A DNA stretch of 64,000 nt from NCBI GenBank assembly GCA_026398735.1, contig JAPLSH010000003.1, forward strand, positions 1-64,000. The letters run 5' to 3'. The notes beneath the pieces were generated by a model. That model saw nothing but the letters and a program-made list of their open reading frames with translations. It was not told the DNA's origin and ran no database searches. Made by a program: the position numbers and the translations under genes. The DNA comes from Pseudomonadota bacterium. GTDB lineage: Bacteria > Pseudomonadota > Gammaproteobacteria > Steroidobacterales > Steroidobacteraceae. This document shows, in pieces, positions 1-64,000 of this stretch; position 1 is the stretch's first letter, and each line of letters opens with the position of its first letter.

Positions 1-509
1 AGGCTGGTAAAGGTCAAGGTGATGTTGGAGGTTGCACCATTGCTGGCCTCATCAACCTGAATCGTCACAGCACCGGAAGTACCGGCGGCGCCGTCTGCAA
101 CAACCTGGGCGTTAAAGCGCGTGTTGTTGGCAATGCGGTCCACTTCTGTGGCCAGCGCTGAGAATTCCTCATTGGCGTTGGTGCGGTCCGTATCTTTGTA
201 GGTACCGCTGCTCATCTGCACAGCCAGCTCGCGCATGCGAGATAGCACATTGCCCACCTCTTCGGCCGCAGCGTCATAGGTGTTGGCCATCGAAATACCA
301 TCGTTGGCATTGCGAACAGCCATGTTCAGGCCCTGAATCTGCGACGTCATGCGCGTCACCACAGACATACCCGCCGCATCATCGCGCGAGCTGTTGAGGC
401 GCTTGCCAGACGACAGCCGCTCCATCGCCTTCTCCAAATCAAGGCGGTTGGCCGCCAGGGAACGCGACGCGTGGGTCGACGGTACATTGGTATTGACGAC
501 GAGTGACAT
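1..509 (-). CDS. fliC: Flagellin, N-terminal part (runs off the left edge)
   Basis: The reading frame starts at an ATG at 509 preceded by a GGAGAA ribosome site and continues past base 1, so about 169 N-terminal residues are visible. The product is the filament subunit, exported unfolded by the flagellar type III apparatus. The start MSLVVNTNVPSTHASRSL and the SSGKRLNSSRDDAAGMSV stretch are the conserved D0/D1 helices that pack into the filament core and are sensed by TLR5-like receptors in animals. It lies downstream of fliD on the same strand, the usual place for a filament gene. It is clearly divergent from the second flagellin at 14914, so the cell encodes at least two filament subunits. 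The variable centre and C-terminus cannot be judged. Confidence 0.95.
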   Translation of the reverse strand, partial: MSLVVNTNVPSTHASRSLAANRLDLEKAMERLSSGKRLNSSRDDAAGMSVVTRMTSQIQGLNMAVRNANDGISMANTYDAAAEEVGNVLSRMRELAVQMSSGTYKDTDRTNANEEFSALATEVDRIANNTRFNAQVVADGAAGTSGAVTIQVDEASNGATSNITLTFTS

Positions 510-576
510 GGCAATTCTCCGTTAAGAAGTCAGTGTCTAAACCTTGGGAGCGACTGTCCGCTTCCACCTGACTGTT

Positions 577-603
577 CAGTCGTCGTCTGCGACTGATTCT
601 TTA
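577..603 (-). promoter_or_regulatory. Possible sigma28-type promoter of the first flagellin, overlapping an inverted repeat
   Basis: On the minus strand a TAAA (603-600) is followed 15 nt later by GACGACTG (584-577), a partial match to the FliA -10 box GCCGATAA. A start near 570 would give a leader of about 60 nt. The same bases form a 7-bp inverted repeat, TCAGTCG/CGACTGA (596-590 and 582-576), with no U-run. It could instead be a stem at the end of the fliD transcript. Only four of eight -10 positions match, so this is weak. No sigma54 motif is present here, unlike at the other flagellin gene. Confidence 0.3.
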
Positions 604-634
604 GGAGAATTGAGGCTGTATTACGCCAGAAATA

Positions 635-2080
635 TTAGTTCTTGCTGTTGTTCGCGTTGACCATCGCCGTGATGCCATCCTGAGTCGTCTTGAAGGCATT
701 TAGGATGGAGTTGAGCGCGCCATACTGGGCGTCATAGCGTGTCTGCAAGCGTGCAATTTCGGCATCCAGCTTGGTTTGCTTTGCAGTAATGGCTTGCGCA
801 CGACCGCTAATGGCTGTGCTCAGGTCCGCAATGCTGCCCGTGCTCTTGGTCATGGCATACAGCTTGACGACAATATCACCGGCCAAACCGCTAGGAGATT
901 TCGTATAAATTGCGGGTTCGGCCGCATTAGCAGACAGTGCTGAAATGGCCTGCATGGGTTTGTTATCGAAGGCTGTTGTCAGCTTAGACTGATCAAACTG
1001 CAGCACGCCGGATCTGTCCAGCGACACGCCCAGATCTGCCCAGCTCTGTACTTCTGTGGTTGGAGTTGACGACTTGCTAGTCAAAATCGTGCGTAGCTGA
1101 TCGCGCATCGTCCGAACAATGGAGTTGCCCTGCAAGCTACCCGCGACGTCATCCCCTGTTACCGGCAAGCCTGTGGCCCTGACGATAAACTCAGACGCCA
1201 GGTTATAGCTGTCTACAAAGCGCTGCACAGACTCTGCAACCGCTGCGCTATCAAACGACACACCCAGCGAAACTGCAGTAGCAGACTCGGCGGCCAACTT
1301 AAGCGTTACGCCAGCTAAAGCATCGGTCACCACATTGGTGGACCGCGTCATTGGCATCCCGTCGAGAGTAAATTCCGAGTCGCGAGCAGTTTGCAGCGTG
1401 GTTGAAAAACCATCTACAACAGTGCCATCGCCCGTCGCCACCTGCACCGAAAAGTCCTTGCCCGCACCGGACCCGCCTTCCAGCACGAGTTTACTGCCAC
1501 CCGCCTGACTGCCGGTGTTGACCACACGCGCTGTAATCTCGCCACCCTTGGCATTGATGGCTGCAGCCACCTGATTCAAGGTGGCACCTGCATTCATCGA
1601 CACCGTGACTGCAGAGCCTGATGCGGGCGTTAGCGTCACCGTAAAGGCATCAGCTGACATGGCTGTTGCGGCGGTTGCATAGCTTGCACTGGCAAGGCGC
1701 GTGGTCTGGGCCAGTTTACTTACCGTCAGAGTATGCGACCCCGGCGCGGCAACACCGGTTCCACCAGCGGCAGCGCCCACTGCGCCGGGTGCAGAGTTGG
1801 TGATTTGCAGTCTGTTCAGCTTGGAGACACTGGCCAAATCGTTGGCCGCCAGCCGCAGAGTTTCCATGGCGCTCTTGAGCAGCGCAACATTAGAAATAGC
1901 GACTTCCGACTTCTTCTTTTCGGCATCGATCTGCGCCTGGCGCGGCGCCCTGCTCGCCTCGACCAAATCGGATACCAGCTTCTTAGTGTCGAGCGTGCCT
2001 ACGCCCAACGCTGTGATCAGGTTGGTGGAGGGCGAGGTGGATGTCGCCGAAGTAGAAGTTGTACTGCCTGTGGTTGCCAT
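635..2080 (-). CDS. fliD: Flagellar filament cap protein FliD
   Basis: 481 aa. FliD (HAP2) forms the cap at the tip of the growing filament and directs flagellin insertion. The N-terminus has the family pattern around ALGVGTLDTKKLVSDLV (about residues 25-41), and the C-terminal part (SKLTTAF..., then IARLQTRYDAQYGALN) is the long helical region that ends FliD proteins. It starts 6 nt after the flgL stop and precedes the first flagellin, giving the order flgK-flgL-fliD-flagellin. Length is normal for the family. The first 20 residues are a low-complexity Ser/Thr stretch, typical of an unstructured export-competent terminus. Confidence 0.93.
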   Translation of the reverse strand: MATTGSTTSTSATSTSPSTNLITALGVGTLDTKKLVSDLVEASRAPRQAQIDAEKKKSEVAISNVALLKSAMETLRLAANDLASVSKLNRLQITNSAPGAVGAAAGGTGVAAPGSHTLTVSKLAQTTRLASASYATAATAMSADAFTVTLTPASGSAVTVSMNAGATLNQVAAAINAKGGEITARVVNTGSQAGGSKLVLEGGSGAGKDFSVQVATGDGTVVDGFSTTLQTARDSEFTLDGMPMTRSTNVVTDALAGVTLKLAAESATAVSLGVSFDSAAVAESVQRFVDSYNLASEFIVRATGLPVTGDDVAGSLQGNSIVRTMRDQLRTILTSKSSTPTTEVQSWADLGVSLDRSGVLQFDQSKLTTAFDNKPMQAISALSANAAEPAIYTKSPSGLAGDIVVKLYAMTKSTGSIADLSTAISGRAQAITAKQTKLDAEIARLQTRYDAQYGALNSILNAFKTTQDGITAMVNANNSKN

Positions 2081-2086
2081 GACTGG

Positions 2087-3013
2087 TTACCGCATGTAAT
2101 CCAGCAGTGACAACTGCGAAAGCCGACCCAGCAACGATTGCGAGGCCTGCAGCAGGGTCTCCTGCTTTTTCAAATCACCCAAGGCGGTGGCGTAATCCAA
2201 ATCCTTAATATCGGACAACGCTTGAGTGGCGCGCGTTGACAACTCTTCGGCCTGCGACTGCGCTAGGGTCAGGCGGTTTTGGCTTGCGCCAAGCTTGGCC
2301 ATTGCCGTTTGGATGTGATCCGACACCTTCGATAGTTCATCAATACCACGCGACAAGTTTTGCTTATCGTTGGTCTTGAGAGCGGTCTCAAGGTCATTGA
2401 TCACGCCGAATACATCGACCTTGACTGCGGGGTCGGTGCTTGTAGCAAGCCGGGTAACACCCTGCCAAACACTTGGACCTGCGACACTTGCATCTTCATA
2501 GCCAGCGTCCGCCAGGTGCACGCGTAACGGCGAGCCAGACCCGTTGTAAGACACGCTCCCATCGGCTTCCTGAGAATAAGGTGCAGCCGAGGATCTCGTA
2601 CCGGCAAACACATAGCGTCCGTCCGGGTCGCGGGCATTAGCCAGGCCCAGCAACGAGGCCTTGAGCGAGGACACCTCTACTGCCATGGAGTTGCGCTCAC
2701 TCTGAGTGAACTGGCCCGACGCGCCCTGCAATGAAAGCTCTTTAAGTCGAGCCATAAGGTTTTGGCTGGTCTCTAGGGCAGAGGCCTGCGTGTCGATGCC
2801 CAGCTTTACCTTAGCGACCGACTCGACGTCATTGGCAAAGCCTTTGATGCGACTTTCCAACGCCACGGCGCGCGCCACAATTTCTGGTGCGTCTGAGGGC
2901 TTGTTGTAGTTCAGTCCGCTGGCGACCTTGCCCTGCATGATTGCCAACTCTGACGCGGCCTGCGACATATGCGCAGACAGTTGCTGGTACAGCTGGGATG
3001 TGGAGACTCTCAT
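2087..3013 (-). CDS. flgL: Hook-filament junction protein FlgL (HAP3)
   Basis: 308 aa. FlgL sits between FlgK and the first flagellin ring. The N-terminus MRVSTSQLYQQLSAHMSQ and the C-terminal heptad-rich segment (QETLLQASQSLLGRLSQLSL) are the paired coiled coils of flagellin-like axial proteins. The segment GKVASGLNYNKPSDAPEI corresponds to the flagellin-family NxPSDDP turn. The gene follows flgK with a 12-nt gap in the same transcript direction. Nothing is unusual in its length. Confidence 0.93.
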   Translation of the reverse strand: MRVSTSQLYQQLSAHMSQAASELAIMQGKVASGLNYNKPSDAPEIVARAVALESRIKGFANDVESVAKVKLGIDTQASALETSQNLMARLKELSLQGASGQFTQSERNSMAVEVSSLKASLLGLANARDPDGRYVFAGTRSSAAPYSQEADGSVSYNGSGSPLRVHLADAGYEDASVAGPSVWQGVTRLATSTDPAVKVDVFGVINDLETALKTNDKQNLSRGIDELSKVSDHIQTAMAKLGASQNRLTLAQSQAEELSTRATQALSDIKDLDYATALGDLKKQETLLQASQSLLGRLSQLSLLDYMR

Positions 3014-3025
3014 GACTACTCCTGG

Positions 3026-5977
3026 CTACAGTCGCTGCATCAACGAATCAAACAACTTGCTGGCGGCCTGAATGACCTGAGCATTGGCCTGATAGGCCTG
3101 CTGAAAGCGCAACAAGTCGGCCAACTCTTCATCTAGATTGACGCCCGAGACGCGATCGCGTGCCTGCGTTGCGTGATCTAGCATCACCTGTTGAGCGTTT
3201 CGCGAGACCTCTGCCTGAACAGACAGCGAGCCCACTCTGTTAATCAACGTTTCATAATTTTGCTGAAACGTGCCCTGCCCGGCCATGACGTCAGTACGCG
3301 ATTGCAGCTGCACCAACAGCGCCGCATTGCGGTTATCACCCAAAGGGTCTTGTGTTGGCTGAACAGTAAAGACGTCACCAGTAGCTGGAATGCCACTGAG
3401 GCTCAGCGACCAGTTGCCGTAACGGATTTCGCGATCCACCGGATCAAACTGACCCTCAGAAACCACCGTTCCAGTGGCCACATCGGTAATCGCATAGCTG
3501 GAGCCGGCCCCGAATGACACGTCATACGTGCGCCCGTCCGGCATCTGCTCAGCAGGCACAGTCGATACTTCATACGTACCAGAAATAGACACTGCACTGG
3601 CGTTGCCGTCGGCACCCAGACCAAACACAAGCAAGTCTTCGGCCAGCGGCGCAGTCATGTTGAATGACGGGGACAGGCCCAGCTGACGCGTCAGCGCAGC
3701 AGCATCTGCTGTGGCGCCAGCAGACACCACTGCTGGGCTGATATCTACGGTAATAAAGTCTGCGTCGTCGATGCTCTCAAACGACAGGACACCGCCCGTT
3801 GCACCGACATCGCCAACTGTAACGTTGCCAATTTCACCAGTCACCGTCATGTCCGCGCCTGTCGAATCGGCGATCACAATGCCATCGGCTTCAAGCCGCG
3901 CAGAGACGTTAGAGATGCCAGCGGCATTGATTTGGGATAAGAGCGTCTGAACGTCTGCGGCTGAAAACGACTGCCCATTGACGGACAGCGACTGGATGGA
4001 GCCTGTAGGCAGAGTGTCTGGAACAGCAATAGTAATTTCGTTGAGGGCAGTGACCTTCACGCCAGTTGTGGCGGACTGTGCATTGAGCAAGGCCGCCACG
4101 TCCTTGGCAGAGCTGCCAGCCGGAATCCCTACAGGAACCGGTACGCCGTTAATGCGCACGCCGTTGGCCGGAACCGCTACGAAACTGCCGGCATTGATTC
4201 GTGCAGTGATAATTTTAGGCTCGGTGACAATGCTGGTGTTGTCACCGGCGCTTTGTATGGTGCGCACTGCCGTCGCACCATAAGAGAACGTTTGATCCAG
4301 GTAGGCCTGGTCACCCACCTTGCCGTTGTAGGACGCGTTTAGCACTGCAAAAGGGTGAAAGCCATTGGCGGTGCTGATCAGAGCAGCGCCTTGGGTGGCA
4401 CTGAGCTGTGGGCCAGAAAGCTGCCGTCCGTCGCGTGTAAACACCGCCAACTCACCGCCAGAGCCATCAGCGCGCAATGAAACTGCCTGAGTGCCTGCAG
4501 CGATAACAGTAAGCGGCCTAGCAGTAGCAGAGAACATTGTACTGCTATAGGGCGGCGCCACACTGCGCGCGAGCGTTGACTGAAGACTGCGAAACTCGGT
4601 AGACGCACGAAATGACGTCAGCTTGGCGTCCGCGCCAATTGCACTGAGATTGCTTCGCGCCCCTTGAGCCGAGATGCGACTTGCTGTGGCGACTTCACCG
4701 GGCTCTTCGATAAGAACCGCTAGAGTTTGCGCCGGCCGTGCCTCAGGGCGAATGACAAATGCATCGCTGTCTTTGGCCGCGCCTTGAAACGCGAACGCCA
4801 AGCCGCCCAGTCGCACCGTATCAGCGCCACTGGCACTGATGCCGCTGGACAGATCCTTAACAGTCCATTGCCCTGCCTTGGCATCAAAGCGCGCACTATA
4901 GCTATGCGCAGCAACTTTTCGCGGATCCTCAACAGTCACACCGAGTCGGCCCTTACCGCTGTTGCCATCACCGGTGACGGTATATTTGGGTCCTACATAA
5001 AACAGCGCTTGACCCGGATGGCCAGAGGCATCCAACCCATTGGATTGGATATCGTTAATGGCATGGCCAAACGCCAGGGCCATTTGATCCAAGCTGTCCG
5101 CAACCGGCCCGAGCGCTTGACCCCGAAACGCGGTGAGACCACCAAGCGTGCCCGTAATGGCGGTGGGCAACACGGTCGGTCGAGTTGACGCATCCAATAC
5201 AAACTGGACCCGACCCGGATCGACGGCGTCGAATTGGGCGGTGATCGCATGCACAGTCCCACCCTCGACCAACGCTGCTCCAGAGGTGCTGTCGCCCGCA
5301 TAGATGTCGGCAGAGCCACTGTTGCCAAGCGAAATGGCGATACCCATTCGCTCACCGAGCTCCTTGAGCAGCGTGTCACGTCGATCCAACAACTGCATGG
5401 GCTGCTCAGCATCAGTAGAGCGCTTGATGAGTTGTGAATTGAGCGTGCCCAGCTCCTTGAGTCGGACATTGACCTCTTCGACACCCTGCTCGATCTGCGC
5501 GCGCGTGGACGATTCTAGATCGGCGACAGTTCGACTCAGCCCTTGGAAGCGCGAAGCCACACCGTTGGCAGCAGACAAATAGCCTGTGCGCGCTCCGGTT
5601 GATCCAGGGCTCGATTCGAGCATCCTGGCGGAATCAAAAAACGCCTGGAATGCGCCATGTAATCCAGCTGTACTGCTACCGATTGAATCCTGCAGCTGCT
5701 GCAATTTAGAGAGCAGCGCTTCCTGACTTTTGAAGTCGCCACCGGAGCGCCGCAGGTTCTCTTCAAGGTAGCGATCGTACAATCGCTCCACACCCGCAAA
5801 GCGCACACCGGCACCCAGGCTGATGCGCGCGGAATTGTCTTGGCCGGCCGACTCAATGGTAGCCCGCTGCCGCACGTAGCCTGCAGTCTGTAAATTGGCG
5901 ATGTTGTTACCGGTGGTCGCCAGCGCTTTTTGATACGCAGCGAGACCCGATACGCCGATGCCTACTAGATCGACCAT
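3026..5977 (-). CDS. flgK: Hook-associated protein FlgK (HAP1), enlarged
   Basis: 983 aa, against about 550 aa in enteric bacteria and somewhat under 700 aa in many pseudomonads. The N-terminal rod/hook signature is clear (IGVSGLAAYQKALATTGNNI, residues 7-26), and the C-terminus (GVNLDEELADLLRFQQAYQA and the LFDSLMQRL end) is the conserved D0 helix. The extra length lies in the middle, roughly residues 330-850, a Ser/Ala/Gly/Thr/Val-rich beta-type region that would project from the junction surface. The gene lies 3 nt from flgJ. The enlargement parallels that of FlgE in the same operon. Confidence 0.95.
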   Translation of the reverse strand: MVDLVGIGVSGLAAYQKALATTGNNIANLQTAGYVRQRATIESAGQDNSARISLGAGVRFAGVERLYDRYLEENLRRSGGDFKSQEALLSKLQQLQDSIGSSTAGLHGAFQAFFDSARMLESSPGSTGARTGYLSAANGVASRFQGLSRTVADLESSTRAQIEQGVEEVNVRLKELGTLNSQLIKRSTDAEQPMQLLDRRDTLLKELGERMGIAISLGNSGSADIYAGDSTSGAALVEGGTVHAITAQFDAVDPGRVQFVLDASTRPTVLPTAITGTLGGLTAFRGQALGPVADSLDQMALAFGHAINDIQSNGLDASGHPGQALFYVGPKYTVTGDGNSGKGRLGVTVEDPRKVAAHSYSARFDAKAGQWTVKDLSSGISASGADTVRLGGLAFAFQGAAKDSDAFVIRPEARPAQTLAVLIEEPGEVATASRISAQGARSNLSAIGADAKLTSFRASTEFRSLQSTLARSVAPPYSSTMFSATARPLTVIAAGTQAVSLRADGSGGELAVFTRDGRQLSGPQLSATQGAALISTANGFHPFAVLNASYNGKVGDQAYLDQTFSYGATAVRTIQSAGDNTSIVTEPKIITARINAGSFVAVPANGVRINGVPVPVGIPAGSSAKDVAALLNAQSATTGVKVTALNEITIAVPDTLPTGSIQSLSVNGQSFSAADVQTLLSQINAAGISNVSARLEADGIVIADSTGADMTVTGEIGNVTVGDVGATGGVLSFESIDDADFITVDISPAVVSAGATADAAALTRQLGLSPSFNMTAPLAEDLLVFGLGADGNASAVSISGTYEVSTVPAEQMPDGRTYDVSFGAGSSYAITDVATGTVVSEGQFDPVDREIRYGNWSLSLSGIPATGDVFTVQPTQDPLGDNRNAALLVQLQSRTDVMAGQGTFQQNYETLINRVGSLSVQAEVSRNAQQVMLDHATQARDRVSGVNLDEELADLLRFQQAYQANAQVIQAASKLFDSLMQRL

Positions 5978-5980
5978 GGC

Positions 5981-6376
5981 TTAGCGCACCGCCCCGGCGC
6001 GGCGCAACAGCGCATCCGCGGTCGTAATGTCAAAGCCGACCTTTGTGGCGTCGATAGTTTGCAAATCGGCAGGTACCACAGGGCGCTTGCCCTGCTGCAT
6101 CATAAATTTTGCCAGCCCAATGCCGCCGGCTTTAGACATGTTCAACGAGACCTGCTGGTCGAACATCTCCTGATAGGTATCCATCGCCTGTGAGTTGAGC
6201 AACTCACTGCGCGACACAGTCTTGCGCATCTCCTTGAGCATAAGGCCAATGAACATCGACTCAAATTGCTCTGCAGCGCCACCTGCGGCTTCACTTTCGC
6301 TACGAACGGCCTGCGCTTTCATCTCGGAAAGCGCGCCGAAGTCAAACCAGGTGGAAGGTGAAGAGGAGATATCCAC
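5981..6376 (-). CDS. flgJ: Rod-assembly protein FlgJ, rod-binding domain only
   Basis: 131 aa. Enteric FlgJ has an N-terminal rod-capping domain and a C-terminal peptidoglycan hydrolase domain. Here only the first is present (EQFESMFIGLMLKEMRKTV, then YQEMFDQQVSLNMSKAGGIG). The gene stops before any muramidase domain, so a separate lytic enzyme is presumably needed to open the cell wall for the rod. Single-domain FlgJ proteins are known in many bacteria, so this is probably not a truncation. It starts 2 nt after the flgI stop and ends 3 nt before the flgK start. Confidence 0.9.
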   Translation of the reverse strand: MDISSSPSTWFDFGALSEMKAQAVRSESEAAGGAAEQFESMFIGLMLKEMRKTVSRSELLNSQAMDTYQEMFDQQVSLNMSKAGGIGLAKFMMQQGKRPVVPADLQTIDATKVGFDITTADALLRRAGAVR

Positions 6377-6378
6377 GA

Positions 6379-7533
6379 TTAGATGACAATCAGCTCTGCA
6401 TGCAACGCGCCGGCGCGCAGCAGTGCCTCGAGAATGGAAATTAGCGAAGTGGGCGATGCACCGATTTCATTTACGGCGTTAACAATCTGGCGCAGTTCTG
6501 CACCAGGCTTAAACAAGACCATCTTTTTCTTGTCTTCAGTCGCAGTCACAGTAGCGTTCTGCACTGCTGTGGTCTGGCCTTGGCTAAACGGAGCCGGTTG
6601 GCTGACGTCGTTCGTGGCATCGACCGTGACAGTGATATCACCCTGCGACACAGCTGCAGCACTGACCAACACATTGCGGCTGATGACCACTGTGCCGGTT
6701 CTGGAATTAACCACCACACGGGCTGGCGGCTCGCCTGCGACAACCTCCAGCTCTTCAAGCATGCCTATAAAAGCGACGCGTTCCCGTGAGCCCTTGGGTG
6801 CAAACACTTTGACCGACACTGCGTCAATCGCATCTGCGGTATCGGGCCCAAACTGTTTGTTGATCGCCTGCATAACGCGAGACGAGGTCGCAAAGTCAGG
6901 GCTGCTTAGGTTGAGCACCACGGAATCGCCTTCGTTCAGCGGACCTGTGACCTCACGCTCAACCAATGCACCACTAGGTATACGTGCCGATGTGGCGACA
7001 CCCACTGCAACAGAGCTACCGGCGGCATCGGCAGAGAAACCGGATGCCGACAGCGGGCCTTGTGCAACAGCATAGGTACGCCCGTCTGCGCCACGCATGC
7101 GGGTCATCAACAGAACCCCACCGCGCAAGCTCTTAGCCTTGGCAATGGCGGCAACGTTTACATCGATCTTTTGGCCAGGCTTTGAAAAGGCCGGCAGCTC
7201 GGCGGTCACCATGACAGCGGCAACATTCTCGACCTTAAAATCTTTGACTGATTCAGGCGAGGTGTCATAGCTGGATAACGGCCCGTCCACCGAAGAACCC
7301 ATCCGTGCCAGCGTTTCACGCAGAGTTTGGATGGTGAAAGAAATGTCTTTACCATCGCCGGTACCCTGCAGACCAACCACCAGTCCATAGCCCATCAGCT
7401 GGTTTGGCCGTGCTGCAGCAAGCGCCGCGATGTCTTTGATGCGCTCGGCTTGAGACGTGGCAGGCACTGCATACAACAAGGCGGAAAGCAGCGCAGCACT
7501 TAGCATTACAATCCACTTTGAGGTGTACTTCAT
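6379..7533 (-). CDS. flgI: Flagellar P-ring protein FlgI
   Basis: 384 aa from the ATG at 7533. An upstream in-frame codon at 7590 would extend into flgH, and the signal peptide beginning MKYTSKWIVMLSAALLSALL supports the later start. FlgI is exported by Sec and forms the P ring in the peptidoglycan layer. Conserved family stretches include ERIKDIAALAAARPNQLMGY, VVGLQGTGDGKD, VNVAAIAKAKSLRGGVLLMT and the C-terminal DLQTIVNAVNEIGASP-like region. It lies 17 nt after flgH and just before flgJ, the usual order. Length is typical. Confidence 0.94.
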   Translation of the reverse strand: MKYTSKWIVMLSAALLSALLYAVPATSQAERIKDIAALAAARPNQLMGYGLVVGLQGTGDGKDISFTIQTLRETLARMGSSVDGPLSSYDTSPESVKDFKVENVAAVMVTAELPAFSKPGQKIDVNVAAIAKAKSLRGGVLLMTRMRGADGRTYAVAQGPLSASGFSADAAGSSVAVGVATSARIPSGALVEREVTGPLNEGDSVVLNLSSPDFATSSRVMQAINKQFGPDTADAIDAVSVKVFAPKGSRERVAFIGMLEELEVVAGEPPARVVVNSRTGTVVISRNVLVSAAAVSQGDITVTVDATNDVSQPAPFSQGQTTAVQNATVTATEDKKKMVLFKPGAELRQIVNAVNEIGASPTSLISILEALLRAGALHAELIVI

Positions 7534-7550
7534 GTGTTGTTGCTCCACTG

Positions 7551-8237
7551 TCAGAACGGCCAGAACCGAAGCAGCGCACGGTTCATCCACCCAGAGCGAC
7601 TGGCATCAGCCAATTCACCGGCTCCGGCAAAGCTGATGTCCGCATCGGCCAAGCGCCGCGACCGTACTGTGTTATCGGGCTGAATATCGGAAGGCCGAAC
7701 CAGACCGCTGAGACGCACAATTTGTGAACCCGTGGCCAGCTGCATGCGCTTGTAAGCGCGAATGGCCAGCAAGCCATTTGGAAGCACTTCGGTTACAACC
7801 GCCGTCAATTGACCCTTAATGTTGCCTTCGGCAGCGGCGGTACCCTTACCGGCAGAATCAATACCGCTGGCTGCTGGGTTCATATCTATGGGCCAAGGTA
7901 AACCCGCTTTGCCAAATGCAGCATCAATGCCTTTGAGTGCACCAGCTGACAGCGCCGTCGTTTTGGAAGTGCGTGACGAGCCATTGGACGCTGAGCTTGA
8001 GGCCGTAACGTTTTCCTCGATGAGCACAGTCACCAAGTCGCCGGGACCACGTGCCCGTTCCTGACCTAGCAGTCCGTCCTGCGCAATCTGCGAGAATATT
8101 GAGCCATCGGGGCTGAGTGCCTCTGCCGTATGCGGCGACACATAGATGCGCTCTGGCGGCAGGTCGCGTTCGCCGATTTCGGCGCAGCCCGACAGCAGAA
8201 CCGCGCACAGCGGAAGTAGGGCAAGTGACTTGAGCAT
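7551..8237 (-). CDS. flgH: Flagellar L-ring lipoprotein FlgH
   Basis: 228 aa. FlgH forms the outer-membrane L ring. A lipoprotein signal ends in LLSGC with Cys18 as the predicted lipidated residue. The family core is visible in GSIFSQIAQDGLLGQERARG, PGDLVTVLIEENVTASSSAS and the C-terminal ITEVLPNGLLAIRAYKRM-like region with RLSGLVRPSDI. It sits 12 nt from flgG and 17 nt from flgI in the flg operon. Length is normal. Confidence 0.94.
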   Translation of the reverse strand: MLKSLALLPLCAVLLSGCAEIGERDLPPERIYVSPHTAEALSPDGSIFSQIAQDGLLGQERARGPGDLVTVLIEENVTASSSASNGSSRTSKTTALSAGALKGIDAAFGKAGLPWPIDMNPAASGIDSAGKGTAAAEGNIKGQLTAVVTEVLPNGLLAIRAYKRMQLATGSQIVRLSGLVRPSDIQPDNTVRSRRLADADISFAGAGELADASRSGWMNRALLRFWPF

Positions 8238-8249
8238 GAAGAGTTGCCG

Positions 8250-9035
8250 TTACAGGTTGTTGTTGGTGAAGCGCAGCATGCCGTCGACCGCCTCGATAGC
8301 CTTTGAGTTCACCTCATAGGCGCGCTGGGTCTCGATCATGTTGACCATCTCTTCGACTACGTTGACGTTGGAGCTCTCGAGGGAGCCCTGGGCCAACTGA
8401 CCGTTGCCCTGCTGAGTGGGAATGCCGACCTGCGGCGGGCCGCTGGAACTGGTTTCGCGATACAAATTGCCGCCCACAGACTGCAAGCCAGAGGGACTGA
8501 CGAATCGCGCAATCTGTATCTGGCCAATGGTCTGAGCCTGCGCCTGACCCACTGCCTGAACCGACACCGTGCCGTCCGCACCAATGGTGATGGTCTTGGC
8601 GTTTTGAGGAATGGCAATTTCTGGCTGCAGGCGATAGCCGCTTGAATTAACTAGCACGCCCTCCGCAGAGAGCTTAAAGCCACCGTCGCGGCTGTAACCC
8701 AACGTGCCGTCAGGCTGAAGAATCTGAAAGAAACCTTCGCCGCTGATCGCCACGTCAAATGCATTCTGCGTCTGAATCAGGTTGCCCTGAACGTGCAGCT
8801 TTTCGGTAGACACGACGCGCGTACCAGTACCGAGCAGCAAGCCAGTTGGGGCTGCAGTATTGGCCGAGGTTTGCGCGCCGCCCTGACGTAGGTTCTGATA
8901 CAGCAGGTCCTCAAACGTGGCGCGATCGCGCTTAAAGCCCGTCGTATTGGCGTTGGAGAGATTGTTGGCAATAACGGTCATACGCGTCTGCTGCGCGTCC
9001 AAACCCGTCTTTGCCACCCATAGTGCTGCTTCCAT
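8250..9035 (-). CDS. flgG: Distal rod protein FlgG
   Basis: 261 aa. FlgG builds the distal rod that crosses the periplasm. The start (MEAALWVAKTGLDAQQTRM, then IANNLSNANTTGFKRDRATF) is the rod signature, and the end (LESSNVNVVEEMVNMIETQR) is the conserved C-terminal helix. Mid-protein LHVQGNLIQTQNAFDVAISG marks the FlgG/FlgF family fold, with GEGFFQILQPDGTLGYSRDG next to it. At 261 residues it matches FlgG rather than FlgF. Gap to flgH is 12 nt. Confidence 0.95.
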   Translation of the reverse strand: MEAALWVAKTGLDAQQTRMTVIANNLSNANTTGFKRDRATFEDLLYQNLRQGGAQTSANTAAPTGLLLGTGTRVVSTEKLHVQGNLIQTQNAFDVAISGEGFFQILQPDGTLGYSRDGGFKLSAEGVLVNSSGYRLQPEIAIPQNAKTITIGADGTVSVQAVGQAQAQTIGQIQIARFVSPSGLQSVGGNLYRETSSSGPPQVGIPTQQGNGQLAQGSLESSNVNVVEEMVNMIETQRAYEVNSKAIEAVDGMLRFTNNNL

Positions 9036-9050
9036 TTCTAGATATCCTTG

Positions 9051-9803
9051 TTAGCCGCCAAGCTTGGCTAGGCCCTGCGTGCGCTCAGCCAGCTCATCTG
9101 CCTGCTTAAGCACTTTGATTTGCATTTCGTATCGTCGGCTCATGCTGACCATGTCGATCAGCGCCGAAAACACACTGGAATTACTGCCTTCCAACTGACC
9201 CGTTGACAGTAACGGCGCCTGCGCAGCGGCAAACGGCGCGCCGTCTGCAGACTTAAACAAGCCGTCCTCACGCAAGTTGACGGTGCCATCTGGGGGATCG
9301 ACGATTTGCATTCGAGCAAAGGGGACAAACGTTCGGGTGATATCGCCTTGCGGCATTATAAAAACCGTGCCATCCGTACCGATCTTCAGCTCCGCTTGGG
9401 CGGGTGGAATGATGGCTCCACCACCCGCAGATTGGACTTGTTCGCCTGTGGCAATCTGCAACGAGCCGTCGCCACCAATTTTGAGGTCGCCACGACGTGT
9501 ATAGGCAATGGCGCCATCTGCGGCTTGAACAGCCAGCAGCTGGCTGCCACTGAGGGACACATCCATGCTGCGACCAGTCGTCGTCACCGTTCCGGGTGAC
9601 ATGTCCACACTCGCGCCGGAGCTGGGCACCGCCACATAGCGGGAAGCAAAGCCTGGGCCTTCATAACGAAAGGTCTTCATCGCTGACTCGAAGCTCTTCT
9701 TGAAGCCCACCGTGCTCGTATTGGCAACCTCGTTGGCGATCTGCTGCATGCGCTGATCGATCGAGGCTTGCCCACTTAGTGCGGTGAAAATCAACTTGTC
9801 CAT
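9051..9803 (-). CDS. flgF: Proximal rod protein FlgF
   Basis: 250 aa. FlgF is a proximal rod subunit between FlgC and FlgG. The N-terminus MDKLIFTALSGQASIDQRMQ with IANEVANTSTVGFKKSFESA and the C-terminus LEGSNSSVFSALIDMVSMSR carry the rod family pattern, shared with but distinct from the adjacent FlgG. It is placed 15 nt before flgG, the normal order. Nothing unusual is seen. Confidence 0.93.
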   Translation of the reverse strand: MDKLIFTALSGQASIDQRMQQIANEVANTSTVGFKKSFESAMKTFRYEGPGFASRYVAVPSSGASVDMSPGTVTTTGRSMDVSLSGSQLLAVQAADGAIAYTRRGDLKIGGDGSLQIATGEQVQSAGGGAIIPPAQAELKIGTDGTVFIMPQGDITRTFVPFARMQIVDPPDGTVNLREDGLFKSADGAPFAAAQAPLLSTGQLEGSNSSVFSALIDMVSMSRRYEMQIKVLKQADELAERTQGLAKLGG

Positions 9804-9824
9804 GTCAGCGACTCCCTTAACCTA

Positions 9825-12800
9825 TTAACCGCGGATGTTGACGATCGTGCTGGTCAGGTTGGTAGCGGTTTCAATCGCCTTAGCATTAGCCTGGAAGTTA
9901 CGCTGGGACGTAATCAGCTGAACCAGCTCTTCGGTCAGGTCAACGTTAGCGCGCTCAAGCGCACCACCCTGAATTGATCCGAAACCATCGGAGCCCGCTT
10001 CACCGGCGCTAGGTGCGCCAGAGTTAGAGGTGGCCACGTAGTTGGCGTTACCGATCTGCTTCAGGCCGTTGGGGCTGGCGAAGTTGGCCAAGATGATCTT
10101 GCCAAGCGCCTGCTGCTTGCCGTTGGTGTAGTTCGCGCGAACCACGCCGGCAGAGTCAATGTTAATACCGTCCAAGCGACCCGAGGCGAAGCCGTCCTGT
10201 GACAGCGACAACACCGAGAAGGGCTGTGAGTACTGAGTCGAGAACTTACCGTAGTCCACGTTCAGCACGATAAGGTCAGCGCCGTTCTGAGGATCGAAGG
10301 GGGTGTACTTGGCACCCTCTTTAGGCGACACCAGCTTACCGGCGGTATCGAAGGTCAACTGGCCCTTGGTCAGGTAGATCTCGTAGTAGTTCGGAATGCT
10401 TTCTGGCTTTTGAGTGGTCTCGTTGCCATCCTTGTCGATATACAACAAGTTGCCGTCTGGGTCAGTTGCCTGCTTGAGCACCGTTACCCTGGGCACCTCA
10501 CCGCGCTGCTGAACAGTCTTGTCTAGACCAAAGTTCGGGTGACCGTTGATGTTGATGAAGGAGTTCACCGAAGTGGTGCCCGACTTCACAACAAATCGCG
10601 AGCCGACATTGTCATAGGTAACGGTTACGCCGTTAACAGCGCGGCCATCAGCCGTCGAAATCTGGTTGATGCGGCGCTCCAGCGCGGCAGCAAACGTTGT
10701 GCCGGTATACGCGCCGACCGGAATGCGAATCGTACCGTCGATGCCGTCTACCGTGACGTTGACAACATTGTCATTCGGAGTGACCGAGAACGTGCCGGTA
10801 ATATCGATACCGGCTTTGTTACCGGTGGTAATGGCGGGCTTGGATGACAAGCCGGTACCTGTAGTGTTGATGATTTCCTTGGTTGACTCCGTAGAAATTC
10901 CAAACAGGTATGACGCACGAGCGTTATCGGCCACCTCCACCTTGATAGACGAGGTCTCGCCGGTGGTACCGGAAAGGAAGGCAAATTTGCGCTGATCCTT
11001 CAGGTACTGCACCTGAATGCCATAGCGACGCTGGTCCTGATTAAGCTTGTCTTCGCCGTTTGGCGCCAGCTCTCCAGTACCGGCGGTACCCTGCAACGGA
11101 CTGGCACCCACCGGTATGAAATCACCGGTCGCAGCCAGGCCGAGCACAGGATTGGCAAGAGATACGCCGCCCACCTCAGGACCAGTGAGCTTAAGAGAGA
11201 GTATCTTGTCCGAGTTGCTGTACGGCTTGAAGGTCAATCCGCGGCTGCGCGAGTCGTAGGCGACACGAAGCTTGCCTGCTCCAATCTCATCATCGAGCTT
11301 GGCCTGAATTTCTTTGACGAGCTGCGGAGGAGTCAGTCGGGCTTGGGTAGGATCCAGCGTTAGCGTGATGCCTGTCTTTAGCTGCTCAAGGCTGGAACCT
11401 GCAGGCAGGTCGCCATTGAATTCCGCAAACATCTGGAACTGATTGTTACCAGTAGAGAGATCAAAGTACTGGTCGTCACCAAACGTATCGTTAATTGCAC
11501 GAGTCAGCTCTTGGGCAAGCTCGGTACCCGACAGCTCGACGCCCTGAAGGTCTTCAGGCAGAGAAATTTCGAGCGGATCAGAGCCGTCTACACTGATCTT
11601 AAACAGACTGTTGGTAGACAGTCCCAGCGACTTTTCCGCCAGGGTGCCAATGACGTTAGTCGTGTTTTTGGTGAAATCTGTACCGCCAAACGTGCCGCCA
11701 ACACTCAGCGAGTTGTAGATGTTGACGTTGAAAGGCTCAGTATCGCCAAGGCGATAGAAGGTCAGGTCGCCGGCAAGTGCAGAGCCAGTAGTTCCGAACC
11801 CTTCCGTTGCCAGATCTTCCGCAGCCGCTTTAATTGCAGCATCCAAATCAACGGCAGTGATCGTGTCACCTGCTGCGGCGGCTTCGATGCTAATCGTTAC
11901 ACCGCCGGTATAGGTCGGTGGATCACCAGCATCGGAGGTGCCGCCAATGTTGATCTCCAGCATTTCACCGGCATCGCTAGCAATGCCCGTCGTGAAGGTG
12001 CCGCAAGCACTGGTGCTTGACTCTGATGCGCCCATGCGAATCTTGTTGCTGTCGGTGCTACCGAAGTCGAAGCCCACGCCGCTGGCCACATACCCGCCCA
12101 CGAACTTTCCCGACTGCGAGTCGACACGCTTGTTCTGGTCGTTGAGGTAGTACAGCGGATGCGCGGCAGTAGAGTTGAAGGTTGGGTCGAACTGCGACGG
12201 GTTCGTCGTCTGCTGACCAAACTTATCAATGTAAAGCGCCTCGCCTTTGTCGGTCTTAGCCGAGAGCAACGCGGGCTTAATTTCTCGATCACCCACGTAA
12301 ATGTAGGTCTGCCACTTGTTGGTAGGATCTTCGATCGTCGCGTTAGAGGTCTTAACGTAATAGATGGTTGCGATCGATGGATTACCAAGGGAGTCGAACA
12401 CGGTGATCGACGTCGACCGGTTGAACGTGTTGGGGTCGTTACGATCAAAGCGATACACCGCATTGCCAGAGCTGTACTGCGCCTGCTGGGGAAGGATCTC
12501 GGCGTCGGCGGGCAGGTTCACACCCAGATCAATCTTGGATGAAGCCTGCGGCAAACCTGCCGTAGTGGGAAGCTGCAAAGACTTGGCTGATGTCAGACCG
12601 GTGGCAACCACGGATCCGTCATCGTTTACTGGGAAGACTTGGACAAACTGGCCAGAGGAGTCGACCACATATCGGTCGTTGTTAACGCGGAACGAGCCGT
12701 TACGCGTGTACACCGTCTGGTTTGAAGTCAGATTGGGCTTCAACACGAAGAAACCCTGGCCCTGAATAGCCATGTCTAGGGAGTTCTGCGAGAACGATAC

Positions 12801-13016
12801 GTTACCTTGCGAGAACTCCTGGGCCACGCCCTTGAGCAGCACGCCCTGGCCGATGGAGCTTGAGGCGTTCTGCAAAGGCGAGGTGGCGAAGATGTCGCCG
12901 AACTCTGCGCGCGACTTCTTAAAACCGATGGTGCCTACGTTGGCAATGTTGTTACTGACGATGCCCAGTTCAGCAGTTGCCGCGTTAAGGCCGGTCAGTG
13001 AGGTATAGAACGACAT
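9825..13016 (-). CDS. flgE: Flagellar hook protein FlgE, very large
   Basis: 1063 aa, more than twice the roughly 400 aa of enteric FlgE. The ends are canonical: MSFYTSLTGLNAATAELGIV and SNNIANVGTIGFKKSRAEFG at the start, and ERANVDLTEELVQLITSQRN at the end with the closing TNLTSTIVNIRG helix. The extra ~650 residues fall between about residues 150 and 950. They are rich in Thr, Gly, Asp and beta-prone segments, and would add large outer domains to the hook. A single Cys lies in SSTSACGTFTTG. The gene is intact, with a normal frame throughout, so the size is genuine. Large FlgE forms are known in some bacteria, so this is unusual rather than unprecedented. Confidence 0.95.
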   Translation of the reverse strand: MSFYTSLTGLNAATAELGIVSNNIANVGTIGFKKSRAEFGDIFATSPLQNASSSIGQGVLLKGVAQEFSQGNVSFSQNSLDMAIQGQGFFVLKPNLTSNQTVYTRNGSFRVNNDRYVVDSSGQFVQVFPVNDDGSVVATGLTSAKSLQLPTTAGLPQASSKIDLGVNLPADAEILPQQAQYSSGNAVYRFDRNDPNTFNRSTSITVFDSLGNPSIATIYYVKTSNATIEDPTNKWQTYIYVGDREIKPALLSAKTDKGEALYIDKFGQQTTNPSQFDPTFNSTAAHPLYYLNDQNKRVDSQSGKFVGGYVASGVGFDFGSTDSNKIRMGASESSTSACGTFTTGIASDAGEMLEINIGGTSDAGDPPTYTGGVTISIEAAAAGDTITAVDLDAAIKAAAEDLATEGFGTTGSALAGDLTFYRLGDTEPFNVNIYNSLSVGGTFGGTDFTKNTTNVIGTLAEKSLGLSTNSLFKISVDGSDPLEISLPEDLQGVELSGTELAQELTRAINDTFGDDQYFDLSTGNNQFQMFAEFNGDLPAGSSLEQLKTGITLTLDPTQARLTPPQLVKEIQAKLDDEIGAGKLRVAYDSRSRGLTFKPYSNSDKILSLKLTGPEVGGVSLANPVLGLAATGDFIPVGASPLQGTAGTGELAPNGEDKLNQDQRRYGIQVQYLKDQRKFAFLSGTTGETSSIKVEVADNARASYLFGISTESTKEIINTTGTGLSSKPAITTGNKAGIDITGTFSVTPNDNVVNVTVDGIDGTIRIPVGAYTGTTFAAALERRINQISTADGRAVNGVTVTYDNVGSRFVVKSGTTSVNSFININGHPNFGLDKTVQQRGEVPRVTVLKQATDPDGNLLYIDKDGNETTQKPESIPNYYEIYLTKGQLTFDTAGKLVSPKEGAKYTPFDPQNGADLIVLNVDYGKFSTQYSQPFSVLSLSQDGFASGRLDGINIDSAGVVRANYTNGKQQALGKIILANFASPNGLKQIGNANYVATSNSGAPSAGEAGSDGFGSIQGGALERANVDLTEELVQLITSQRNFQANAKAIETATNLTSTIVNIRG

Positions 13017-13045
13017 GGTTTACTCCGTAAGAAGGTGCAGCTGTT

Positions 13046-13735
13046 TCAGCGCAGGTTCGTAACTTGGGACAGTGGCAACGAGCCGCCGTTATTAAGATTC
13101 AATTTGATGTCGCCACCGGCCATCGAGACACTGGCCACAGGCGTGTAGAGCAGCGCTGCCTCGGCAGACGATTTGCCTGCGCGCGATACGCTGACGCTTA
13201 CCTGATACTTGCCAGGCAGTGCGGTGGCGCCACCTTTCAATGCACCGTCCCAGGAGAAGGGATAGTCCCCAGAACCTGACGGGCCAAGATTAAATGTCTC
13301 CATGATCTGGCCGACTGCATTGCGCACAGTGACCGTTGCGCCATCGGCAGGCTCTTGCAGTCGCACAACGCCATCGAGCGAACCACCTTGGGGCAGCTCA
13401 CCAACATTCGACGGCGAGAGCACCGAGCGGCCGATGAGTGAGCCACTGGAGAGCAGGCGCGAGCCAGACATCTGGTCGCTGAGTGCCTTGAGTTGCGTGG
13501 CCATGTCACCCAAAGACGACACCGTCGAGAACTGCGCCATCTGGCCCAGAAACTGACCGTTATCCATCGGTGCCATCGGATCTTGGTTCTTCAGCTGAGC
13601 AGTCATCAGCTTAAGAAAGTCGCCCTGACCAAGCGTGGCAGAGGCAGTAGTCTGCTTTTGCTGCTCAGATGCCAGCGACATAACGCCGGGCGGTAAGGAG
13701 CTATCGACGGGATTGGGTGCAGTTGCAGAAGTCAT
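13046..13735 (-). CDS. flgD: Hook scaffolding protein FlgD
   Basis: 229 aa. FlgD caps the growing hook and is lost on completion. The conserved segment LGQGDFLKLMTAQLKNQDPM (about residues 36-55), followed by MDNGQFLGQMAQFSTVSSLG, is the FlgD signature. The C-terminal half is the Tudor/FnIII-like region found in proteobacterial FlgD, including the FSWDGALKGGATALPGKYQV motif. It lies 11 nt after flgC and 29 nt before flgE. Length is typical. Confidence 0.94.
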   Translation of the reverse strand: MTSATAPNPVDSSLPPGVMSLASEQQKQTTASATLGQGDFLKLMTAQLKNQDPMAPMDNGQFLGQMAQFSTVSSLGDMATQLKALSDQMSGSRLLSSGSLIGRSVLSPSNVGELPQGGSLDGVVRLQEPADGATVTVRNAVGQIMETFNLGPSGSGDYPFSWDGALKGGATALPGKYQVSVSVSRAGKSSAEAALLYTPVASVSMAGGDIKLNLNNGGSLPLSQVTNLR

Positions 13736-13746
13736 TTAGCAATGCC

Positions 13747-14166
13747 TCACTTGGTGCTCATGTCGATGGTGCGCATCATCAGTTCACGCGCCGTAGAAGA
13801 GACGCTCAGCGACGACTCATAGGCCCGCGAGGCTTCAAGCATGTCTGTCATCTCTTCCAACGGATTGACGTTGGAGCGATAGACATAGCCGTCTTTGTCG
13901 GCCATGGGGTTGTCCGGCGAAAACACCTGGGGGTTAGCTCGCTGCAGCTCTGTGATGCTGTTGACCTTCACGCCATATGAGGACGCCAACCCGGCTTTGC
14001 TTTCGGTCAGCATGGTCTCGAATACCGGACGCTTCGCCCTATAGGCCTCGGTCGGACTACCGGCGACTGTCTCGGCATTGGCCAAGTTGGATGCAATCGT
14101 ATTTAGACGGACGGTCTGCGCATTTAGCGCGCCGCCTGCCAAATCAAGAATTTTCGTGAGCGACAT
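13747..14166 (-). CDS. flgC: Proximal rod protein FlgC
   Basis: 139 aa. FlgC is a proximal rod subunit. The start MSLTKILDLAGGALNAQTVR with LNTIASNLANAETVAGSPTE, the middle YRAKRPVFETML, and the end SNVNPLEEMTDMLEASRAYE are all family hallmarks. It is the second gene after the sigma54 promoter at 14630-14644 and lies 24 nt from flgB. Length is standard. Confidence 0.95.
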   Translation of the reverse strand: MSLTKILDLAGGALNAQTVRLNTIASNLANAETVAGSPTEAYRAKRPVFETMLTESKAGLASSYGVKVNSITELQRANPQVFSPDNPMADKDGYVYRSNVNPLEEMTDMLEASRAYESSLSVSSTARELMMRTIDMSTK

Positions 14167-14190
14167 GTGCTTCTCCCGCTGCTATCTGTT

Positions 14191-14577
14191 TCAATCGCCG
14201 CGATAGGCCTTGCGCATGCCAGAGAGCGCACTCTCCGCGAAGCGCAATGAGGCGAGATAGCGAGTAGCAGAATCGCCATAGGCGGCTTCTTCAATGCTTC
14301 CCTCCACTGTATTTCCGTCTTTCGATGCAGAGAGCGGTACGCGATAGCGCAATGCGTTGTCGGTCAGATCCTGCGAAATTTCGACGTGTCCCTGTTGAGT
14401 CACCGCCAGACGCGGCTTATCACCGAACTCTTTCAGGAGTTCTTTGTAGTCAATGTCACGCGCGTGATAATTGGGCGTGGTCGAGTTGGCCAAGTTGCCT
14501 GCAATGATTTCCATGCGACGTGCCTGTACGGCTATCGCAGTGGGAAACACACCTAGCGCTTTATCCAGTTGAGACAT
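14191..14577 (-). CDS. flgB: Proximal rod protein FlgB
   Basis: 128 aa, starting at the ATG at 14577 (MSQLDKALGVFPTAIAVQAR). An in-frame extension to 14733 would add 52 residues unlike any FlgB and would read through the promoter, so the later start is preferred. The chosen start has an AGAAGGA ribosome site. FlgB is the first rod subunit above the MS ring. Signature stretches are RMEIIAGNLANSTTPNYHAR and IDYKELL. It is the first gene of the flgB-to-fliD operon, transcribed from a consensus sigma54 promoter about 40 nt upstream. Confidence 0.95.
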   Translation of the reverse strand: MSQLDKALGVFPTAIAVQARRMEIIAGNLANSTTPNYHARDIDYKELLKEFGDKPRLAVTQQGHVEISQDLTDNALRYRVPLSASKDGNTVEGSIEEAAYGDSATRYLASLRFAESALSGMRKAYRGD

Positions 14578-14629
14578 CGTCCAATTCCTTCTTAAGTGCC
14601 ACACGTGGCTCTTGGTCGCAGACATCAAA

Positions 14630-14644
14630 GCAAGCGCCGTGCCA
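14630..14644 (-). promoter_or_regulatory. Sigma54 (-24/-12) promoter of the flg operon
   Basis: The minus strand reads TGGCAC (14644-14639), GGCGC spacer, TTGC (14633-14630): a full match to the RpoN consensus TGGCAC-N5-TTGC. Transcription should begin near 14618, about 40 nt before the flgB ATG. Class II hook/basal-body operons under RpoN plus a FleQ or FlrC-type activator are established in Pseudomonas and Vibrio. Confidence 0.88.
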
Positions 14645-14847
14645 GATCGGAAATCCGAGGGCATTGATGCATCACTCCTTGTATAGGCACACAAAGGGTC
14701 TGCTTCAGTAGCTGCGAAACAGCCAACCGGCAATCGACTGCCGGTCTTGTCTCAAACCGGAAATTCATCGCCTGCCGGCTGTGCCAACACTGGTTTTAAG
14801 CGGCAATTGATTGCAGACAACGGGCTGCACAGCGGCGCGCCCTCGGT

Positions 14848-14862
14848 TGGCACGGTGTTTGC
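14848..14862 (+). promoter_or_regulatory. Sigma54 (-24/-12) promoter of the second flagellin operon
   Basis: The plus strand reads TGGCAC (14848-14853), GGTGT spacer, TTGC (14859-14862): another complete RpoN match. The expected start is near 14874, leaving a 40-nt leader with a GGAGA ribosome site before the ATG at 14914. Because flgA, flgM and flgN follow the flagellin with tiny gaps or overlaps, this promoter probably also supplies the anti-sigma factor and chaperone. Confidence 0.88.
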
Positions 14863-14913
14863 TTTGAACTCTGGCGTCGACTTTTCACAAGCGCAGGAAT
14901 CGCGGAGAACAGC

Positions 14914-16080
14914 ATGGCTCTTGTTATCAACACGAACATCGGGTCTATCCAAGCCGAACGCGCTTTGGCCACGACTCGAGGCGGCATGGAAACCTCCATG
15001 CAGCGTCTGGCGTCTGGCAAACGAATCAACAGTGCTCATGACGATGCCGCAGGCATCGCCGTAGCCGCCCGCATGCAGGACCAAATTCAGGGTCTTAATG
15101 TCGCGATCCGTAACGCCAACGACGGTGTGGGCATTGCCCAGACTGCAGAAGGCGCCATCGAGGAAATGCAGAACGTGCTGCACCGTATGCGCGAGCTTGC
15201 TGTGCAGGCTGCCAACGGCACCTACACCGCAGAAGACCGCGGCTTCCTTAACCTGGAATACGTGTCGCTGATGTCAGAACTGCATCGCACGTCTATCGCC
15301 ACTACCTGGGATCAGGATATGAAGCTGCTGGACGAAGACGTCGGCAGTGTCGATATCCAGGTGGGCACTTCTGCCGCCATGACCATCAACATTCCAATTG
15401 GCCCGCTGACCACTCGGGCGCTGGGACTCAAGGCCAACAAAGAAGATGTCGGCACTCCAGTTGCAGCAACTAGCTCTGCCGCTGCAACAACCACCTATAC
15501 GATGTCCTTCGGCGGCACCGCTGGTACGTTTTTGCCAGGTGACGACTACGAGCTCACCATCAATGGCGTGCGCCTCACTGCTGAAGACGCAACCTCTATT
15601 GAGGATGTTGCGACCAAGTTGAGCGCTGACTACGACTTGAAGAACACGGGCATCGATTCCATCGCCGTAGACGCAGGACCGCCCAAGGCTTTGGTCGTCA
15701 CTTGGCTGCCATCCGCACTAGATGAAAACGACGATCCTCCCGTTGCGACGTTGAAGTGGTCCAAAGACACGACCAACATCAACACGATTACCGGCGCCAA
15801 CGACGCTATGGGTTATCTGGACAAGGCGCAGCAGCTGGCCAACGCGCAGCGTTCCAAGCTGGGCGCAGCCATGAACCGCATTCAGTACACGGTCAACAAC
15901 TTGTTGAACATCGTGCAGAACACGCAAGAGGCCAAGTCGCGCATCTTTGATACCGACTACGCGGCAGAGTCTGCTGCTTTGGCCAAGGCCAAGGTGTTGG
16001 CGGAAGCCGGCACGGCCATGCTGGCTCAGGCCAACCAGTCGCAGCAGTACGTGATGAACCTGCTGCGCGGCGGTGGCTGA
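14914..16080 (+). CDS. fliC: Flagellin (second filament subunit)
   Basis: 388 aa and complete. N-terminal MALVINTNIGSIQAERALAT and LASGKRINSAHDDAAGIAVA, and C-terminal ANQSQQYVMNLLRGGG preceded by IFDTDYAAESAALAKAKVLA, are the conserved D0/D1 helices. The variable middle, about residues 165-300, is Thr/Ala-rich and includes a compact domain around GDDYELTINGVRLTAEDA. It differs substantially from the partial flagellin at the left edge. It is transcribed from its own sigma54 promoter and placed between flgB and flgA instead of next to fliD. The flgA start lies 12 nt after the stop, suggesting one transcript. Confidence 0.96.
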   Translation: MALVINTNIGSIQAERALATTRGGMETSMQRLASGKRINSAHDDAAGIAVAARMQDQIQGLNVAIRNANDGVGIAQTAEGAIEEMQNVLHRMRELAVQAANGTYTAEDRGFLNLEYVSLMSELHRTSIATTWDQDMKLLDEDVGSVDIQVGTSAAMTINIPIGPLTTRALGLKANKEDVGTPVAATSSAAATTTYTMSFGGTAGTFLPGDDYELTINGVRLTAEDATSIEDVATKLSADYDLKNTGIDSIAVDAGPPKALVVTWLPSALDENDDPPVATLKWSKDTTNINTITGANDAMGYLDKAQQLANAQRSKLGAAMNRIQYTVNNLLNIVQNTQEAKSRIFDTDYAAESAALAKAKVLAEAGTAMLAQANQSQQYVMNLLRGGG

Positions 16081-16092
16081 CGGCTAACAAGT

Positions 16093-16899
16093 GTGAGACT
16101 GCGTTACCTCAAAGCTGTTGGGCTCGGTCTGTTGTGCTGGTGCAATTCTGTGCTGGCCACTGCCGCGCCGACCGACGCCGTGCCCACGCTGGCGGCATCG
16201 GCAGAGCGTTTCGCAGAGTCGGCGCTCAAGCTGCCTGCCGGCAGCGTGACCGCGGTCACGATCAATAACCAACTACCTCTGGGCGCCTGCGCCACAGGCT
16301 GGCAGTGGACCTTTGCTTTTAGCACCCGCAACACCGTCAAGGCTCATTGCCCTGGTGCGACTGGCCCGGACAAGTTTGTGTCCTTGCGTCTGCCCGCCCC
16401 GGCAGAGGCCAAACCCCAGGCAACCTTCTCAGCCGTGGTGCTCAACCGCGATCTGCCTTACGGGCACTCGCTGACTGCAGCGGACCTGTCGGTCAAGCAA
16501 TTGCCCGCCGGGATGGCCAACACAGCCAACTCCCTGGGCAACCCCGATGACCTGGTCGGGAAAAGCCTGACCCGCCACATGCGGGCCGGCGACACCCCCG
16601 GCAGGGCTGATGTTCAGGCCATGCTGGTGATCCGGCGCAACGACAGCGTGACCGGCTGGTCCTATTTTTCGGGTGGCCGGGTGGGCACCAAGCTCATTGC
16701 CCTTCAGGACGGCCGGGCCGGACAGCGTATCGACCTCGAAAACACCCTGAGCAAGCGCAAAGTGCGCGGTGAAATCCAGCCCGATGGCACGGTTAGACTG
16801 GGGGTACTGGGAACATCCAGTACACAAGTTGCCGATGACCCTAAAGTTCGGGTGGCCAACGTCGACTTAGTTGGCATGGAAGCAGGTAGAACACCATGA
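16093..16899 (+). CDS. flgA: P-ring assembly chaperone FlgA
   Basis: 268 aa from a GTG at 16093. FlgA is a periplasmic chaperone for FlgI. A signal peptide covers about residues 1-24. The C-terminal half is the SAF/FlgA region (VVLNRDLPYGHSLTAADLSV, DLVGKSLTRHMRAGDTPGRA, then AGQRIDLENTLSKRKVRGEI). The ribosome site is poor and the gene starts 12 nt after the flagellin stop, so it may depend on translation of the flagellin message. The stop overlaps the flgM start (ATGA). The family is well recognised despite low sequence conservation at the N-terminus. Confidence 0.9.
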   Translation: MRLRYLKAVGLGLLCWCNSVLATAAPTDAVPTLAASAERFAESALKLPAGSVTAVTINNQLPLGACATGWQWTFAFSTRNTVKAHCPGATGPDKFVSLRLPAPAEAKPQATFSAVVLNRDLPYGHSLTAADLSVKQLPAGMANTANSLGNPDDLVGKSLTRHMRAGDTPGRADVQAMLVIRRNDSVTGWSYFSGGRVGTKLIALQDGRAGQRIDLENTLSKRKVRGEIQPDGTVRLGVLGTSSTQVADDPKVRVANVDLVGMEAGRTP

Positions 16900-17258
16900 G
16901 CACAGACAAGATTTCGGGCTCCGGCCCAACATCCGATGCATTATCAACGGCTGCCGCGCTGGCAGCTGCCAAAACTCAGGCTGCGCAGGCCAAGAATACG
17001 GTCCGCGCCCCTGGCTCGCAGGCAGCACCCGCTCCGGTCGTCACAGAAGCAGCAACGCAGACCGTGACCGTCTCGGCCGCGGCCAGCGAAATGCTGCAGG
17101 CCGTGCGCACTGCTGGCGCCACCGAAGGCTTTGACCAGAAGAAGGTCGACCGGCTGCGCAAGGAAATCGCTGACGGCCGCGTGCCTTTGGACGCGCAAAA
17201 GCTGGCAGAGAAGTTTCTGGACCTGGAAATGCAGCTGGGTAGTCTCGGACGCGAATGA
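16896..17258 (+). CDS. flgM: Anti-sigma28 factor FlgM
   Basis: 120 aa. FlgM holds FliA (sigma28) inactive until it is exported through the finished hook. The C-terminal helices (VDRLRKEIADGRVPLDAQKL, AEKFLDLEMQLG) match the FliA-binding part, with the typical basic KVDRLR turn. The N-terminal 70 residues are a disordered Ala/Thr/Gln-rich tail consistent with secretion. It starts inside the flgA stop and its stop overlaps the flgN start. Being on a sigma54 transcript with a flagellin is notable, since flgM often has its own sigma28 input. Confidence 0.88.
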   Translation: MSTDKISGSGPTSDALSTAAALAAAKTQAAQAKNTVRAPGSQAAPAPVVTEAATQTVTVSAAASEMLQAVRTAGATEGFDQKKVDRLRKEIADGRVPLDAQKLAEKFLDLEMQLGSLGRE

Positions 17259-17683
17259 GCGCCGTGAGCACCAACGGCAATCTTGCCGATCTGCAGCTGA
17301 TGTGCGATCGCATTTCGCACCTGCTGGAGCGCGAGTATTCAATACTGCGCTCACGCAACGGCTTGATCGGTGACGGCGCTGAGGAGCTCGATGAACTGCA
17401 CCTGGAAAAGGAACAGCAGATCGCTGTCCTGGATCAGATCAGCAGAGCGGGAACCTGCATAGATGAAGCACGTGCCTCACCCGACAGGGCGCATGTTGCC
17501 AAGACGGCTATAGAGCGTTGCAAGTCCTTACAGGCGCGTAACCATCAATTGTTCGGTCGTATCGTGCACGCACAAAAACGTATTTTGTCAGTGCTGCGCG
17601 CGCCTGACGACGCAGTGAGTCTGTATGACCGCGGCGGCAAGTACAGAGATTTCGGGATGATCAACCGTTCAGAGCGGGCCTGA
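17255..17683 (+). CDS. flgN: FlgN-type export chaperone
   Basis: 142 aa. FlgN chaperones FlgK and FlgL to the export gate. It follows flgM with a 4-nt overlap, the standard order. The protein is almost all helical with long heptad-like stretches (LLEREYSILRSRNGLIGDGA, EELDELHLEKEQQIAVLDQI), as in FlgN. Sequence conservation in this family is low, so the call rests on context plus helical character. The last 15 nt overlap the 3' end of the convergent flhB-like gene. Confidence 0.82.
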   Translation: MSAVSTNGNLADLQLMCDRISHLLEREYSILRSRNGLIGDGAEELDELHLEKEQQIAVLDQISRAGTCIDEARASPDRAHVAKTAIERCKSLQARNHQLFGRIVHAQKRILSVLRAPDDAVSLYDRGGKYRDFGMINRSERA

Positions 17684-17962
17684 TTCAGCGCCGGACTGTG
17701 TTGGGCTGCGGCCCTCCATCCAATAGACCCAAGACAACACGACGGCCACCGCGACATACACTTCGCGTGGAATAGTCGCCCCCAACGGCAAGTTGGCCAG
17801 CCGCGCCGCTAGTTCCGGATCGCGCATCACCGGAACACCCTGAGCTTGTGCTTCAGCCACTATCTGACTGGCAAGAACGCCACGACCAGTCGCTGTCACC
17901 ACTGGCGCGGCGTGCTTGCCGTATTCAAGTGCAATCGCCTTGTCCAGTGCGTTGGCCATCAC
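17669..17962 (-). CDS. FlhB C-terminal-like protein (FhlB type)
   Basis: 97 aa. It matches only the cytoplasmic C-terminal domain of the export switch protein FlhB: AIALEYGKHAAPVVTATGRG, then GVPVMRDPELAARLAN and IPREVYVAVAVVLSWVYWME. The NPTH autocleavage site and all membrane segments are absent, as in stand-alone FhlB/YlqH proteins of other bacteria. Such proteins can substitute for the FlhB tail in substrate switching. The start overlaps the stop of the FliK-like gene, which fits because FliK acts on FlhB-C. Two adjacent ATGs (17962, 17959) are possible starts. Confidence 0.85.
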   Translation of the reverse strand: MMANALDKAIALEYGKHAAPVVTATGRGVLASQIVAEAQAQGVPVMRDPELAARLANLPLGATIPREVYVAVAVVLSWVYWMEGRSPTQSGAESGPL

Positions 17963-19104
17963 GCCCTCGCCTGCGCAAATTGTCCGACAGGCGACGCAGC
18001 AGCCTCGCCGATCTCATCAGGATCCGCGATCGTCCAGCTCGATAAACTCAGTCCAGCCAGCTCTAAACGGCTCGACAATTCCGGTACGCCACCTTCAAAG
18101 CGCTCTGCCAACTCTGCTTTGCGGGTCATCAACGTGACAGCCACGCCCGCTTCAGAAGTTTGTCGAATACGGATCTCTAAATCACCGTGCGGCAAATGCA
18201 AACTGGTCAAACGCATCTGCCAGGCACCATTTTCGCCTGCGTCGCCATCCTCATCAGCAGACTGTTCGCGGGCGGGGTTGCGCTGCAAGGTGATCCACCA
18301 ACCCTCGCCACCATGACCCGAAGGCACCACAAACGAATAGCAGGTACCGCCAGCCTGCTGCGCGATGGCTGCGGCGCTTTGCATGCGCACCAGATCATCC
18401 AGCGCCGACCAGGCAGCGCCCGACAGCTCTACCTCTTCGCCTTGACTCTCGAACAGCACCTGGCGTTTTAAATCATCGCTTGGAACTTTGGCTTTGGCTT
18501 TAAGCCGAGACTCATAAAAGAGCCCGGATTGCGACAACGCCATAGCCACTGATTGCATCCAGCCACCAATGCCCTCTTCTACCGAGAGCTCTGGATACGC
18601 AGGCGTAACAGGGGCTGTTGCGCCAGACGCGACGCGCTTGAATAGCCACTGCGATAAAGCAGCAGGCATCTCAAGCCTGGAAGCCAGCGCTGAAATCGGA
18701 CTCGACGAAACCAGCGTTGGCAGCGGCGCTTGCACCTGCGTTGCAACAACAGATCCAACTGAGCTGCTGCCGGCCACGCCACCGATGCGCTGCAGCGCCC
18801 TTCCGGCCAGCGGCAATAACGGAACCAACACCAATGTGCCGGAGGCATCGCGCGCAACCTGTAGCGCAAGCCTAGAATTCTCAACCAAACTAGGGATTGG
18901 CCGAGTCGAAAAAAACTTATCGCCGAGCGCGAATACGAGTTCGCCTTCCTGAAAGCGCACCGTCGTGGCAAACACTGCGCCCACGCGCCATCTGCCGGAC
19001 GCCTCTGCGTTCGGCGGCAGCGCCACAGATCTTTCCATTACAGGTACCAGGTCTGCATCAGGTGCAACTGGCAACTGCGGACCCATACCCACTGGAGTGG
19101 TCAT
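17959..19104 (-). CDS. fliK: Hook-length control protein FliK-like
   Basis: 381 aa. The C-terminal domain shows the FliK pattern: a short beta segment (LTSLHLPHGDLEIRIRQTSE), then VAVTLMTRKAELAERFEGGV and PELSSRLELAGLSLSSWTIA. The N-terminal two thirds are variable, Pro/Ala/Ser-rich, as expected for the molecular ruler. FliK stops hook growth by acting on FlhB-C, and the next gene encodes a free FlhB-C-like protein, which supports the call. It is far from a fliEFGHIJ cluster, at least in this window. With a hook protein this large the ruler length would be interesting to compare. Confidence 0.75.
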   Translation of the reverse strand: MTTPVGMGPQLPVAPDADLVPVMERSVALPPNAEASGRWRVGAVFATTVRFQEGELVFALGDKFFSTRPIPSLVENSRLALQVARDASGTLVLVPLLPLAGRALQRIGGVAGSSSVGSVVATQVQAPLPTLVSSSPISALASRLEMPAALSQWLFKRVASGATAPVTPAYPELSVEEGIGGWMQSVAMALSQSGLFYESRLKAKAKVPSDDLKRQVLFESQGEEVELSGAAWSALDDLVRMQSAAAIAQQAGGTCYSFVVPSGHGGEGWWITLQRNPAREQSADEDGDAGENGAWQMRLTSLHLPHGDLEIRIRQTSEAGVAVTLMTRKAELAERFEGGVPELSSRLELAGLSLSSWTIADPDEIGEAAASPVGQFAQARA

Positions 19105-19193
19105 TATTATAGAGTCGACAGAACCGTGAGAAACTTGATCACAACTCTACGGCAACGCGCCTACATAAGTAATTTATAAGGAGCCCTGACGCC

Positions 19194-19622
19194 ATGCGGC
19201 ACCATCTCTTGCTCCGATTAATCGCGCTTTTTCTCTTCGTTCCAGCCGCGGGCCACGCGATGGAAGTGAAAAAATTATTGGATCTGGCCAAGCCAAGTCA
19301 GCCCCCAGACCCTCGCACAATGGTTATTCCGCCCCTGTCTTGCATCTCCAAACAGGTGCTCGTCATCAATCACAGCACATTAGAAACATCCAAAACGGAT
19401 TCAGTGCTGTATCTGCGGATGCGCGGAACCTTACTGTACATGGGCAAAGTAGCTGGCGAAGAGACGGTGACAGGAACCATCCTGCGCAACGATCGCCGGC
19501 GATGGTCCATCGGTAACGCCCAGATAATCCTTGATGAAAATCTTAAAATCGGCGCTTGGATCAAGGTTGACCCCGACACTACAACGCTACGTTCACTGCA
19601 GTGCTCAACATCGCCGGGATGA
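19194..19622 (+). CDS. Secreted protein of unknown function
   Basis: 142 aa with an AGGAG ribosome site. A signal peptide is evident (MRHHLLLRLIALFLFVPAAG, cleavage after HA at about residue 22). The mature part has two Cys (CISKQ and LQCSTS) that could pair, and a beta-rich centre (DSVLYLRMRGTLLYMGK, ETVTGTILRNDRRRWSIGNA). I do not recognise a family. It lies 6 nt before the phytase/esterase-like lipoprotein gene on the same strand, so the two are probably co-expressed. It is the first gene after the flagellar block and diverges from fliK. Confidence 0.75.
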   Translation: MRHHLLLRLIALFLFVPAAGHAMEVKKLLDLAKPSQPPDPRTMVIPPLSCISKQVLVINHSTLETSKTDSVLYLRMRGTLLYMGKVAGEETVTGTILRNDRRRWSIGNAQIILDENLKIGAWIKVDPDTTTLRSLQCSTSPG

Positions 19623-19628
19623 TCCGCG

Positions 19629-21644
19629 TTGAACCGGCGCACGTCCATCGTGCGACCGGCAATACTGGCAGCATCAGTGCTTGCACTGAGCAGCTGCGGC
19701 GGTAGCAGCGGTAGCAGTGACACTCCGAAGACCACTACGCCCACAACACCAAGCGCTCCACTGACGGGAAGCTTCGTAGATATCACCTTGGCCGGTGTTG
19801 GCTACGCTACGGCAACGCTAAGTGGTACTACGTCGACAGCAGGCGTCTTCAATTACGCCTGCACCACCAGCTGCGAAACCATCAGCTTTGCTTTAGGTGG
19901 CATCAGCCTTGGCCAAGTAACTGGCGCAGCAACTATCACGCTGCATGATCTCACTAGCGGCATGGACAACGGTCAGCTGTCCGAAACGACGGTGCGCAGA
20001 GCGCGTCTGCTAATCGCTCTGGATACTGATGCTGAGATCACCAACGGAATTCAGATTTCCGCAGAAGTGGCCGCTGCCCTGACAGGCAAGCGTCTGGACT
20101 TTGCTGCCGCAACTTTTGAGGCCGATTTGACAGCGCTGATGGACGCTCTCAAAGCAGACACACGGCTGACCTCAAACTTCCGCAGCGCTCTCAAGGCACC
20201 AGATAAATACGTCGCGCGCTCATTGCTGGAACAATCTGAAGCGCTCAACAGAGGTGTTTATACCGAGACACCAACCTCAACAACCATTGCCGCGACCGAA
20301 GTGCGCAAGTATGTGCTCAAGGTGCCTGACGGCTTTCTTGTCCCGTATGCCGGTCAGAACACTGCGTTGCGCGACGCGTTCCCACGTGGCCTGAAGCCCG
20401 CACAAGGCGCAGGCCTTGCGATAGTCCCCGGTACAGGCACAGCGCCAGTTCAACTACGTAGCATCACTACGCGCGGGATCGTCGTAGCCGCGCCCCAATA
20501 CAAAGATGGCGTGTCCACCCGTACGGCCAGCGTCCTGGTAGGCGCCGACAGCTTGGCACTTCCTGCAGTGGGTATATTGGAACTGAGTTCATCAGCCTTT
20601 GATCTCAAATCAACACAATCCCTGCGCGCCAGTGCAACGGAAGTGTTCTCAGGAAAACCGACGCCGACAGGTTCTATAGGCAGCGACGGCGCGCGCAATC
20701 TGGATGAAACGCTCAAGCCGTCGAACCCGGAATTTGATCAGCTGGGCATAGACCCCGCCGGACTGCGGATTGCTGCAGAGGGCAGTTACTGGCTGTGCGA
20801 TCGACGCGGACCCCAATTGATACAGCTGGAGAGCACTGGCCGGACCATACAGCGCCTGGCGCCCGCTGGCTCTACTGGCAACCTGCCTGGCGTTTCAAGG
20901 CTCTTACCTGCGCTGCTTGGATCGCGTCAGGCCGGCCTTGGCTGCGGCGGCGTTGCCATTAGGCCATTGTCTGGCGATGTTCTGCTGGCCAGCGGCGCAC
21001 CTCTGGATATTGCAACGCAGACTCCCAACCGCGCCAAGCTGCTGCGAGTGGTCAGCTACAACCCGCGCACCGGAGCCGTAAGACAATTTGGCATCAGCAA
21101 TTGGCTCAACGACTCGTCGTTGCAGCTGCTGGACATTGATGCGATCAGCGAAGACTTCATGCTGGCACTGTTTCGATACAAGGATGCTGCGACAGGGCTG
21201 TATCAGTTTCATCTAAGAAGTATCGATCTGTCTGCTGCCACCGATCTGACTGGCAAGACTTTAACAACCGGTGCATCAGCAGGTCTTCAGCTTGAATATG
21301 GAACCAGCGCAGAAGTGGAATCCAGCAGCGTCCGATTAGCGCCGTCGAGTCTGGTGATCGACTTGCGCACCTTGGGCTGGAGTCTGCCAAACCCTGAAGG
21401 CATTGCGCGTCTGGATGCCACCACTATCTATGTCATCGCACAGCAAAATGGCGGCGTGACCAGCAGAGTCGTTAACGGTGACGCCGCGCTGTCAGTCGCA
21501 GATCACACCGTCGACGCCAGCGGGTTGATTCTGCCTCGTGCTGCCGCAAGCGGTGCCAGTGCAGCGTTCGAGCTTGTGGCGGCTTCGGCTGAGCAACGTC
21601 AAACGGTGCTCTGGGCCATCAAGCTGCGCACTCCTCTGCAGTAG
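19629..21644 (+). CDS. Lipoprotein with esterase/phytase-like beta-propeller
   Basis: 671 aa from a TTG start close behind the previous stop. The N-terminus is a lipoprotein signal (VLALSSC, Cys about residue 23), followed by a Gly/Ser linker. From about residue 200 onward it resembles the esterase-like domain of phytase (Pfam Esterase-like): ILELSSSAFDLKS, GLRIAAEGSYWLCDRRGPQL, IRPLSGDVLLASGAPLD, and a closing LPNPEGIARLDATTIYVI-type blade. The N-terminal part (ITLAGVGYATATLSGTTSTA, ISFALGGISLGQV) resembles Gly/Thr-rich repeats of surface proteins. Likely an outer-membrane-anchored hydrolase; the substrate is unknown. Its 3' end lies 3 nt from the convergent motB-like gene. Confidence 0.72.
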   Translation: MNRRTSIVRPAILAASVLALSSCGGSSGSSDTPKTTTPTTPSAPLTGSFVDITLAGVGYATATLSGTTSTAGVFNYACTTSCETISFALGGISLGQVTGAATITLHDLTSGMDNGQLSETTVRRARLLIALDTDAEITNGIQISAEVAAALTGKRLDFAAATFEADLTALMDALKADTRLTSNFRSALKAPDKYVARSLLEQSEALNRGVYTETPTSTTIAATEVRKYVLKVPDGFLVPYAGQNTALRDAFPRGLKPAQGAGLAIVPGTGTAPVQLRSITTRGIVVAAPQYKDGVSTRTASVLVGADSLALPAVGILELSSSAFDLKSTQSLRASATEVFSGKPTPTGSIGSDGARNLDETLKPSNPEFDQLGIDPAGLRIAAEGSYWLCDRRGPQLIQLESTGRTIQRLAPAGSTGNLPGVSRLLPALLGSRQAGLGCGGVAIRPLSGDVLLASGAPLDIATQTPNRAKLLRVVSYNPRTGAVRQFGISNWLNDSSLQLLDIDAISEDFMLALFRYKDAATGLYQFHLRSIDLSAATDLTGKTLTTGASAGLQLEYGTSAEVESSSVRLAPSSLVIDLRTLGWSLPNPEGIARLDATTIYVIAQQNGGVTSRVVNGDAALSVADHTVDASGLILPRAAASGASAAFELVAASAEQRQTVLWAIKLRTPLQ

Positions 21645-21647
21645 CCT

Positions 21648-22331
21648 CTACCAAACTACCGCGATTTCTATCCGTCTGTTTGCTACACGATGCTCTGCCG
21701 TGTCGTTAGGCGATGCGGGTCGCGTGTCGCCAAATCCCTGCGCCTCAATCTGTTTTGGATCCACACCCTGATGATCCACTAGCTCGCGCACGACAGCTAT
21801 CGCTCGCGCAGCGGATAAATCCCAATTGTCTTGATAGCGGCCAGTGCGAATTGGAACATTATCGGTATGACCACCGATTATTAAGCTTGCATTGCCGGCA
21901 CGCGCAACAACAGCGACCCTGGCAATTAGCTGCAGCGCCATGGGTGACAGCACCGCTTCACCTGAAGCAAAAGCCCCTGCTTCACCTAGTTTGATCAAGA
22001 GAGATCCGGCTCGGCTCTCGACTGTTATCTGTCCGCTGGCGAGCTGAGATGCAAACGCTTTGGACAGCAGATCCGCCGCTGAGCTGGCCTTGCTGGCAGC
22101 TGTCTGGGAGATTCCTGAAGACTCTGCTGGAGTCACGAAAGCACTGCGCATGCTCTCAGAGATCTCGCGAAAGCGGGTCGCGTTCATCTCTGCATAGGAG
22201 TACATAAAGACGAACATGCACATCAGCAAGGTCATTAAGTCTGCAAAGCTCAAAGCCCATGCTGCCTGACCAGCGGAGACCGGAGCTGCATTCTTGCGGG
22301 CAGCTCTGACCGAAGGCGGATTACTGCTCAT
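21648..22331 (-). CDS. motD: MotB-type stator subunit (MotD/PomB-like)
   Basis: 227 aa. One N-terminal membrane helix (WALSFADLMTLLMCMFVFMY) carries the ion-binding aspartate (Asp31). A periplasmic OmpA-like peptidoglycan-binding domain follows, with LIIGGHTDNVPIRTGRYQDN, WDLSAARAIAVVRELVD and the ending RVANRRIEIAVVW. The SFADLMTLLMCMFV form is that of PomB/MotD rather than enteric MotB. The start overlaps the end of the motA-like gene by 11 nt. Together they make a second stator pair beside the MotAB pair at 25143-27040. Whether it uses sodium or protons cannot be read reliably. Confidence 0.9.
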   Translation of the reverse strand: MSSNPPSVRAARKNAAPVSAGQAAWALSFADLMTLLMCMFVFMYSYAEMNATRFREISESMRSAFVTPAESSGISQTAASKASSAADLLSKAFASQLASGQITVESRAGSLLIKLGEAGAFASGEAVLSPMALQLIARVAVVARAGNASLIIGGHTDNVPIRTGRYQDNWDLSAARAIAVVRELVDHQGVDPKQIEAQGFGDTRPASPNDTAEHRVANRRIEIAVVW

Positions 22332-23094
22332 CGGCTACGGCACTGGGCTTGCTGACCGACTCCCAAGGCGCCTGGGAAGTTAGTGACTCTTCTATTACGC
22401 GCGGACTGGCGCCCCGCAACAACATCTGCAATCCCGCTGCGGCACTTTCAAAATAGCGCAGCTGCTGCTCGAAGTACTGCTGCAACTTTACTGCTATGGG
22501 TCCTGCAACAACGTTGGCAAAGAACACTCCATAGAACGTTGCAATCAGTGCCAACGCCATAGAGGGGCCGATCTGATCTGGGTTTTTCATGCCTCGAAGC
22601 ATTTCAACTAGCCCAATCAGCGTACCGATCAAACCCATTGCAGGAGATATTTCGGCCCAACTTTTCCATGCCGAAACAGCGTTGTTGAATCGCCGCTCAT
22701 AGGCATCCACCTGTTGTTGGAGGAGCATGACAAGGCGCGCCTCATCACAGCCATCGATAATCGCCTGTATGCCGTAACGCAGATAGGGATCCGTTACGTT
22801 TTGGAGTTGGCTCTCTAGTACGAGCGTGCCTTCCTTTTTAACCAACACAGCGCAATCCACCAAGGTGGGCGCCAGTTTGGCACTGCTGTGCTCTACGCCA
22901 CGAATCATCGTGCTAACAGACTGCAGATGAAATACAAATATTTCCCACCCATGCCTGGCCAACACCAGACAGGCTGTTCCGCCAACTACCAATGCCAGCG
23001 ATGGAATGCTGACGAAGGCATCAACGGCCCCACCAAGGCTCATGGACCATACGAGCAACGCCAAGGTCCCGACTATTCCGAGCAACATGGACAT
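22321..23094 (-). CDS. motC: MotA-type stator subunit (MotC/PomA-like)
   Basis: 257 aa with four predicted membrane segments: residues about 2-22, 28-46, 145-165 and 177-200. The pattern LSLGGAVDAFVSIPSLALVV at the start and WAEISPAMGLIGTLIGLVEM in the third segment is that of PomA/MotC. The cytoplasmic loop with charged residues that contact FliG lies between helices 2 and 3. The gene is followed by its MotB-type partner with an 11-nt overlap. The closest functional analogue is the second stator of Pseudomonas (MotCD) or the Vibrio polar stator (PomAB). Confidence 0.9.
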   Translation of the reverse strand: MSMLLGIVGTLALLVWSMSLGGAVDAFVSIPSLALVVGGTACLVLARHGWEIFVFHLQSVSTMIRGVEHSSAKLAPTLVDCAVLVKKEGTLVLESQLQNVTDPYLRYGIQAIIDGCDEARLVMLLQQQVDAYERRFNNAVSAWKSWAEISPAMGLIGTLIGLVEMLRGMKNPDQIGPSMALALIATFYGVFFANVVAGPIAVKLQQYFEQQLRYFESAAAGLQMLLRGASPRVIEESLTSQAPWESVSKPSAVADEQ

Positions 23095-23146
23095 TCTTCA
23101 GGTTCCTATGAGCATTGAGCGTAAAGACAACATCAAACCACTTGGC

Positions 23147-23863
23147 CTATTTCTTGAAGACCAGGCAGGAAGAACCAGCACGAGTCATGTCTTGGCAGGC
23201 TTTTTTCGCCAGATCTATAGAACTGACACCAGCGCGTACACGAAATAGCGACTGACCTTTAACCGTGATGACATCTATCTGCGGCTCCGAAGCGCGCAGC
23301 GCAACGGACTGAGTCTTTGCCATATCCATTGCTGCTAGGGCAGAAGCTCTTGTTTTAAACACACCAATTTGCACCCCTGCCACAAGGCGCTTCGCAGGTG
23401 CTGCAGCTACGGAGGGCTTGGCCTCGCGGCTGGGCTCAGCGGGCGCAGGCTCAGGCACCGGCTCAGCCTCATGATCACCGGTTTGCTGGTCCACGCTGCG
23501 TGGCTCCGGCTCGATTTGCTGCGGCGCAGACAACTTATCTAACGCCTGCTTGGCATCAGCAGCCCAAATAGAGTTGGGGTTATCGCGCAGGAAGGCATTG
23601 ATCGCACTGACCGACGGGGCATGACTAATTAACAGCCACTGCCGCTGCTCTACCAATGCCGCTGCTCTCACGACTGCCAGCTTGGCCCTGTCGCCGGTTG
23701 GGTGGCGCTTGAGAAACTCTTGATAGCTGGCTGGAGTATCAGCCTTGACTGCGCGATCCCATTGCGTCGACTCACTAGTACATGCGCCCAATAGCAACAG
23801 GATCATGCAGGCAGCAGCAAACTGAGAGTAGTTCCGGTTCAAGTCACGACGCTCCAACATCAT
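23147..23863 (-). CDS. SPOR-domain lipoprotein
   Basis: 238 aa from the ATG at 23863, which overlaps the preceding stop as TAATG. Further in-frame codons upstream lie inside the neighbour. A lipobox LLLGAC gives a lipidated N-terminus. Then come a short helical region with a W-x-x-A-x-x-ADTPASYQEFLKRHP motif, a Pro/Glu-rich linker (about 135-165), and a C-terminal SPOR domain (GVQIGVFKTRASALAAMDM, FRVRAGVSSIDLAKKACQDM) for binding denuded peptidoglycan. The same architecture and the same ADT..Y..F..HP motif recur in the protein at 59699-60349. It sits between the two stator pairs, so a role in anchoring or in cell-pole placement is possible but unproven. Confidence 0.8.
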   Translation of the reverse strand: MMLERRDLNRNYSQFAAACMILLLLGACTSESTQWDRAVKADTPASYQEFLKRHPTGDRAKLAVVRAAALVEQRQWLLISHAPSVSAINAFLRDNPNSIWAADAKQALDKLSAPQQIEPEPRSVDQQTGDHEAEPVPEPAPAEPSREAKPSVAAAPAKRLVAGVQIGVFKTRASALAAMDMAKTQSVALRASEPQIDVITVKGQSLFRVRAGVSSIDLAKKACQDMTRAGSSCLVFKK

Positions 23864-24567
23864 TAAGCAGGGGACACGGTGCCCGCTTCCAGCCAATGAA
23901 ACTTACGTGCCGTCAGCAACCAAGGTAAATAGCGACGCGGCCAATTACCCGGTAGCAGCACTCCCGTACCATGATCCGTCCATTCGCCTTTGCAACCCAT
24001 AGACAAAAGAGTGGATGAGTCCATACCGGACATAGATTCAAACGCCTTGCGAGCTGCTTCTGGCACGCATTCTGCGACTGCCGAATATCGATCGTGATAG
24101 GTCGCCCAGTGAACGCGGCGCAAGGTGTGCGGCAGTGCGCCCAGCACCTGCTGATAGTCGCTACGCTCCACGCCCAGCTGCCCAAGCACATTGCAAAACA
24201 GCACGGCCACATCGGCGTCAGCACTGAGCAAGCTGGGCAGCGCTTCAACAAAGTCGCCTTGGACCCAACGGATCTGAACACCATTAGCGGCAAGTGCCTT
24301 ACCGTGGGTGAGCCAGAACAACGGTCTTGCAACCGGATCAAGGTCGATGGCAATTAGCGTCTTGAACTGTGACAGGAACCTTCGAGAGAGCGTCCATCCG
24401 GCACTGGGACCAACCAGCACCAGCGTTTTTACCGACGGCTTCCAATCCAACAGCCAACTTTCTATCTGATCTCTGAGATCAGCATGCTTGCCCCAGGCGC
24501 GCAGCGCGCGCCAGTGCCATAGCAAGCCTCCTGAAGGACCAAAGAGCGTGCTCTTGAAGGGTCGCAC
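23863..24567 (-). CDS. Methyltransferase-like protein, function unknown
   Basis: 234 aa. The middle resembles a Rossmann methyltransferase: a first beta strand and loop LVLVGPSAGWTLSRRFL (about residues 50-66), then an acidic strand end LIAIDLDPVARPLFWL and a GDFVEALPSLLSADAD stretch. The classical glycine-rich motif is replaced by GPSAG, so S-adenosylmethionine binding is plausible but not certain. It starts 21 nt after the Sel1 gene and is followed with overlap by the SPOR lipoprotein, placing it within the stator cluster. A link to motility is inferred only from position. Confidence 0.55.
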   Translation of the reverse strand: MRPFKSTLFGPSGGLLWHWRALRAWGKHADLRDQIESWLLDWKPSVKTLVLVGPSAGWTLSRRFLSQFKTLIAIDLDPVARPLFWLTHGKALAANGVQIRWVQGDFVEALPSLLSADADVAVLFCNVLGQLGVERSDYQQVLGALPHTLRRVHWATYHDRYSAVAECVPEAARKAFESMSGMDSSTLLSMGCKGEWTDHGTGVLLPGNWPRRYLPWLLTARKFHWLEAGTVSPA

Positions 24568-24588
24568 AGGATTTTCCGTATTGATCTA

Positions 24589-25146
24589 TCAGTCTAGAGA
24601 ATCGAAGGAGGGCGGCAATTTGTAAGTGCGCGAGAAGTCATCAGCCATTGCGTCTGCAGTCTTCATATCCTGGGCTGATAGATAGCGGGATATGGTTTCG
24701 AGATTGCGCTGCGCGGAGTCTGCGAGCCCCTTTTCCCAGGGTGAGGCGGTCAGTTTGGCGACGCGCAACCACACAAATGCCTTGAAATAGTTTTGGTTGA
24801 CGCCCTTACCAAAGGCATAGCGGATACCCAATTCGCTGCGCGCCCTGGCCGACCCGGCATGTGCAGAGCGCAGATACCAACGTGACGCCAATGCCTGATC
24901 TTCTTTTACGCACAGTCCCCGTGCATACAGTTCTGCCAGACCAAAGGCGGCAGTCGAATCTTTGAGCTTCCAGTCATTGAGCCAGTTGTCACGCGCCTCG
25001 CAATACTTCCCGACCAAAAATTTATCGTAGGCGCCAGAGTTTTGGGCCAGAGCCGGCGTCGCCCACACCGTGGCGGTAAGTATTGTTGTCGCAAGCAGCC
25101 GCCATGACAGAACTAACAGCGACGGCTTGCAGTGCAGGACGGTCAC
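24589..25146 (-). CDS. Exported Sel1-repeat protein, possibly MotX-like
   Basis: 185 aa. A long signal peptide ends at ALA-Q about residue 35. Two Sel1-type repeats follow: one around STAAFGLAELYARGLCVKED and one around ARSELGIRYAFGKGVNQNYF, each with the A-x-G-x-x-Y pattern. The start overlaps the motB stop (ATGA), so it is translationally linked to the stator genes. In Vibrio the T-ring protein MotX is also a small exported Sel1-repeat protein needed for stator assembly. The family, size, localisation and context here match that role, but no MotY partner is visible in the window and Sel1 proteins are diverse. Confidence 0.6.
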   Translation of the reverse strand: MTVLHCKPSLLVLSWRLLATTILTATVWATPALAQNSGAYDKFLVGKYCEARDNWLNDWKLKDSTAAFGLAELYARGLCVKEDQALASRWYLRSAHAGSARARSELGIRYAFGKGVNQNYFKAFVWLRVAKLTASPWEKGLADSAQRNLETISRYLSAQDMKTADAMADDFSRTYKLPPSFDSLD

Positions 25147-26174
25147 TGGGCAGCTTCTGGAGTGGGCTTTAAACCTTTGTTCGCATCCCGATACAGGACC
25201 GTAATACTGATGCGACGGTTCTTGGGATCGAGCGGATTCTGTGTATTGACTGGCTGAGAATCTGCCACGCCTTCGATACGTGCGAACCTTCCTCCCTCAA
25301 CACCCAGTCCAGTCAACAAGGTCCGCGTCGCATCTGCACGGTTTGCAGAGAGCGACCAGTTGTTGTTGGTGCCATTTTTAAATTGGTACCCGTCCGTGTG
25401 GCCACGAATCGCAATTTCGTTGGCTACACCCTTAAGGCTTTCTCCCACCTTGGCGATGAGTTCCTTGGCAGCCGGCTCAATGTTGTTGGTGCCAGAGGTA
25501 AACATAGAGAAGCCGGCCGTATCGAGAATCTCAATACGCAGCCCCTCCTTTTCTTTTACAAACTTGACTACAGAGAGCAGGTCGGCGGTTTTTTCATCGG
25601 AGGCAAGCTTTGCTTTGAGCTTTTTCTGCAGCTCCTCAAAGTTTTTCTCGTCTTGCTCGGCAGCAATTTTCTGGCGCTCTTGCTCGTTGAGGCCCTCAGG
25701 CATAGCCTGATCCTCGTGTGTGCTCTCAAACTCTTCGCGGCCCGGCGCGCTCAGCTGCACCAGACCAGTTTGCGAAGCCTGGCTCGGGAGCGCCTTGGGG
25801 TCGATGATCGACATGCCACCAAAGAAACCATCAGCGCCACCGGACTTATCCGCTTTCGTCACGATAGACGTCGGCTTGAAGTACTCGGCGATGCTTTTGC
25901 GCTGCGATTCGTTCGTCGCACCCAAGATCCACATCAACAAAAAGAACGCCATCATGGCGGTCATCATGTCGGCCAACGCAATCTTCCAAGCGCCGCCGTG
26001 ACCGCCGCCATGGCCGTCATCAATAATTTTCTTAATGACAATGATCGGCGGCAGCTCTGCCGCCGCTGGCGCCTCTGCGGAAGCCTCTGCAGTTGCGGCG
26101 GCCGCATCCGCCTGTTGATCAGGCGGAACATCTGCGGCGGGTGGAGCCGGTTTTTCAGCGGGTGCTTCGGCCAC
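25143..26174 (-). CDS. motB: Flagellar motor stator protein MotB
   Basis: 343 aa. MotB anchors the stator to peptidoglycan and contributes the proton-carrying aspartate. After an Ala/Pro/Glu-rich cytoplasmic N-terminus (1-40) come PPIIVIKKIIDDGHGGGHGG and one membrane helix (ALADMMTAMMAFFLLMWILG) with Asp69. The C-terminal OmpA-like domain shows EIAIRGHTDGYQFKNGTNNN, WSLSANRADATRTLL and PLDPKNRRISITVLYRD. The form of the helix is that of proton-driven MotB. It is 5 nt behind motA, and its stop overlaps the Sel1 gene. Confidence 0.95.
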   Translation of the reverse strand: MAEAPAEKPAPPAADVPPDQQADAAAATAEASAEAPAAAELPPIIVIKKIIDDGHGGGHGGAWKIALADMMTAMMAFFLLMWILGATNESQRKSIAEYFKPTSIVTKADKSGGADGFFGGMSIIDPKALPSQASQTGLVQLSAPGREEFESTHEDQAMPEGLNEQERQKIAAEQDEKNFEELQKKLKAKLASDEKTADLLSVVKFVKEKEGLRIEILDTAGFSMFTSGTNNIEPAAKELIAKVGESLKGVANEIAIRGHTDGYQFKNGTNNNWSLSANRADATRTLLTGLGVEGGRFARIEGVADSQPVNTQNPLDPKNRRISITVLYRDANKGLKPTPEAAQ

Positions 26175-26179
26175 TACCG

Positions 26180-27040
26180 TTAACCGCGCAGGCCGTCAAA
26201 AACCTCTGCGAACGAGGGTTGTGAATGATGGCTGATCGCAGCGCGCGCACTTTCGATGATGAGCGGTACCGGGTAGCCATTAATATGGCCCAGCAACATG
26301 TGCTTGGCCACGTGATAGATCTCGCCCTCCTCGTCTACCACCTGCTTAAGTCGCATGGCCAGAGGCTCGACGATGCCGTAAGCCAGGAACACGCCAAGGA
26401 AGGTGCCCACCAGTGCCGAGCCCACCAGGCCACCAAGAATCGCCGGCGGTTGATCAATGGCGGCCATGGTCTTCACCACACCCAGCACGCAAGCCACAAT
26501 ACCCAGTGCCGGCAACGCACCTGAAAGACCAGCCAGAGCCTCGGCAGGCTTGAGCGCGCCATGATGATGAGTCTTGATAGACAGGTTGAGCATGTCCTCA
26601 ACCGCTTCGGGCTTAGGCGGCTGGTTGGAGGTCACCAGCAATCGGATCGTGTCGGTGATCATGTGGGTCAACGCATGATCTTTGAGCAACTTGGGGTATG
26701 CGCTAAAAATCGCACTGGCCTCGGGGTTCTCGATGTGTGCTTCCAGTGCTACCGCACCCTCGCTCTTGAACACCTTGAACAGCTTGACCACCAGGAACAT
26801 GGTGTCCATGAATTCCTGTTTATGGAATGCCGGGCCTGCCATTGCCTTGCCAATGCCCGAGCCGACGCCCTTGAGCACATCGACGCTGTTAGAAATGATC
26901 ATAGCCGCGACGCCGGCGCCACCGATCACTATCATCTCGTGGGGAGTCGCATGGAGAATAGGTGCCATGGATCCGCCGGCAAGGATGTAGCCGCCAAAGA
27001 CAGCGCCAAACAGAACAACCAGACCTATCATTACGAACAT
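26180..27040 (-). CDS. motA: Flagellar motor stator protein MotA
   Basis: 286 aa with four membrane segments (about residues 2-20, 33-52, 170-190, 200-222). The start MFVMIGLVVLFGAVFGGYIL and the segments LVTSNQPPKPEAVEDMLNL and LKPAEALAGLSGALPALGIV match proton-type MotA (MotA_N family), including the Pro residues of the third helix. The charged FliG-contact loop lies between helices 2 and 3. It is the first gene of the seven-gene minus-strand cluster ending at 21648, diverging from trmB. Length agrees with the E. coli protein (about 295 aa). Confidence 0.95.
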   Translation of the reverse strand: MFVMIGLVVLFGAVFGGYILAGGSMAPILHATPHEMIVIGGAGVAAMIISNSVDVLKGVGSGIGKAMAGPAFHKQEFMDTMFLVVKLFKVFKSEGAVALEAHIENPEASAIFSAYPKLLKDHALTHMITDTIRLLVTSNQPPKPEAVEDMLNLSIKTHHHGALKPAEALAGLSGALPALGIVACVLGVVKTMAAIDQPPAILGGLVGSALVGTFLGVFLAYGIVEPLAMRLKQVVDEEGEIYHVAKHMLLGHINGYPVPLIIESARAAISHHSQPSFAEVFDGLRG

Positions 27041-27136
27041 GGCGACCTCTCAAATATTGCCGCGCGAAGATGGACTTACCTGTGAGATCTGTCTGATCTC
27101 AGATCACAGCGGCATCGAAGCCACAGGCAGTTAAAC

Positions 27137-27163
27137 AAGTCGACGCCAATACTCCAAGCTTGA
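27137..27163 (-). promoter_or_regulatory. Possible sigma28-type promoter of the stator cluster
   Basis: Upstream of motA the minus strand reads TCAAGCTT (27163-27156), an 11-nt spacer, then GTCGACTT (27144-27137), compared with FliA consensus TAAAGTTT-N11-GCCGATAA. Six of eight and four of eight positions match. Stator genes are class III (sigma28) targets in many bacteria, which makes it plausible. The box overlaps the 5' leader of the divergent trmB. Weak, position-supported call. Confidence 0.3.
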
Positions 27164-27170
27164 GGTTCGT

Positions 27171-27911
27171 TTGAAATATTCCATTTCGGATGTAAATGCG
27201 TCCGCAGAGACTCCGGCTGCCATAACGCCGCGGCACCGCACCGTCCGCAGCTTCGTCGTCCGTGCCGGTCGCATGACCACAGGTCAGCAAAAGGCCATGG
27301 ACGAGCTCTGGCCACGCTTCGGGTTGGTGTTTGATACGCAGCCAATAGATATGGACGCATTGTTCGGTCGCAGCGCACCGCGTGTGCTGGAGATCGGCTT
27401 TGGCAATGGCGATCACCTGGCAAGCTTGGCCAGCACCAGACCAGAGGCGGATTTTATCGGCATCGAAGTGCACCGGCCGGGCGTTGGCCACCTGCTGCAC
27501 TTGGCATCTCAAGGCAACCTGAGCAATGTGCGGGTCAGCTGTCATGACGCCATCGAGGTGCTCACAGAGCAGTTACCTGCTGCTAGCCTCGATGAATTGC
27601 TGCTGCTGTTCCCGGACCCTTGGCACAAGAAGCGGCACAACAAGCGGCGCATCGTGCAGGACAGCTTTCTTGACCTTGTGGCCAGTCGTTTAAAACCAGA
27701 GGGTGTGCTGCGCATGGCCACCGACTGGCTGCCCTATGCCGAGCACATGCTCGAGTGCCTGCAGCGCAGCAAGCACTTTGTAAATCTGTCACCCACCGGC
27801 GATTGGATGCCGCGCGATGCGCACAGATCACCGACCCGCTTTGAGCGTCGCGGTGAGCGATTAGGTCATGAAGTGCGTGATTTGGCAGCGCGACGTGTTG
27901 CCAACAGCTAA
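27171..27911 (+). CDS. trmB: tRNA (guanine-N7)-methyltransferase TrmB
   Basis: 246 aa from a TTG with a GAGG site 5 nt upstream. TrmB methylates G46 in the variable loop of tRNA. Conserved parts: RSFVVRAGRMTTGQQ, the SAM loop LEIGFGNGDHLASLA, FIGIEVHRPGVG, the catalytic-region motif LLFPDPWHKKRHNKRRIVQ, and MATDWLPYAEHML. The C-terminal TRFERRGERLGHEVRDL is also typical. It stands alone on the plus strand, with marC converging 3 nt after its stop. The real start is somewhat uncertain, since the core begins about 23 residues in. Confidence 0.95.
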   Translation: MKYSISDVNASAETPAAITPRHRTVRSFVVRAGRMTTGQQKAMDELWPRFGLVFDTQPIDMDALFGRSAPRVLEIGFGNGDHLASLASTRPEADFIGIEVHRPGVGHLLHLASQGNLSNVRVSCHDAIEVLTEQLPAASLDELLLLFPDPWHKKRHNKRRIVQDSFLDLVASRLKPEGVLRMATDWLPYAEHMLECLQRSKHFVNLSPTGDWMPRDAHRSPTRFERRGERLGHEVRDLAARRVANS

Positions 27912-27914
27912 GAG

Positions 27915-28550
27915 TCAGCCAGGCAGCAGAGTGGGAAAGCTACCCCGCAAACCGTCTATGACGTACTGCACCGACAGCGCGCCCAGCACCACGCCAAACA
28001 ACCGGTTGAGTACGTTGGCACCGGTCACGCCCATCACCCGCATGATGGGTGAGGCCATATAGAGGGTCAGCAGCGCCAGCAGAAGTCCCACTGCAACACA
28101 GCACAGCAGACCGATGAACAGCAGCGGGTCGTGGGTTGCTGGTCCGAATGACAGCAGGATGGTAGCCAATGCACCTGGACCTGCGATAAGCGGAAAGGCC
28201 AACGGGAACACTGAGATGTCGCTGCGCTGTCGCCCTTCTTCCTCTTCGCTGCTGGAGGTACGCGTACCAGAGCTGCGCGCAAACACCATGTCCAGAGCAA
28301 TGAGAAACAGCAACACACCGCCAAAGATGCGAAAGCTGTCGATGGTGATGCCCATCATGTCGAGAAACGGGCCGCCGACTAGCGAGAAAATAAACAGAAT
28401 GCACGCCGCAATCAGGATGGCCTTACGGGCCATCCGACGGCGCTCGGCCTCGGTGGCATTGGGCGTCAAGGCGATAAAAATGGGGATCACGCCGACCGGC
28501 TCGACCACCACGAGGAACACCACAAAGAAATTGAGCAACTGGTCAATCAT
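27915..28550 (-). CDS. MarC family membrane protein
   Basis: 211 aa with six predicted membrane segments. Features of the MarC/UPF0056 family: FLVVVEPVGVIPIFIALTPN near the N-terminus, SFRIFGGVLLFLIALDMVFA in the middle, and FPLAFPLIAGPGALATILLS after a Glu-rich loop (SSSEEEEG). MarC proteins have no firmly established transport substrate; early links to multiple antibiotic resistance were not confirmed. It is the last gene of a minus-strand set xthA, ampG-like, Rieske, marC with gaps or overlaps under 10 nt. Confidence 0.9.
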   Translation of the reverse strand: MIDQLLNFFVVFLVVVEPVGVIPIFIALTPNATEAERRRMARKAILIAACILFIFSLVGGPFLDMMGITIDSFRIFGGVLLFLIALDMVFARSSGTRTSSSEEEEGRQRSDISVFPLAFPLIAGPGALATILLSFGPATHDPLLFIGLLCCVAVGLLLALLTLYMASPIMRVMGVTGANVLNRLFGVVLGALSVQYVIDGLRGSFPTLLPG

Positions 28551-28559
28551 GGTTAAACG

Positions 28560-28943
28560 CTACCAGTACCGCGTGACCAGCGCATCCACATTCACCTCGG
28601 CAGTCAGCTGCACCTGAGCACCCACCACAGCCACCTCCAGGGATCGCAGTCGCTCGCCGGTGCAAGGCCCTGCCACGCATTCGCCGCTGGCTTTGTCGAA
28701 TACCGCGCCATGCGAGCGACACAGCAGCAATTCACCATCGGGCGTCAGAAACCGACCGGGCGGGAAATCGAGACGATGTCCGGCATGCGGGCACTGATTA
28801 ACGAAGGCGCGCACCTCTCCTTGGTGCATCACCACCAGCCCGCGCAGCGGCCACTCGCCCTCTCCCAAGGTAAATCCCTGCGCCTGACCTTCCGTCAGCA
28901 ATTGCAGGTCACACACTGCTGTACCGGCCGCAAGCAAATTCAT
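28560..28943 (-). CDS. Small Rieske [2Fe-2S] protein
   Basis: 127 aa. The Rieske cluster ligands are visible as CPHAGH (about residues 56-61) and CRSHG about 20 residues later, the CxH...CxxH spacing of Rieske domains. There is no membrane anchor and no attached oxygenase domain. It is similar to small ferredoxin subunits of dioxygenases or nitrite reductase small subunits, but no partner enzyme adjoins it. Its start overlaps the stop of the AmpG-like gene. Role unknown; a soluble electron carrier or redox sensor is likely. Confidence 0.85.
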   Translation of the reverse strand: MNLLAAGTAVCDLQLLTEGQAQGFTLGEGEWPLRGLVVMHQGEVRAFVNQCPHAGHRLDFPPGRFLTPDGELLLCRSHGAVFDKASGECVAGPCTGERLRSLEVAVVGAQVQLTAEVNVDALVTRYW

Positions 28944-30247
28944 GTCACACCCTTGTCCGGGACATCAATCAAACCTTTGCGCATTAACAGCCAGAACAGC
29001 AGCACACCGGGAACGGCGACCACCGTGGACAACAGGTAAAAGTCCACAAAACCCAGCAGCTCGATCAGTTTGCCGGCCGTCGTGCCGCTGATGAATCGGC
29101 CCACCACGCTGGATGCTGCCGACAACAGTGCAAACTGAGCTGCGGTGTACCTCAGATCGCAAAGCGCAGAGAGATACGCCACAACCGTCACGCCACCAAT
29201 GCCGCTGGTCAGATTTTCAAAAGCGATTGCGCCGGCCAATCCCCAGTTGGAATGGCCCAGCGATGCCAGCACCGCAAAGCTGAGGTTGGACACTGCCATC
29301 AACACCAGACTCCACAGCACCGAGCGCTTGAGGCCGACACGACTGTAGAGCCAACCGCCGACAAACACGCCGGCCAAGTAAGCCCAGAAGCCAAAACCGA
29401 CGTCATAAAACGCGATTTCATCGTTGCTGTACTGCAGCTCGTTAAACAGCAGCCTGAAGGTGAGGTTGGCGATGGTGTCGCCCACCTTGTGCAGCAACAC
29501 AAACAACAGAACCAGCAACGCGCCGCGACGGCCCATGAATTCAACCAGCGGATCAATTATGGAACGCAGCACTGCATCAAAGCCGGTGCGCACCTGCGGC
29601 TCGCGACGCCGCGGTGGCTCGCCCAGTACCAGACCCACCAGCATTGCAGGCAAGGCCAGCGCTGCGCAGACGGCATAGCCCAACGACCAACCCCAGCGAC
29701 CTGCAATAACCAGCGCCAGCGCAGCAGCCACCACAGAGCCGATGCGCCAGCCATACTGCGACATACCCGCGCCAACGCCTAGCTGCTCAGGCTCAAGAGT
29801 TTCGATACGGTAGGCGTCTATGACGATGTCGTATGTGGCGCCGGCAACTGCAACCAGGATCGCCGCATAGACAGTGCCCAGCAGATCTGTCCGCGGATCC
29901 ACCAACGCCAGATTGATGATGGCTGCCATCACCAGCACGCCGGCCAGAACCAGCCATGACACGCGCTGACCTAATCGCGACAGCACAGGCACCTTTACGC
30001 CGTCGACTACCCAAGCCCAAAGGAACTTGAGGTTGTAGACCAGAAACGTAAGTGTGAAGGCAGTGACCGTGCTCTTGCGGATGCCATCCTGCGCCAGCCG
30101 CGTGGTCAGAGTCGCGGCGATCATCGCGTAAGGCGCACCAGACGACACGCCCAGAAAAAACGCCGCCAACGGCGCTGGCTCAACATAGGCGCGCAAACCT
30201 GCAGGCAACGCTGCGCGCCAACCCGTCGCAGCCGCGCCTGCTGTCAC
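28940..30247 (-). CDS. AmpG-like MFS permease
   Basis: 435 aa with about 12 membrane segments. The N-terminal block (FFLGVSSGAPYAMIAATLTT, RKSTVTAFTLTFLVYNLKFL) and the block GAGMSQYGWRIGSVVAAALA match the AmpG/PAT family of major facilitators. AmpG imports anhydro-muropeptides for cell-wall recycling; other members of the family move acetyl-CoA or unknown solutes. No ampD or beta-lactamase gene is nearby, so the substrate is inferred. It overlaps both neighbours by 4 nt (xthA upstream, Rieske downstream), suggesting one transcript. Confidence 0.82.
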   Translation of the reverse strand: MTAGAAATGWRAALPAGLRAYVEPAPLAAFFLGVSSGAPYAMIAATLTTRLAQDGIRKSTVTAFTLTFLVYNLKFLWAWVVDGVKVPVLSRLGQRVSWLVLAGVLVMAAIINLALVDPRTDLLGTVYAAILVAVAGATYDIVIDAYRIETLEPEQLGVGAGMSQYGWRIGSVVAAALALVIAGRWGWSLGYAVCAALALPAMLVGLVLGEPPRRREPQVRTGFDAVLRSIIDPLVEFMGRRGALLVLLFVLLHKVGDTIANLTFRLLFNELQYSNDEIAFYDVGFGFWAYLAGVFVGGWLYSRVGLKRSVLWSLVLMAVSNLSFAVLASLGHSNWGLAGAIAFENLTSGIGGVTVVAYLSALCDLRYTAAQFALLSAASSVVGRFISGTTAGKLIELLGFVDFYLLSTVVAVPGVLLFWLLMRKGLIDVPDKGVT

Positions 30248-31011
30248 AGCACGTAATCCAATGTCAGTGGCGCGTGATCTGAAAACCGCTGGTCTTTATA
30301 GATGCTGGCACTGCGGGCCGTACCGGCAAGGTTGGCGCTGACCACCTGATAATCGATACGCCAGCCCACGTTCTTGGCCCAGGCCTCGCCGCGGTTGGAC
30401 CACCAGGTGTATTGCTCGGCACGCTGATCGACTTCGCGAAACGCATCCACAAAGCCCGCCTCGCCAAACACACGGTCGAGCCAAGCGCGTTCCTCGGGCA
30501 AAAATCCGCTGTTTTTCTGGTTGCCCTTCCAGTTCTTCAAGTCGATTTCGCGGTGCGCAATATTCCAGTCACCACACAAGATGTAGCGCCGGCCTGTAGC
30601 GGCCAGCGCCTGCATGTGCGGCAGAAACACATCAAGGCAGCGGAACTTGGACTCCTGACGGTGCGGACCCGACGAACCCGACGGCAGATACACCGAGATC
30701 ACCGACAGATCACCAAAGCAGGCCTCGATGTAGCGGCCTTCGTTGTCGAATTCCTCGACGCCAAAGCCGCAGCGCACGCTATCGGGCTTTTGCCGGCTGA
30801 ATATCGCCACGCCCGAATAGCCCGGCTTTACCGCATCACAGAACACACTGTGATAGCCCGCAAGCTCGCAGCCCAACCCGGCCAGCTGGTGTTCCTGAGC
30901 CTTGGTCTCCTGGATGCACACCACATCCGGCTGTAACTGCCCCAACCACTCGAACACACCCTTTTTGGTGGCCGACCGGATGCCATTGACGTTGATAGAC
31001 GTGACTTTCAT
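30244..31011 (-). CDS. xthA: Exodeoxyribonuclease III / AP endonuclease
   Basis: 255 aa from the ATG at 31011 ([20 protein letters not shown]). A longer frame to 31047 adds 12 residues that overlap the divergent pyrE leader and is not favoured. ExoIII acts on abasic sites in base excision repair. Catalytic motifs of the EEP fold are present: Asn7, VCIQETKA (metal-binding Glu), [24 protein letters not shown] (Asp/Asn pair) and the closing FSDHAPL (His). Length is normal. It shares a short divergent region with pyrE. Confidence 0.94.
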
Positions 31012-31045
31012 GGGCAGCATGATAGCCCCACTGTCTGGAACCCTC

Positions 31046-31717
31046 ATGCACGACCATCAACTTGCCTTTCTGAAACTCGCCCTGGGTCGCAATGCGCTGC
31101 GCTTTGGCCAGTTCACGCTCAAGTCGGGACGAATCAGCCCCTACTTCTTCAATGCCGGCTCGTTTGACGACGGCGCCTCGCTGGCCGTGCTGGGGCAGTG
31201 CTATGCCGCCACCATCGTGGCCTCTGGCCTGCCCTTCGACATGCTGTTCGGACCTGCCTACAAAGGCATCCCGCTGGTGGCCGCCACCGCTGCGGCGCTG
31301 TATACGCACCACGGACGCAACGTGCCGTTTGCGTTCAATCGCAAAGAGGCCAAAACCCACGGCGAGGGCGGCGCCATTGTTGGTCGTGCACTAGCCGGTC
31401 GCGTGCTGATCATCGATGACGTCATTACCGCCGGCACCGCCATCCGCGAATCGATCGAACTGATCCGGGCCGCAGGCGCAATACCTTGCGGTGTCGCGCT
31501 GGCACTGGATCGACAAGAGCGCGGCCGCGACCCGGTCACCGGCAACACACTGACTGAATCCGCCGTGCAGGAAGTGGCGCGTTTGTATGGCATTCCTTGC
31601 CTGAGCATCCTGACGCTCGGCGCGCTGATCGAGGCGGTGCGCGGCGGTGCTGCCGCACAGCCCGGGGAGCATCTGGCGGCCATGGAGGCCTACCGGGCGC
31701 AGTACGGAATCGAGTGA
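31046..31717 (+). CDS. pyrE: Orotate phosphoribosyltransferase PyrE
   Basis: 223 aa from the ATG at 31046 ([20 protein letters not shown]). PyrE converts orotate and PRPP to OMP in pyrimidine synthesis. Motifs: [39 protein letters not shown], the flexible loop [17 protein letters not shown], and the PRPP signature [17 protein letters not shown]. Length fits the enteric enzyme. It diverges from xthA with 34 nt between starts. A 9-bp stem follows the stop. Confidence 0.96.
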
Positions 31718-31724
31718 AGATGTG

Positions 31725-31748
31725 AGCCGCGCCGCAATTGGCGCGGCT
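31725..31748 (+). terminator. Stem-loop after pyrE
   Basis: A perfect 9-bp stem (AGCCGCGCC, 31725-31733; GGCGCGGCT, 31740-31748) with a 6-nt loop sits just behind the pyrE stop. There is no U-run on either strand, so it may slow polymerase or protect the 3' end rather than act as an intrinsic terminator. Confidence 0.4.
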
Positions 31749-31788
31749 GGTGCTGGCCTCTGGCGCGCTGGCATGGACAATGCCAGAG

Positions 31789-32442
31789 ATGAAAAAACGC
31801 CTCGCCTTTGCTCTGTTGCTCAGCTGCACGGTTGCCACCGTGCCGGCGGCGCAACCGCGCAAGGCGGGTACGTCCAATGAACCGGCTGTCCGCAGCTACC
31901 GCTGGACTGACGAGAACGGTGCCGTGCACTACGGCGATACAGTGCCGGCGCAGTACGCACAGCGCAGCATTGCAGAACTCAATAGCCAGGGGCTGGCGGT
32001 GCGCGAGCGGCCGGCACAGCTATCTGCTGCCGAACAAGCCTCCATCAGTGAGCGCAGTCAGTTGGATGCTCGCACCAAACAGCGCGACAACTTTCTGCTG
32101 ACCACCTACACCTCAACGCAGGACATAGAGTCGCTGCGCGACGAGCGCTTGGCACAGATTGAAACCCAGGTGGCCGCCAGTCGCGGTTATGTGGAGGCTG
32201 TGCAGACGCGCATGCAGGGCTTGAAAACACGCATGCGCAATTTCAAACCCTACTCGACCAAGCCCAACGCGCGCCGCCTGCCCGATACGTTGACTGCCGA
32301 GATAGTGCAGACGCTCAACGAAGAACTGTCACAGCGCGCCGTGCTGATTTCGCGGCAAAAAGAACAGGAAACGCTGCGCTCGAGCTTTCAGGCGGATATC
32401 GATCGTTATCGCCAGCTGGTTGTTCAGCAAAGCAAGCGCTGA
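31789..32442 (+). CDS. Secreted DUF4124-domain protein
   Basis: 217 aa from the ATG at 31789 (MKKRLAFALLLSC), which places a signal peptide at the N-terminus; the longer frame to 31738 would bury it. The DUF4124 motif RSYRWTDENGAVHYGDTVPA is at about residues 38-57 of the mature frame. The rest is strongly helical with coiled-coil character (IESLRDERLAQIETQVAASR, LNEELSQRAVLISRQKEQE). DUF4124 proteins are envelope proteins of unknown role. It is followed by a stem-loop shared with the convergent gene. Confidence 0.82.
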   Translation: MKKRLAFALLLSCTVATVPAAQPRKAGTSNEPAVRSYRWTDENGAVHYGDTVPAQYAQRSIAELNSQGLAVRERPAQLSAAEQASISERSQLDARTKQRDNFLLTTYTSTQDIESLRDERLAQIETQVAASRGYVEAVQTRMQGLKTRMRNFKPYSTKPNARRLPDTLTAEIVQTLNEELSQRAVLISRQKEQETLRSSFQADIDRYRQLVVQQSKR

Positions 32443-32450
32443 ACCCGAGA

Positions 32451-32471
32451 GCCTGCGCAATCAGCGCAGGC
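32451..32471. terminator. Stem-loop between convergent genes
   Basis: A perfect 8-bp stem (GCCTGCGC/GCGCAGGC) with a 5-nt loop lies between the 3' ends of the DUF4124 gene and the DUF6515-like gene. It could serve both directions. No U-run follows on either side. Confidence 0.4.
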
Positions 32472-32480
32472 CCCATCATC

Positions 32481-33407
32481 TTATTTGACGCTATAGCCCT
32501 TGCCCGTCAGGCACGCCGTCAGCGCGCGGTCATATTGACCATGCTTGTCGGGGTTATAGACGGCATCCACCGGGTTGTACTGCGTCTGGCCAACAGCCCA
32601 GCGATGGCACTCATAGCGGTCATCGGCTTGTTGCTGCTCGCTCTGTCCCTTCTGCGGATAGACGTACAGCTCCGGGTCGCGCTGCGGCTCGACCGCCGGC
32701 TCGGCCGCAGTAGCCAATCGCGTGCCTGACGGCGGCTGCACCACCACATAGCTGCGACGGCTCAGGTCGTAGCTGTAGTAGGTATCGTCCGCGAAGTAGT
32801 AACGCGACCCACCGATAAACACAGTGGAATAGAACGGCGGCAACGCCGACACATACAGACCGTAAGGCGGCGTGCTCAGTACAAAGCTGCTGCCATAAGG
32901 GCGGTACCAGTAGCCGTCATATTGGTAGTAAGGGCTGCCACCCCAGTAGTGCGAGCGATATCCGGGGGGCAACCGGGTGACCACGCGGTCCGGCGCAGGA
33001 CGGCTGGGACGCGTGTTGTAGTTGTAACCGGGCGACGGACGCTGCTGCTCGGGCCGGAACGACGGCGGCTCAGGCCGACCCGGCACAGGGCGCTGATACA
33101 CGTTGCCTTGATCAGGCCGCCCGTAGTTGGGCTGCGGACGCTGCTGTGCTTGCTCCGGACGACCCGGTTGTACGGCAGGCTGCGGACGCTGCTGCGCTTG
33201 CTCCGGGCGGCCCTGTTGTACGGCAGGCTGCGGACGTTGCTGCGCTTGTTCCGGGCGTCCGGGCATCGGGCGCTGGTAAGGGCGGGACTCAATACGCTTG
33301 TCTTCGGCATCCACCTCTTGCGAGAGCAACGTTGCGGGCATTGCACCCAGAAGCGCCAGCGCCGCGCCGAAAACGACAGATCCACGAACCGAGCTTAGGC
33401 TGATCAT
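32481..33407 (-). CDS. Exported Pro/Tyr-rich protein (DUF6515-like) with tandem repeats
   Basis: 308 aa with a signal peptide (about 1-30). Residues 50-93 are three copies of a 16-residue repeat of the form GRPEQAQQRPQPAVQ. The centre (RLPPGYRSHYWGGSPYYQYD, ADDTYYSYDLSRRSYVVVQP) is the Tyr/Gly/Pro-rich region of DUF6515 proteins. The last 60 residues form a module, VYPQKGQSEQQQADDRYECH then WAVGQTQYNPVD and YDRALTACLTGKGYSVK, that recurs in the neighbouring protein. Function unknown; an envelope or surface role is likely. The start has an AAGGAG site, 11 nt after the preceding stop, so the two genes are co-transcribed. Confidence 0.75.
   Translation of the reverse strand: MISLSSVRGSVVFGAALALLGAMPATLLSQEVDAEDKRIESRPYQRPMPGRPEQAQQRPQPAVQQGRPEQAQQRPQPAVQPGRPEQAQQRPQPNYGRPDQGNVYQRPVPGRPEPPSFRPEQQRPSPGYNYNTRPSRPAPDRVVTRLPPGYRSHYWGGSPYYQYDGYWYRPYGSSFVLSTPPYGLYVSALPPFYSTVFIGGSRYYFADDTYYSYDLSRRSYVVVQPPSGTRLATAAEPAVEPQRDPELYVYPQKGQSEQQQADDRYECHRWAVGQTQYNPVDAVYNPDKHGQYDRALTACLTGKGYSVK
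33129..33260 (-). repeat. Tandem in-frame 48-nt repeats
   Basis: Nearly three copies of a 48-nt unit encode GRPEQAQQRPQPAV-type repeats within the DUF6515-like gene. The flanks YQRPMPGRPE and YQRPVPGRPE also duplicate each other. Such arrays change copy number by slippage, so length may vary between strains. Confidence 0.8.
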
Positions 33408-33418
33408 GGTGACGCTCC

Positions 33419-33961
33419 TTACTTGACTGTGTAGCCGCGTGCCTCAAGGCAGGCGGACATCGCACGCTGATAATCGGCCGCCGCGCGACCGTTACCGGCC
33501 GAGGCCGCAACTTGGTTTGCGGCATAACGACGGGCTTCTTCATCGGCCTGCGCGCTCTCAGACGCTGCACCAAGCAATCCGCCTGCCGCAGCGCCCACGA
33601 TGGCACCAGAGGCGGCATTGCGCGAATCCGAGACTGCTGCACCAATGATGGCGCCGATCAGCGCGCCACCCACGGTGGCCTCGCCAGTGGGGCGCGACGG
33701 CACCACCACCTGACGCTGCGCAGGCGGCAAAGGCCGTCGACTGGGATCAAAGCCCGTGCGGGCGACCGCCCAGTTGTAGCACTCGTAGCGGTCTCGCTCC
33801 TGACGCTCGGCCGTCTGGCCCTGAGTGGGATAGAAGTAAACCTGTGCCGGCACCGGCTCGGCTGCAGCAGATGCAGCATCGGCGTAATAGGCGCCGCTGT
33901 TGTCTACGACACAACCCGACAACAGCACCGCTGGAACAAGGACGAGAAGCTTAGTGTTCAT
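33419..33961 (-). CDS. Glycine-zipper lipoprotein (YMGG/DUF-type)
   Basis: 180 aa. A lipoprotein signal ends in LLSGC (Cys17). A module VYFYPTQGQTAERQERDRYE with CYNWAVARTGFDPSRRP follows. Next is a hydrophobic glycine-zipper stretch (GGALIGAIIGAAVSDSRNAA, GAIVGAAAGGLLGAA), then YQRAMSACLEARGYTVK at the end. The module before and after the zipper is the same as the uninterrupted C-terminus of the next gene, so the zipper looks inserted into it. Glycine-zipper lipoproteins sit in the outer membrane in other bacteria. Function unknown. Confidence 0.8.
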   Translation of the reverse strand: MNTKLLVLVPAVLLSGCVVDNSGAYYADAASAAAEPVPAQVYFYPTQGQTAERQERDRYECYNWAVARTGFDPSRRPLPPAQRQVVVPSRPTGEATVGGALIGAIIGAAVSDSRNAASGAIVGAAAGGLLGAASESAQADEEARRYAANQVAASAGNGRAAADYQRAMSACLEARGYTVK

Positions 33962-34040
33962 TGATGCCTTCCAGAAGCTTATGGCTTGATGAGGAGTAGT
34001 GATTTCGCGATCACAACTCCCTTGTAGGAGCTATCGCCTT

Positions 34041-34080
34041 AATGGTGACTGAACCCTGCGCGCCAACGCGCAGCACCATT
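34041..34080 (-). terminator. Two-tier stem-loop after dut
   Basis: AATGGTG (34041-34047) pairs with CACCATT (34074-34080), and inside it CTGCGCG/CGCGCAG forms a 7-bp stem with loop CCAA. The outer arm reaches into the dut stop codon. There is no U-run, so termination is not certain. Confidence 0.35.
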
Positions 34081-34546
34081 AGCCGCGTCCGGTATGCCCG
34101 AATCCGCCGCCGCCGCGCGTGCTGTCGGTAAATGACTCGACCACCTGCAACTGCATCTGCAACACCGGCACGACAACCAACTGCGCGATGCGATCACCGG
34201 GCTGCAACGTAAACGCTGTGGCACTGCGGTTCCAGCACGAGACCATCAGCTGACCCTGATAATCAGAGTCGATCAAGCCAACCAAGTTCCCCAGCACAAT
34301 ACCGTTCTTGTGGCCCAAACCCGAGCGCGGCAGGATCACCGCCGCAAGACCTGAGTCAGCCAGATGTATTGCCATGCCCGTGGGCACCAGCAGTGTGGCA
34401 CCTGCGGCAAGCTCAGTGGGCGTGTCGAGCATGGCACGCAAATCCAAGCCCGCAGAGCCTGCAGTGGCATAAGTAGGCAACGGCCACTCCCGACCCAAAC
34501 GCGGATCGAGAATGCGAACCTGCAGCGGCTGCAGCGCAGCACTCAT
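34079..34546 (-). CDS. dut: dUTP diphosphatase Dut
   Basis: 155 aa. Dut hydrolyses dUTP to dUMP, keeping uracil out of DNA and feeding thymidylate synthesis. The five conserved motifs are present: [49 protein letters not shown], and the C-terminal [11 protein letters not shown] arm that closes over the active site. The start overlaps the coaBC stop by 4 nt. The coaBC-dut pairing is common in gammaproteobacteria. Length is standard. Confidence 0.97.
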
Positions 34547-35742
34547 GAACGAGCTGCCAGATAACGCTCGGCAATCAGCGCCATCAGTCTGCGTGCCAGC
34601 ACCGTCTTACTGCCCTCACCCAGTTCCTGCCGGCCGCCGTTGTGCCACAGCACGACTACCTGGTTGTCGTCGCGGTCAAAGCCTTTGCAGTCGCCGACTT
34701 CGTTAACCGCGATCAGATCGAGATTCTTGCGCTCCAGCTTAGCGCGCGCATGCAGCTCAACATCGTTGGTCTCGGCAGCAAAGCCCACCACATAGGGGCG
34801 ATTGGCGCGCTGCGCCACCGCATGCAATATGTCGACGGTGCGCTCCATGCGCAGATCAAGGCTGTCGGTGACCTTCTTGATCTTAAGGCTTGCGGGATTG
34901 CTCGGCCGGTAGTCGGCCACTGCCGCCGTAGCGATGAACACCTGTGCTGCGGCCACTTCGGCCTCCACTGCATCATTCATCTGCTGCGCCGTTTCCACGT
35001 CAATGCGGCGCACGCCCGGCGGTGTGCACAAATTCACCGGGCCGCTGACCAGCGTCACCTCGGCGCCCAGTTCACGGGCTGCCTGTGCCACCGCATAGCC
35101 CATTTTCCCGGAGCTGCGATTGCTGATAAACCGCACCGGATCGATGCGCTCGCGCGTCGGACCGGCGGTGATCAGCACCCTATGACCTGCCAGCGGCCCC
35201 TGCACCGGCAACAGAGCCATGGCCGCGTCGGCCAAGGCCACCGGCTCCAGCATGCGACCCTCACCGGTCTCGCCGCAGGCCTGACTGCCGACGCCGGGGC
35301 CCAGCACCTGCACGCCACGCGCGCGCAATAGCGCGACGTTGGCGGCGGTGGCGGGATTGGCCCACATCTGTTGATTCATGGCCGGAGCGACCGCCACAGG
35401 CGCTGCTGTGGCCAAACACAAGGTGCCCAGCAAGCTGCCGGCCAAGCCATGGGACAGCTGCGCCAGAAAATCCGCTGTCGCGGGTGCCACCAGCACAAGG
35501 TCGGCCCAGCGGGCCAATTCGATATGGCTCATGGCCGCCTCGGCCGCGCTATCCCACAGCTCAGAGCGCACCTCGCGGCCCGACACGGCCTGGAAGGTCA
35601 ACGGCGTCACAAACTCGCGGGCGCCAGAGGTCATCACCACTTGGACCTGCGCCCCGCGCTCTACGAGGCGACGTACCAGATCGGGGCTCTTGTAGGCGGC
35701 GATGCCGCCGGTGACACCCAGCACGATGCGTTTTCCGTTCAT
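34543..35742 (-). CDS. coaBC: Bifunctional phosphopantothenoylcysteine decarboxylase/synthetase CoaBC
   Basis: 399 aa from the ATG at 35742 ([20 protein letters not shown]). CoaBC catalyses two steps of coenzyme A synthesis. The N-terminal CoaC flavodecarboxylase shows the FMN-binding loop TGGIAAYK, catalytic [20 protein letters not shown] and [12 protein letters not shown]. The C-terminal CoaB half carries [20 protein letters not shown] and [10 protein letters not shown], then [18 protein letters not shown]. The frame extends upstream to 35793, but that part spans a perfect palindrome and is not family-like. The upstream region is shared with radC. Confidence 0.96.
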
Positions 35743-35757
35743 AGGACCACTATAGGG

Positions 35758-35789
35758 CCCGAGGATCAGCGTTTTCCATGATCCTCGGG
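35758..35789. promoter_or_regulatory. Perfect 11-bp inverted repeat between coaBC and radC
   Basis: CCCGAGGATCA (35758-35768), a 10-nt spacer, and TGATCCTCGGG (35779-35789) are exact reverse complements. The repeat lies 15 nt upstream of the coaBC start codon and 66 nt upstream of radC. It could be a protein operator or, if transcribed toward coaBC, a hairpin near its ribosome site. No U-run follows. Confidence 0.5.
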
Positions 35790-35855
35790 TCATTTGCTGA
35801 TCGCCTCAGTGACAGGTCGCCACCACACTGACCGCAGTGTCACAAGGAGGCAGAC

Positions 35856-36530
35856 ATGACCATCCGCGATTGGCCGGCGGGCGAACGCCCGCGCGAAAAG
35901 CTGCTCATATCCGGGCCACAGAGCCTGTCCGACGCCGAACTGCTGGCCGTGCTGTTCGGCAGCGGCTGCCGCGGCGCCAGCGCCGTAGACCAAGGCCGCG
36001 CGCTGCTGCAGCGCTACCGCTCGCTGCGTGAGCTGCTGGTGACCGAGCAGGCGCAGTGTCTGGCCGCACCGGGGCTGGGCGGCCGCCGCTACGGCATCCT
36101 GCAGGCCGCGCTGGAGCTGTCCCGGCGCCATTACCGCGAGGCGCTGCAGGCCGGACCGGCGCTGGAAGCACCCCAAGCGGCCCGCAACTTTCTGCAGGCG
36201 CAACTGCGCGACCGCCCCTACGAGGTGTTCTGCTGCCTGCACCTGGACAACCGCCACCGTCTGATCGCCTTCGATGAGCTGTTTCGCGGCACCATCGACG
36301 GCGCCAGCGTGCACCCGCGCGAAGTGGTCAAACAGGCACTTTCCCGCAATGCGGCCGCTGTCATCCTGGCCCACAACCACCCGTCCGGCATCGCCGAACC
36401 CAGCCACGCCGACGAGCTGATCACCGCGCGGCTGCGCGACGCGCTGGCCCTGGTCGACATCCGCGTGCTCGACCATCTGGTGGTCGGGGACACGCGCTGT
36501 GTCTCGTTTGCGGAGCGGGGGTTGCTCTAA
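35856..36530 (+). CDS. radC: RadC family protein (JAB/MPN metalloprotease fold)
   Basis: 224 aa with an AAGGAGG ribosome site. The N-terminal helix-hairpin-helix part (RPREKLLISGPQSLSDAELL, LFGSGCRGASA) is followed by the JAB domain with the metal motif LAHNHPSGIAEPSHAD (His173, His175, Asp about 186) and the upstream VHPREVVKQALSRNAAAVIL. RadC was once linked to DNA repair, but that role is doubtful; the function is unresolved. Divergent from coaBC, upstream of rpmB. The long antisense frame over this gene is a shadow. Confidence 0.95.
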   Translation: MTIRDWPAGERPREKLLISGPQSLSDAELLAVLFGSGCRGASAVDQGRALLQRYRSLRELLVTEQAQCLAAPGLGGRRYGILQAALELSRRHYREALQAGPALEAPQAARNFLQAQLRDRPYEVFCCLHLDNRHRLIAFDELFRGTIDGASVHPREVVKQALSRNAAAVILAHNHPSGIAEPSHADELITARLRDALALVDIRVLDHLVVGDTRCVSFAERGLL

Positions 36531-36544
36531 CGGCAAAGAGAACC

Positions 36545-36574
36545 TTGCCCTGCCCCCCCGCAGGCTGGTATAAA
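36545..36574 (+). promoter_or_regulatory. Sigma70-type promoter of rpmB-rpmG
   Basis: TTGCCC (36545-36550), an 18-nt spacer and TATAAA (36569-36574) precede rpmB by about 43 nt. It lies in the 87-nt gap after radC. The spacer contains a run of seven C. Confidence 0.5.
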
Positions 36575-36617
36575 GCACGCCCTTTTCCGCGCCCGGCGCC
36601 GCCTCGAGGAATCCGTC

Positions 36618-36854
36618 ATGTCCCGCGTCTGCATTGTTACCGGCAAGCGTCCGGCAGTTGGCAACCGCGTCTCGCACGCCAACAACAAGAAGCGTCGTCG
36701 CTTCCTGCCCAACCTCCATGTGCAGCGTTTCTGGATCGAGGAAGAAAAGCGCTGGGTAAAACTGCGCGTATCGGCCAACGCAATGCGCACCATCGAAAAG
36801 AACGGTATCGACGTCGTGCTCGCCAAGATGCGTGCACAGGGCAAGAAGGTCTGA
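36618..36854 (+). CDS. rpmB: 50S ribosomal protein L28
   Basis: 78 aa, the standard size. L28 signature: [39 protein letters not shown] and the end KMRAQGKKV. Located 10 nt before rpmG with a shared terminator, as in most gammaproteobacteria. Confidence 0.98.
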
Positions 36855-36864
36855 GGAGCCAGCT

Positions 36865-37020
36865 ATGCGTGAGAAAATCAAACTGCTGTCAACCGCGGGC
36901 ACCGGCCACTTCTATGTGGCCATGAAGAACAAGCGTCTTCACCCCGAGAAGCTCGAAACCAAGAAATACGATCCTGTCGTGCGTAAGCACGTCTCTTACA
37001 AAGAGACCAAGATCAAGTAA
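36865..37020 (+). CDS. rpmG: 50S ribosomal protein L33
   Basis: 51 aa from the ATG at 36865 ([20 protein letters not shown]), preceded by GAGGAG. It ends [11 protein letters not shown]. The four Cys of the zinc-ribbon type of L33 are absent, so this is the zinc-free form as in E. coli. Followed directly by a strong terminator. Confidence 0.98.
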
Positions 37021-37023
37021 GCC

Positions 37024-37050
37024 AAAAGCCCGCTTCCAAAGCGGGCTTTT
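37024..37050 (+). terminator. Rho-independent terminator of rpmB-rpmG
   Basis: A 12-bp stem (AAAAGCCCGCTT, then AAGCGGGCTTTT) with a 3-nt loop begins 3 nt after the rpmG stop and ends in four T. Clear intrinsic terminator; the A-run at its 5' side could let it act on the other strand as well. Confidence 0.88.
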
Positions 37051-37077
37051 CGCATCCGGCTTTGGCATCCTGCGCCG

Positions 37078-37858
37078 ATGCCCGAACTGCCCGAAGTAGA
37101 GACCACCCGCCGCGGCATCGGGCCGCACATCGCGGGTCGTCGCTTGCAACACCTTGCCTGGTATTGCCAAGGCAACCGACGGTCAGCGCATCGCCGGCGT
37201 GCGCCGGCGCGCCAAATACCTGTTAATCGATTTAGAACTTGGCAGCCTGCTGCTGCATCTGGGCATGTCGGGCAGTCTGCGTGTGCTGCCGGCCGATGCG
37301 CCGCGACGTCTCCACGATCATGTCGATCTGCAACTGGATTCTGGACAGTTGCTGCGCTTCAACGATCCGCGCCGCTTCGGCAGCCTGCATTGGCTTACCG
37401 GCGACGTGATGGCCCATCCGCTATTGGCCACGTTGGGACCGGAACCGTTGGAAGATCAGTTTGACGGTGCGTATCTGCACAGCCACTGCCGTGGCCGGCG
37501 CGTGGCCATTAAGCAGCACATCATGAACAGTCACGTGGTGGTGGGCGTGGGCAACATCTACGCCAGTGAGGCGCTGTTTCGCGCTGGCATCCGCCCGGGT
37601 CGTGCGGCGCAGTCACTCACTCGTGCGCAGTGCGACGCATTGGCGCAGTCCATTCGCGATGTGCTGACGATGGCCATCCGCTCCGGTGGCACCACGCTGC
37701 GCGACTATGTCGGTGTAGATGGAGCCCCCGGTTACTTCCGGCAGAAGCTCTATGTGTACGAGCGTGCCGACGAACCCTGTCGCAACTGCAGCACCGCCAT
37801 ACGCCATCGCGTGCAAGGCCAACGCTCCACCTATTACTGCACGCAATGCCAGTCGTGA
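37078..37858 (+). pseudogene. mutM: Formamidopyrimidine-DNA glycosylase MutM, frameshifted
   Basis: MutM removes 8-oxoguanine and other oxidised purines. The first 26 codons (MPELPEVETTRRGIGPHIAG, then RRLQHL) carry the catalytic Pro and Glu in one frame. The rest of the enzyme (GQRIAGVRRRAKYLLIDLEL, HLGMSGSLR, VVVGVGNIYASEALF, and the zinc finger CRNCSTAIRHRV/CTQC) is in the next frame from about 37154. Aligned with E. coli MutM, about 11 residues including the strand before RLRW are missing at the join, so a deletion of about 32 nt fits both the missing length and the frame change. The downstream frame alone lacks the catalytic N-terminus. Either a real loss of function or a sequence error. 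Confidence 0.85.
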
Positions 37859-38541
37859 GCGCCGCTGAGCTGCTTGCGCATTTCGAGACGATCGACCCGG
37901 TGATGGCGGCCCTGGTGCGCGCGGCCGGGCCGTACACACTAGGCGTCACGCCGCGACCTTCTGTGTATGAATCGCTGGCGCGGTCGATCGCAGGCCAACA
38001 GCTCTCTGGAGCAGTAGCGCGGCGCATCCTTGAGCGTCTTGAAGCGCTGTTCAACGGCACGTTCCCCACGCCTGCGCAACTGGCCGCAGCAGAAGTTGCT
38101 GCGCTGCGCAGCGTCGGCTTTTCTCAGGCCAAGGTCACTGCACTGCAAGATTTGGCGGCGCACTGTCTCGATGGCCGATTAGCAGACGATGCAACCCTTG
38201 CCACACTTGATGACGAGACTGTGATTGAACACTGCTGCAGCGTGCGCGGCATCGGTCGCTGGACTGCCGAGATGCTGCTGATGTTTCAGTTGCAGCGACC
38301 AGATGTATTGCCCGTAGGCGACTACGGTGTGTGCAATGGCTTCAAGCTGGCCTATGGTCTGAAAGCACTGCCGCAACCCAAGGCCCTGGCTGCTTGGGGC
38401 AAACGCTGGTCGCCTTATCGTTCTGCGGCCGCGTGGTATCTGTGGCGCGCTGTCGATCTGCATCGTGCAACGCAATTGCCCGCACGTAGCGGTCGTGCGC
38501 CGCGCGTACTGCAGGTCAAACCCAAAGCACCCAAAACATGA
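37846..38541 (+). CDS. DNA-3-methyladenine glycosylase II-like (AlkA/HhH-GPD)
   Basis: 231 aa from the ATG at 37846; a GTG at 37855 is also possible. It overlaps the end of mutM. It removes alkylated bases. The fold is HhH-GPD: LARSIAGQQLSGAVARRI, then VGFSQAKVTALQDLAA, the hairpin motif VRGIGRWTAEMLLMF and DVLPVGDYGVCNGF, where the second acidic residue (Asp of GDYGV) is the catalytic position. Most relatives have two Asp there; the first is Gly here. AlkA N-terminal domain and Ada parts are absent, so it resembles the short AlkA-like family. Confidence 0.9.
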   Translation: MPVVSAAELLAHFETIDPVMAALVRAAGPYTLGVTPRPSVYESLARSIAGQQLSGAVARRILERLEALFNGTFPTPAQLAAAEVAALRSVGFSQAKVTALQDLAAHCLDGRLADDATLATLDDETVIEHCCSVRGIGRWTAEMLLMFQLQRPDVLPVGDYGVCNGFKLAYGLKALPQPKALAAWGKRWSPYRSAAAWYLWRAVDLHRATQLPARSGRAPRVLQVKPKAPKT

Positions 38542-39248
38542 GCAACGCCCTACCTGTCACTTTCACGCGCGCAGGCTTTCTGCGCGGCGTACGCGCCAGT
38601 CCACCGCTACTGATCGGTGGCCTGCCGTTTGGCTTGGTGGCAGGCCTTACTGCGCAGGCCCATGGCCTGAGCTTTCTTGAAAGCACGTTGATGAGCGCCA
38701 CAGTGTTTGCCGGTTCGGCGCAATTGATCGCACTGGGCGTATGGGCTGCGCCCGTCTCCGTGAGCACCGTGAGTCTGGCTTCGCTGACGATGAACCTGCG
38801 CTTTTTGCTGATGGGTCCGCTACTAGCGCCCTGGATGGATCACCTGCGGGGCTGGCGGCGCTGGCTGAGCCTGTTCTTCATGATTGATCACAACTGGGCG
38901 CTAGCTCTCAAAGAGATTGAGAAGGGCGAGCGTGATGCCGCGTTTCTCATAGGCAGCGGCGTACCGATCTGGATCGTCTGGGTGGTCAGCAGCATCGTCG
39001 GACATCTGTCAGGCAGCCTCATACATACCGGGCCGGGCCATCCGCTGTTCTTTGCTGCGCTGTCCACGTTCATCGCACTGCTGGTGCCGATGTGGCGCGG
39101 CAAGTCAGATCTGCTGCCCTGGTTAGTGGCTGGCAGCGTCGCGCTGGTGGTGTCGCAGGCCTTGCCGCACACCGCTTGGCACATCGTGATCGGCGCACTG
39201 GCCGGCGGCATAACAGGCCTGCTGCAACAACGCTGGAGACCAAGCTGA
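38538..39248 (+). CDS. azlC: AzlC family branched-chain amino acid exporter subunit
   Basis: 236 aa, mostly hydrophobic with about five to seven membrane segments. Family blocks: SPPLLIGGLPFGLVAGLTAQ, SATVFAGSAQLIALGVWAA and LTMNLRFLLMGPLLAPWM. AzlC works with AzlD to export branched-chain amino acids (azaleucine resistance). It starts inside the stop of the glycosylase gene and its own stop overlaps the azlD start as TGATG, a tight unit. Confidence 0.92.
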   Translation: MSNALPVTFTRAGFLRGVRASPPLLIGGLPFGLVAGLTAQAHGLSFLESTLMSATVFAGSAQLIALGVWAAPVSVSTVSLASLTMNLRFLLMGPLLAPWMDHLRGWRRWLSLFFMIDHNWALALKEIEKGERDAAFLIGSGVPIWIVWVVSSIVGHLSGSLIHTGPGHPLFFAALSTFIALLVPMWRGKSDLLPWLVAGSVALVVSQALPHTAWHIVIGALAGGITGLLQQRWRPS

Positions 39249-40078
39249 TGTCACTGCACACACCCACTGTGATCACCATCCTGCTGATGGCGCTGGGCTG
39301 CTACGGCTGTCGCGCCGGTGGCTATTGGCTGCTGACTCGCGTGCGCCCTTCGGCTGCAGTGCAAACGGTGTTCTCTTACATTCCGGGCTGTCTGTTCGTC
39401 AGCTTTGTCATCCCTGCAGTCATTGGCGGCGGGCCCAAAGAATGGGTCGGTGCCGCGGTCGCACTGCTTACTGTGATTCTGACCGGCTCGGTAATCTGGC
39501 CCATCTTCACAGGCACTGGTGCAGCCTGGATGGTGTGGTTGCTGGTCGGCACTGCACAGGCTGCAGAGGCACCGCGCTGGCAAACGCTACTTGCAGAGAG
39601 CAACTTTGCAACGCAATGGCAGAGCGTGGGTGATGTGCAGTGGCGCTGGGAGCAAGGCGCGTTGCTGGGCAACGCCGGCGATGGCTTTGTGGTGTCCAAC
39701 GCGCGCTATAGCAACTTCGAATTGAGTGTCGAAGTGCTCATCGAGCCCCAGACCAACAGTGGCGTGTTCATCCGCTGCAGCGATGCCAAAGACATCTCGC
39801 CCACCAACTGCTACGAAGTAAACCTGTGGGATGACCGTGATGGCGCCTTTGCCACAGGTTCAATCGTGCAACGGGTAGAGTCGGCCACCAAACTGCGTGC
39901 CTCTGGTCAGTGGAGCACCTTGACGGTACGCGCCCAAGGCACGCATCTGCAGGTCAAGCTCAACAACACACCCGCTGTGGAACTGGACGATGCAGCCCAT
40001 GCCGAGGGCCACCTTGCACTGCAGTTTAGAGGCAGCGGCAGCGTGCGCTTTCGCAAGGTTGAGATCAGGCCCCTATAG
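39248..40078 (+). CDS. AzlD fused to a DUF1080-like domain
   Basis: 276 aa. Residues 1 to about 98 are a whole AzlD-type membrane protein (MALGCYGCRAGGYWLL, YIPGCLFVSFVIPAVIGGGP, LTGSVIWPIFTGTGAA). Without a break the frame continues into VWLLVGTAQA, which resembles the end of a signal peptide, and then a soluble DUF1080/LamG-type domain (WQTLLAESNFATQW, ELSVEVLIEPQTNSGVFIRC, YEVNLWDDRDGAFATGSIVQ). DUF1080 proteins are exported sugar-binding or hydrolase-like proteins. An internal ATG at 39530 could start a separate exported product, but it has no good ribosome site. Start at 39248 overlaps azlC. A fusion that keeps both halves is unusual. Confidence 0.82.
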   Translation: MSLHTPTVITILLMALGCYGCRAGGYWLLTRVRPSAAVQTVFSYIPGCLFVSFVIPAVIGGGPKEWVGAAVALLTVILTGSVIWPIFTGTGAAWMVWLLVGTAQAAEAPRWQTLLAESNFATQWQSVGDVQWRWEQGALLGNAGDGFVVSNARYSNFELSVEVLIEPQTNSGVFIRCSDAKDISPTNCYEVNLWDDRDGAFATGSIVQRVESATKLRASGQWSTLTVRAQGTHLQVKLNNTPAVELDDAAHAEGHLALQFRGSGSVRFRKVEIRPL

Positions 40079-40084
40079 CGCCCG

Positions 40085-40978
40085 TCAACGCAGACGCACC
40101 GGCGGCATCGCATTGCATAGGTCGATAGCACCGGCGGGGCGAACAAACCAGCTGTCTGTGCGATTGCGGCGCGCTTCTAGCCAACGCGCATAGCTGCTGC
40201 TGTCGGTGCGCAGTACCTGCACCACCGGGCGCCCTGCATCCGGCAGCTGCGACAACAATCGGGCCGACAGAATAGGCACCCGCTGCGCGGGCGTGGCATA
40301 GAACCCCATCGCATCATCACCACGCGGCAACGCAGCCAGATACTCCATGCCCAGCAGCACGCGACCTACTACCGTGATGTTGCGATCCAGATGCCGCGGC
40401 GAATGACCGATCACCGCATACAGTTCGCCAGCGCCTCCGGAATCCGGTGCTGAATCACGCCCGGCACCGACCATGCCGTAGCAGTGGGCCAGCCATGCCG
40501 GACCGCGGGCACTCTGGCGACCCACAGGCCAACCCTGCGCAAACCCCGCCTCGGGTGCATAGGCATCACGCCCAGGCACGGCGTTAAACGGCAGATCCGC
40601 CGGCACCCTTGGCAGCTCAAACTCCGCAGGCAAGGTGCGCGAGAGTCCGTCTGGCAAAGGCTTGGTGCCCTCAGCATCACCCCACTGGGTCACGTAGTTA
40701 TCGTTGACGCGCACGATAGCCAGTCCGTCATACCACCCAGACTTCACCAGCGCGGCGATCTGCGCGGCATGGCGTGGCGCAAAGGCCGGCGCCAGCTCGA
40801 TCAGCACCATGCGCTTGTCGGTCAGTTGCATCACATAGGTGTGCTGCGGATCTACAGTGCGCCAGTGGCTGTCCGGTGATTGCCCCAGTATGTCGGCAGA
40901 GCTTGCCGCCGAGGCGCTGCGGCCTAGCGCCAGCAGCAAACAGATCGACACCAGTCCAACAGTTTGAAGGTATTTCAC
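40085..40978 (-). CDS. Exported cyclophilin-type peptidyl-prolyl isomerase
   Basis: 297 aa from a GTG at 40978 with a GGAG site; the frame extends to 41077 but would hide the signal peptide (VKYLQTVGLVSICLLLALGR, cleavage near ASA). The cyclophilin fold is suggested by VMQLTDKRMVLIELAPAFAP, HAAQIAALVKSGWYDGLAIV, then VNDNYVTQWGDA and CYGMVGAGRDSAPDSGGAGE, with HLDRNITVVGRVLLGMEYL near the end. Such periplasmic isomerases help fold envelope proteins. The arrangement has a large insert between the first and second parts. Divergent from the aldehyde dehydrogenase. Confidence 0.8.
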   Translation of the reverse strand: MKYLQTVGLVSICLLLALGRSASAASSADILGQSPDSHWRTVDPQHTYVMQLTDKRMVLIELAPAFAPRHAAQIAALVKSGWYDGLAIVRVNDNYVTQWGDAEGTKPLPDGLSRTLPAEFELPRVPADLPFNAVPGRDAYAPEAGFAQGWPVGRQSARGPAWLAHCYGMVGAGRDSAPDSGGAGELYAVIGHSPRHLDRNITVVGRVLLGMEYLAALPRGDDAMGFYATPAQRVPILSARLLSQLPDAGRPVVQVLRTDSSSYARWLEARRNRTDSWFVRPAGAIDLCNAMPPVRLR

Positions 40979-41057
40979 AGCGCGGCTCCGCAAAGTGGGC
41001 AACAGGTGCCAGTGTATGCTCTGGCAAACAACGCGGCGGCTGCCGCAGGGGGAACAC

Positions 41058-42461
41058 ATGGCTTTCGATTTGATCATCGATGGCGTACGCCGTCAGACCG
41101 CAGCCCATACCGACGTCAAAAACCCATCCACTGGTGCAGTCGCCGGGCGCATGCCTATGGCCACCACACAAGACTTGGATGATGCCATTGCCGCCGCGGC
41201 CCGCGCTTTTAAGACCTGGAGCCAAACCAGCGATGCAGAACGCCAGGCGGCCTGCCACGCCATCGCTGCAAAAATCGAAGCTCACGCCGAAGAGCTGGCG
41301 CGGCTGATCACTGCCGAACAGGGCAAACAGCTCAACGGTCTAGGTTCACGATTTGAAGTGGGCGGCACAGCCGCATGGACCCATGCCACTGCCGACATGC
41401 AACTGCCTGTCAGCGTGCTGCAAGACAACGAACAGGGGCGCATCGAGCTGCATCGCAAACCCATCGGCGTCATCGGCTCGATCACACCGTGGAACTGGCC
41501 GATGCTGATCGGCAGCTGGCACATCATTCCTGCTGTGCGCACCGGCAACACCGTGGTCATCAAGCCTTCGCCCTACACGCCGCTGTCCACCATCCGCATG
41601 GTCGAGCTGATGAACGAAGTGCTGCCCCCCGGCGTAGTCAACGTGGTTTCGGGTGACGATGCCCTGGGCGCGGCACTGTCTTCACATCCAGGCATCGCCA
41701 AGATGGTATTCACCGGGTCCACAGCAACCGGCCGCAAGATCATGGCCTCGGCTGCACCCACACTCAAACGCATCACTCTGGAGTTGGGTGGCAACGATGC
41801 AGGCGTAGTACTGCCCGATGCAGACCCCAAAGCCATCGCACCGGATTTGTTCTGGGGCGCTTTCATCAACGGCGGGCAAACCTGCGCAGCGCTCAAGCGC
41901 CTGTATGTGCACGACAGCATCTACGAGCAGGTGTGCAATGAACTGGTGGCCTTTGCGAGCACCGTGCCTATGGGCGATGGCTTGGACGAAAACAATCAGC
42001 TCGGCCCGATTCAAAACGCCATGCAGTTCAAGCGTGTGGTCGAACTGGTGGAAGAAGCCAAGCAGGCCGGTGGCCGCATCCTCTGCGGTGGCGCGCCGCT
42101 GGCCGGCAACGGCTATTTCTATCCGATCACTTTTGTTGCCGATGTGCAGGAAGGCATTCGATTAGTGGACGAAGAGCAGTTCGGCCCGGCACTGCCCATC
42201 ATTCGTTACACCGACGTTGAAGATGCTATGCGCCGCGCCAATGACAACCCGATGGGCCTGGGTGGCTCCGTGTGGAGTAGCGATGCAGCCAAGGCCAAGG
42301 TGCTGGCACAACGCTTGGAATGCGGTACCGCATGGGTCAATAAGCACGGCGGTATTCAGCCCAACGCGCCCTTCGGCGGCGTCAAGCAATCGGGTATCGG
42401 CGTGGAATTTAGCGAAGAGGGCTTGAAGGAGTACACCACCGTGCAGACGGTGTACTGCTGA
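41058..42461 (+). CDS. Aldehyde dehydrogenase family protein
   Basis: 467 aa from the ATG at 41058. NAD(P)-dependent oxidation of an aldehyde. Catalytic features: Asn146 in SITPWNWP, Lys169 in VVIKPS, the nucleotide loop FTGSTATGRKIM, general base Glu242 in LELGGNDAG and the nucleophile Cys276 in NGGQTCAAL. The C-terminal GIQPNAPFGGVKQSGIGVEF is also conserved. The NGGQTCAA motif (rather than NQGQxC) is common in a subgroup annotated as broad-range or betaine/succinate-semialdehyde-like. I cannot name the substrate. It stands alone, convergent with ggt. Confidence 0.93.
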   Translation: MAFDLIIDGVRRQTAAHTDVKNPSTGAVAGRMPMATTQDLDDAIAAAARAFKTWSQTSDAERQAACHAIAAKIEAHAEELARLITAEQGKQLNGLGSRFEVGGTAAWTHATADMQLPVSVLQDNEQGRIELHRKPIGVIGSITPWNWPMLIGSWHIIPAVRTGNTVVIKPSPYTPLSTIRMVELMNEVLPPGVVNVVSGDDALGAALSSHPGIAKMVFTGSTATGRKIMASAAPTLKRITLELGGNDAGVVLPDADPKAIAPDLFWGAFINGGQTCAALKRLYVHDSIYEQVCNELVAFASTVPMGDGLDENNQLGPIQNAMQFKRVVELVEEAKQAGGRILCGGAPLAGNGYFYPITFVADVQEGIRLVDEEQFGPALPIIRYTDVEDAMRRANDNPMGLGGSVWSSDAAKAKVLAQRLECGTAWVNKHGGIQPNAPFGGVKQSGIGVEFSEEGLKEYTTVQTVYC

Positions 42462-42473
42462 TCAATCCCTGCG

Positions 42474-42495
42474 GCCGGGCCTAGTAAAGCCCGGC
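42474..42495. terminator. Stem-loop between the aldehyde dehydrogenase and ggt
   Basis: A perfect 7-bp stem (GCCGGGC/GCCCGGC) with an 8-nt loop that contains the ggt stop codon. It may end transcripts from both convergent genes; no U-run is present. Confidence 0.4.
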
Positions 42496-44169
42496 TGTAC
42501 CGACACCGCGCGGATCGGAGGCCGCGCTAACTGTGCCAGTGGCAGTGTCCCAGGTGACCACCTGCAGATTGCCCCAAGTCTCGCGACGGCTGAGCTTATG
42601 GCCGCGCTTTTCCAGCTCGGTCACTTCGTCAGGCGTCAGCGCAGCAGCCTCATAGGCCAGTACGTCGGGCTGGTACTGATGATGGATGCGCGGTGCGGCC
42701 ACAATCTGCTGGGCAGTCTTGCCGTCCATCCAGTCGAGCGTCGCCAGCAGCACCATACCGGTGATGAGGCTCCCGCCGGGTGAACCCACCACCATCACGC
42801 CCCGCGGACCTTCCACAAACGTGGGAGTGACCGACGACAGCATGCGCTTGCCCGGCGCGATCTCGTTGGCCGTGGCGCCAATCAAGCCATAGATATTGGG
42901 CACGCCTGGCTTGATGGAAAAATCATCCATCTGGTTGTTGAGCAGCAACCCCGTGCCCGGAACCATGAGCCCGGTACCAAACCCTGCATTGAGCGTGATG
43001 GTGCCGGCAACGCGATTGCCTTGGGCATCGATGATGGAGAAATGTGTGGTGTTAGTGCCGGTCGACAAGTTCTCAGGCGCATCGGCCAGCGCGGCACTAG
43101 GCGTGGCGCGATCCAGACGGATGGACGTACGCAGGCCCGCGGCATACACCGGATCGAGCAACTGGGCGACGGGGATCTTCACGAAGTCCGAATCACCCAG
43201 ATATACCGCACGATCACGATGCACACGGCGCATGGCTTCGACGATGACGTGCTTGCGCGTGACTGGGTCGAGCTTGTCTAGCGGATAGCCTTCGAGGATA
43301 TGCAAAGCCTCGACCAACGCGATGCCACCGGATGACGGCGGCGGCGCCGAGATCAGCTTTACACCGCGATAGGTGCCAACCACAGCCTCGCGCTCAACCA
43401 CGGTGTAGCGCTTGAGATCTTCGGCGGTCCAAATGCCGCCAAGCTTGCTCATGCCCTCAAGCATCTGCTTGGACACGGTGCCGGTGTAATAAGACTGCAT
43501 ACCCTCGGTAGCCAGCGTCTGCAGCGTGCGGGCCAGCAACGGCTGCTTGAGCTTCGCACCGACTGGCAGTGGCTCCCCCTCTTTGACGAAGAAGGTCTTA
43601 AGACCATCGGCGGTCTTGGCAAACTGCGCCGACTTTTGCTTCAGGCCCGCATGTAGACGCGGATACATGTCAAAGCCATCGCGTGCCAGTTTGATAGCCG
43701 GCGCCAAGCTCACCGCCAAGGGTAAACGCCCATAGCGCGACTGCAACACGCCAAGTCCTGCGGGTTCACCCGACACACCTGCAGCCAGTGCGGTGTTGGT
43801 CGACGCGCCCTTGATCGGATTGCCATCCTTGTCCAGATACATGTCGCGTGTGGCTGCCAGAGGCGCTACTTCGCGCGCGTCGACGATGACGTTGCGACCA
43901 TCGGCAGCGCTGTGCAACAGAAACAAGCCACCGCCACTGATGCCAGAGCCACTGGGCTCAACCACCGCCAGCGCAGCGCTGACTGCAACGGCGGCATCAA
44001 AGGCATTGCCGCCTTTTTGCAGCACTTCCATGCCCGCAGCAGTAGCCAACGGATGAGCACTGGCGATGGCAGCTTTGCCCGGTGCGGCTTCGGCAGCGAA
44101 CCCGGGTTGCGGCAAGGCCGGCAACACCACCAGCAACGCGACGATCAACGGCAGTCGGAAAGCTTTCAT
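42481..44169 (-). CDS. ggt: Gamma-glutamyltranspeptidase
   Basis: 562 aa, periplasmic (signal peptide about 1-26). The proenzyme cleaves itself before Thr374 in [12 protein letters not shown], which becomes the nucleophile of the small subunit. The substrate-binding Arg99 is in [20 protein letters not shown]. Other conserved stretches: [53 protein letters not shown] and [11 protein letters not shown]. It hydrolyses glutathione and transfers gamma-glutamyl groups. It starts inside the stop of coaD. Length and motifs are complete. Confidence 0.96.
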
Positions 44170-44582
44170 GATGATTTCTTATTGCGCAGCGCAGTGGCCA
44201 CGATGGGATGGACGAACTCGTCAATAGCACCGCCGTGTCTGGCGATGTCGCGCACAAGTGTCGACGAGATGCAGGCGTTGCCTTCCTGAGGCGCCAGAAA
44301 CACGGTTTCAAGGCCAGGCAGCAAGCGGCGCGACATGTTCGCTAACTGAAACTCGAACTCAAAATCTGAAACTGTACGCAAGCCACGCAACACCACATGG
44401 ATGCCGTACTCACGCGCCAAATCAACCGTCAGGCCGCTGTAACCGATAACCCGCACGTTGGGCAGATCAGCAACAATGGCCAACAACACTTCGTCAAACA
44501 GTTGAGCACCACGGCGCAGCAAATCTGTATGGCCGTTGGTGATCGGATCAAAACTGCCGGGATAGATTGCCCTGCGCATCAT
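44166..44582 (-). CDS. coaD: Phosphopantetheine adenylyltransferase CoaD, internally shortened
   Basis: 138 or 139 aa (ATG at 44582 or 44579), against about 160 in the family. CoaD makes dephospho-CoA and is essential. The ends are excellent: [20 protein letters not shown] with the T/HxGH-type site, [20 protein letters not shown], and [16 protein letters not shown]. Between LLAIVA and [13 protein letters not shown] about 22 residues are missing. They correspond to the E. coli segment with Lys42 and the FTLEER helix, which contact substrate. The loss is in frame (about 66 nt). No second coaD is visible. Real enzyme impairment, an unusual variant, or an assembly error are all possible. The start overlaps rsmD. 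Confidence 0.9.
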
Positions 44583-45154
44583 GGTGTGACCTGAGAGGCA
44601 GTAGAGAACAGATGATAACCGACCTCGCCGGCGCGGCCCTGCCGATGCACAGCCCAGCCCGCAGGCAATGGTGGCAACGGATCCTTGGCGGGCACCTCCA
44701 GGTACACCAACGCACCGCGGGCCAACACACCCGGACGGGACAGCGCATTCAACGTGCCGGTCACCAACCCTGAGGCAAACGGCGGATCCAGAAACACTAC
44801 ATCCCAAGGGCCGCCGGCGCCGCGCAGCGCCTGCACTGCGTCATCGATCTGAAAACGCGCACCCTCTACTGCGAACTTCTCGACCACCGCACGCAAGTCA
44901 GCCACCGCAGGTCCACTGCGATCCACAAACAGCACCTGCGAAGCACCGCGCGACAAGGCCTCCAAGCCCAACGCCCCGCTGCCGGCAAACAAGTCCAGAC
45001 ACCGTGCGCCATGGATGACCGGCTGTAGCCAGTTGAATAGCGTTTCACGCACCCGGTCAGGCGTGGGCCGGATGGCCGGATCATCCGCAAACTGCCAGCG
45101 CCTTCCGCGCAGACTGCCGCCGATGATCCGCAATTGGCGAATACCTCGTTTCAT
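44579..45154 (-). CDS. rsmD: 16S rRNA (guanine966-N2)-methyltransferase RsmD
   Basis: 191 aa. RsmD modifies G966 in the 30S subunit. Motifs: [28 protein letters not shown], the SAM loop [26 protein letters not shown] and the catalytic [13 protein letters not shown]. The rsmD-coaD pairing is widespread; the stop overlaps the coaD start. It diverges from ftsY with 48 nt between starts, also a common arrangement. Normal length, no defects. Confidence 0.96.
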
Positions 45155-45202
45155 GGCGCAAGCCTATTACACTAGGGGCTGTCGTAGCGGCCTGTTGGTC
45201 CC

Positions 45203-46159
45203 ATGCCAGAGCTTTCAGAAAACCGCGGTTTCTTTGCACGCCTCAAGCAGCGTCTGGGCAGCGGCGCGGCCAAAGTCAGCGGTGGCCTGCGCAGCCTGTT
45301 TCGCGGCCGCCGCATTGATGCCGAGTTGCTCGATGACCTTGAGACGCGGCTCATCACGTCGGATGTAGGTGCCGAAGTCACGCAAGGCCTGCTCGAAGAC
45401 CTGCGCCAGCGCTTGTCGCGCAACGAGTTGGGCAATGTCGATGCGCTGATGGATGCACTGCGTGATGACCTGGCGGCCATTCTGGCGCCCTGCGCCAAAC
45501 CGTTGCACATCGACACGGCGCACAAGCCCTATGTAGTGATGGTTGTCGGCGTCAACGGCTCGGGCAAAACCACCTCCATCGGCAAGCTCGCCACGCGCCT
45601 GGCCGCCGAGGGCCGTTCTGTCATGTTGGCCGCCGGTGACACCTTTCGTGCCGCTGCGGCAGAGCAACTGACGATCTGGGCCACCCGCACCGGCGCGCAA
45701 ATCCACCAGCAGCAGGCCGGCGCAGATCCGGGTGCCGTGGTGTTCGATGCCTTGCAACAGGCCCGCGCGCGAGGCCTCGATGTAGTGCTGGCCGATACCG
45801 CCGGCCGCTTGCACAGTCAGTCGCACTTGATGGAAGAGCTCAAGAAGGTCAAACGCGTCATCCAACGTGTCGACCCCACCGCACCACACGAGGTGCTGCT
45901 GGTGCTTGATGCCAACCAAGGCCAGAACGCTCTGGCCCAAGCGGTGGCCTTTCATGAAGCAGTGGGCGTGACCGGGCTGGTACTCACCAAACTCGACGGC
46001 ACTGCACGCGGCGGCATTGCCGTCGCCATTGCGCGCCGTCTGGGCCTGCCCATCCGCTTCATCGGCATCGGCGAGCAAGCCGGTGATTTCGGTCCGTTTG
46101 ATGCCAACGCCTTTGCCAACGCCTTAGTGGGCGACAACGGCACGGAAGGCGCCGCGTGA
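45203..46159 (+). CDS. ftsY: Signal recognition particle receptor FtsY
   Basis: 318 aa, an NG-domain-only form without the long acidic A domain of E. coli FtsY. GTPase motifs: G1 GVNGSGKTT (about 116-124), LAAGDTFRAAAAEQL, G3 LADTAGRLHSQSHLMEEL, G4 LTKLDGTARGG. FtsY docks ribosome-SRP complexes at the membrane for insertion of inner-membrane proteins. Its stop overlaps the ftsE start as GTGAT, giving the classical ftsY-ftsE-ftsX operon followed by rpoH. Confidence 0.97.
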   Translation: MPELSENRGFFARLKQRLGSGAAKVSGGLRSLFRGRRIDAELLDDLETRLITSDVGAEVTQGLLEDLRQRLSRNELGNVDALMDALRDDLAAILAPCAKPLHIDTAHKPYVVMVVGVNGSGKTTSIGKLATRLAAEGRSVMLAAGDTFRAAAAEQLTIWATRTGAQIHQQQAGADPGAVVFDALQQARARGLDVVLADTAGRLHSQSHLMEELKKVKRVIQRVDPTAPHEVLLVLDANQGQNALAQAVAFHEAVGVTGLVLTKLDGTARGGIAVAIARRLGLPIRFIGIGEQAGDFGPFDANAFANALVGDNGTEGAA

Positions 46160-46809
46160 TCCGCTTCGACCGCGTCTATAAGCGTTACCCCAACGGCCGC
46201 GAGGCGCTCTCGTCCGTCAGTTTCGATATAGCCGCGGGCGAGATGGTGTTTCTGACCGGCCGCTCCGGCGCCGGCAAAAGCAGTGTTTTACGTCTCATCA
46301 CTCTGCTGGAGCGCCCTACCCGCGGCCTGGTCAATGTACTGGGTCACGACACCCAGCGCGTTGGCGTCTCGAAAGTGCCCGCGTTTCGCCGGCAAGTGGG
46401 CATGGTGTTTCAGGATCACCGGCTGCTGGGCGAACGCAGTGTGTTCGACAACGTTGCCCTGCCGCTGGTGGTGGCGCATACACCGCTGCGCGAAACCGAC
46501 AAACGCGTACGCGCGGCTCTGGATCAAGTCGGCCTGCTCGATCGCATTCAAGCACTGCCGGGCGAGTTGTCTGTGGGCGAGCAACAACGCATCGGCATTG
46601 CACGCGCCATCGCGCCGCGACCGGCGCTGATCGTCGCCGACGAACCCACCGGCAACCTTGATCCGCAGCTCTCGCGCGAGATCCTGGGCCTGTTCTGCCG
46701 CCTGCGTGATGCGGGCTCTACGCTGGTCATCGCCAGCCACGACATGGCGCTGGTCAACGAATCCGGTGCGCGCCAGATCCACCTCGACGGCGGCAGGGTG
46801 ATCCCGTGA
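46156..46809 (+). CDS. ftsE: Cell-division ATP-binding protein FtsE
   Basis: 217 aa from a GTG. FtsE with FtsX activates septal peptidoglycan hydrolases. Walker A is TGRSGAGKSS, Walker B LIVADEPTGNL, the H-loop VIASHD. The ABC signature reads LSVGEQQRIGIARA, where nearly all relatives have LSGGE: the first Gly is Val. The Q-loop is MVFQDHRLLGERSV. The remaining sequence is intact. Overlaps ftsY at its start and ftsX at its end by 4 nt each. Confidence 0.96.
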   Translation: MIRFDRVYKRYPNGREALSSVSFDIAAGEMVFLTGRSGAGKSSVLRLITLLERPTRGLVNVLGHDTQRVGVSKVPAFRRQVGMVFQDHRLLGERSVFDNVALPLVVAHTPLRETDKRVRAALDQVGLLDRIQALPGELSVGEQQRIGIARAIAPRPALIVADEPTGNLDPQLSREILGLFCRLRDAGSTLVIASHDMALVNESGARQIHLDGGRVIP

Positions 46810-47720
46810 TCGGCTGGCTGTCGCGTCATCTGCAGGCCTTGGTGTTCGCGCTGGGCAGGCTCGCGCGGGCGCCCGTGGCCACCTTATTCACGGCGGTTGT
46901 CATCGCCATCGCACTGGCCCTGCCCGCCGGCTTTCTACTGCTGACGCACAGCGTGCGCGATGTGGCCGGTAACGCCACCACCGTCGATTTGACCGTCTAT
47001 TTCAAACGCGAGGTGCCGCTGGAATCGGTGCAGCAGCTGGCCGCACACCTGCGCCAGCGCAACGGCATTGAATCCGTCGCGGTCATCACCGCAGACGATG
47101 CTTTGGCGCTGATGCGCAAGGACAGCAGCCTCGCCGAAGCACTCGGCGCACTGCCCGACAACCCGCTGCCGCATGCGCTATCGATTCACCCAGCGGCTGA
47201 TGCCAGCAGCAGCACGTCGCTCGGCGCGCTGCGGCAATACCTGACGGCCTGGCCCGAAGTGGAGCTGGTACAACTCGACAGCGACTGGGTGCGGCGTCTG
47301 GATGCCATCCTGCTGCTGATGCAACGCATCACGCTGGGTATCGGCACACTGCTGGGCATCGGCGTGTTGGCGGTGATCGGCAACACCATCCGGCTCGAGA
47401 TCAACGGCCGTCGACAAGAGATCGAGATCACCCAGCTGGTCGGGGGCAGCGCCGCGTTTGTGCGCCGCCCCTTCCTCTACACCGGCGCACTGTACGGGCT
47501 GCTGGGCTCACTGCTGGCGGCCGGTATCGTGCAAACCGCTGGAGCGCTGGTGGCGGGGCCGGTCAACCAGTTGGCCCGCTCCTATGGCAGCCAATTCGCG
47601 CTGCAGCCGCTGGGCGTGCAGGGCCTGGGCCTGATGCTGGGTGTGGGGGGCGTGCTGGGGCTGGCCGGCGCCTGGCTCGCGGCTGCCCGTCACATCTCCA
47701 GGCTCCAACCGAGGGCCTGA
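46806..47720 (+). CDS. ftsX: Cell-division protein FtsX
   Basis: 304 aa. Four membrane segments (about 25-48, 170-195, 222-245, 270-292) and a periplasmic loop after the first (VTDLTVYFKREVPLESVQ and onward), as in FtsX. The block GTLLGIGVLAVIGNTIRLEI with NGRRQEIEITQLVGGSAAFV is the conserved FtsX/MacB-type coupling region to FtsE. Last gene of the ftsYEX overlap group. The CIRCE element lies 11 nt after its stop. Confidence 0.95.
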   Translation: MIGWLSRHLQALVFALGRLARAPVATLFTAVVIAIALALPAGFLLLTHSVRDVAGNATTVDLTVYFKREVPLESVQQLAAHLRQRNGIESVAVITADDALALMRKDSSLAEALGALPDNPLPHALSIHPAADASSSTSLGALRQYLTAWPEVELVQLDSDWVRRLDAILLLMQRITLGIGTLLGIGVLAVIGNTIRLEINGRRQEIEITQLVGGSAAFVRRPFLYTGALYGLLGSLLAAGIVQTAGALVAGPVNQLARSYGSQFALQPLGVQGLGLMLGVGGVLGLAGAWLAAARHISRLQPRA

Positions 47721-47731
47721 TCCAGGCACTG

Positions 47732-47758
47732 TTAGCACTCGGTACAGAGGAGTGCTAA
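47732..47758 (+). promoter_or_regulatory. CIRCE operator (HrcA binding site) in front of rpoH
   Basis: TTAGCACTC (47732-47740), a 9-nt spacer, and GAGTGCTAA (47750-47758) form a perfect CIRCE element, identical to the consensus at every position. It lies between ftsX and rpoH. HrcA binds CIRCE and represses heat-shock genes, typically groESL and hrcA-grpE-dnaK. The site is 10 nt before the first possible rpoH ATG and 37 nt before the TTG with the better ribosome site. In RNA it would also form a 9-bp hairpin in the leader. Confidence 0.93.
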
Positions 47759-47795
47759 ACTGCAAGGCATGGCATCTTCTTCAGGAGACACCACC

Positions 47796-48683
47796 TTGAA
47801 TACTTGCAGTCTGGCCCCCCGCCCTACCGACCTCATGTTGGCCGGTCCGCTGGGCAGTTTCGAAGCCTATGCCGAGCGCATCAGCCGCATCTCTGTGCTC
47901 ACCCGCGAGCAGGAAGCGGCCTTGTTTGAGCGCCTCCACAAAAATCAGGACCTCGACGCCGCGCGCACGCTGGTCATGTCGCATCTGCGCTTCGTACTGC
48001 ACGTGGCCCGCGGCTACATCGGCTACGGGCTGCCGTTGGGCGATCTGGTGCAGGAAGGCAACGTCGGCCTCATGAAGGCCGTCAAACGCTTCAATCCCGA
48101 ACAGGGCGTGCGACTGGTGTCGTTCGCCGTGCACTGGATCCGCGCCGAAATCCACGACTACGTACTGCGCAACTGGCGGCTGGTCAAAATCGCCACCACC
48201 AAGTCGCAGCGCAAGCTGTTCTTCAACTTGCGCCGCATGAAAAAGAACCTTGCTTGGCTGTCGGCCGACGAGACGCAGGCGGTGGCGCGCGACCTGGGCG
48301 TCAGCGTTGCCGAAGTCACCGAGATGGAGCAGCGGCTATCGGCTCGCGATCTGTCCTTCGACCCGACTCCGGAGAGCGGCGACGAAGACGAAAGCTATGG
48401 TCCGGCGCTGTTTCTGCCGGCCCCCGACGCAGATCCGGCCGTATCGGCCGAGAGCGAGCAATGGGATGAAGACGTCACACGGCGGCTGGCCGATGCAATG
48501 GCAGCGCTGGATGCGCGCAGCCAGGACATCGTGCGGCGGCGCTGGATGGCGGAAGACAAGGCCACGCTGCATGAGCTGGCTGCCGAGTACGACATCTCGG
48601 CCGAGCGCGTGCGCCAAATTGAGGTGGCTGCTATGAAGCGCCTGAAAAAGCTGATGTCCACCGACGAGGAACTGGCCGCGTGA
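47796..48683 (+). CDS. rpoH: Heat-shock sigma factor RpoH (sigma32)
   Basis: 295 aa from a TTG at 47796, which has AGGAG 8 nt upstream. The ATG at 47769 (304 aa) is in frame but its only SD-like bases (AAGG) touch the start codon, so the TTG is favoured. Region 2 (HLRFVLHVARGYIGYGLPLG, DLVQEGNVGLMKAVKRF, RLVSFAVHWIRAEIHDYVLR) and the RpoH box (KSQRKLFFNLRRMKKNL), which targets the protein for FtsH control, are present. Region 4 is LHELAAEYDISAERVRQIEV. Sigma32 directs transcription of chaperone and protease genes. Placement after ftsX is conserved in gammaproteobacteria. Confidence 0.95.
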   Translation: MNTCSLAPRPTDLMLAGPLGSFEAYAERISRISVLTREQEAALFERLHKNQDLDAARTLVMSHLRFVLHVARGYIGYGLPLGDLVQEGNVGLMKAVKRFNPEQGVRLVSFAVHWIRAEIHDYVLRNWRLVKIATTKSQRKLFFNLRRMKKNLAWLSADETQAVARDLGVSVAEVTEMEQRLSARDLSFDPTPESGDEDESYGPALFLPAPDADPAVSAESEQWDEDVTRRLADAMAALDARSQDIVRRRWMAEDKATLHELAAEYDISAERVRQIEVAAMKRLKKLMSTDEELAA

Positions 48684-48701
48684 AATTCACCCCGACAACT
48701 A

Positions 48702-48728
48702 TCGTGGCTTGCCACGAAATGTTGTTTT
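48702..48728 (+). terminator. Possible terminator of rpoH
   Basis: A 7-bp stem TCGTGGC/GCCACGA with a 2-nt loop, 19 nt after the rpoH stop, is followed a few bases later by TTTTT. A second small repeat, ATACAC/GTGTAT, with a T-run lies just beyond (48729-48750). The T-run is offset, so the call is tentative. Confidence 0.4.
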
Positions 48729-48804
48729 TATACACGGGTGTATTTTTTTAGAAACAGATGTACAGTTGGCCTCGGTTGCATCTGGCTGACTTTTTCGAAA
48801 GAAA

Positions 48805-49035
48805 TACCGGATCGATCGGGTGGACACGGCAAGCCTGACCCTATTTGTGCCAGGCCGGGAGCGAAATACGCGCGAATAAACGCGTGGGCAGAGCAAATTT
48901 GCCGCCGGGCGTAAGCCTGACGATTCCCACCGGTGCCTTTTTTGGCCGTCCATATGCAGCGCGCAAGCGACTACAACCCGACCGATCCGTGTCATACAAG
49001 CAACTACAAGACCCGCCTCGTGCGGGTCTTTTTTT
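48805..49035 (+). ncRNA. Candidate structured noncoding RNA downstream of rpoH
   Basis: The 371-nt stretch 48684-49054 has no convincing gene. Within it GGATCGATCGGGT (48809-48821) pairs with ACCCGACCGATCC (48976-48988) in 12 of 13 positions. A second pairing is GGAC..GGC with GCCGTCC (near 48822-48830 and 48945-48951). The interior offers several small hairpins: GCCTG/CAGGC, ACGCG/CGCGT, GGCA/TGCC and CGGGC-GTAA-GCCTG with a GNRA-like loop. A strong terminator follows. No match to 6S RNA, tmRNA, SRP RNA, RNase P RNA or a riboswitch that I know. It might be the rpoH 3' tail or an independent RNA; no clear promoter was found. Confidence 0.4.
49008..49035 (+). terminator. Rho-independent terminator
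   Basis: AAGACCCGC, loop CTCGT, GCGGGTCTT (9-bp stem) followed by TTTTT continuing from the stem's own TT. It ends any plus-strand transcript from rpoH or from the structured region, 20 nt before the convergent PAP2 gene's stop. Confidence 0.88.
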
Positions 49036-49054
49036 GCCTGTCGTCAGCCGAGAC

Positions 49055-49759
49055 CTACCAAACCACAACAAATCGCAGCGCCGGCACCGCACGCCCGCGC
49101 GCATCCGGCAGCAGTGTCAGGCCCATATCCGCGCCACCTTGCGCGCTGCTGTCTTGGTCACCGAGTACAAACGGCTTGCGGGTCACCGGGCCCCACTGCC
49201 CATAGCCAGCCATAGCAGCCATCGCCGCAGCAGGCACTGCAACAGACACCGCATCGTTACCGCGACCGGCTGCTTGCGAACCTGCCCAGGCAAGCAGCGT
49301 GCTGGCTGCAACATCTCGCACATGGTGACGCTGTTCAGCGATGCGGCTAAAGCCCACCGTAGTAGCCAACGCCACAGCGGGCAAACCCATGCTGTTGCCA
49401 TAGCGGCTCTGCAAACCCATCGCACCACACATCGCTGCTGCGGTATGACCGGAAGGAAAGCTGTGTGTACCGCCATCGGGTCTGCGTCCCAAAGCGGTCT
49501 TGTTGAGCAAGGCTTTGAACAAATGCGTAGTGCCAATGCTCAACGCACAACCACCAGCGACTTGGCGAAAGCCTTCGCTGTCGTGACGTGCAAGCGTTAC
49601 TCCTGCTGCACCCAGCGGCAGCAAGTACTGCAGCGCATCACCATAGATGCCGAAGGCTGACTCGTGAGCATCGGGCTTGAACGGGTTGCCATCGGCGTGA
49701 CAGGGCAGCATGACCAGCGCCAGCAGCAACGCTGCTGACGCGCGCAATGCCGCACTCAT
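49055..49759 (-). CDS. PAP2-superfamily phosphatase (periplasmic)
   Basis: 234 aa with a signal peptide (about 1-22, ending CHA-DG). PAP2 acid phosphatase motifs are present: K-x6-RP as KALLNKTALGRRP, SFPSGHT, and SRIAEQRHHVRD. These proteins remove phosphate from lipid pyrophosphates or small phosphoesters. Between motifs 2 and 3 the chain is hydrophobic. The start overlaps the stop of the Cys-cluster gene upstream. Substrate unknown. A second, unrelated-looking PAP2 protein is at 62799. Confidence 0.88.
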   Translation of the reverse strand: MSAALRASAALLLALVMLPCHADGNPFKPDAHESAFGIYGDALQYLLPLGAAGVTLARHDSEGFRQVAGGCALSIGTTHLFKALLNKTALGRRPDGGTHSFPSGHTAAAMCGAMGLQSRYGNSMGLPAVALATTVGFSRIAEQRHHVRDVAASTLLAWAGSQAAGRGNDAVSVAVPAAAMAAMAGYGQWGPVTRKPFVLGDQDSSAQGGADMGLTLLPDARGRAVPALRFVVVW

Positions 49760-50358
49760 CGCAGCAACTCATCCACGGTGTGGCCCGGCGAACCCAGCAC
49801 CGGCAGCGGCTTGCACTGCTGATACCACTGCAACTCTGCAGTCAGCGCTTCACGCCACGGCTTGCCTGCGGCATCGTGACGACCACAGCCCACACAGCTG
49901 ACATAGCCTGGATAGTCTTTGCTGCGATGCGGATCCTGCTTTGCGTCCGGTGATGGCGGGCGGGCCACACCGCGCGACTCATGCAACGGGAACATCCAAC
50001 ACACCGAAGGCTTGAAGGTCCACGGATGCTGGCCGCGTGCGCGCCCGAGCTTCTCGAGTTCACAAAAGCCTTGAGCATCGCCGAACACACAGCGCGTTCG
50101 GGTGAAGTGCGCGGGGAAGTCAGGGCTTTCATAGTGCTGCGGGCGAGTGGCGGTTTTGCGCCCCAGATGTTCGCCCTGAAACCAGCCCTCGACGATGAAC
50201 TCCTGCGGCAGATGCGCCTTGAGTGCAGGGACACGTTCGACCAGTTCACGCAGAAAGGCTTCCTCCTGCGGCTCCAGATATACGCCATCGTGACAACACA
50301 TGGCCTCACAGGCCGTGACATCACATACCGCCAGTTTGAGTTCCTGCTTGCCGGCCAT
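49756..50358 (-). CDS. Cys-cluster protein of the DUF3109/YkgJ type
   Basis: 200 aa from the ATG at 50358; an upstream in-frame extension to 50577 overlaps the divergent gene and is not favoured. Cysteines suggest a metal centre: VCDVTACEAMCCHDGVYLEP near the start, TRCVFGDAQGFCELEKLG in the middle, KPSVCWMFPLHES and YVSCVGCGRHDAAGKP later. This arrangement is like the YkgJ/DUF3109 group of putative Zn- or Fe-S-binding proteins, whose role is unknown. Stop overlaps the PAP2 gene, so the two are one transcript. Confidence 0.75.
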   Translation of the reverse strand: MAGKQELKLAVCDVTACEAMCCHDGVYLEPQEEAFLRELVERVPALKAHLPQEFIVEGWFQGEHLGRKTATRPQHYESPDFPAHFTRTRCVFGDAQGFCELEKLGRARGQHPWTFKPSVCWMFPLHESRGVARPPSPDAKQDPHRSKDYPGYVSCVGCGRHDAAGKPWREALTAELQWYQQCKPLPVLGSPGHTVDELLR

Positions 50359-50409
50359 CGTGCGCTCCTGTGCAATGCTCGCACTGTACACCGACTGTGG
50401 AGAGCTGCC

Positions 50410-51219
50410 TTGGACACGACCTGCTCGATCAGTGATCCAGCCTCCACACTGTCGCTCACGCCTATCGGCGTACTGCGCTGCGAGCAAGTAGATAAAGTGG
50501 ATGCCCCGCGCCAACCCGCTGCTGCCACGCAGTTGCACGGCATCATTGAACTGCTGCCGGGTTGCAACTATGAACATGCACTAGAGGATCTGGCCGGGTG
50601 GGAGCGCATCTGGGTGCTGTTCTGGTTTCATCACAACACAGGCTGGCGCCCCAAAGTGTTGCCACCGCGCAGCGACAGTGGCCGCAAAGGTGTGTTTTCC
50701 ACACGCTCACCGCATCGCCCCAATCCCATTGGTCTATCGGCACTGCGCTTGCTCAAAGTAGAGGGACTGCGGGTCCATGTGCAGGATGTGGATCTGGTGG
50801 ACGGTACGCCGGTGCTCGACATCAAACCCTATGTGCCCTACACCGATGCGTTTCCCGATGCACAGGGCGGCTGGTTGACAGCAGATCCGGTAGCCGCCTG
50901 GGACGTCGTGTTCAGCGCACAGGCAGAGGCGCAGCTGCAGTGGTTAGCAGAGCGCGGCTCGTTGCCCCTGCGCGAACGCGCACTCGCGGCGTTGTCACTC
51001 GGACCGCAGCCGCATCCGTACCGGCGCATCAAACGCATTACCGAGGGCGCTCTACAGCTGGCTATAAAAGACTGGCGGTTGCAGTTTTGCGTCAGCGATC
51101 GGCTGATCAGCGTGCAGGCGGTGCGCAGCGGCTATGTGGCTGCGCAGTTGGCTCGTGCCAGCACCGGCAGCGATGACCCGCGTCAATTACATCGGCTGTT
51201 TGTCGCCGCCTGGCCTTAA
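50410..51219 (+). CDS. trmO: tRNA methyltransferase TrmO (TsaA/YaeB family)
   Basis: 269 aa from a TTG at 50410 with GGAGAG just upstream; a longer frame from 49981 runs antisense over the neighbouring gene and is rejected. TrmO N6-methylates t6A37 in tRNA-Thr. The N-terminal barrel shows LSLTPIGVLRC, ERIWVLFWFHHNTGWRPKVL and the signature FSTRSPHRPNPIGLSALRLL, then VDGTPVLDIKPYVPYTDAF. The C-terminal domain is also present. The divergent gap to the Cys-cluster gene is about 50 nt. Confidence 0.9.
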   Translation: MDTTCSISDPASTLSLTPIGVLRCEQVDKVDAPRQPAAATQLHGIIELLPGCNYEHALEDLAGWERIWVLFWFHHNTGWRPKVLPPRSDSGRKGVFSTRSPHRPNPIGLSALRLLKVEGLRVHVQDVDLVDGTPVLDIKPYVPYTDAFPDAQGGWLTADPVAAWDVVFSAQAEAQLQWLAERGSLPLRERALAALSLGPQPHPYRRIKRITEGALQLAIKDWRLQFCVSDRLISVQAVRSGYVAAQLARASTGSDDPRQLHRLFVAAWP

Positions 51220-51246
51220 GCGATCGTCAGCGGTTTAGAACCGACC

Positions 51247-52170
51247 TCAGACTTCGTCGGGCCAATACAAGCGCATCGGGTTGGCGACCAGCACCTTGTG
51301 CTGCAACTCGGCCGTGACGGCGATCTGCGGGATGAAGTCCACCAGCAAGCCATCGTCTGGCATGTGGTCTTTGAGGTTGGGATGCGGCCAGTCGGTGCCC
51401 CACAGCACGCGGTCGGGAAACTCCTCGACAACGCGACGCGCAAACGGGATCACGTCCCGGTAAGACGGCTGCACTTCGCCCGGCAGCGCGCGAGGGCCGC
51501 TGACTGAGAGTCGCTCGGGGCAGCTGACCTTGCTCCACACGTTCTGATGCTCGCGCATGAACTTCAAAAACAGTTGGAACTCGGGGCCTTCAAGAGGCTT
51601 ATCGACATTAGGGCGGCCCATGTGATCGACCACCACAGTGGTGGGCAGCGCCGTAAAGAAATCCCACAGCTCGGGCAGATCCACCGCCTCGAAATAAATG
51701 ACCACATGCCAGCCCAACGCACCGACGCGCGTGGCGATCTCCAGCAGTTCATCTTTGGGCGTGAAGTCGACCAAGCGCTTGACGAAGTTAAAGCGCACAC
51801 CGCGGACACCGGCCGCCTGCAACTGCTGCAACTCTGCATCAGTCACGCTGCGACGCACCGTAGCCACACCGCGCGCCTTGCCACCGGATGCCAGGCAGGC
51901 ATCGACCATGGCACGGTTGTCGGCGCCGTGGCAGGTGGCCTGCACGACGACATTGCGCGCAAAGCCCAGCTGATCCCGCAGCGCATACAGCTGCGCCTTG
52001 GAGGCATCGCAGGGCGTGTACTTGCGCTCCGGTGCAAACGGAAACTCGCTACCCGGACCAAACACATGGCAGTGCGCATCGACTGCGCCGGCAGGCAATA
52101 CAAACTTTGGCTTGGACGGCCCTTGGTACCAGTCGAGCCAGCCCGCAGTCTTGGTGAACACTTCAGACAT
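51247..52170 (-). CDS. ligI: 2-pyrone-4,6-dicarboxylate lactonase LigI
   Basis: 307 aa. LigI (amidohydrolase superfamily) opens 2-pyrone-4,6-dicarboxylate in the protocatechuate 4,5-cleavage route of lignin-derived aromatics. The resemblance to the Sphingomonas enzyme as I recall it is strong throughout: AVDAHCHVFGPGSEFPFAPE, LGFARNVVVQATCHGADN, GVRGVRFNFVKRLVDFTPKD, VVVDHMGRPNVDKP and VLWGTDWPHPNLKDHMPDDG, with the catalytic Asp in the last. It starts 17 nt after gltD on the same strand. No ligA, B, C or J genes are in view, so it is isolated from its usual partners. Confidence 0.92.
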   Translation of the reverse strand: MSEVFTKTAGWLDWYQGPSKPKFVLPAGAVDAHCHVFGPGSEFPFAPERKYTPCDASKAQLYALRDQLGFARNVVVQATCHGADNRAMVDACLASGGKARGVATVRRSVTDAELQQLQAAGVRGVRFNFVKRLVDFTPKDELLEIATRVGALGWHVVIYFEAVDLPELWDFFTALPTTVVVDHMGRPNVDKPLEGPEFQLFLKFMREHQNVWSKVSCPERLSVSGPRALPGEVQPSYRDVIPFARRVVEEFPDRVLWGTDWPHPNLKDHMPDDGLLVDFIPQIAVTAELQHKVLVANPMRLYWPDEV

Positions 52171-52187
52171 CTGCTCTCTCCGTGCCG

Positions 52188-58072
<5,885 letters not shown>

Positions 58073-58256
58073 CAGACATCCCTTTGGGGCAGGCACGTTC
58101 ACTAGCGGGGAAAAAGCCCCCACCAGACGTCCCACCCATGCCAAAACCGAGCTACCGCTACCGGCAGAAATGAGAACCGCAGGCCTGCTGGCCGCGCGCG
58201 GGACTGGCAGGCCAGTACCCGGGCAAGGCGCGGCGCCAGCGCCACGCAGGAAGCCA

Positions 58257-58284
58257 ATCATACTAGCCCAAGGCGGGGGGTCAA
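58257..58284 (-). promoter_or_regulatory. Sigma70-type promoter of gltB-gltD-ligI
   Basis: The minus strand reads TTGACC (58284-58279), a 16-nt spacer and TATGAT (58262-58257). The start would be near 58250, leaving a leader of about 178 nt before gltB. That leader is GC-rich with several possible stems but no riboswitch I recognise. Together with the next entry it accounts for most of the gene-free stretch 58073-58436. Confidence 0.55.
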
Positions 58285-58285
58285 T

Positions 58286-58314
58286 TTGACACGCAGGGTA
58301 CTGGGCAAAAAAAT
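58286..58314 (+). promoter_or_regulatory. Possible divergent promoter of the gene at 58437
   Basis: TTGACA (58286-58291) is a perfect -35 box, and a 17-nt spacer leads to AAAAAT, a poor -10. Its -35 abuts the gltB -35 on the opposite strand. A GGCAA/TTGCC hairpin surrounds the A-run. Weak. Confidence 0.3.
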
Positions 58315-58436
58315 TGCCTCCAGCTATTGCATCTGGGGCGCTGTGGTCTTAACTTCGCGCCGCGTTGCGAGGTGTGGTGCCGCTCGTGACGTCCAGAAAT
58401 GGTTGTCAGGACCCCGTTGGAGGTGGCTCGACTTTA

Positions 58437-58817
58437 ATGAACAATCGCAATGCATCGGCTGAATCGGAACCTGGACCCCGCCTGTCGGGCGTCACTCTTT
58501 ACCTTGAAAAGAATTTCCCGGATTTTTTCGCCGAAGCCCGCTTCCAAGTAGGCGACGACGATTACTTTCTGTACAGCCGTTTTGGTCAATATTTGGCCAA
58601 CTCGATCGAGTGCAATCGCACTCCGCGCCACAAAATTTATCGTGGCTTTACCGTGCTGAACAAAATGGCCCGTGCCTCCACCAAAGATCCTCAGATCCGC
58701 GGAATGATGGTGCGTGGCCCCCTCGAGTTCATCATGGATGCCCCAAAAGCCCGTGAACTGGCAAAAAAACGCCTGTCCCCGGTCGCCCAGGGCTATCTCG
58801 AGAGTCTTTGCGAATGA
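58437..58817 (+). CDS. Conserved-looking small protein of unknown function
   Basis: 126 aa from the ATG at 58437; GGAGG lies 13 nt upstream, longer than usual. No signal peptide or membrane segment. The core (TLYLEKNFPDFFAEARFQVG, DDYFLYSRFGQYLANSIECN, KIYRGFTVLNKMARASTK, DPQIRGMMVRGPLEFIMDA) is rich in aromatic and charged residues and looks like a compact globular protein. I do not recognise a family. The gene is followed by DUF924 on the same strand (31-nt gap) and diverges from gltB. Coding character is supported by clean frame and sensible composition. Confidence 0.7.
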   Translation: MNNRNASAESEPGPRLSGVTLYLEKNFPDFFAEARFQVGDDDYFLYSRFGQYLANSIECNRTPRHKIYRGFTVLNKMARASTKDPQIRGMMVRGPLEFIMDAPKARELAKKRLSPVAQGYLESLCE

Positions 58818-58848
58818 GCTGCCGCCCGCGTTACAGCGCGGGCCTGGC

Positions 58849-59478
58849 ATGACTGCACAGCGCGCCCAGGACGTCCTCGACTTTTGGTTCGGGGACGCTC
58901 CTGGTGCCGTCGATACGCTGCCCCAGCGCCTGCGGTTCTGGTTCGGCGGCAACGACCCCCCTGAAGTGCTCATGGTCCGCGACGAGGACCTGGAGCGTCG
59001 CTTCCTGCCACTGACCGAGGCTGCCGCGCGCGGCGATCTGGACAGCTGGAGCGGCAGCCCTCGCCGGCAACTGGCCCTGATTCTGCTATTGGACACTTTT
59101 CCCCGGCATATCTGGCGCGGTACCGAACGGGCCTTTGCCCAAGATCCCAAAGCGCTTGCGCTAACGCTGCAGGGCCTGCAGCAGGGCGCCGACGCCACAC
59201 TGAGCGCGCTGGAACGGCTGTTCTATTACTTGCCGCTGTCGCGCAGCGAATCTGCGGCCATCCAGGAAGAGTCGTTGGCGGCATTTCGCCGGCTGCCCGA
59301 CGAAGCACCCGAGGGCTGTCGCGACGCACTGCTGGCGGCGCTGGTAACAGCCGAGGAAAACGCCGCACTGATCCGCCGTTTCGGGCGCTTTCCACAGCAC
59401 AACCAGCTGCTGGGCCGGCGTAGCACCGGCATCGAACAAGCGTTCCTGCGCGAACAGTCCGTCACCGGCAGGCCTTGA
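58849..59478 (+). CDS. DUF924 family protein
   Basis: 209 aa from the ATG at 58849. All-helical DUF924 (TPR-like) protein. Family stretches: AQDVLDFWFGDAP, RQLALILLLDTFPRHIWRGT, ERLFYYLPLSRSESAAIQEE, RFGRFPQHNQLLGRRSTGIE. Function unknown in all organisms I know of. It lies on the plus strand, and its 3' end faces the terminator of the small RNA transcribed from the other strand. Confidence 0.9.
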   Translation: MTAQRAQDVLDFWFGDAPGAVDTLPQRLRFWFGGNDPPEVLMVRDEDLERRFLPLTEAAARGDLDSWSGSPRRQLALILLLDTFPRHIWRGTERAFAQDPKALALTLQGLQQGADATLSALERLFYYLPLSRSESAAIQEESLAAFRRLPDEAPEGCRDALLAALVTAEENAALIRRFGRFPQHNQLLGRRSTGIEQAFLREQSVTGRP

Positions 59479-59482
59479 GACC

Positions 59483-59514
59483 AAAAAAAACGCCGCGACA
59501 GGAATCGCGGCGTT
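59483..59514 (-). terminator. Rho-independent terminator (minus strand)
   Basis: Reading the minus strand: AACGCCGCGA, loop TTCCTG, TCGCGGCGTT and then T-run. The stem is 10 bp and the run, including stem T, is at least eight T. This is a textbook terminator for minus-strand transcription. On the plus strand it has no U-run, so it is not the DUF924 terminator. Confidence 0.92.
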
Positions 59515-59574
59515 GAGGGTAACGATCACCGGGGGGGGGAAGGTGATTCGCGAGCTGTCAGCTAAGACTGCTTG
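59483..59574 (-). ncRNA. Candidate sigma54-dependent small RNA with C9 loop
   Basis: From the predicted start near 59574 to the terminator the RNA is about 90 nt and carries no reading frame with a ribosome site. Predicted folds in order: AGCU-GAC-AGCU, then AUCACC/GGUGAU enclosing a loop of UU plus nine C, then the terminator stem. C-rich loops occur in sRNAs that pair with G-rich ribosome sites, such as Xanthomonas sX13; nitrogen-controlled RpoN sRNAs are known (NrsZ of Pseudomonas). The loop here would pair with runs such as GGGGGAA. Expression and targets are unproven; the SPOR transcript could also read in from upstream. Confidence 0.62.
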
Positions 59575-59585
59575 ATCTAGATAAA

Positions 59586-59600
59586 GCAATCAGCGTGCCA
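59586..59600 (-). promoter_or_regulatory. Sigma54 (-24/-12) promoter with no downstream protein gene
   Basis: The minus strand reads TGGCAC (59600-59595), GCTGA, TTGC (59589-59586), an exact RpoN match. Transcription would start near 59574 and meet a terminator at 59514-59483. It is in the intergenic region behind the SPOR lipoprotein gene. Of the three perfect sigma54 promoters in the window, the other two serve flagellar operons. Confidence 0.82.
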
Positions 59601-59651
59601 ACTCGCGAGCCGCGTTAGCGCGTATCCCGCGCATCCGGTAGTTGGATTTTA

Positions 59652-59688
59652 TGCACTGATGGCGCTCAGCTTGCACCACAGCAGTGCG
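59652..59688 (-). promoter_or_regulatory. NtrC-like enhancer sites upstream of the sigma54 promoter
   Basis: A 17-bp element at 59672-59688 reads TGCACC-N5-AGTGCG (plus strand), 11 of 14 defined positions of the NtrC consensus TGCACCA-N3-TGGTGCA. A half-site TGCAC lies at 59652-59656. Their centres are 20 bp apart, about two turns of the helix, and are about 86 and 106 bp upstream of the predicted start. This spacing fits an enhancer for RpoN. Other activators with similar sites cannot be excluded. Confidence 0.5.
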
Positions 59689-59698
59689 AATCCCGCCA

Positions 59699-60349
59699 TC
59701 AGGGGTGGTAGACCACGCAGGACTGACCGCCTGCAGCCAGGCGACTGCACAGCGCCTTGGCGGCGGCCTGACTGGGCTGGGGCACTTTGAGCCGGAACAC
59801 CGCCTTGGCGCCCGCCTTACCCTCGGCGATCTGGTGAGTGCTGCCTGCCAACTCACGGCTGTAGCGCTTTTCGATTGTCTGCCACTGAGCCTGCGCCTTG
59901 GCGCGGCTGGAGAACGCGCCGATCTGCGCACCATAGCCTGAAGCCTTGGCAGAGCTGGGCTTGCCAGGCACGGCTGCCGGCTTGGGCGGCGGGACTGCTT
60001 GCTGGGCCGGTTGCAGCGGCGCGGCCGCCGGTGCCGCGACGACAGTCGGTGTCGCAGCTACCGGGGACGGCACCTCTACTACTGGCATCGTGTCACCCGC
60101 CGGAGCCGGCGCAACCACGGCCGAGGCCGGCGTATCACCGACACTCATTGCTGCGGTCTCGGTGACCATCAGAGCGCTGGCACGAGTGCGTGCCTCGGCT
60201 ACATGACTGCTATCCGGGTGCTGGCTGACAAAATGGCTGTAAGCCAGGCTGGTATCGGCAGCCTGTGCGGCACGCCAATCATCTTTGTCGCCACTGCAAG
60301 CGGTCAGTAACAGCGCGCTGCCCAGCACGCCCAATATCAGTCTGCTCAC
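59699..60349 (-). CDS. SPOR-domain lipoprotein (paralogue of 23147-23863)
   Basis: 216 aa from a GTG directly behind the previous stop. Lipobox LLLTAC. Then DWRAAQAADTSLAYSHFVSQ-HPD, the same motif as in the other SPOR lipoprotein, a Pro/Ala/Val-rich linker (about 70-130), and the SPOR domain (GYGAQIGAFSSRAKAQAQWQ, VFRLKVPQPSQAAAKALCSR). It would bind denuded glycan from the outer membrane. Third gene of the minus-strand set receiver, YheT, SPOR. Confidence 0.85.
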   Translation of the reverse strand: MSRLILGVLGSALLLTACSGDKDDWRAAQAADTSLAYSHFVSQHPDSSHVAEARTRASALMVTETAAMSVGDTPASAVVAPAPAGDTMPVVEVPSPVAATPTVVAAPAAAPLQPAQQAVPPPKPAAVPGKPSSAKASGYGAQIGAFSSRAKAQAQWQTIEKRYSRELAGSTHQIAEGKAGAKAVFRLKVPQPSQAAAKALCSRLAAGGQSCVVYHP

Positions 60350-61363
60350 TCACTCTCCTTGAACGGCTGCAGTGGCATCGCTGCCAGACATCTGCGCCAG
60401 CACGAATTGATTGGCCCAAGACCCGGCACCCAGCGCTTCCAGAAATCCCGTATGGCCGCCATGGACAGTGCGCACCACGCGCAACAAAGGGCTGGACGCA
60501 AGCCGTGCCAGATCGGCCACAGGGATGATGGGATCATCGTCGGCAGCCAGTATGACTGCCGGCGCGGTCAAGGTGGCCAAGCGCTCACCGGTAATCGCAT
60601 AGCCTGCGAAATACTCTTCGAGGCTTGGATAGTGGGTGTGTTGGGCGATCAGTGTGGCCGTCATACGCCGCAGATCGCCGTCGCGCAGCAACTGGCGAAA
60701 GTCGTATTCATCCGGCCACACCGCCTGCTTGCGCATCAGCGAGCGCGACCACTTGTGCACAAAGTAGCGCCGATAGATCCACAGCCCATCATCCAGCGCC
60801 TGCATAGCGCGGGCCGGATCAAGCACCGGCGACACAGCCACCACACCGGCCAACTGCAAGGCCGCACTGGACGGCAGCGCCGCCACACGCAACATGAAAT
60901 TGCCGCCGAGCGAAAACCCAACCAGCCACAGCTTGCGACCGGCAAAGCGCTGCGCGCAGTCGGTGACGGCTGCGGCCACTTCAGGCAACAGACAGGAATG
61001 GAACAGCCCGCGATTGAGATGCTGCGTGTTGCCGTGATCGCGCAGATTCAGGCGTATGACCTCGCAACCCTCGTCAAACAGCGCTTGTCCGAGCGACAGA
61101 AGATAGGTGGCATCGGCGCTGCCTTCCCAACCGTGCAGCAACACGGCCAACCGGCCATTGGGCTGTGCGGGGGCGGCATGAAAGGCCTGCAAACGCACGC
61201 CCTCGCCCCCATCGAGCAGCAACTCGGTACTGGCAGCCAACAGCGGCGCCGCTTGACGCAGTACCAGTTGGCGACGCGGCGCAAGGCTGGGAGCTATGGA
61301 CTGCAGGTGGCGATTGCGCAGCAGACCCCGGGGCGCAAAGGGCTTCAGCTGCGAGCGCGCCAA
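60350..61363 (-). CDS. Alpha/beta hydrolase of the YheT family
   Basis: 337 aa from a TTG with GGAGG upstream. YheT-type hydrolase: NRHLQSIAPSLAPRRQ at the start, oxyanion region VLLHGWEGSADATYLLS, nucleophile Ser in LVGFSLGGNFML, acid AADDDPIIPV and His in VHGGHTGFLEALG. Physiological substrate is unknown; esterase activity is the general expectation. The 5' end overlaps the receiver-protein gene by 19 nt, and the SPOR gene follows without a gap. Confidence 0.88.
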   Translation of the reverse strand: MARSQLKPFAPRGLLRNRHLQSIAPSLAPRRQLVLRQAAPLLAASTELLLDGGEGVRLQAFHAAPAQPNGRLAVLLHGWEGSADATYLLSLGQALFDEGCEVIRLNLRDHGNTQHLNRGLFHSCLLPEVAAAVTDCAQRFAGRKLWLVGFSLGGNFMLRVAALPSSAALQLAGVVAVSPVLDPARAMQALDDGLWIYRRYFVHKWSRSLMRKQAVWPDEYDFRQLLRDGDLRRMTATLIAQHTHYPSLEEYFAGYAITGERLATLTAPAVILAADDDPIIPVADLARLASSPLLRVVRTVHGGHTGFLEALGAGSWANQFVLAQMSGSDATAAVQGE

Positions 61364-62718
61364 CGGACCTCCACACGACTGTTTGCCTTGGCAGCGGCGT
61401 TCCAGTCACCTGCGCTGGGTACGGTGGCGCCGTTAGTCTGCGGATACGCACGCAGAGCCTGTTCCAATGTGCCCGCTACCAGACGCAGTTCGATGCCCGC
61501 ATGCTGGCGACGGAACTCTTGAAGAAACGCCGAGAACTGCGGCGACTCGCGCAGGCCATCACCACCGGCCGCGTCGGCGGCCGGGTTGCCCATCAACGTG
61601 CATGCGCTAACAGCCACTGCATCAGATGCCAGCGAATAACCCTCGCTGCTGTTCCCAACCAAACAGAAGGTGGCCGGATAGACCAGGATGTCGACGCTGC
61701 CCTGAAAGCCAGCCGCTGCCAGCTGTACCAGCACCGATTGCAAACGAGTGACTCGTTCGCCGACCAAGGCCTGCTCGCCATAAGCCACCGGCAACATCAC
61801 TGGCCCACGAGGCATGCTGGCCGGCGCCGCTTCGGCGGGTGCGGCCGAGGCCAATGCCGCAGGTTCGCTGGAAGACGACAACACGCGGTCACCTGCCACC
61901 TGTGCCAGCTGCACACGCAGGGCACGCCGATCAACTTCGGCTTGCAACCAAAGCGCACCGAGACCCAATGCGGCTACAGTCATGAGAGCCGGAAACAAAC
62001 CGCTGGTCCAACTGCTGGTCTCTGCAGGCGCCGGCTGCGGCAACTCGTCCAAACCCTGTCGCCACTCGCGGCGCAGACGCTCGGATTGCTGTTCGAAGGC
62101 CACCTCCAGCTGACGGCGCAACTCGGCACTGTCCAAGCTCAAGGCGGCAGCCTGCCGCGGCGCATTGAGTCCCGATGCGGCTGGCGCGGGGGAAGCGCTC
62201 AGCGGCGGCGGTGCCACGCCAGCAGCCTGTGCTGCCCGTGTAGTCGCCGTCATCTCTTCCAAACGCTGCAGCACTGCAGCAGCTGCAAGTCGCTCTTGAT
62301 CCGCACGGCTGTCTTGCAGCCCCACATCCAGCGGAAAGCGGCGCTCCTCTATCAGGTTCAACTGCTGCAACACCGCAGCGATATCAGCCGGCTTGATCTG
62401 CTTGGGCAACACACCAAACGCACCCAGCGCCCGTGCCTGTCCCAGATACAGCTCACCTTCCTGAGAGGTGTACATGACAATCGGAATGGAGGCGGTCATC
62501 GGATTGGCCTTGATGGCCTGGACTGCCTGGAAGCCATCCATGCCGGGCATGAGATGGTCCATAAAGATGACGTCGGGTTGGCCGGTCGTCAGGTACTGGA
62601 TGGCCGCTTCGGCAGACTCGGCCGGGTGAACCTCAAGGCCGTACTTGTCGAGCAGGCGCGTGAGAAACGCACGGGCTGAGCGAGAATCATCGACAACTAG
62701 AGCGCGCTTGGCAGGCAT
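61345..62718 (-). CDS. Receiver domain joined to a membrane segment and OmpA-like tail
   Basis: 457 aa. Residues 1-120 are a CheY-like receiver: acidic pair VDDS, phosphorylated Asp in DVIFMDHLMPGMDG, and conserved YTSQ and PKQ positions. A linker of about 110 residues rich in Ala/Pro and Glu/Gln/Arg follows. One membrane helix (LFPALMTVAALGLGALW) is at about residues 233-250. The C-terminal 200 residues would be periplasmic and end ANSRVEVRW, similar to OmpA-domain ends (NRRVEI). A receiver tethered to the membrane with an outside domain is an uncommon arrangement. No histidine kinase gene adjoins it. Confidence 0.8.
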   Translation of the reverse strand: MPAKRALVVDDSRSARAFLTRLLDKYGLEVHPAESAEAAIQYLTTGQPDVIFMDHLMPGMDGFQAVQAIKANPMTASIPIVMYTSQEGELYLGQARALGAFGVLPKQIKPADIAAVLQQLNLIEERRFPLDVGLQDSRADQERLAAAAVLQRLEEMTATTRAAQAAGVAPPPLSASPAPAASGLNAPRQAAALSLDSAELRRQLEVAFEQQSERLRREWRQGLDELPQPAPAETSSWTSGLFPALMTVAALGLGALWLQAEVDRRALRVQLAQVAGDRVLSSSSEPAALASAAPAEAAPASMPRGPVMLPVAYGEQALVGERVTRLQSVLVQLAAAGFQGSVDILVYPATFCLVGNSSEGYSLASDAVAVSACTLMGNPAADAAGGDGLRESPQFSAFLQEFRRQHAGIELRLVAGTLEQALRAYPQTNGATVPSAGDWNAAAKANSRVEVRWRARS

Positions 62719-62798
62719 CCGGCAACCATTGGCGGAACAGATGCGCGAAGTCTAACGCAGGCAGCTGCCGTGGTCGCAGCCCGTGACGATGCAGCGAC

Positions 62799-63359
62799 TC
62801 AGGTGACGTGAATCAACGAAACCGTGGCAAAGGCAACGCCCAGACCAATCAGTGCACCGGCCAGCACATCACTGGGATAGTGCAGGCCCAGCACCAAGCG
62901 CGACAGCGCGATCAGCGCCGCCGCCGGAATCAGCACAACAGCCAGCCAGGGAAATCCGGTGCAGGCGATGATAGTGAAAGCCACCGCATGCAGCGTGTGA
63001 CCCGAGGGAAAGCTGAATCGATCCAACGGACGGCCGGCCAGCTTGATGGACGCATGGGTGATAAATGGGCGCTCGCGCACCAAGCGGTGCTTGAGCCAGC
63101 GATACAGCAATAACCCGGACAGACCGCTAATAGCCATCTGCAACGCAACGAGCGCTCCGTGACGCCCGCCGAGCACAGCAATTGCGCCAATCAGGCAGTA
63201 CCACATGACGCCATCGCCCAAGCGACTGGCCACCTGAAACACCCGACACGCACCGGCACGCTGCACCAGCGTGTTGAAACTGCGGCACATACGCAGCTCA
63301 AAGTTATCCAGCCAGGCCAGCGTGACAGCGACGCGCGAGGACTTTGCTGTGGTGTTCAT
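62799..63359 (-). CDS. PAP2-superfamily membrane phosphatase
   Basis: 186 aa from the ATG at 63359; the longer frame to 63533 overlaps the neighbour. Multiple membrane segments and the PAP2 motifs: K-x6-RP as KHRLVRERP, SFPSGHTLHAVAF, and SRLVLGLHYPSDVLAG. Members include undecaprenyl-pyrophosphate phosphatases and lipid A phosphatases. It neighbours an LpxH-like phosphoesterase (43-nt gap), so a lipid-phosphate role is plausible but not shown. Confidence 0.88.
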   Translation of the reverse strand: MNTTAKSSRVAVTLAWLDNFELRMCRSFNTLVQRAGACRVFQVASRLGDGVMWYCLIGAIAVLGGRHGALVALQMAISGLSGLLLYRWLKHRLVRERPFITHASIKLAGRPLDRFSFPSGHTLHAVAFTIIACTGFPWLAVVLIPAAALIALSRLVLGLHYPSDVLAGALIGLGVAFATVSLIHVT

Positions 63360-63402
63360 GGTTGCGGATTCTGCAATGTGCTTGCGACAGGTTGATGACA
63401 GC

Positions 63403-64000
63403 TCAGGCCGCCTGCATCTGCGGCGTGCGATGCAGGTGTGCAACATCACTGTTGGCTTGTGACCAGTCCCACAGCTCAAGTTCGCCGCTGCGATCCTCAA
63501 CCAGCGCAGTGCAGTGCTCGACCCAATCGCCATCGTTGCAATACAGCACGCCTTCCAGCGTGGCCACTTCCGGGCGATGAATGTGGCCGCAGATCACACC
63601 GTCGAGTTGGCTGCGGCGTGCGGCAGTAGCTGCGGCTCGCTCAAAGCGCTCTACGTAGCGCACCGCATTGCCCACCTTGCCCTTGATCCAAGTGGCCAGT
63701 GACCAATGCGAAAATCCCAGCAGGCTGCGTATCGCATTAAGGCGGTAGCCCCAGCGCAGCACCAGGTCATACAAGTGAGAGCCGAGCAGTGCGGCGATGC
63801 GCCCGCCTTTGACGATGCCGTCAAACTCATCGCCGTGCAGCACCAGCATGCGCAGACCGCGGGCGGTGACATGAATGTGCTCGCGGTGAAACTCAATGTT
63901 GCCAAAAGTCTGGCCACAGAACTCACGCAGCTGTTCATCGTGATTACCGGGCACAAAGATGATGCGGGTGCCCTGCTTGGCCTTGCCCAGTAGCGTTCGC
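63403..64000 (-). CDS. LpxH-like metallophosphoesterase (runs off the right edge)
   Basis: About 199 residues are visible; the N-terminal part lies outside the window. Calcineurin-like motifs: VPGNHDEQLREF, VLHGDEFDGIVKGGR, ICGHIHRP, with VLYCNDGDWVEHCTALVE after. The HGDEFD and CNDGDWVEHC elements are those of UDP-2,3-diacylglucosamine pyrophosphatase relatives, an inner step of lipid A synthesis. It may be a second copy outside the essential lpxH. Confidence 0.85.
   Translation of the reverse strand, partial: RTLLGKAKQGTRIIFVPGNHDEQLREFCGQTFGNIEFHREHIHVTARGLRMLVLHGDEFDGIVKGGRIAALLGSHLYDLVLRWGYRLNAIRSLLGFSHWSLATWIKGKVGNAVRYVERFERAAATAARRSQLDGVICGHIHRPEVATLEGVLYCNDGDWVEHCTALVEDRSGELELWDWSQANSDVAHLHRTPQMQAA

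Follow-up and report, generated by a model that had tools for sequence, protein, structure and literature searches.

The candidate RNA locus between the DUF924 and SPOR genes

The window, by which we mean the whole 64,000-nt stretch of DNA that was analysed, contains a candidate small RNA gene between a DUF924 gene (58849..59478, plus strand) and a gene for a SPOR-domain lipoprotein (59699..60349, minus strand). On the minus strand the order is an NtrC-type enhancer site, a sigma54 promoter, the predicted RNA and a terminator, with the SPOR gene upstream of the RNA (stop at 59699) and the DUF924 gene convergent with it (stop at 59478). The promoter, TGGCACGCTGATTGC (59586..59600, minus strand), is an exact match to TGGCAC-N5-TTGC. 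The enhancer, GCACT-N5-GGTGC (59673..59687, minus strand), matches 9 of the 10 positions of the NtrC core, and its centre lies 106 bp upstream of the predicted RNA start at 59574, which is placed 12 nt beyond the promoter end at 59586. For site scoring we used general consensus sequences of sigma54, NtrC and IHF sites. There may be a second, weak NtrC half-site, AGTGCA (59652..59657, minus strand), for which we noted RGTGCA, by eye, in 5 of 6 aligned congeners. Also near the RNA gene, a minus-strand ORF (53600-58261) resembles, by eye, the large subunit of glutamate synthase, a nitrogen-metabolism neighbour.

The predicted RNA is 92 nt long (~59483..59574, minus strand); its ends are set by the promoter and the terminator, and it is further supported by its fold and by matches to the two RNA models described below. 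It consists of three stem-loops, all given here on the minus strand: a 5' stem-loop (59552..59572) that is nearly invariant within the genus; a middle hairpin (59522..59551), supported by the fold and by covariation in 63 members of the RNA family, whose loop is UU plus C9; and an intrinsic terminator (59489..59514) with an 11-bp stem, T8 and a tail to 59483, supported by sequence, fold and covariation. The C9 run in the sequence of the middle loop (59531..59539), which we propose as an anti-Shine-Dalgarno seed, has counterparts in the C runs of 5-9 found in the eight genus members. Folding of 59577-59482 yielded -35.2 kcal/mol (z -5.93), and 0 of 200 shuffled sequences were as good.

The first-pass annotation of this DNA had claimed the exact promoter, the NtrC-type site about 106 bp upstream, the UU plus C9 hairpin and a terminator, and all of these are present, the terminator stem being 11 bp rather than the 10 bp claimed. 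Its statement that no protein gene lies in between is true of genes of known families, none of which was found between the DUF924 stop (59478) and the SPOR stop (59699), but a minus-strand ORF of 142 aa (59589-59161), antisense to DUF924, crosses the RNA. Bearing on this ORF, the differences in RNA length among relatives are not multiples of three.

In the 64,000-nt window, the promoter pattern is seen 3 times versus 0.59 expected. The other two occurrences are divergent exact sigma54 promoters at 14630-14862, and the flagellar-type ORFs after them read, by eye, like FlgB and flagellin. The NtrC pattern is seen once, versus 0.86 expected, and thus the NtrC site from a single genome is no better than chance; it is the comparative evidence across relatives that raises the promoter and the NtrC site above chance.

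Conservation of the RNA and its promoter

By blastn, the region is present in 5 of 8 congeners, and the SPOR and DUF924 neighbours are kept wherever the contigs extend that far; short blastn matches (L008-L012) were left unused. A model, R1, built from an alignment of only the RNA part of the genus sequences, and therefore excluding the promoter, matched 7 of the 9 genus genomes at E ≤5e-8. The match in another (G007) reached only E = 8e-4, but an exact promoter is present there and the locus passes with the second model, R2. The R1 match in G008, a genome that is 85% complete, has no promoter and no copy was accepted, leaving one of nine genus genomes without an accepted copy. R1 also matched loci outside the genus. 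Of the 21 that were fetched, 11 have an exact TGGCAY-N5-TTGC close to the RNA; the ten without a promoter (L056, L057, L060, L062, L063, L066, L067, L070, L072 and L074) were terminator-like and were dropped. A promoter-free pattern scan of a public genome collection returned 25 loci, all from metagenome-assembled genomes (Gammaproteobacteria, Proteobacteria or, for three, Steroidobacteraceae). An exact promoter lies within 400 nt in 24 of these; the L081 stretch ends 95 nt upstream, and G144, with apparently the same gene at the same contig position, has an exact promoter at -251.

The first-pass annotation had proposed a covariance search of related genomes. Model R2, trained on the RNA core of 27 sequences with the promoter excluded, found this core in 63 of 217 Steroidobacteraceae genomes at E ≤1e-7 (≥38.8 bits), spread over 11 of 25 genera, although membership is partly by construction, since most of the training sequences are among the 63 members. 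Hits with E >1e-7 were dropped, so that 154 of the 217 genomes are misses, and a gap separates 38.8 from 36.6 bits. R2 was also run on 396 genomes sampled from the order, some of them from the family itself, and no non-family genome there scored above 35.3 bits. In 51 of the 63 members, a SPOR-like ORF in the same orientation lies upstream of the RNA.

The stems of the RNA are also conserved as structure. Across the 63 members, 98.0% of cells are paired and 9 of 15 pairs have changed on both sides; none of 500 shuffles equalled the real alignment in any of five measures, with the qualification that the alignment was fitted to the tested structure and thereby favours it. By these sequence comparisons, this is an RNA family with a conserved structure in the Steroidobacteraceae, a family of environmental bacteria.

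An exact -24/-12 promoter lies on the RNA strand, 26-251 nt upstream, in 62 of the 63 members. In the remaining member (G139), the contig ends 218 nt upstream, and the promoters of its genus mates are at 227 and 244. Those 62 promoters are the sole exact matches on the RNA strand in 211,084 nt, and the controls gave none in reversed sequences and none on the opposite strand. The first-pass annotation had named conservation of the promoter and the C-rich loop in relatives as the result on which its proposal would stand or fall; alongside the promoter in 62 of 63 members, the C-rich hairpin is kept in 63 of 63. The NtrC pattern, expected nearly once in the window alone, would allow promoter, enhancer and terminator to be chance matches with no RNA gene behind them, but against the exact promoter in nearly every member and covariation exceeding 500 of 500 shuffles we consider this scarcely credible.

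Outside the counted set, L007:1505-1619 (G018 C1, ~2,634,220) combines another exact -24/-12 promoter with a C-rich stretch and, after it, a strong terminator. It is ~28 kb from the counted RNA copy of G018 (C1:2605789) and looks like a separate sigma54/C-rich RNA, which is uncounted here.

The distance between promoter and core distinguishes a minority of members. In g15 (7 of 7) and g11 (2 of 3, the third being cut), promoter and core are separated by 219-251 nt, and this interval holds a conserved ORF of 60-67 aa (L131, L136, L137, L142, L144, L145 and L147 in g15; L135 and L153 in g11). In g15, the differences in this ORF by codon position are 310/221/586, a third-position excess; two copies were compared with Pfam and neither matched a family above the cut-off. 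The transcript of g15 and g11, with both the ORF and the C-rich hairpin, is possibly a dual-function RNA. These ORFs also speak for a different reading of the whole element, as primarily the 3'-terminal part of a sigma54 transcript whose hairpins stabilise or terminate an mRNA with no action in trans. We judge this reading unlikely, given that in most members the interval is too short for such an ORF (26-131 nt between promoter and core in 53 of 62) and that the C-rich loop, for which a terminator has no need, is retained throughout the family.

Two enhancer types and their candidate activators

The site upstream of the promoter differs between the window's genus and the remainder of the family. 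Within the genus, GCMCY-N5-RGTGC (9-10 of 10 core bases) is found upstream of the promoter in 7 of 8 members, and the eighth (G004) has an NtrC-type site at 8 of 10 core bases. Outside it, 52 of the 54 members with a promoter in hand have the palindrome TGAC-N7-GTCA, which starts 68-81 nt upstream of TGGCA, and G170 and G172 have this palindrome one base off. Neither site crosses this boundary: the palindrome is found in 0 of 8 members of the genus, and the NtrC-type site in 0 of 54 outside it. In the same DNA, the rates of the NtrC-type site and the palindrome are 0.033 and 0.021 per 125 nt, sites themselves included. Non-genus members also have an IHF-like site, mostly ~30 nt upstream of TGGCA, with a mean fraction of control windows as good of 0.03; in the window's genus this fraction is 0.68, and the IHF-like site is missing.

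The features of an NtrC regulon are all present in the window's genus: a -24/-12 promoter, an NtrC-type site ~100 bp upstream and an ntrC gene. In the genome from which the window comes (G000), a single ntrC exceeds the curated cut-off (689 bits versus 558.6). The glnA and PII genes are classic NtrC targets, and the NtrC-type motif, checked in 19 of 30 fetched loci, occurs in G000 ahead of glnA, at two sites, and ahead of a PII gene, with gene names assigned from translations; the -24/-12 matches there, TGGCATGAACCCTGC and TGGCACGGTTTCTGC, are imperfect. Genome-wide, the NtrC pattern is in modest excess over a backward control (10/6 in G000, 9/4 in G002, 9/1 in G003 and 4/2 in G006).

This modest excess, together with the 27 stretches of G000 with a match to the profile of the NtrC family (nine or more spanning much of it, one over the curated cut-off), leaves some room for a reading in which the RNA is real and sigma54-driven but GCACY-N5-GGTGC is read by another enhancer-binding protein and nitrogen control is lacking. 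The occurrence of the same motif before glnA and the PII gene, at like distances from the -24/-12 match, argues against it, and we regard it as quite unlikely.

For the palindrome, the candidate activator is PilR. TGAC-N7-GTCA lies upstream of the pilA gene adjoining pilR in all 19 genomes that yielded both a pilin and a promoter, four of which belong to the window's genus. This count derives from a search for pilR in 35 genomes, 31 of which were above threshold and gave 30 loci; 11 loci fall outside it, 10 with no pilin in the locus and that of G006, in which the pilin has no promoter match. Among further pilin-like hits, a second one in G067 has a promoter but lacks the palindrome, and that in G172 lacks a promoter. 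Upstream of pilA in G000 (L168; C18, ~75,000), two TGAC-N7-GTCA sites stand 20 bp apart, versus one in other genomes. None of the nine other exact sigma54 promoters of G000 is preceded by the palindrome, and a scan of nine genomes found it in six, mostly away from sigma54 promoters other than that of the RNA. Since it precedes pilA in 19 of 19 genomes and other G000 sigma54 promoters in 0 of 9, TGAC-N7-GTCA is most simply a predicted PilR site. The enhancer of the RNA outside the window's genus is the same palindrome as that of pilA beside pilR, which places the RNA there in a putative PilR regulon.

Because the enhancer elsewhere in the family is of the pilA/PilR type, nitrogen control would be limited to the window's genus, and because the wider family has no NtrC site, such control would not be a property of the RNA family. 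The nitrogen-controlled small RNA of the first-pass annotation is thereby narrowed: for the window's genus it is supported by the NtrC-type site in 7 of 8 members, the motif shared with glnA and the PII gene, and ntrC itself, and it does not extend to the other genera with their PilR-type site. The activator of the RNA seems to have been swapped between PilR, in most of the genera that carry it, and NtrC, in the window's genus. The PilR tree places that genus in one clade (94/96), but gives no direction for the switch, since g11, g1 and the remainder meet in an unordered fork at its root and both paralogue outgroups are on very long branches. We give even chances to a fuller version, in which a PilR-controlled anti-Shine-Dalgarno RNA in most carriers was rewired between PilR and NtrC on the branch of one genus, with the IHF-like site gained or lost, and has a dual function in g15 and g11. 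What sequence comparison establishes is the conserved RNA with its structure, its promoter, the two enhancer types, and the sharing of those enhancer types with glnA/PII and with pilA.

The C-rich loop, candidate targets and related small RNAs

By a crude split, the hairpin's longest C run measures 5-9 within the genus and 3-6 outside it, and, by the same kind of split, a further C run of at least three is found in the terminator part of 52 of 55 non-genus members. In Xanthomonas, the C-rich loops of sX13 are described in PMC3771888 as repressing mRNAs that have G-rich motifs close to the start, without a need for Hfq and with effects on type IV pilus genes. By analogy, because sX13 loops act in this manner, the C-rich loop here should block G-rich ribosome sites.

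The first-pass annotation had suggested targets with such sites. We counted G7-N3-9-ATG against a backward control, a count in which one G run may be scored several times, and obtained 8/2 in G000, 16/2 in G002, 5/3 in G003, 7/1 in G005, 20/14 in G006 and 12/6 in G001; of these 68 rows, 49 loci were read. In six genus genomes, ORFs of at least 150 aa with G7 3-9 nt before ATG have signal-peptide-like starts in 18 of 26 cases, compared to 16 of 81 others from the same loci and the window (Fisher p 6e-6, using a home-made signal-peptide rule, and with three of the 26 being orthologues of one gene: L230, L237 and L252). The comparison is crude and no more than suggestive; it points to exported and outer-membrane proteins as perhaps the main targets. 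The 26 include a TonB-receptor plug protein as well as an exported protein that recurs in three species. The latter (L252, L237 and L230 in G000, G002 and G003) has a G run at its ribosome site and is a candidate target; its G000 copy, the only one compared, matched no Pfam family. RNA-target duplex energies were set aside, as they had no control.

The difference in C-run length between genus and family, and the weakness of the target evidence, would also suit an RNA with the enhancer and promoter described here that binds a protein (e.g. Hfq) and does not pair with ribosome sites. With the pairing of sX13 C-rich loops to G-rich mRNA motifs (PMC3771888) as the precedent against it, we think this improbable. 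Transcription, the identity of the binding proteins, the blocking of ribosome sites and the targets are what we infer.

Neither the window nor 20 related loci gave an Rfam match at the gathering score. Weak hits to suhB/mmgR, ncS54 and asX2 were below gathering scores and membership was not accepted; MmgR identity (RF00519, suhB) was rejected at 24.9 bits versus 41. GlmY/GlmZ and the Qrr RNAs have RpoN promoters with a two-component activator. The same arrangement is described for CrcZ/CrcY (CbrB-RpoN) in PMC8657755. All of these differ from the window RNA in activator and mode of action, and none gave an Rfam match. Identity with ncS54 of Burkholderia (RF02871; PMC5688073) was rejected at 17.9 bits versus 43.

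The closest in design is MmgR (alpha-r8) of Sinorhizobium meliloti, a 77-nt RNA that is NtrC-induced, with RpoN among the listed sigma factors (PMC7143759), and that has three stem-loops with an anti-Shine-Dalgarno motif in the first loop (PMC7143759, PMC9170634). The window RNA likewise has an NtrC-type site, a sigma54 promoter and three predicted stem-loops, but MmgR is alphaproteobacterial, and the C run of the window RNA, its proposed anti-Shine-Dalgarno seed, is in the second loop rather than the first. The sX13 RNA is similar in its three stem-loops and C-rich loops; it differs in that the text of PMC3771888 mentions no sigma54 control and lacks the word RpoN. Among the families in Rfam, the scans gave no sX13 match. 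NrsZ of Pseudomonas aeruginosa is, according to PMC9308961, induced by RpoN and NtrB/C under nitrogen limitation, 226 nt, processed, encoded beside ntrC and marked by the motif ACAGGCAG. The window RNA is not NrsZ: it is 92 nt, lies on contig C29 while ntrC is on C10, and has no ACAGGCAG in its 92 nt. Of the two comparisons drawn in the first-pass annotation, sX13 thus survives, as an analogue in mechanism. Searches of the open-access literature turned up no small RNAs of Steroidobacter or the Steroidobacteraceae and no PilR-linked small RNA.

The reading we favour, and hold to be fairly probable, is of a sigma54-dependent, trans-acting RNA of ~92 nt, controlled by NtrC in the window's genus and by PilR elsewhere, whose C-rich loop represses mRNAs. 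When nitrogen runs short in the window's genus, the site ~106 bp ahead of the start would be occupied by phosphorylated NtrC, which would activate the RNA from its RpoN promoter along with glnA and the PII gene. Transcription would stop at the RNA's own terminator, and the exposed C-rich loop would pair with G-rich ribosome-binding sites and repress a set of mRNAs, perhaps chiefly ones that encode exported and outer-membrane proteins. Outside this genus, PilR would induce the RNA at the same time as pilA.

The exact sites make this reading of the RNA and its activators directly testable. If true, it would add an RNA under nitrogen control to a gammaproteobacterial family that has received little study, and would point to a small RNA acting within the PilSR pilus system, of which we found no example in the open literature searched. 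The larger finding, beyond nitrogen control, seems to be a conserved sigma54 small RNA with an apparently swapped activator. One small RNA gene would have remained in the same genomic place, with its sigma54 promoter and effector loop kept and its activator exchanged, and with the activator the controlling signal would have been exchanged as well.
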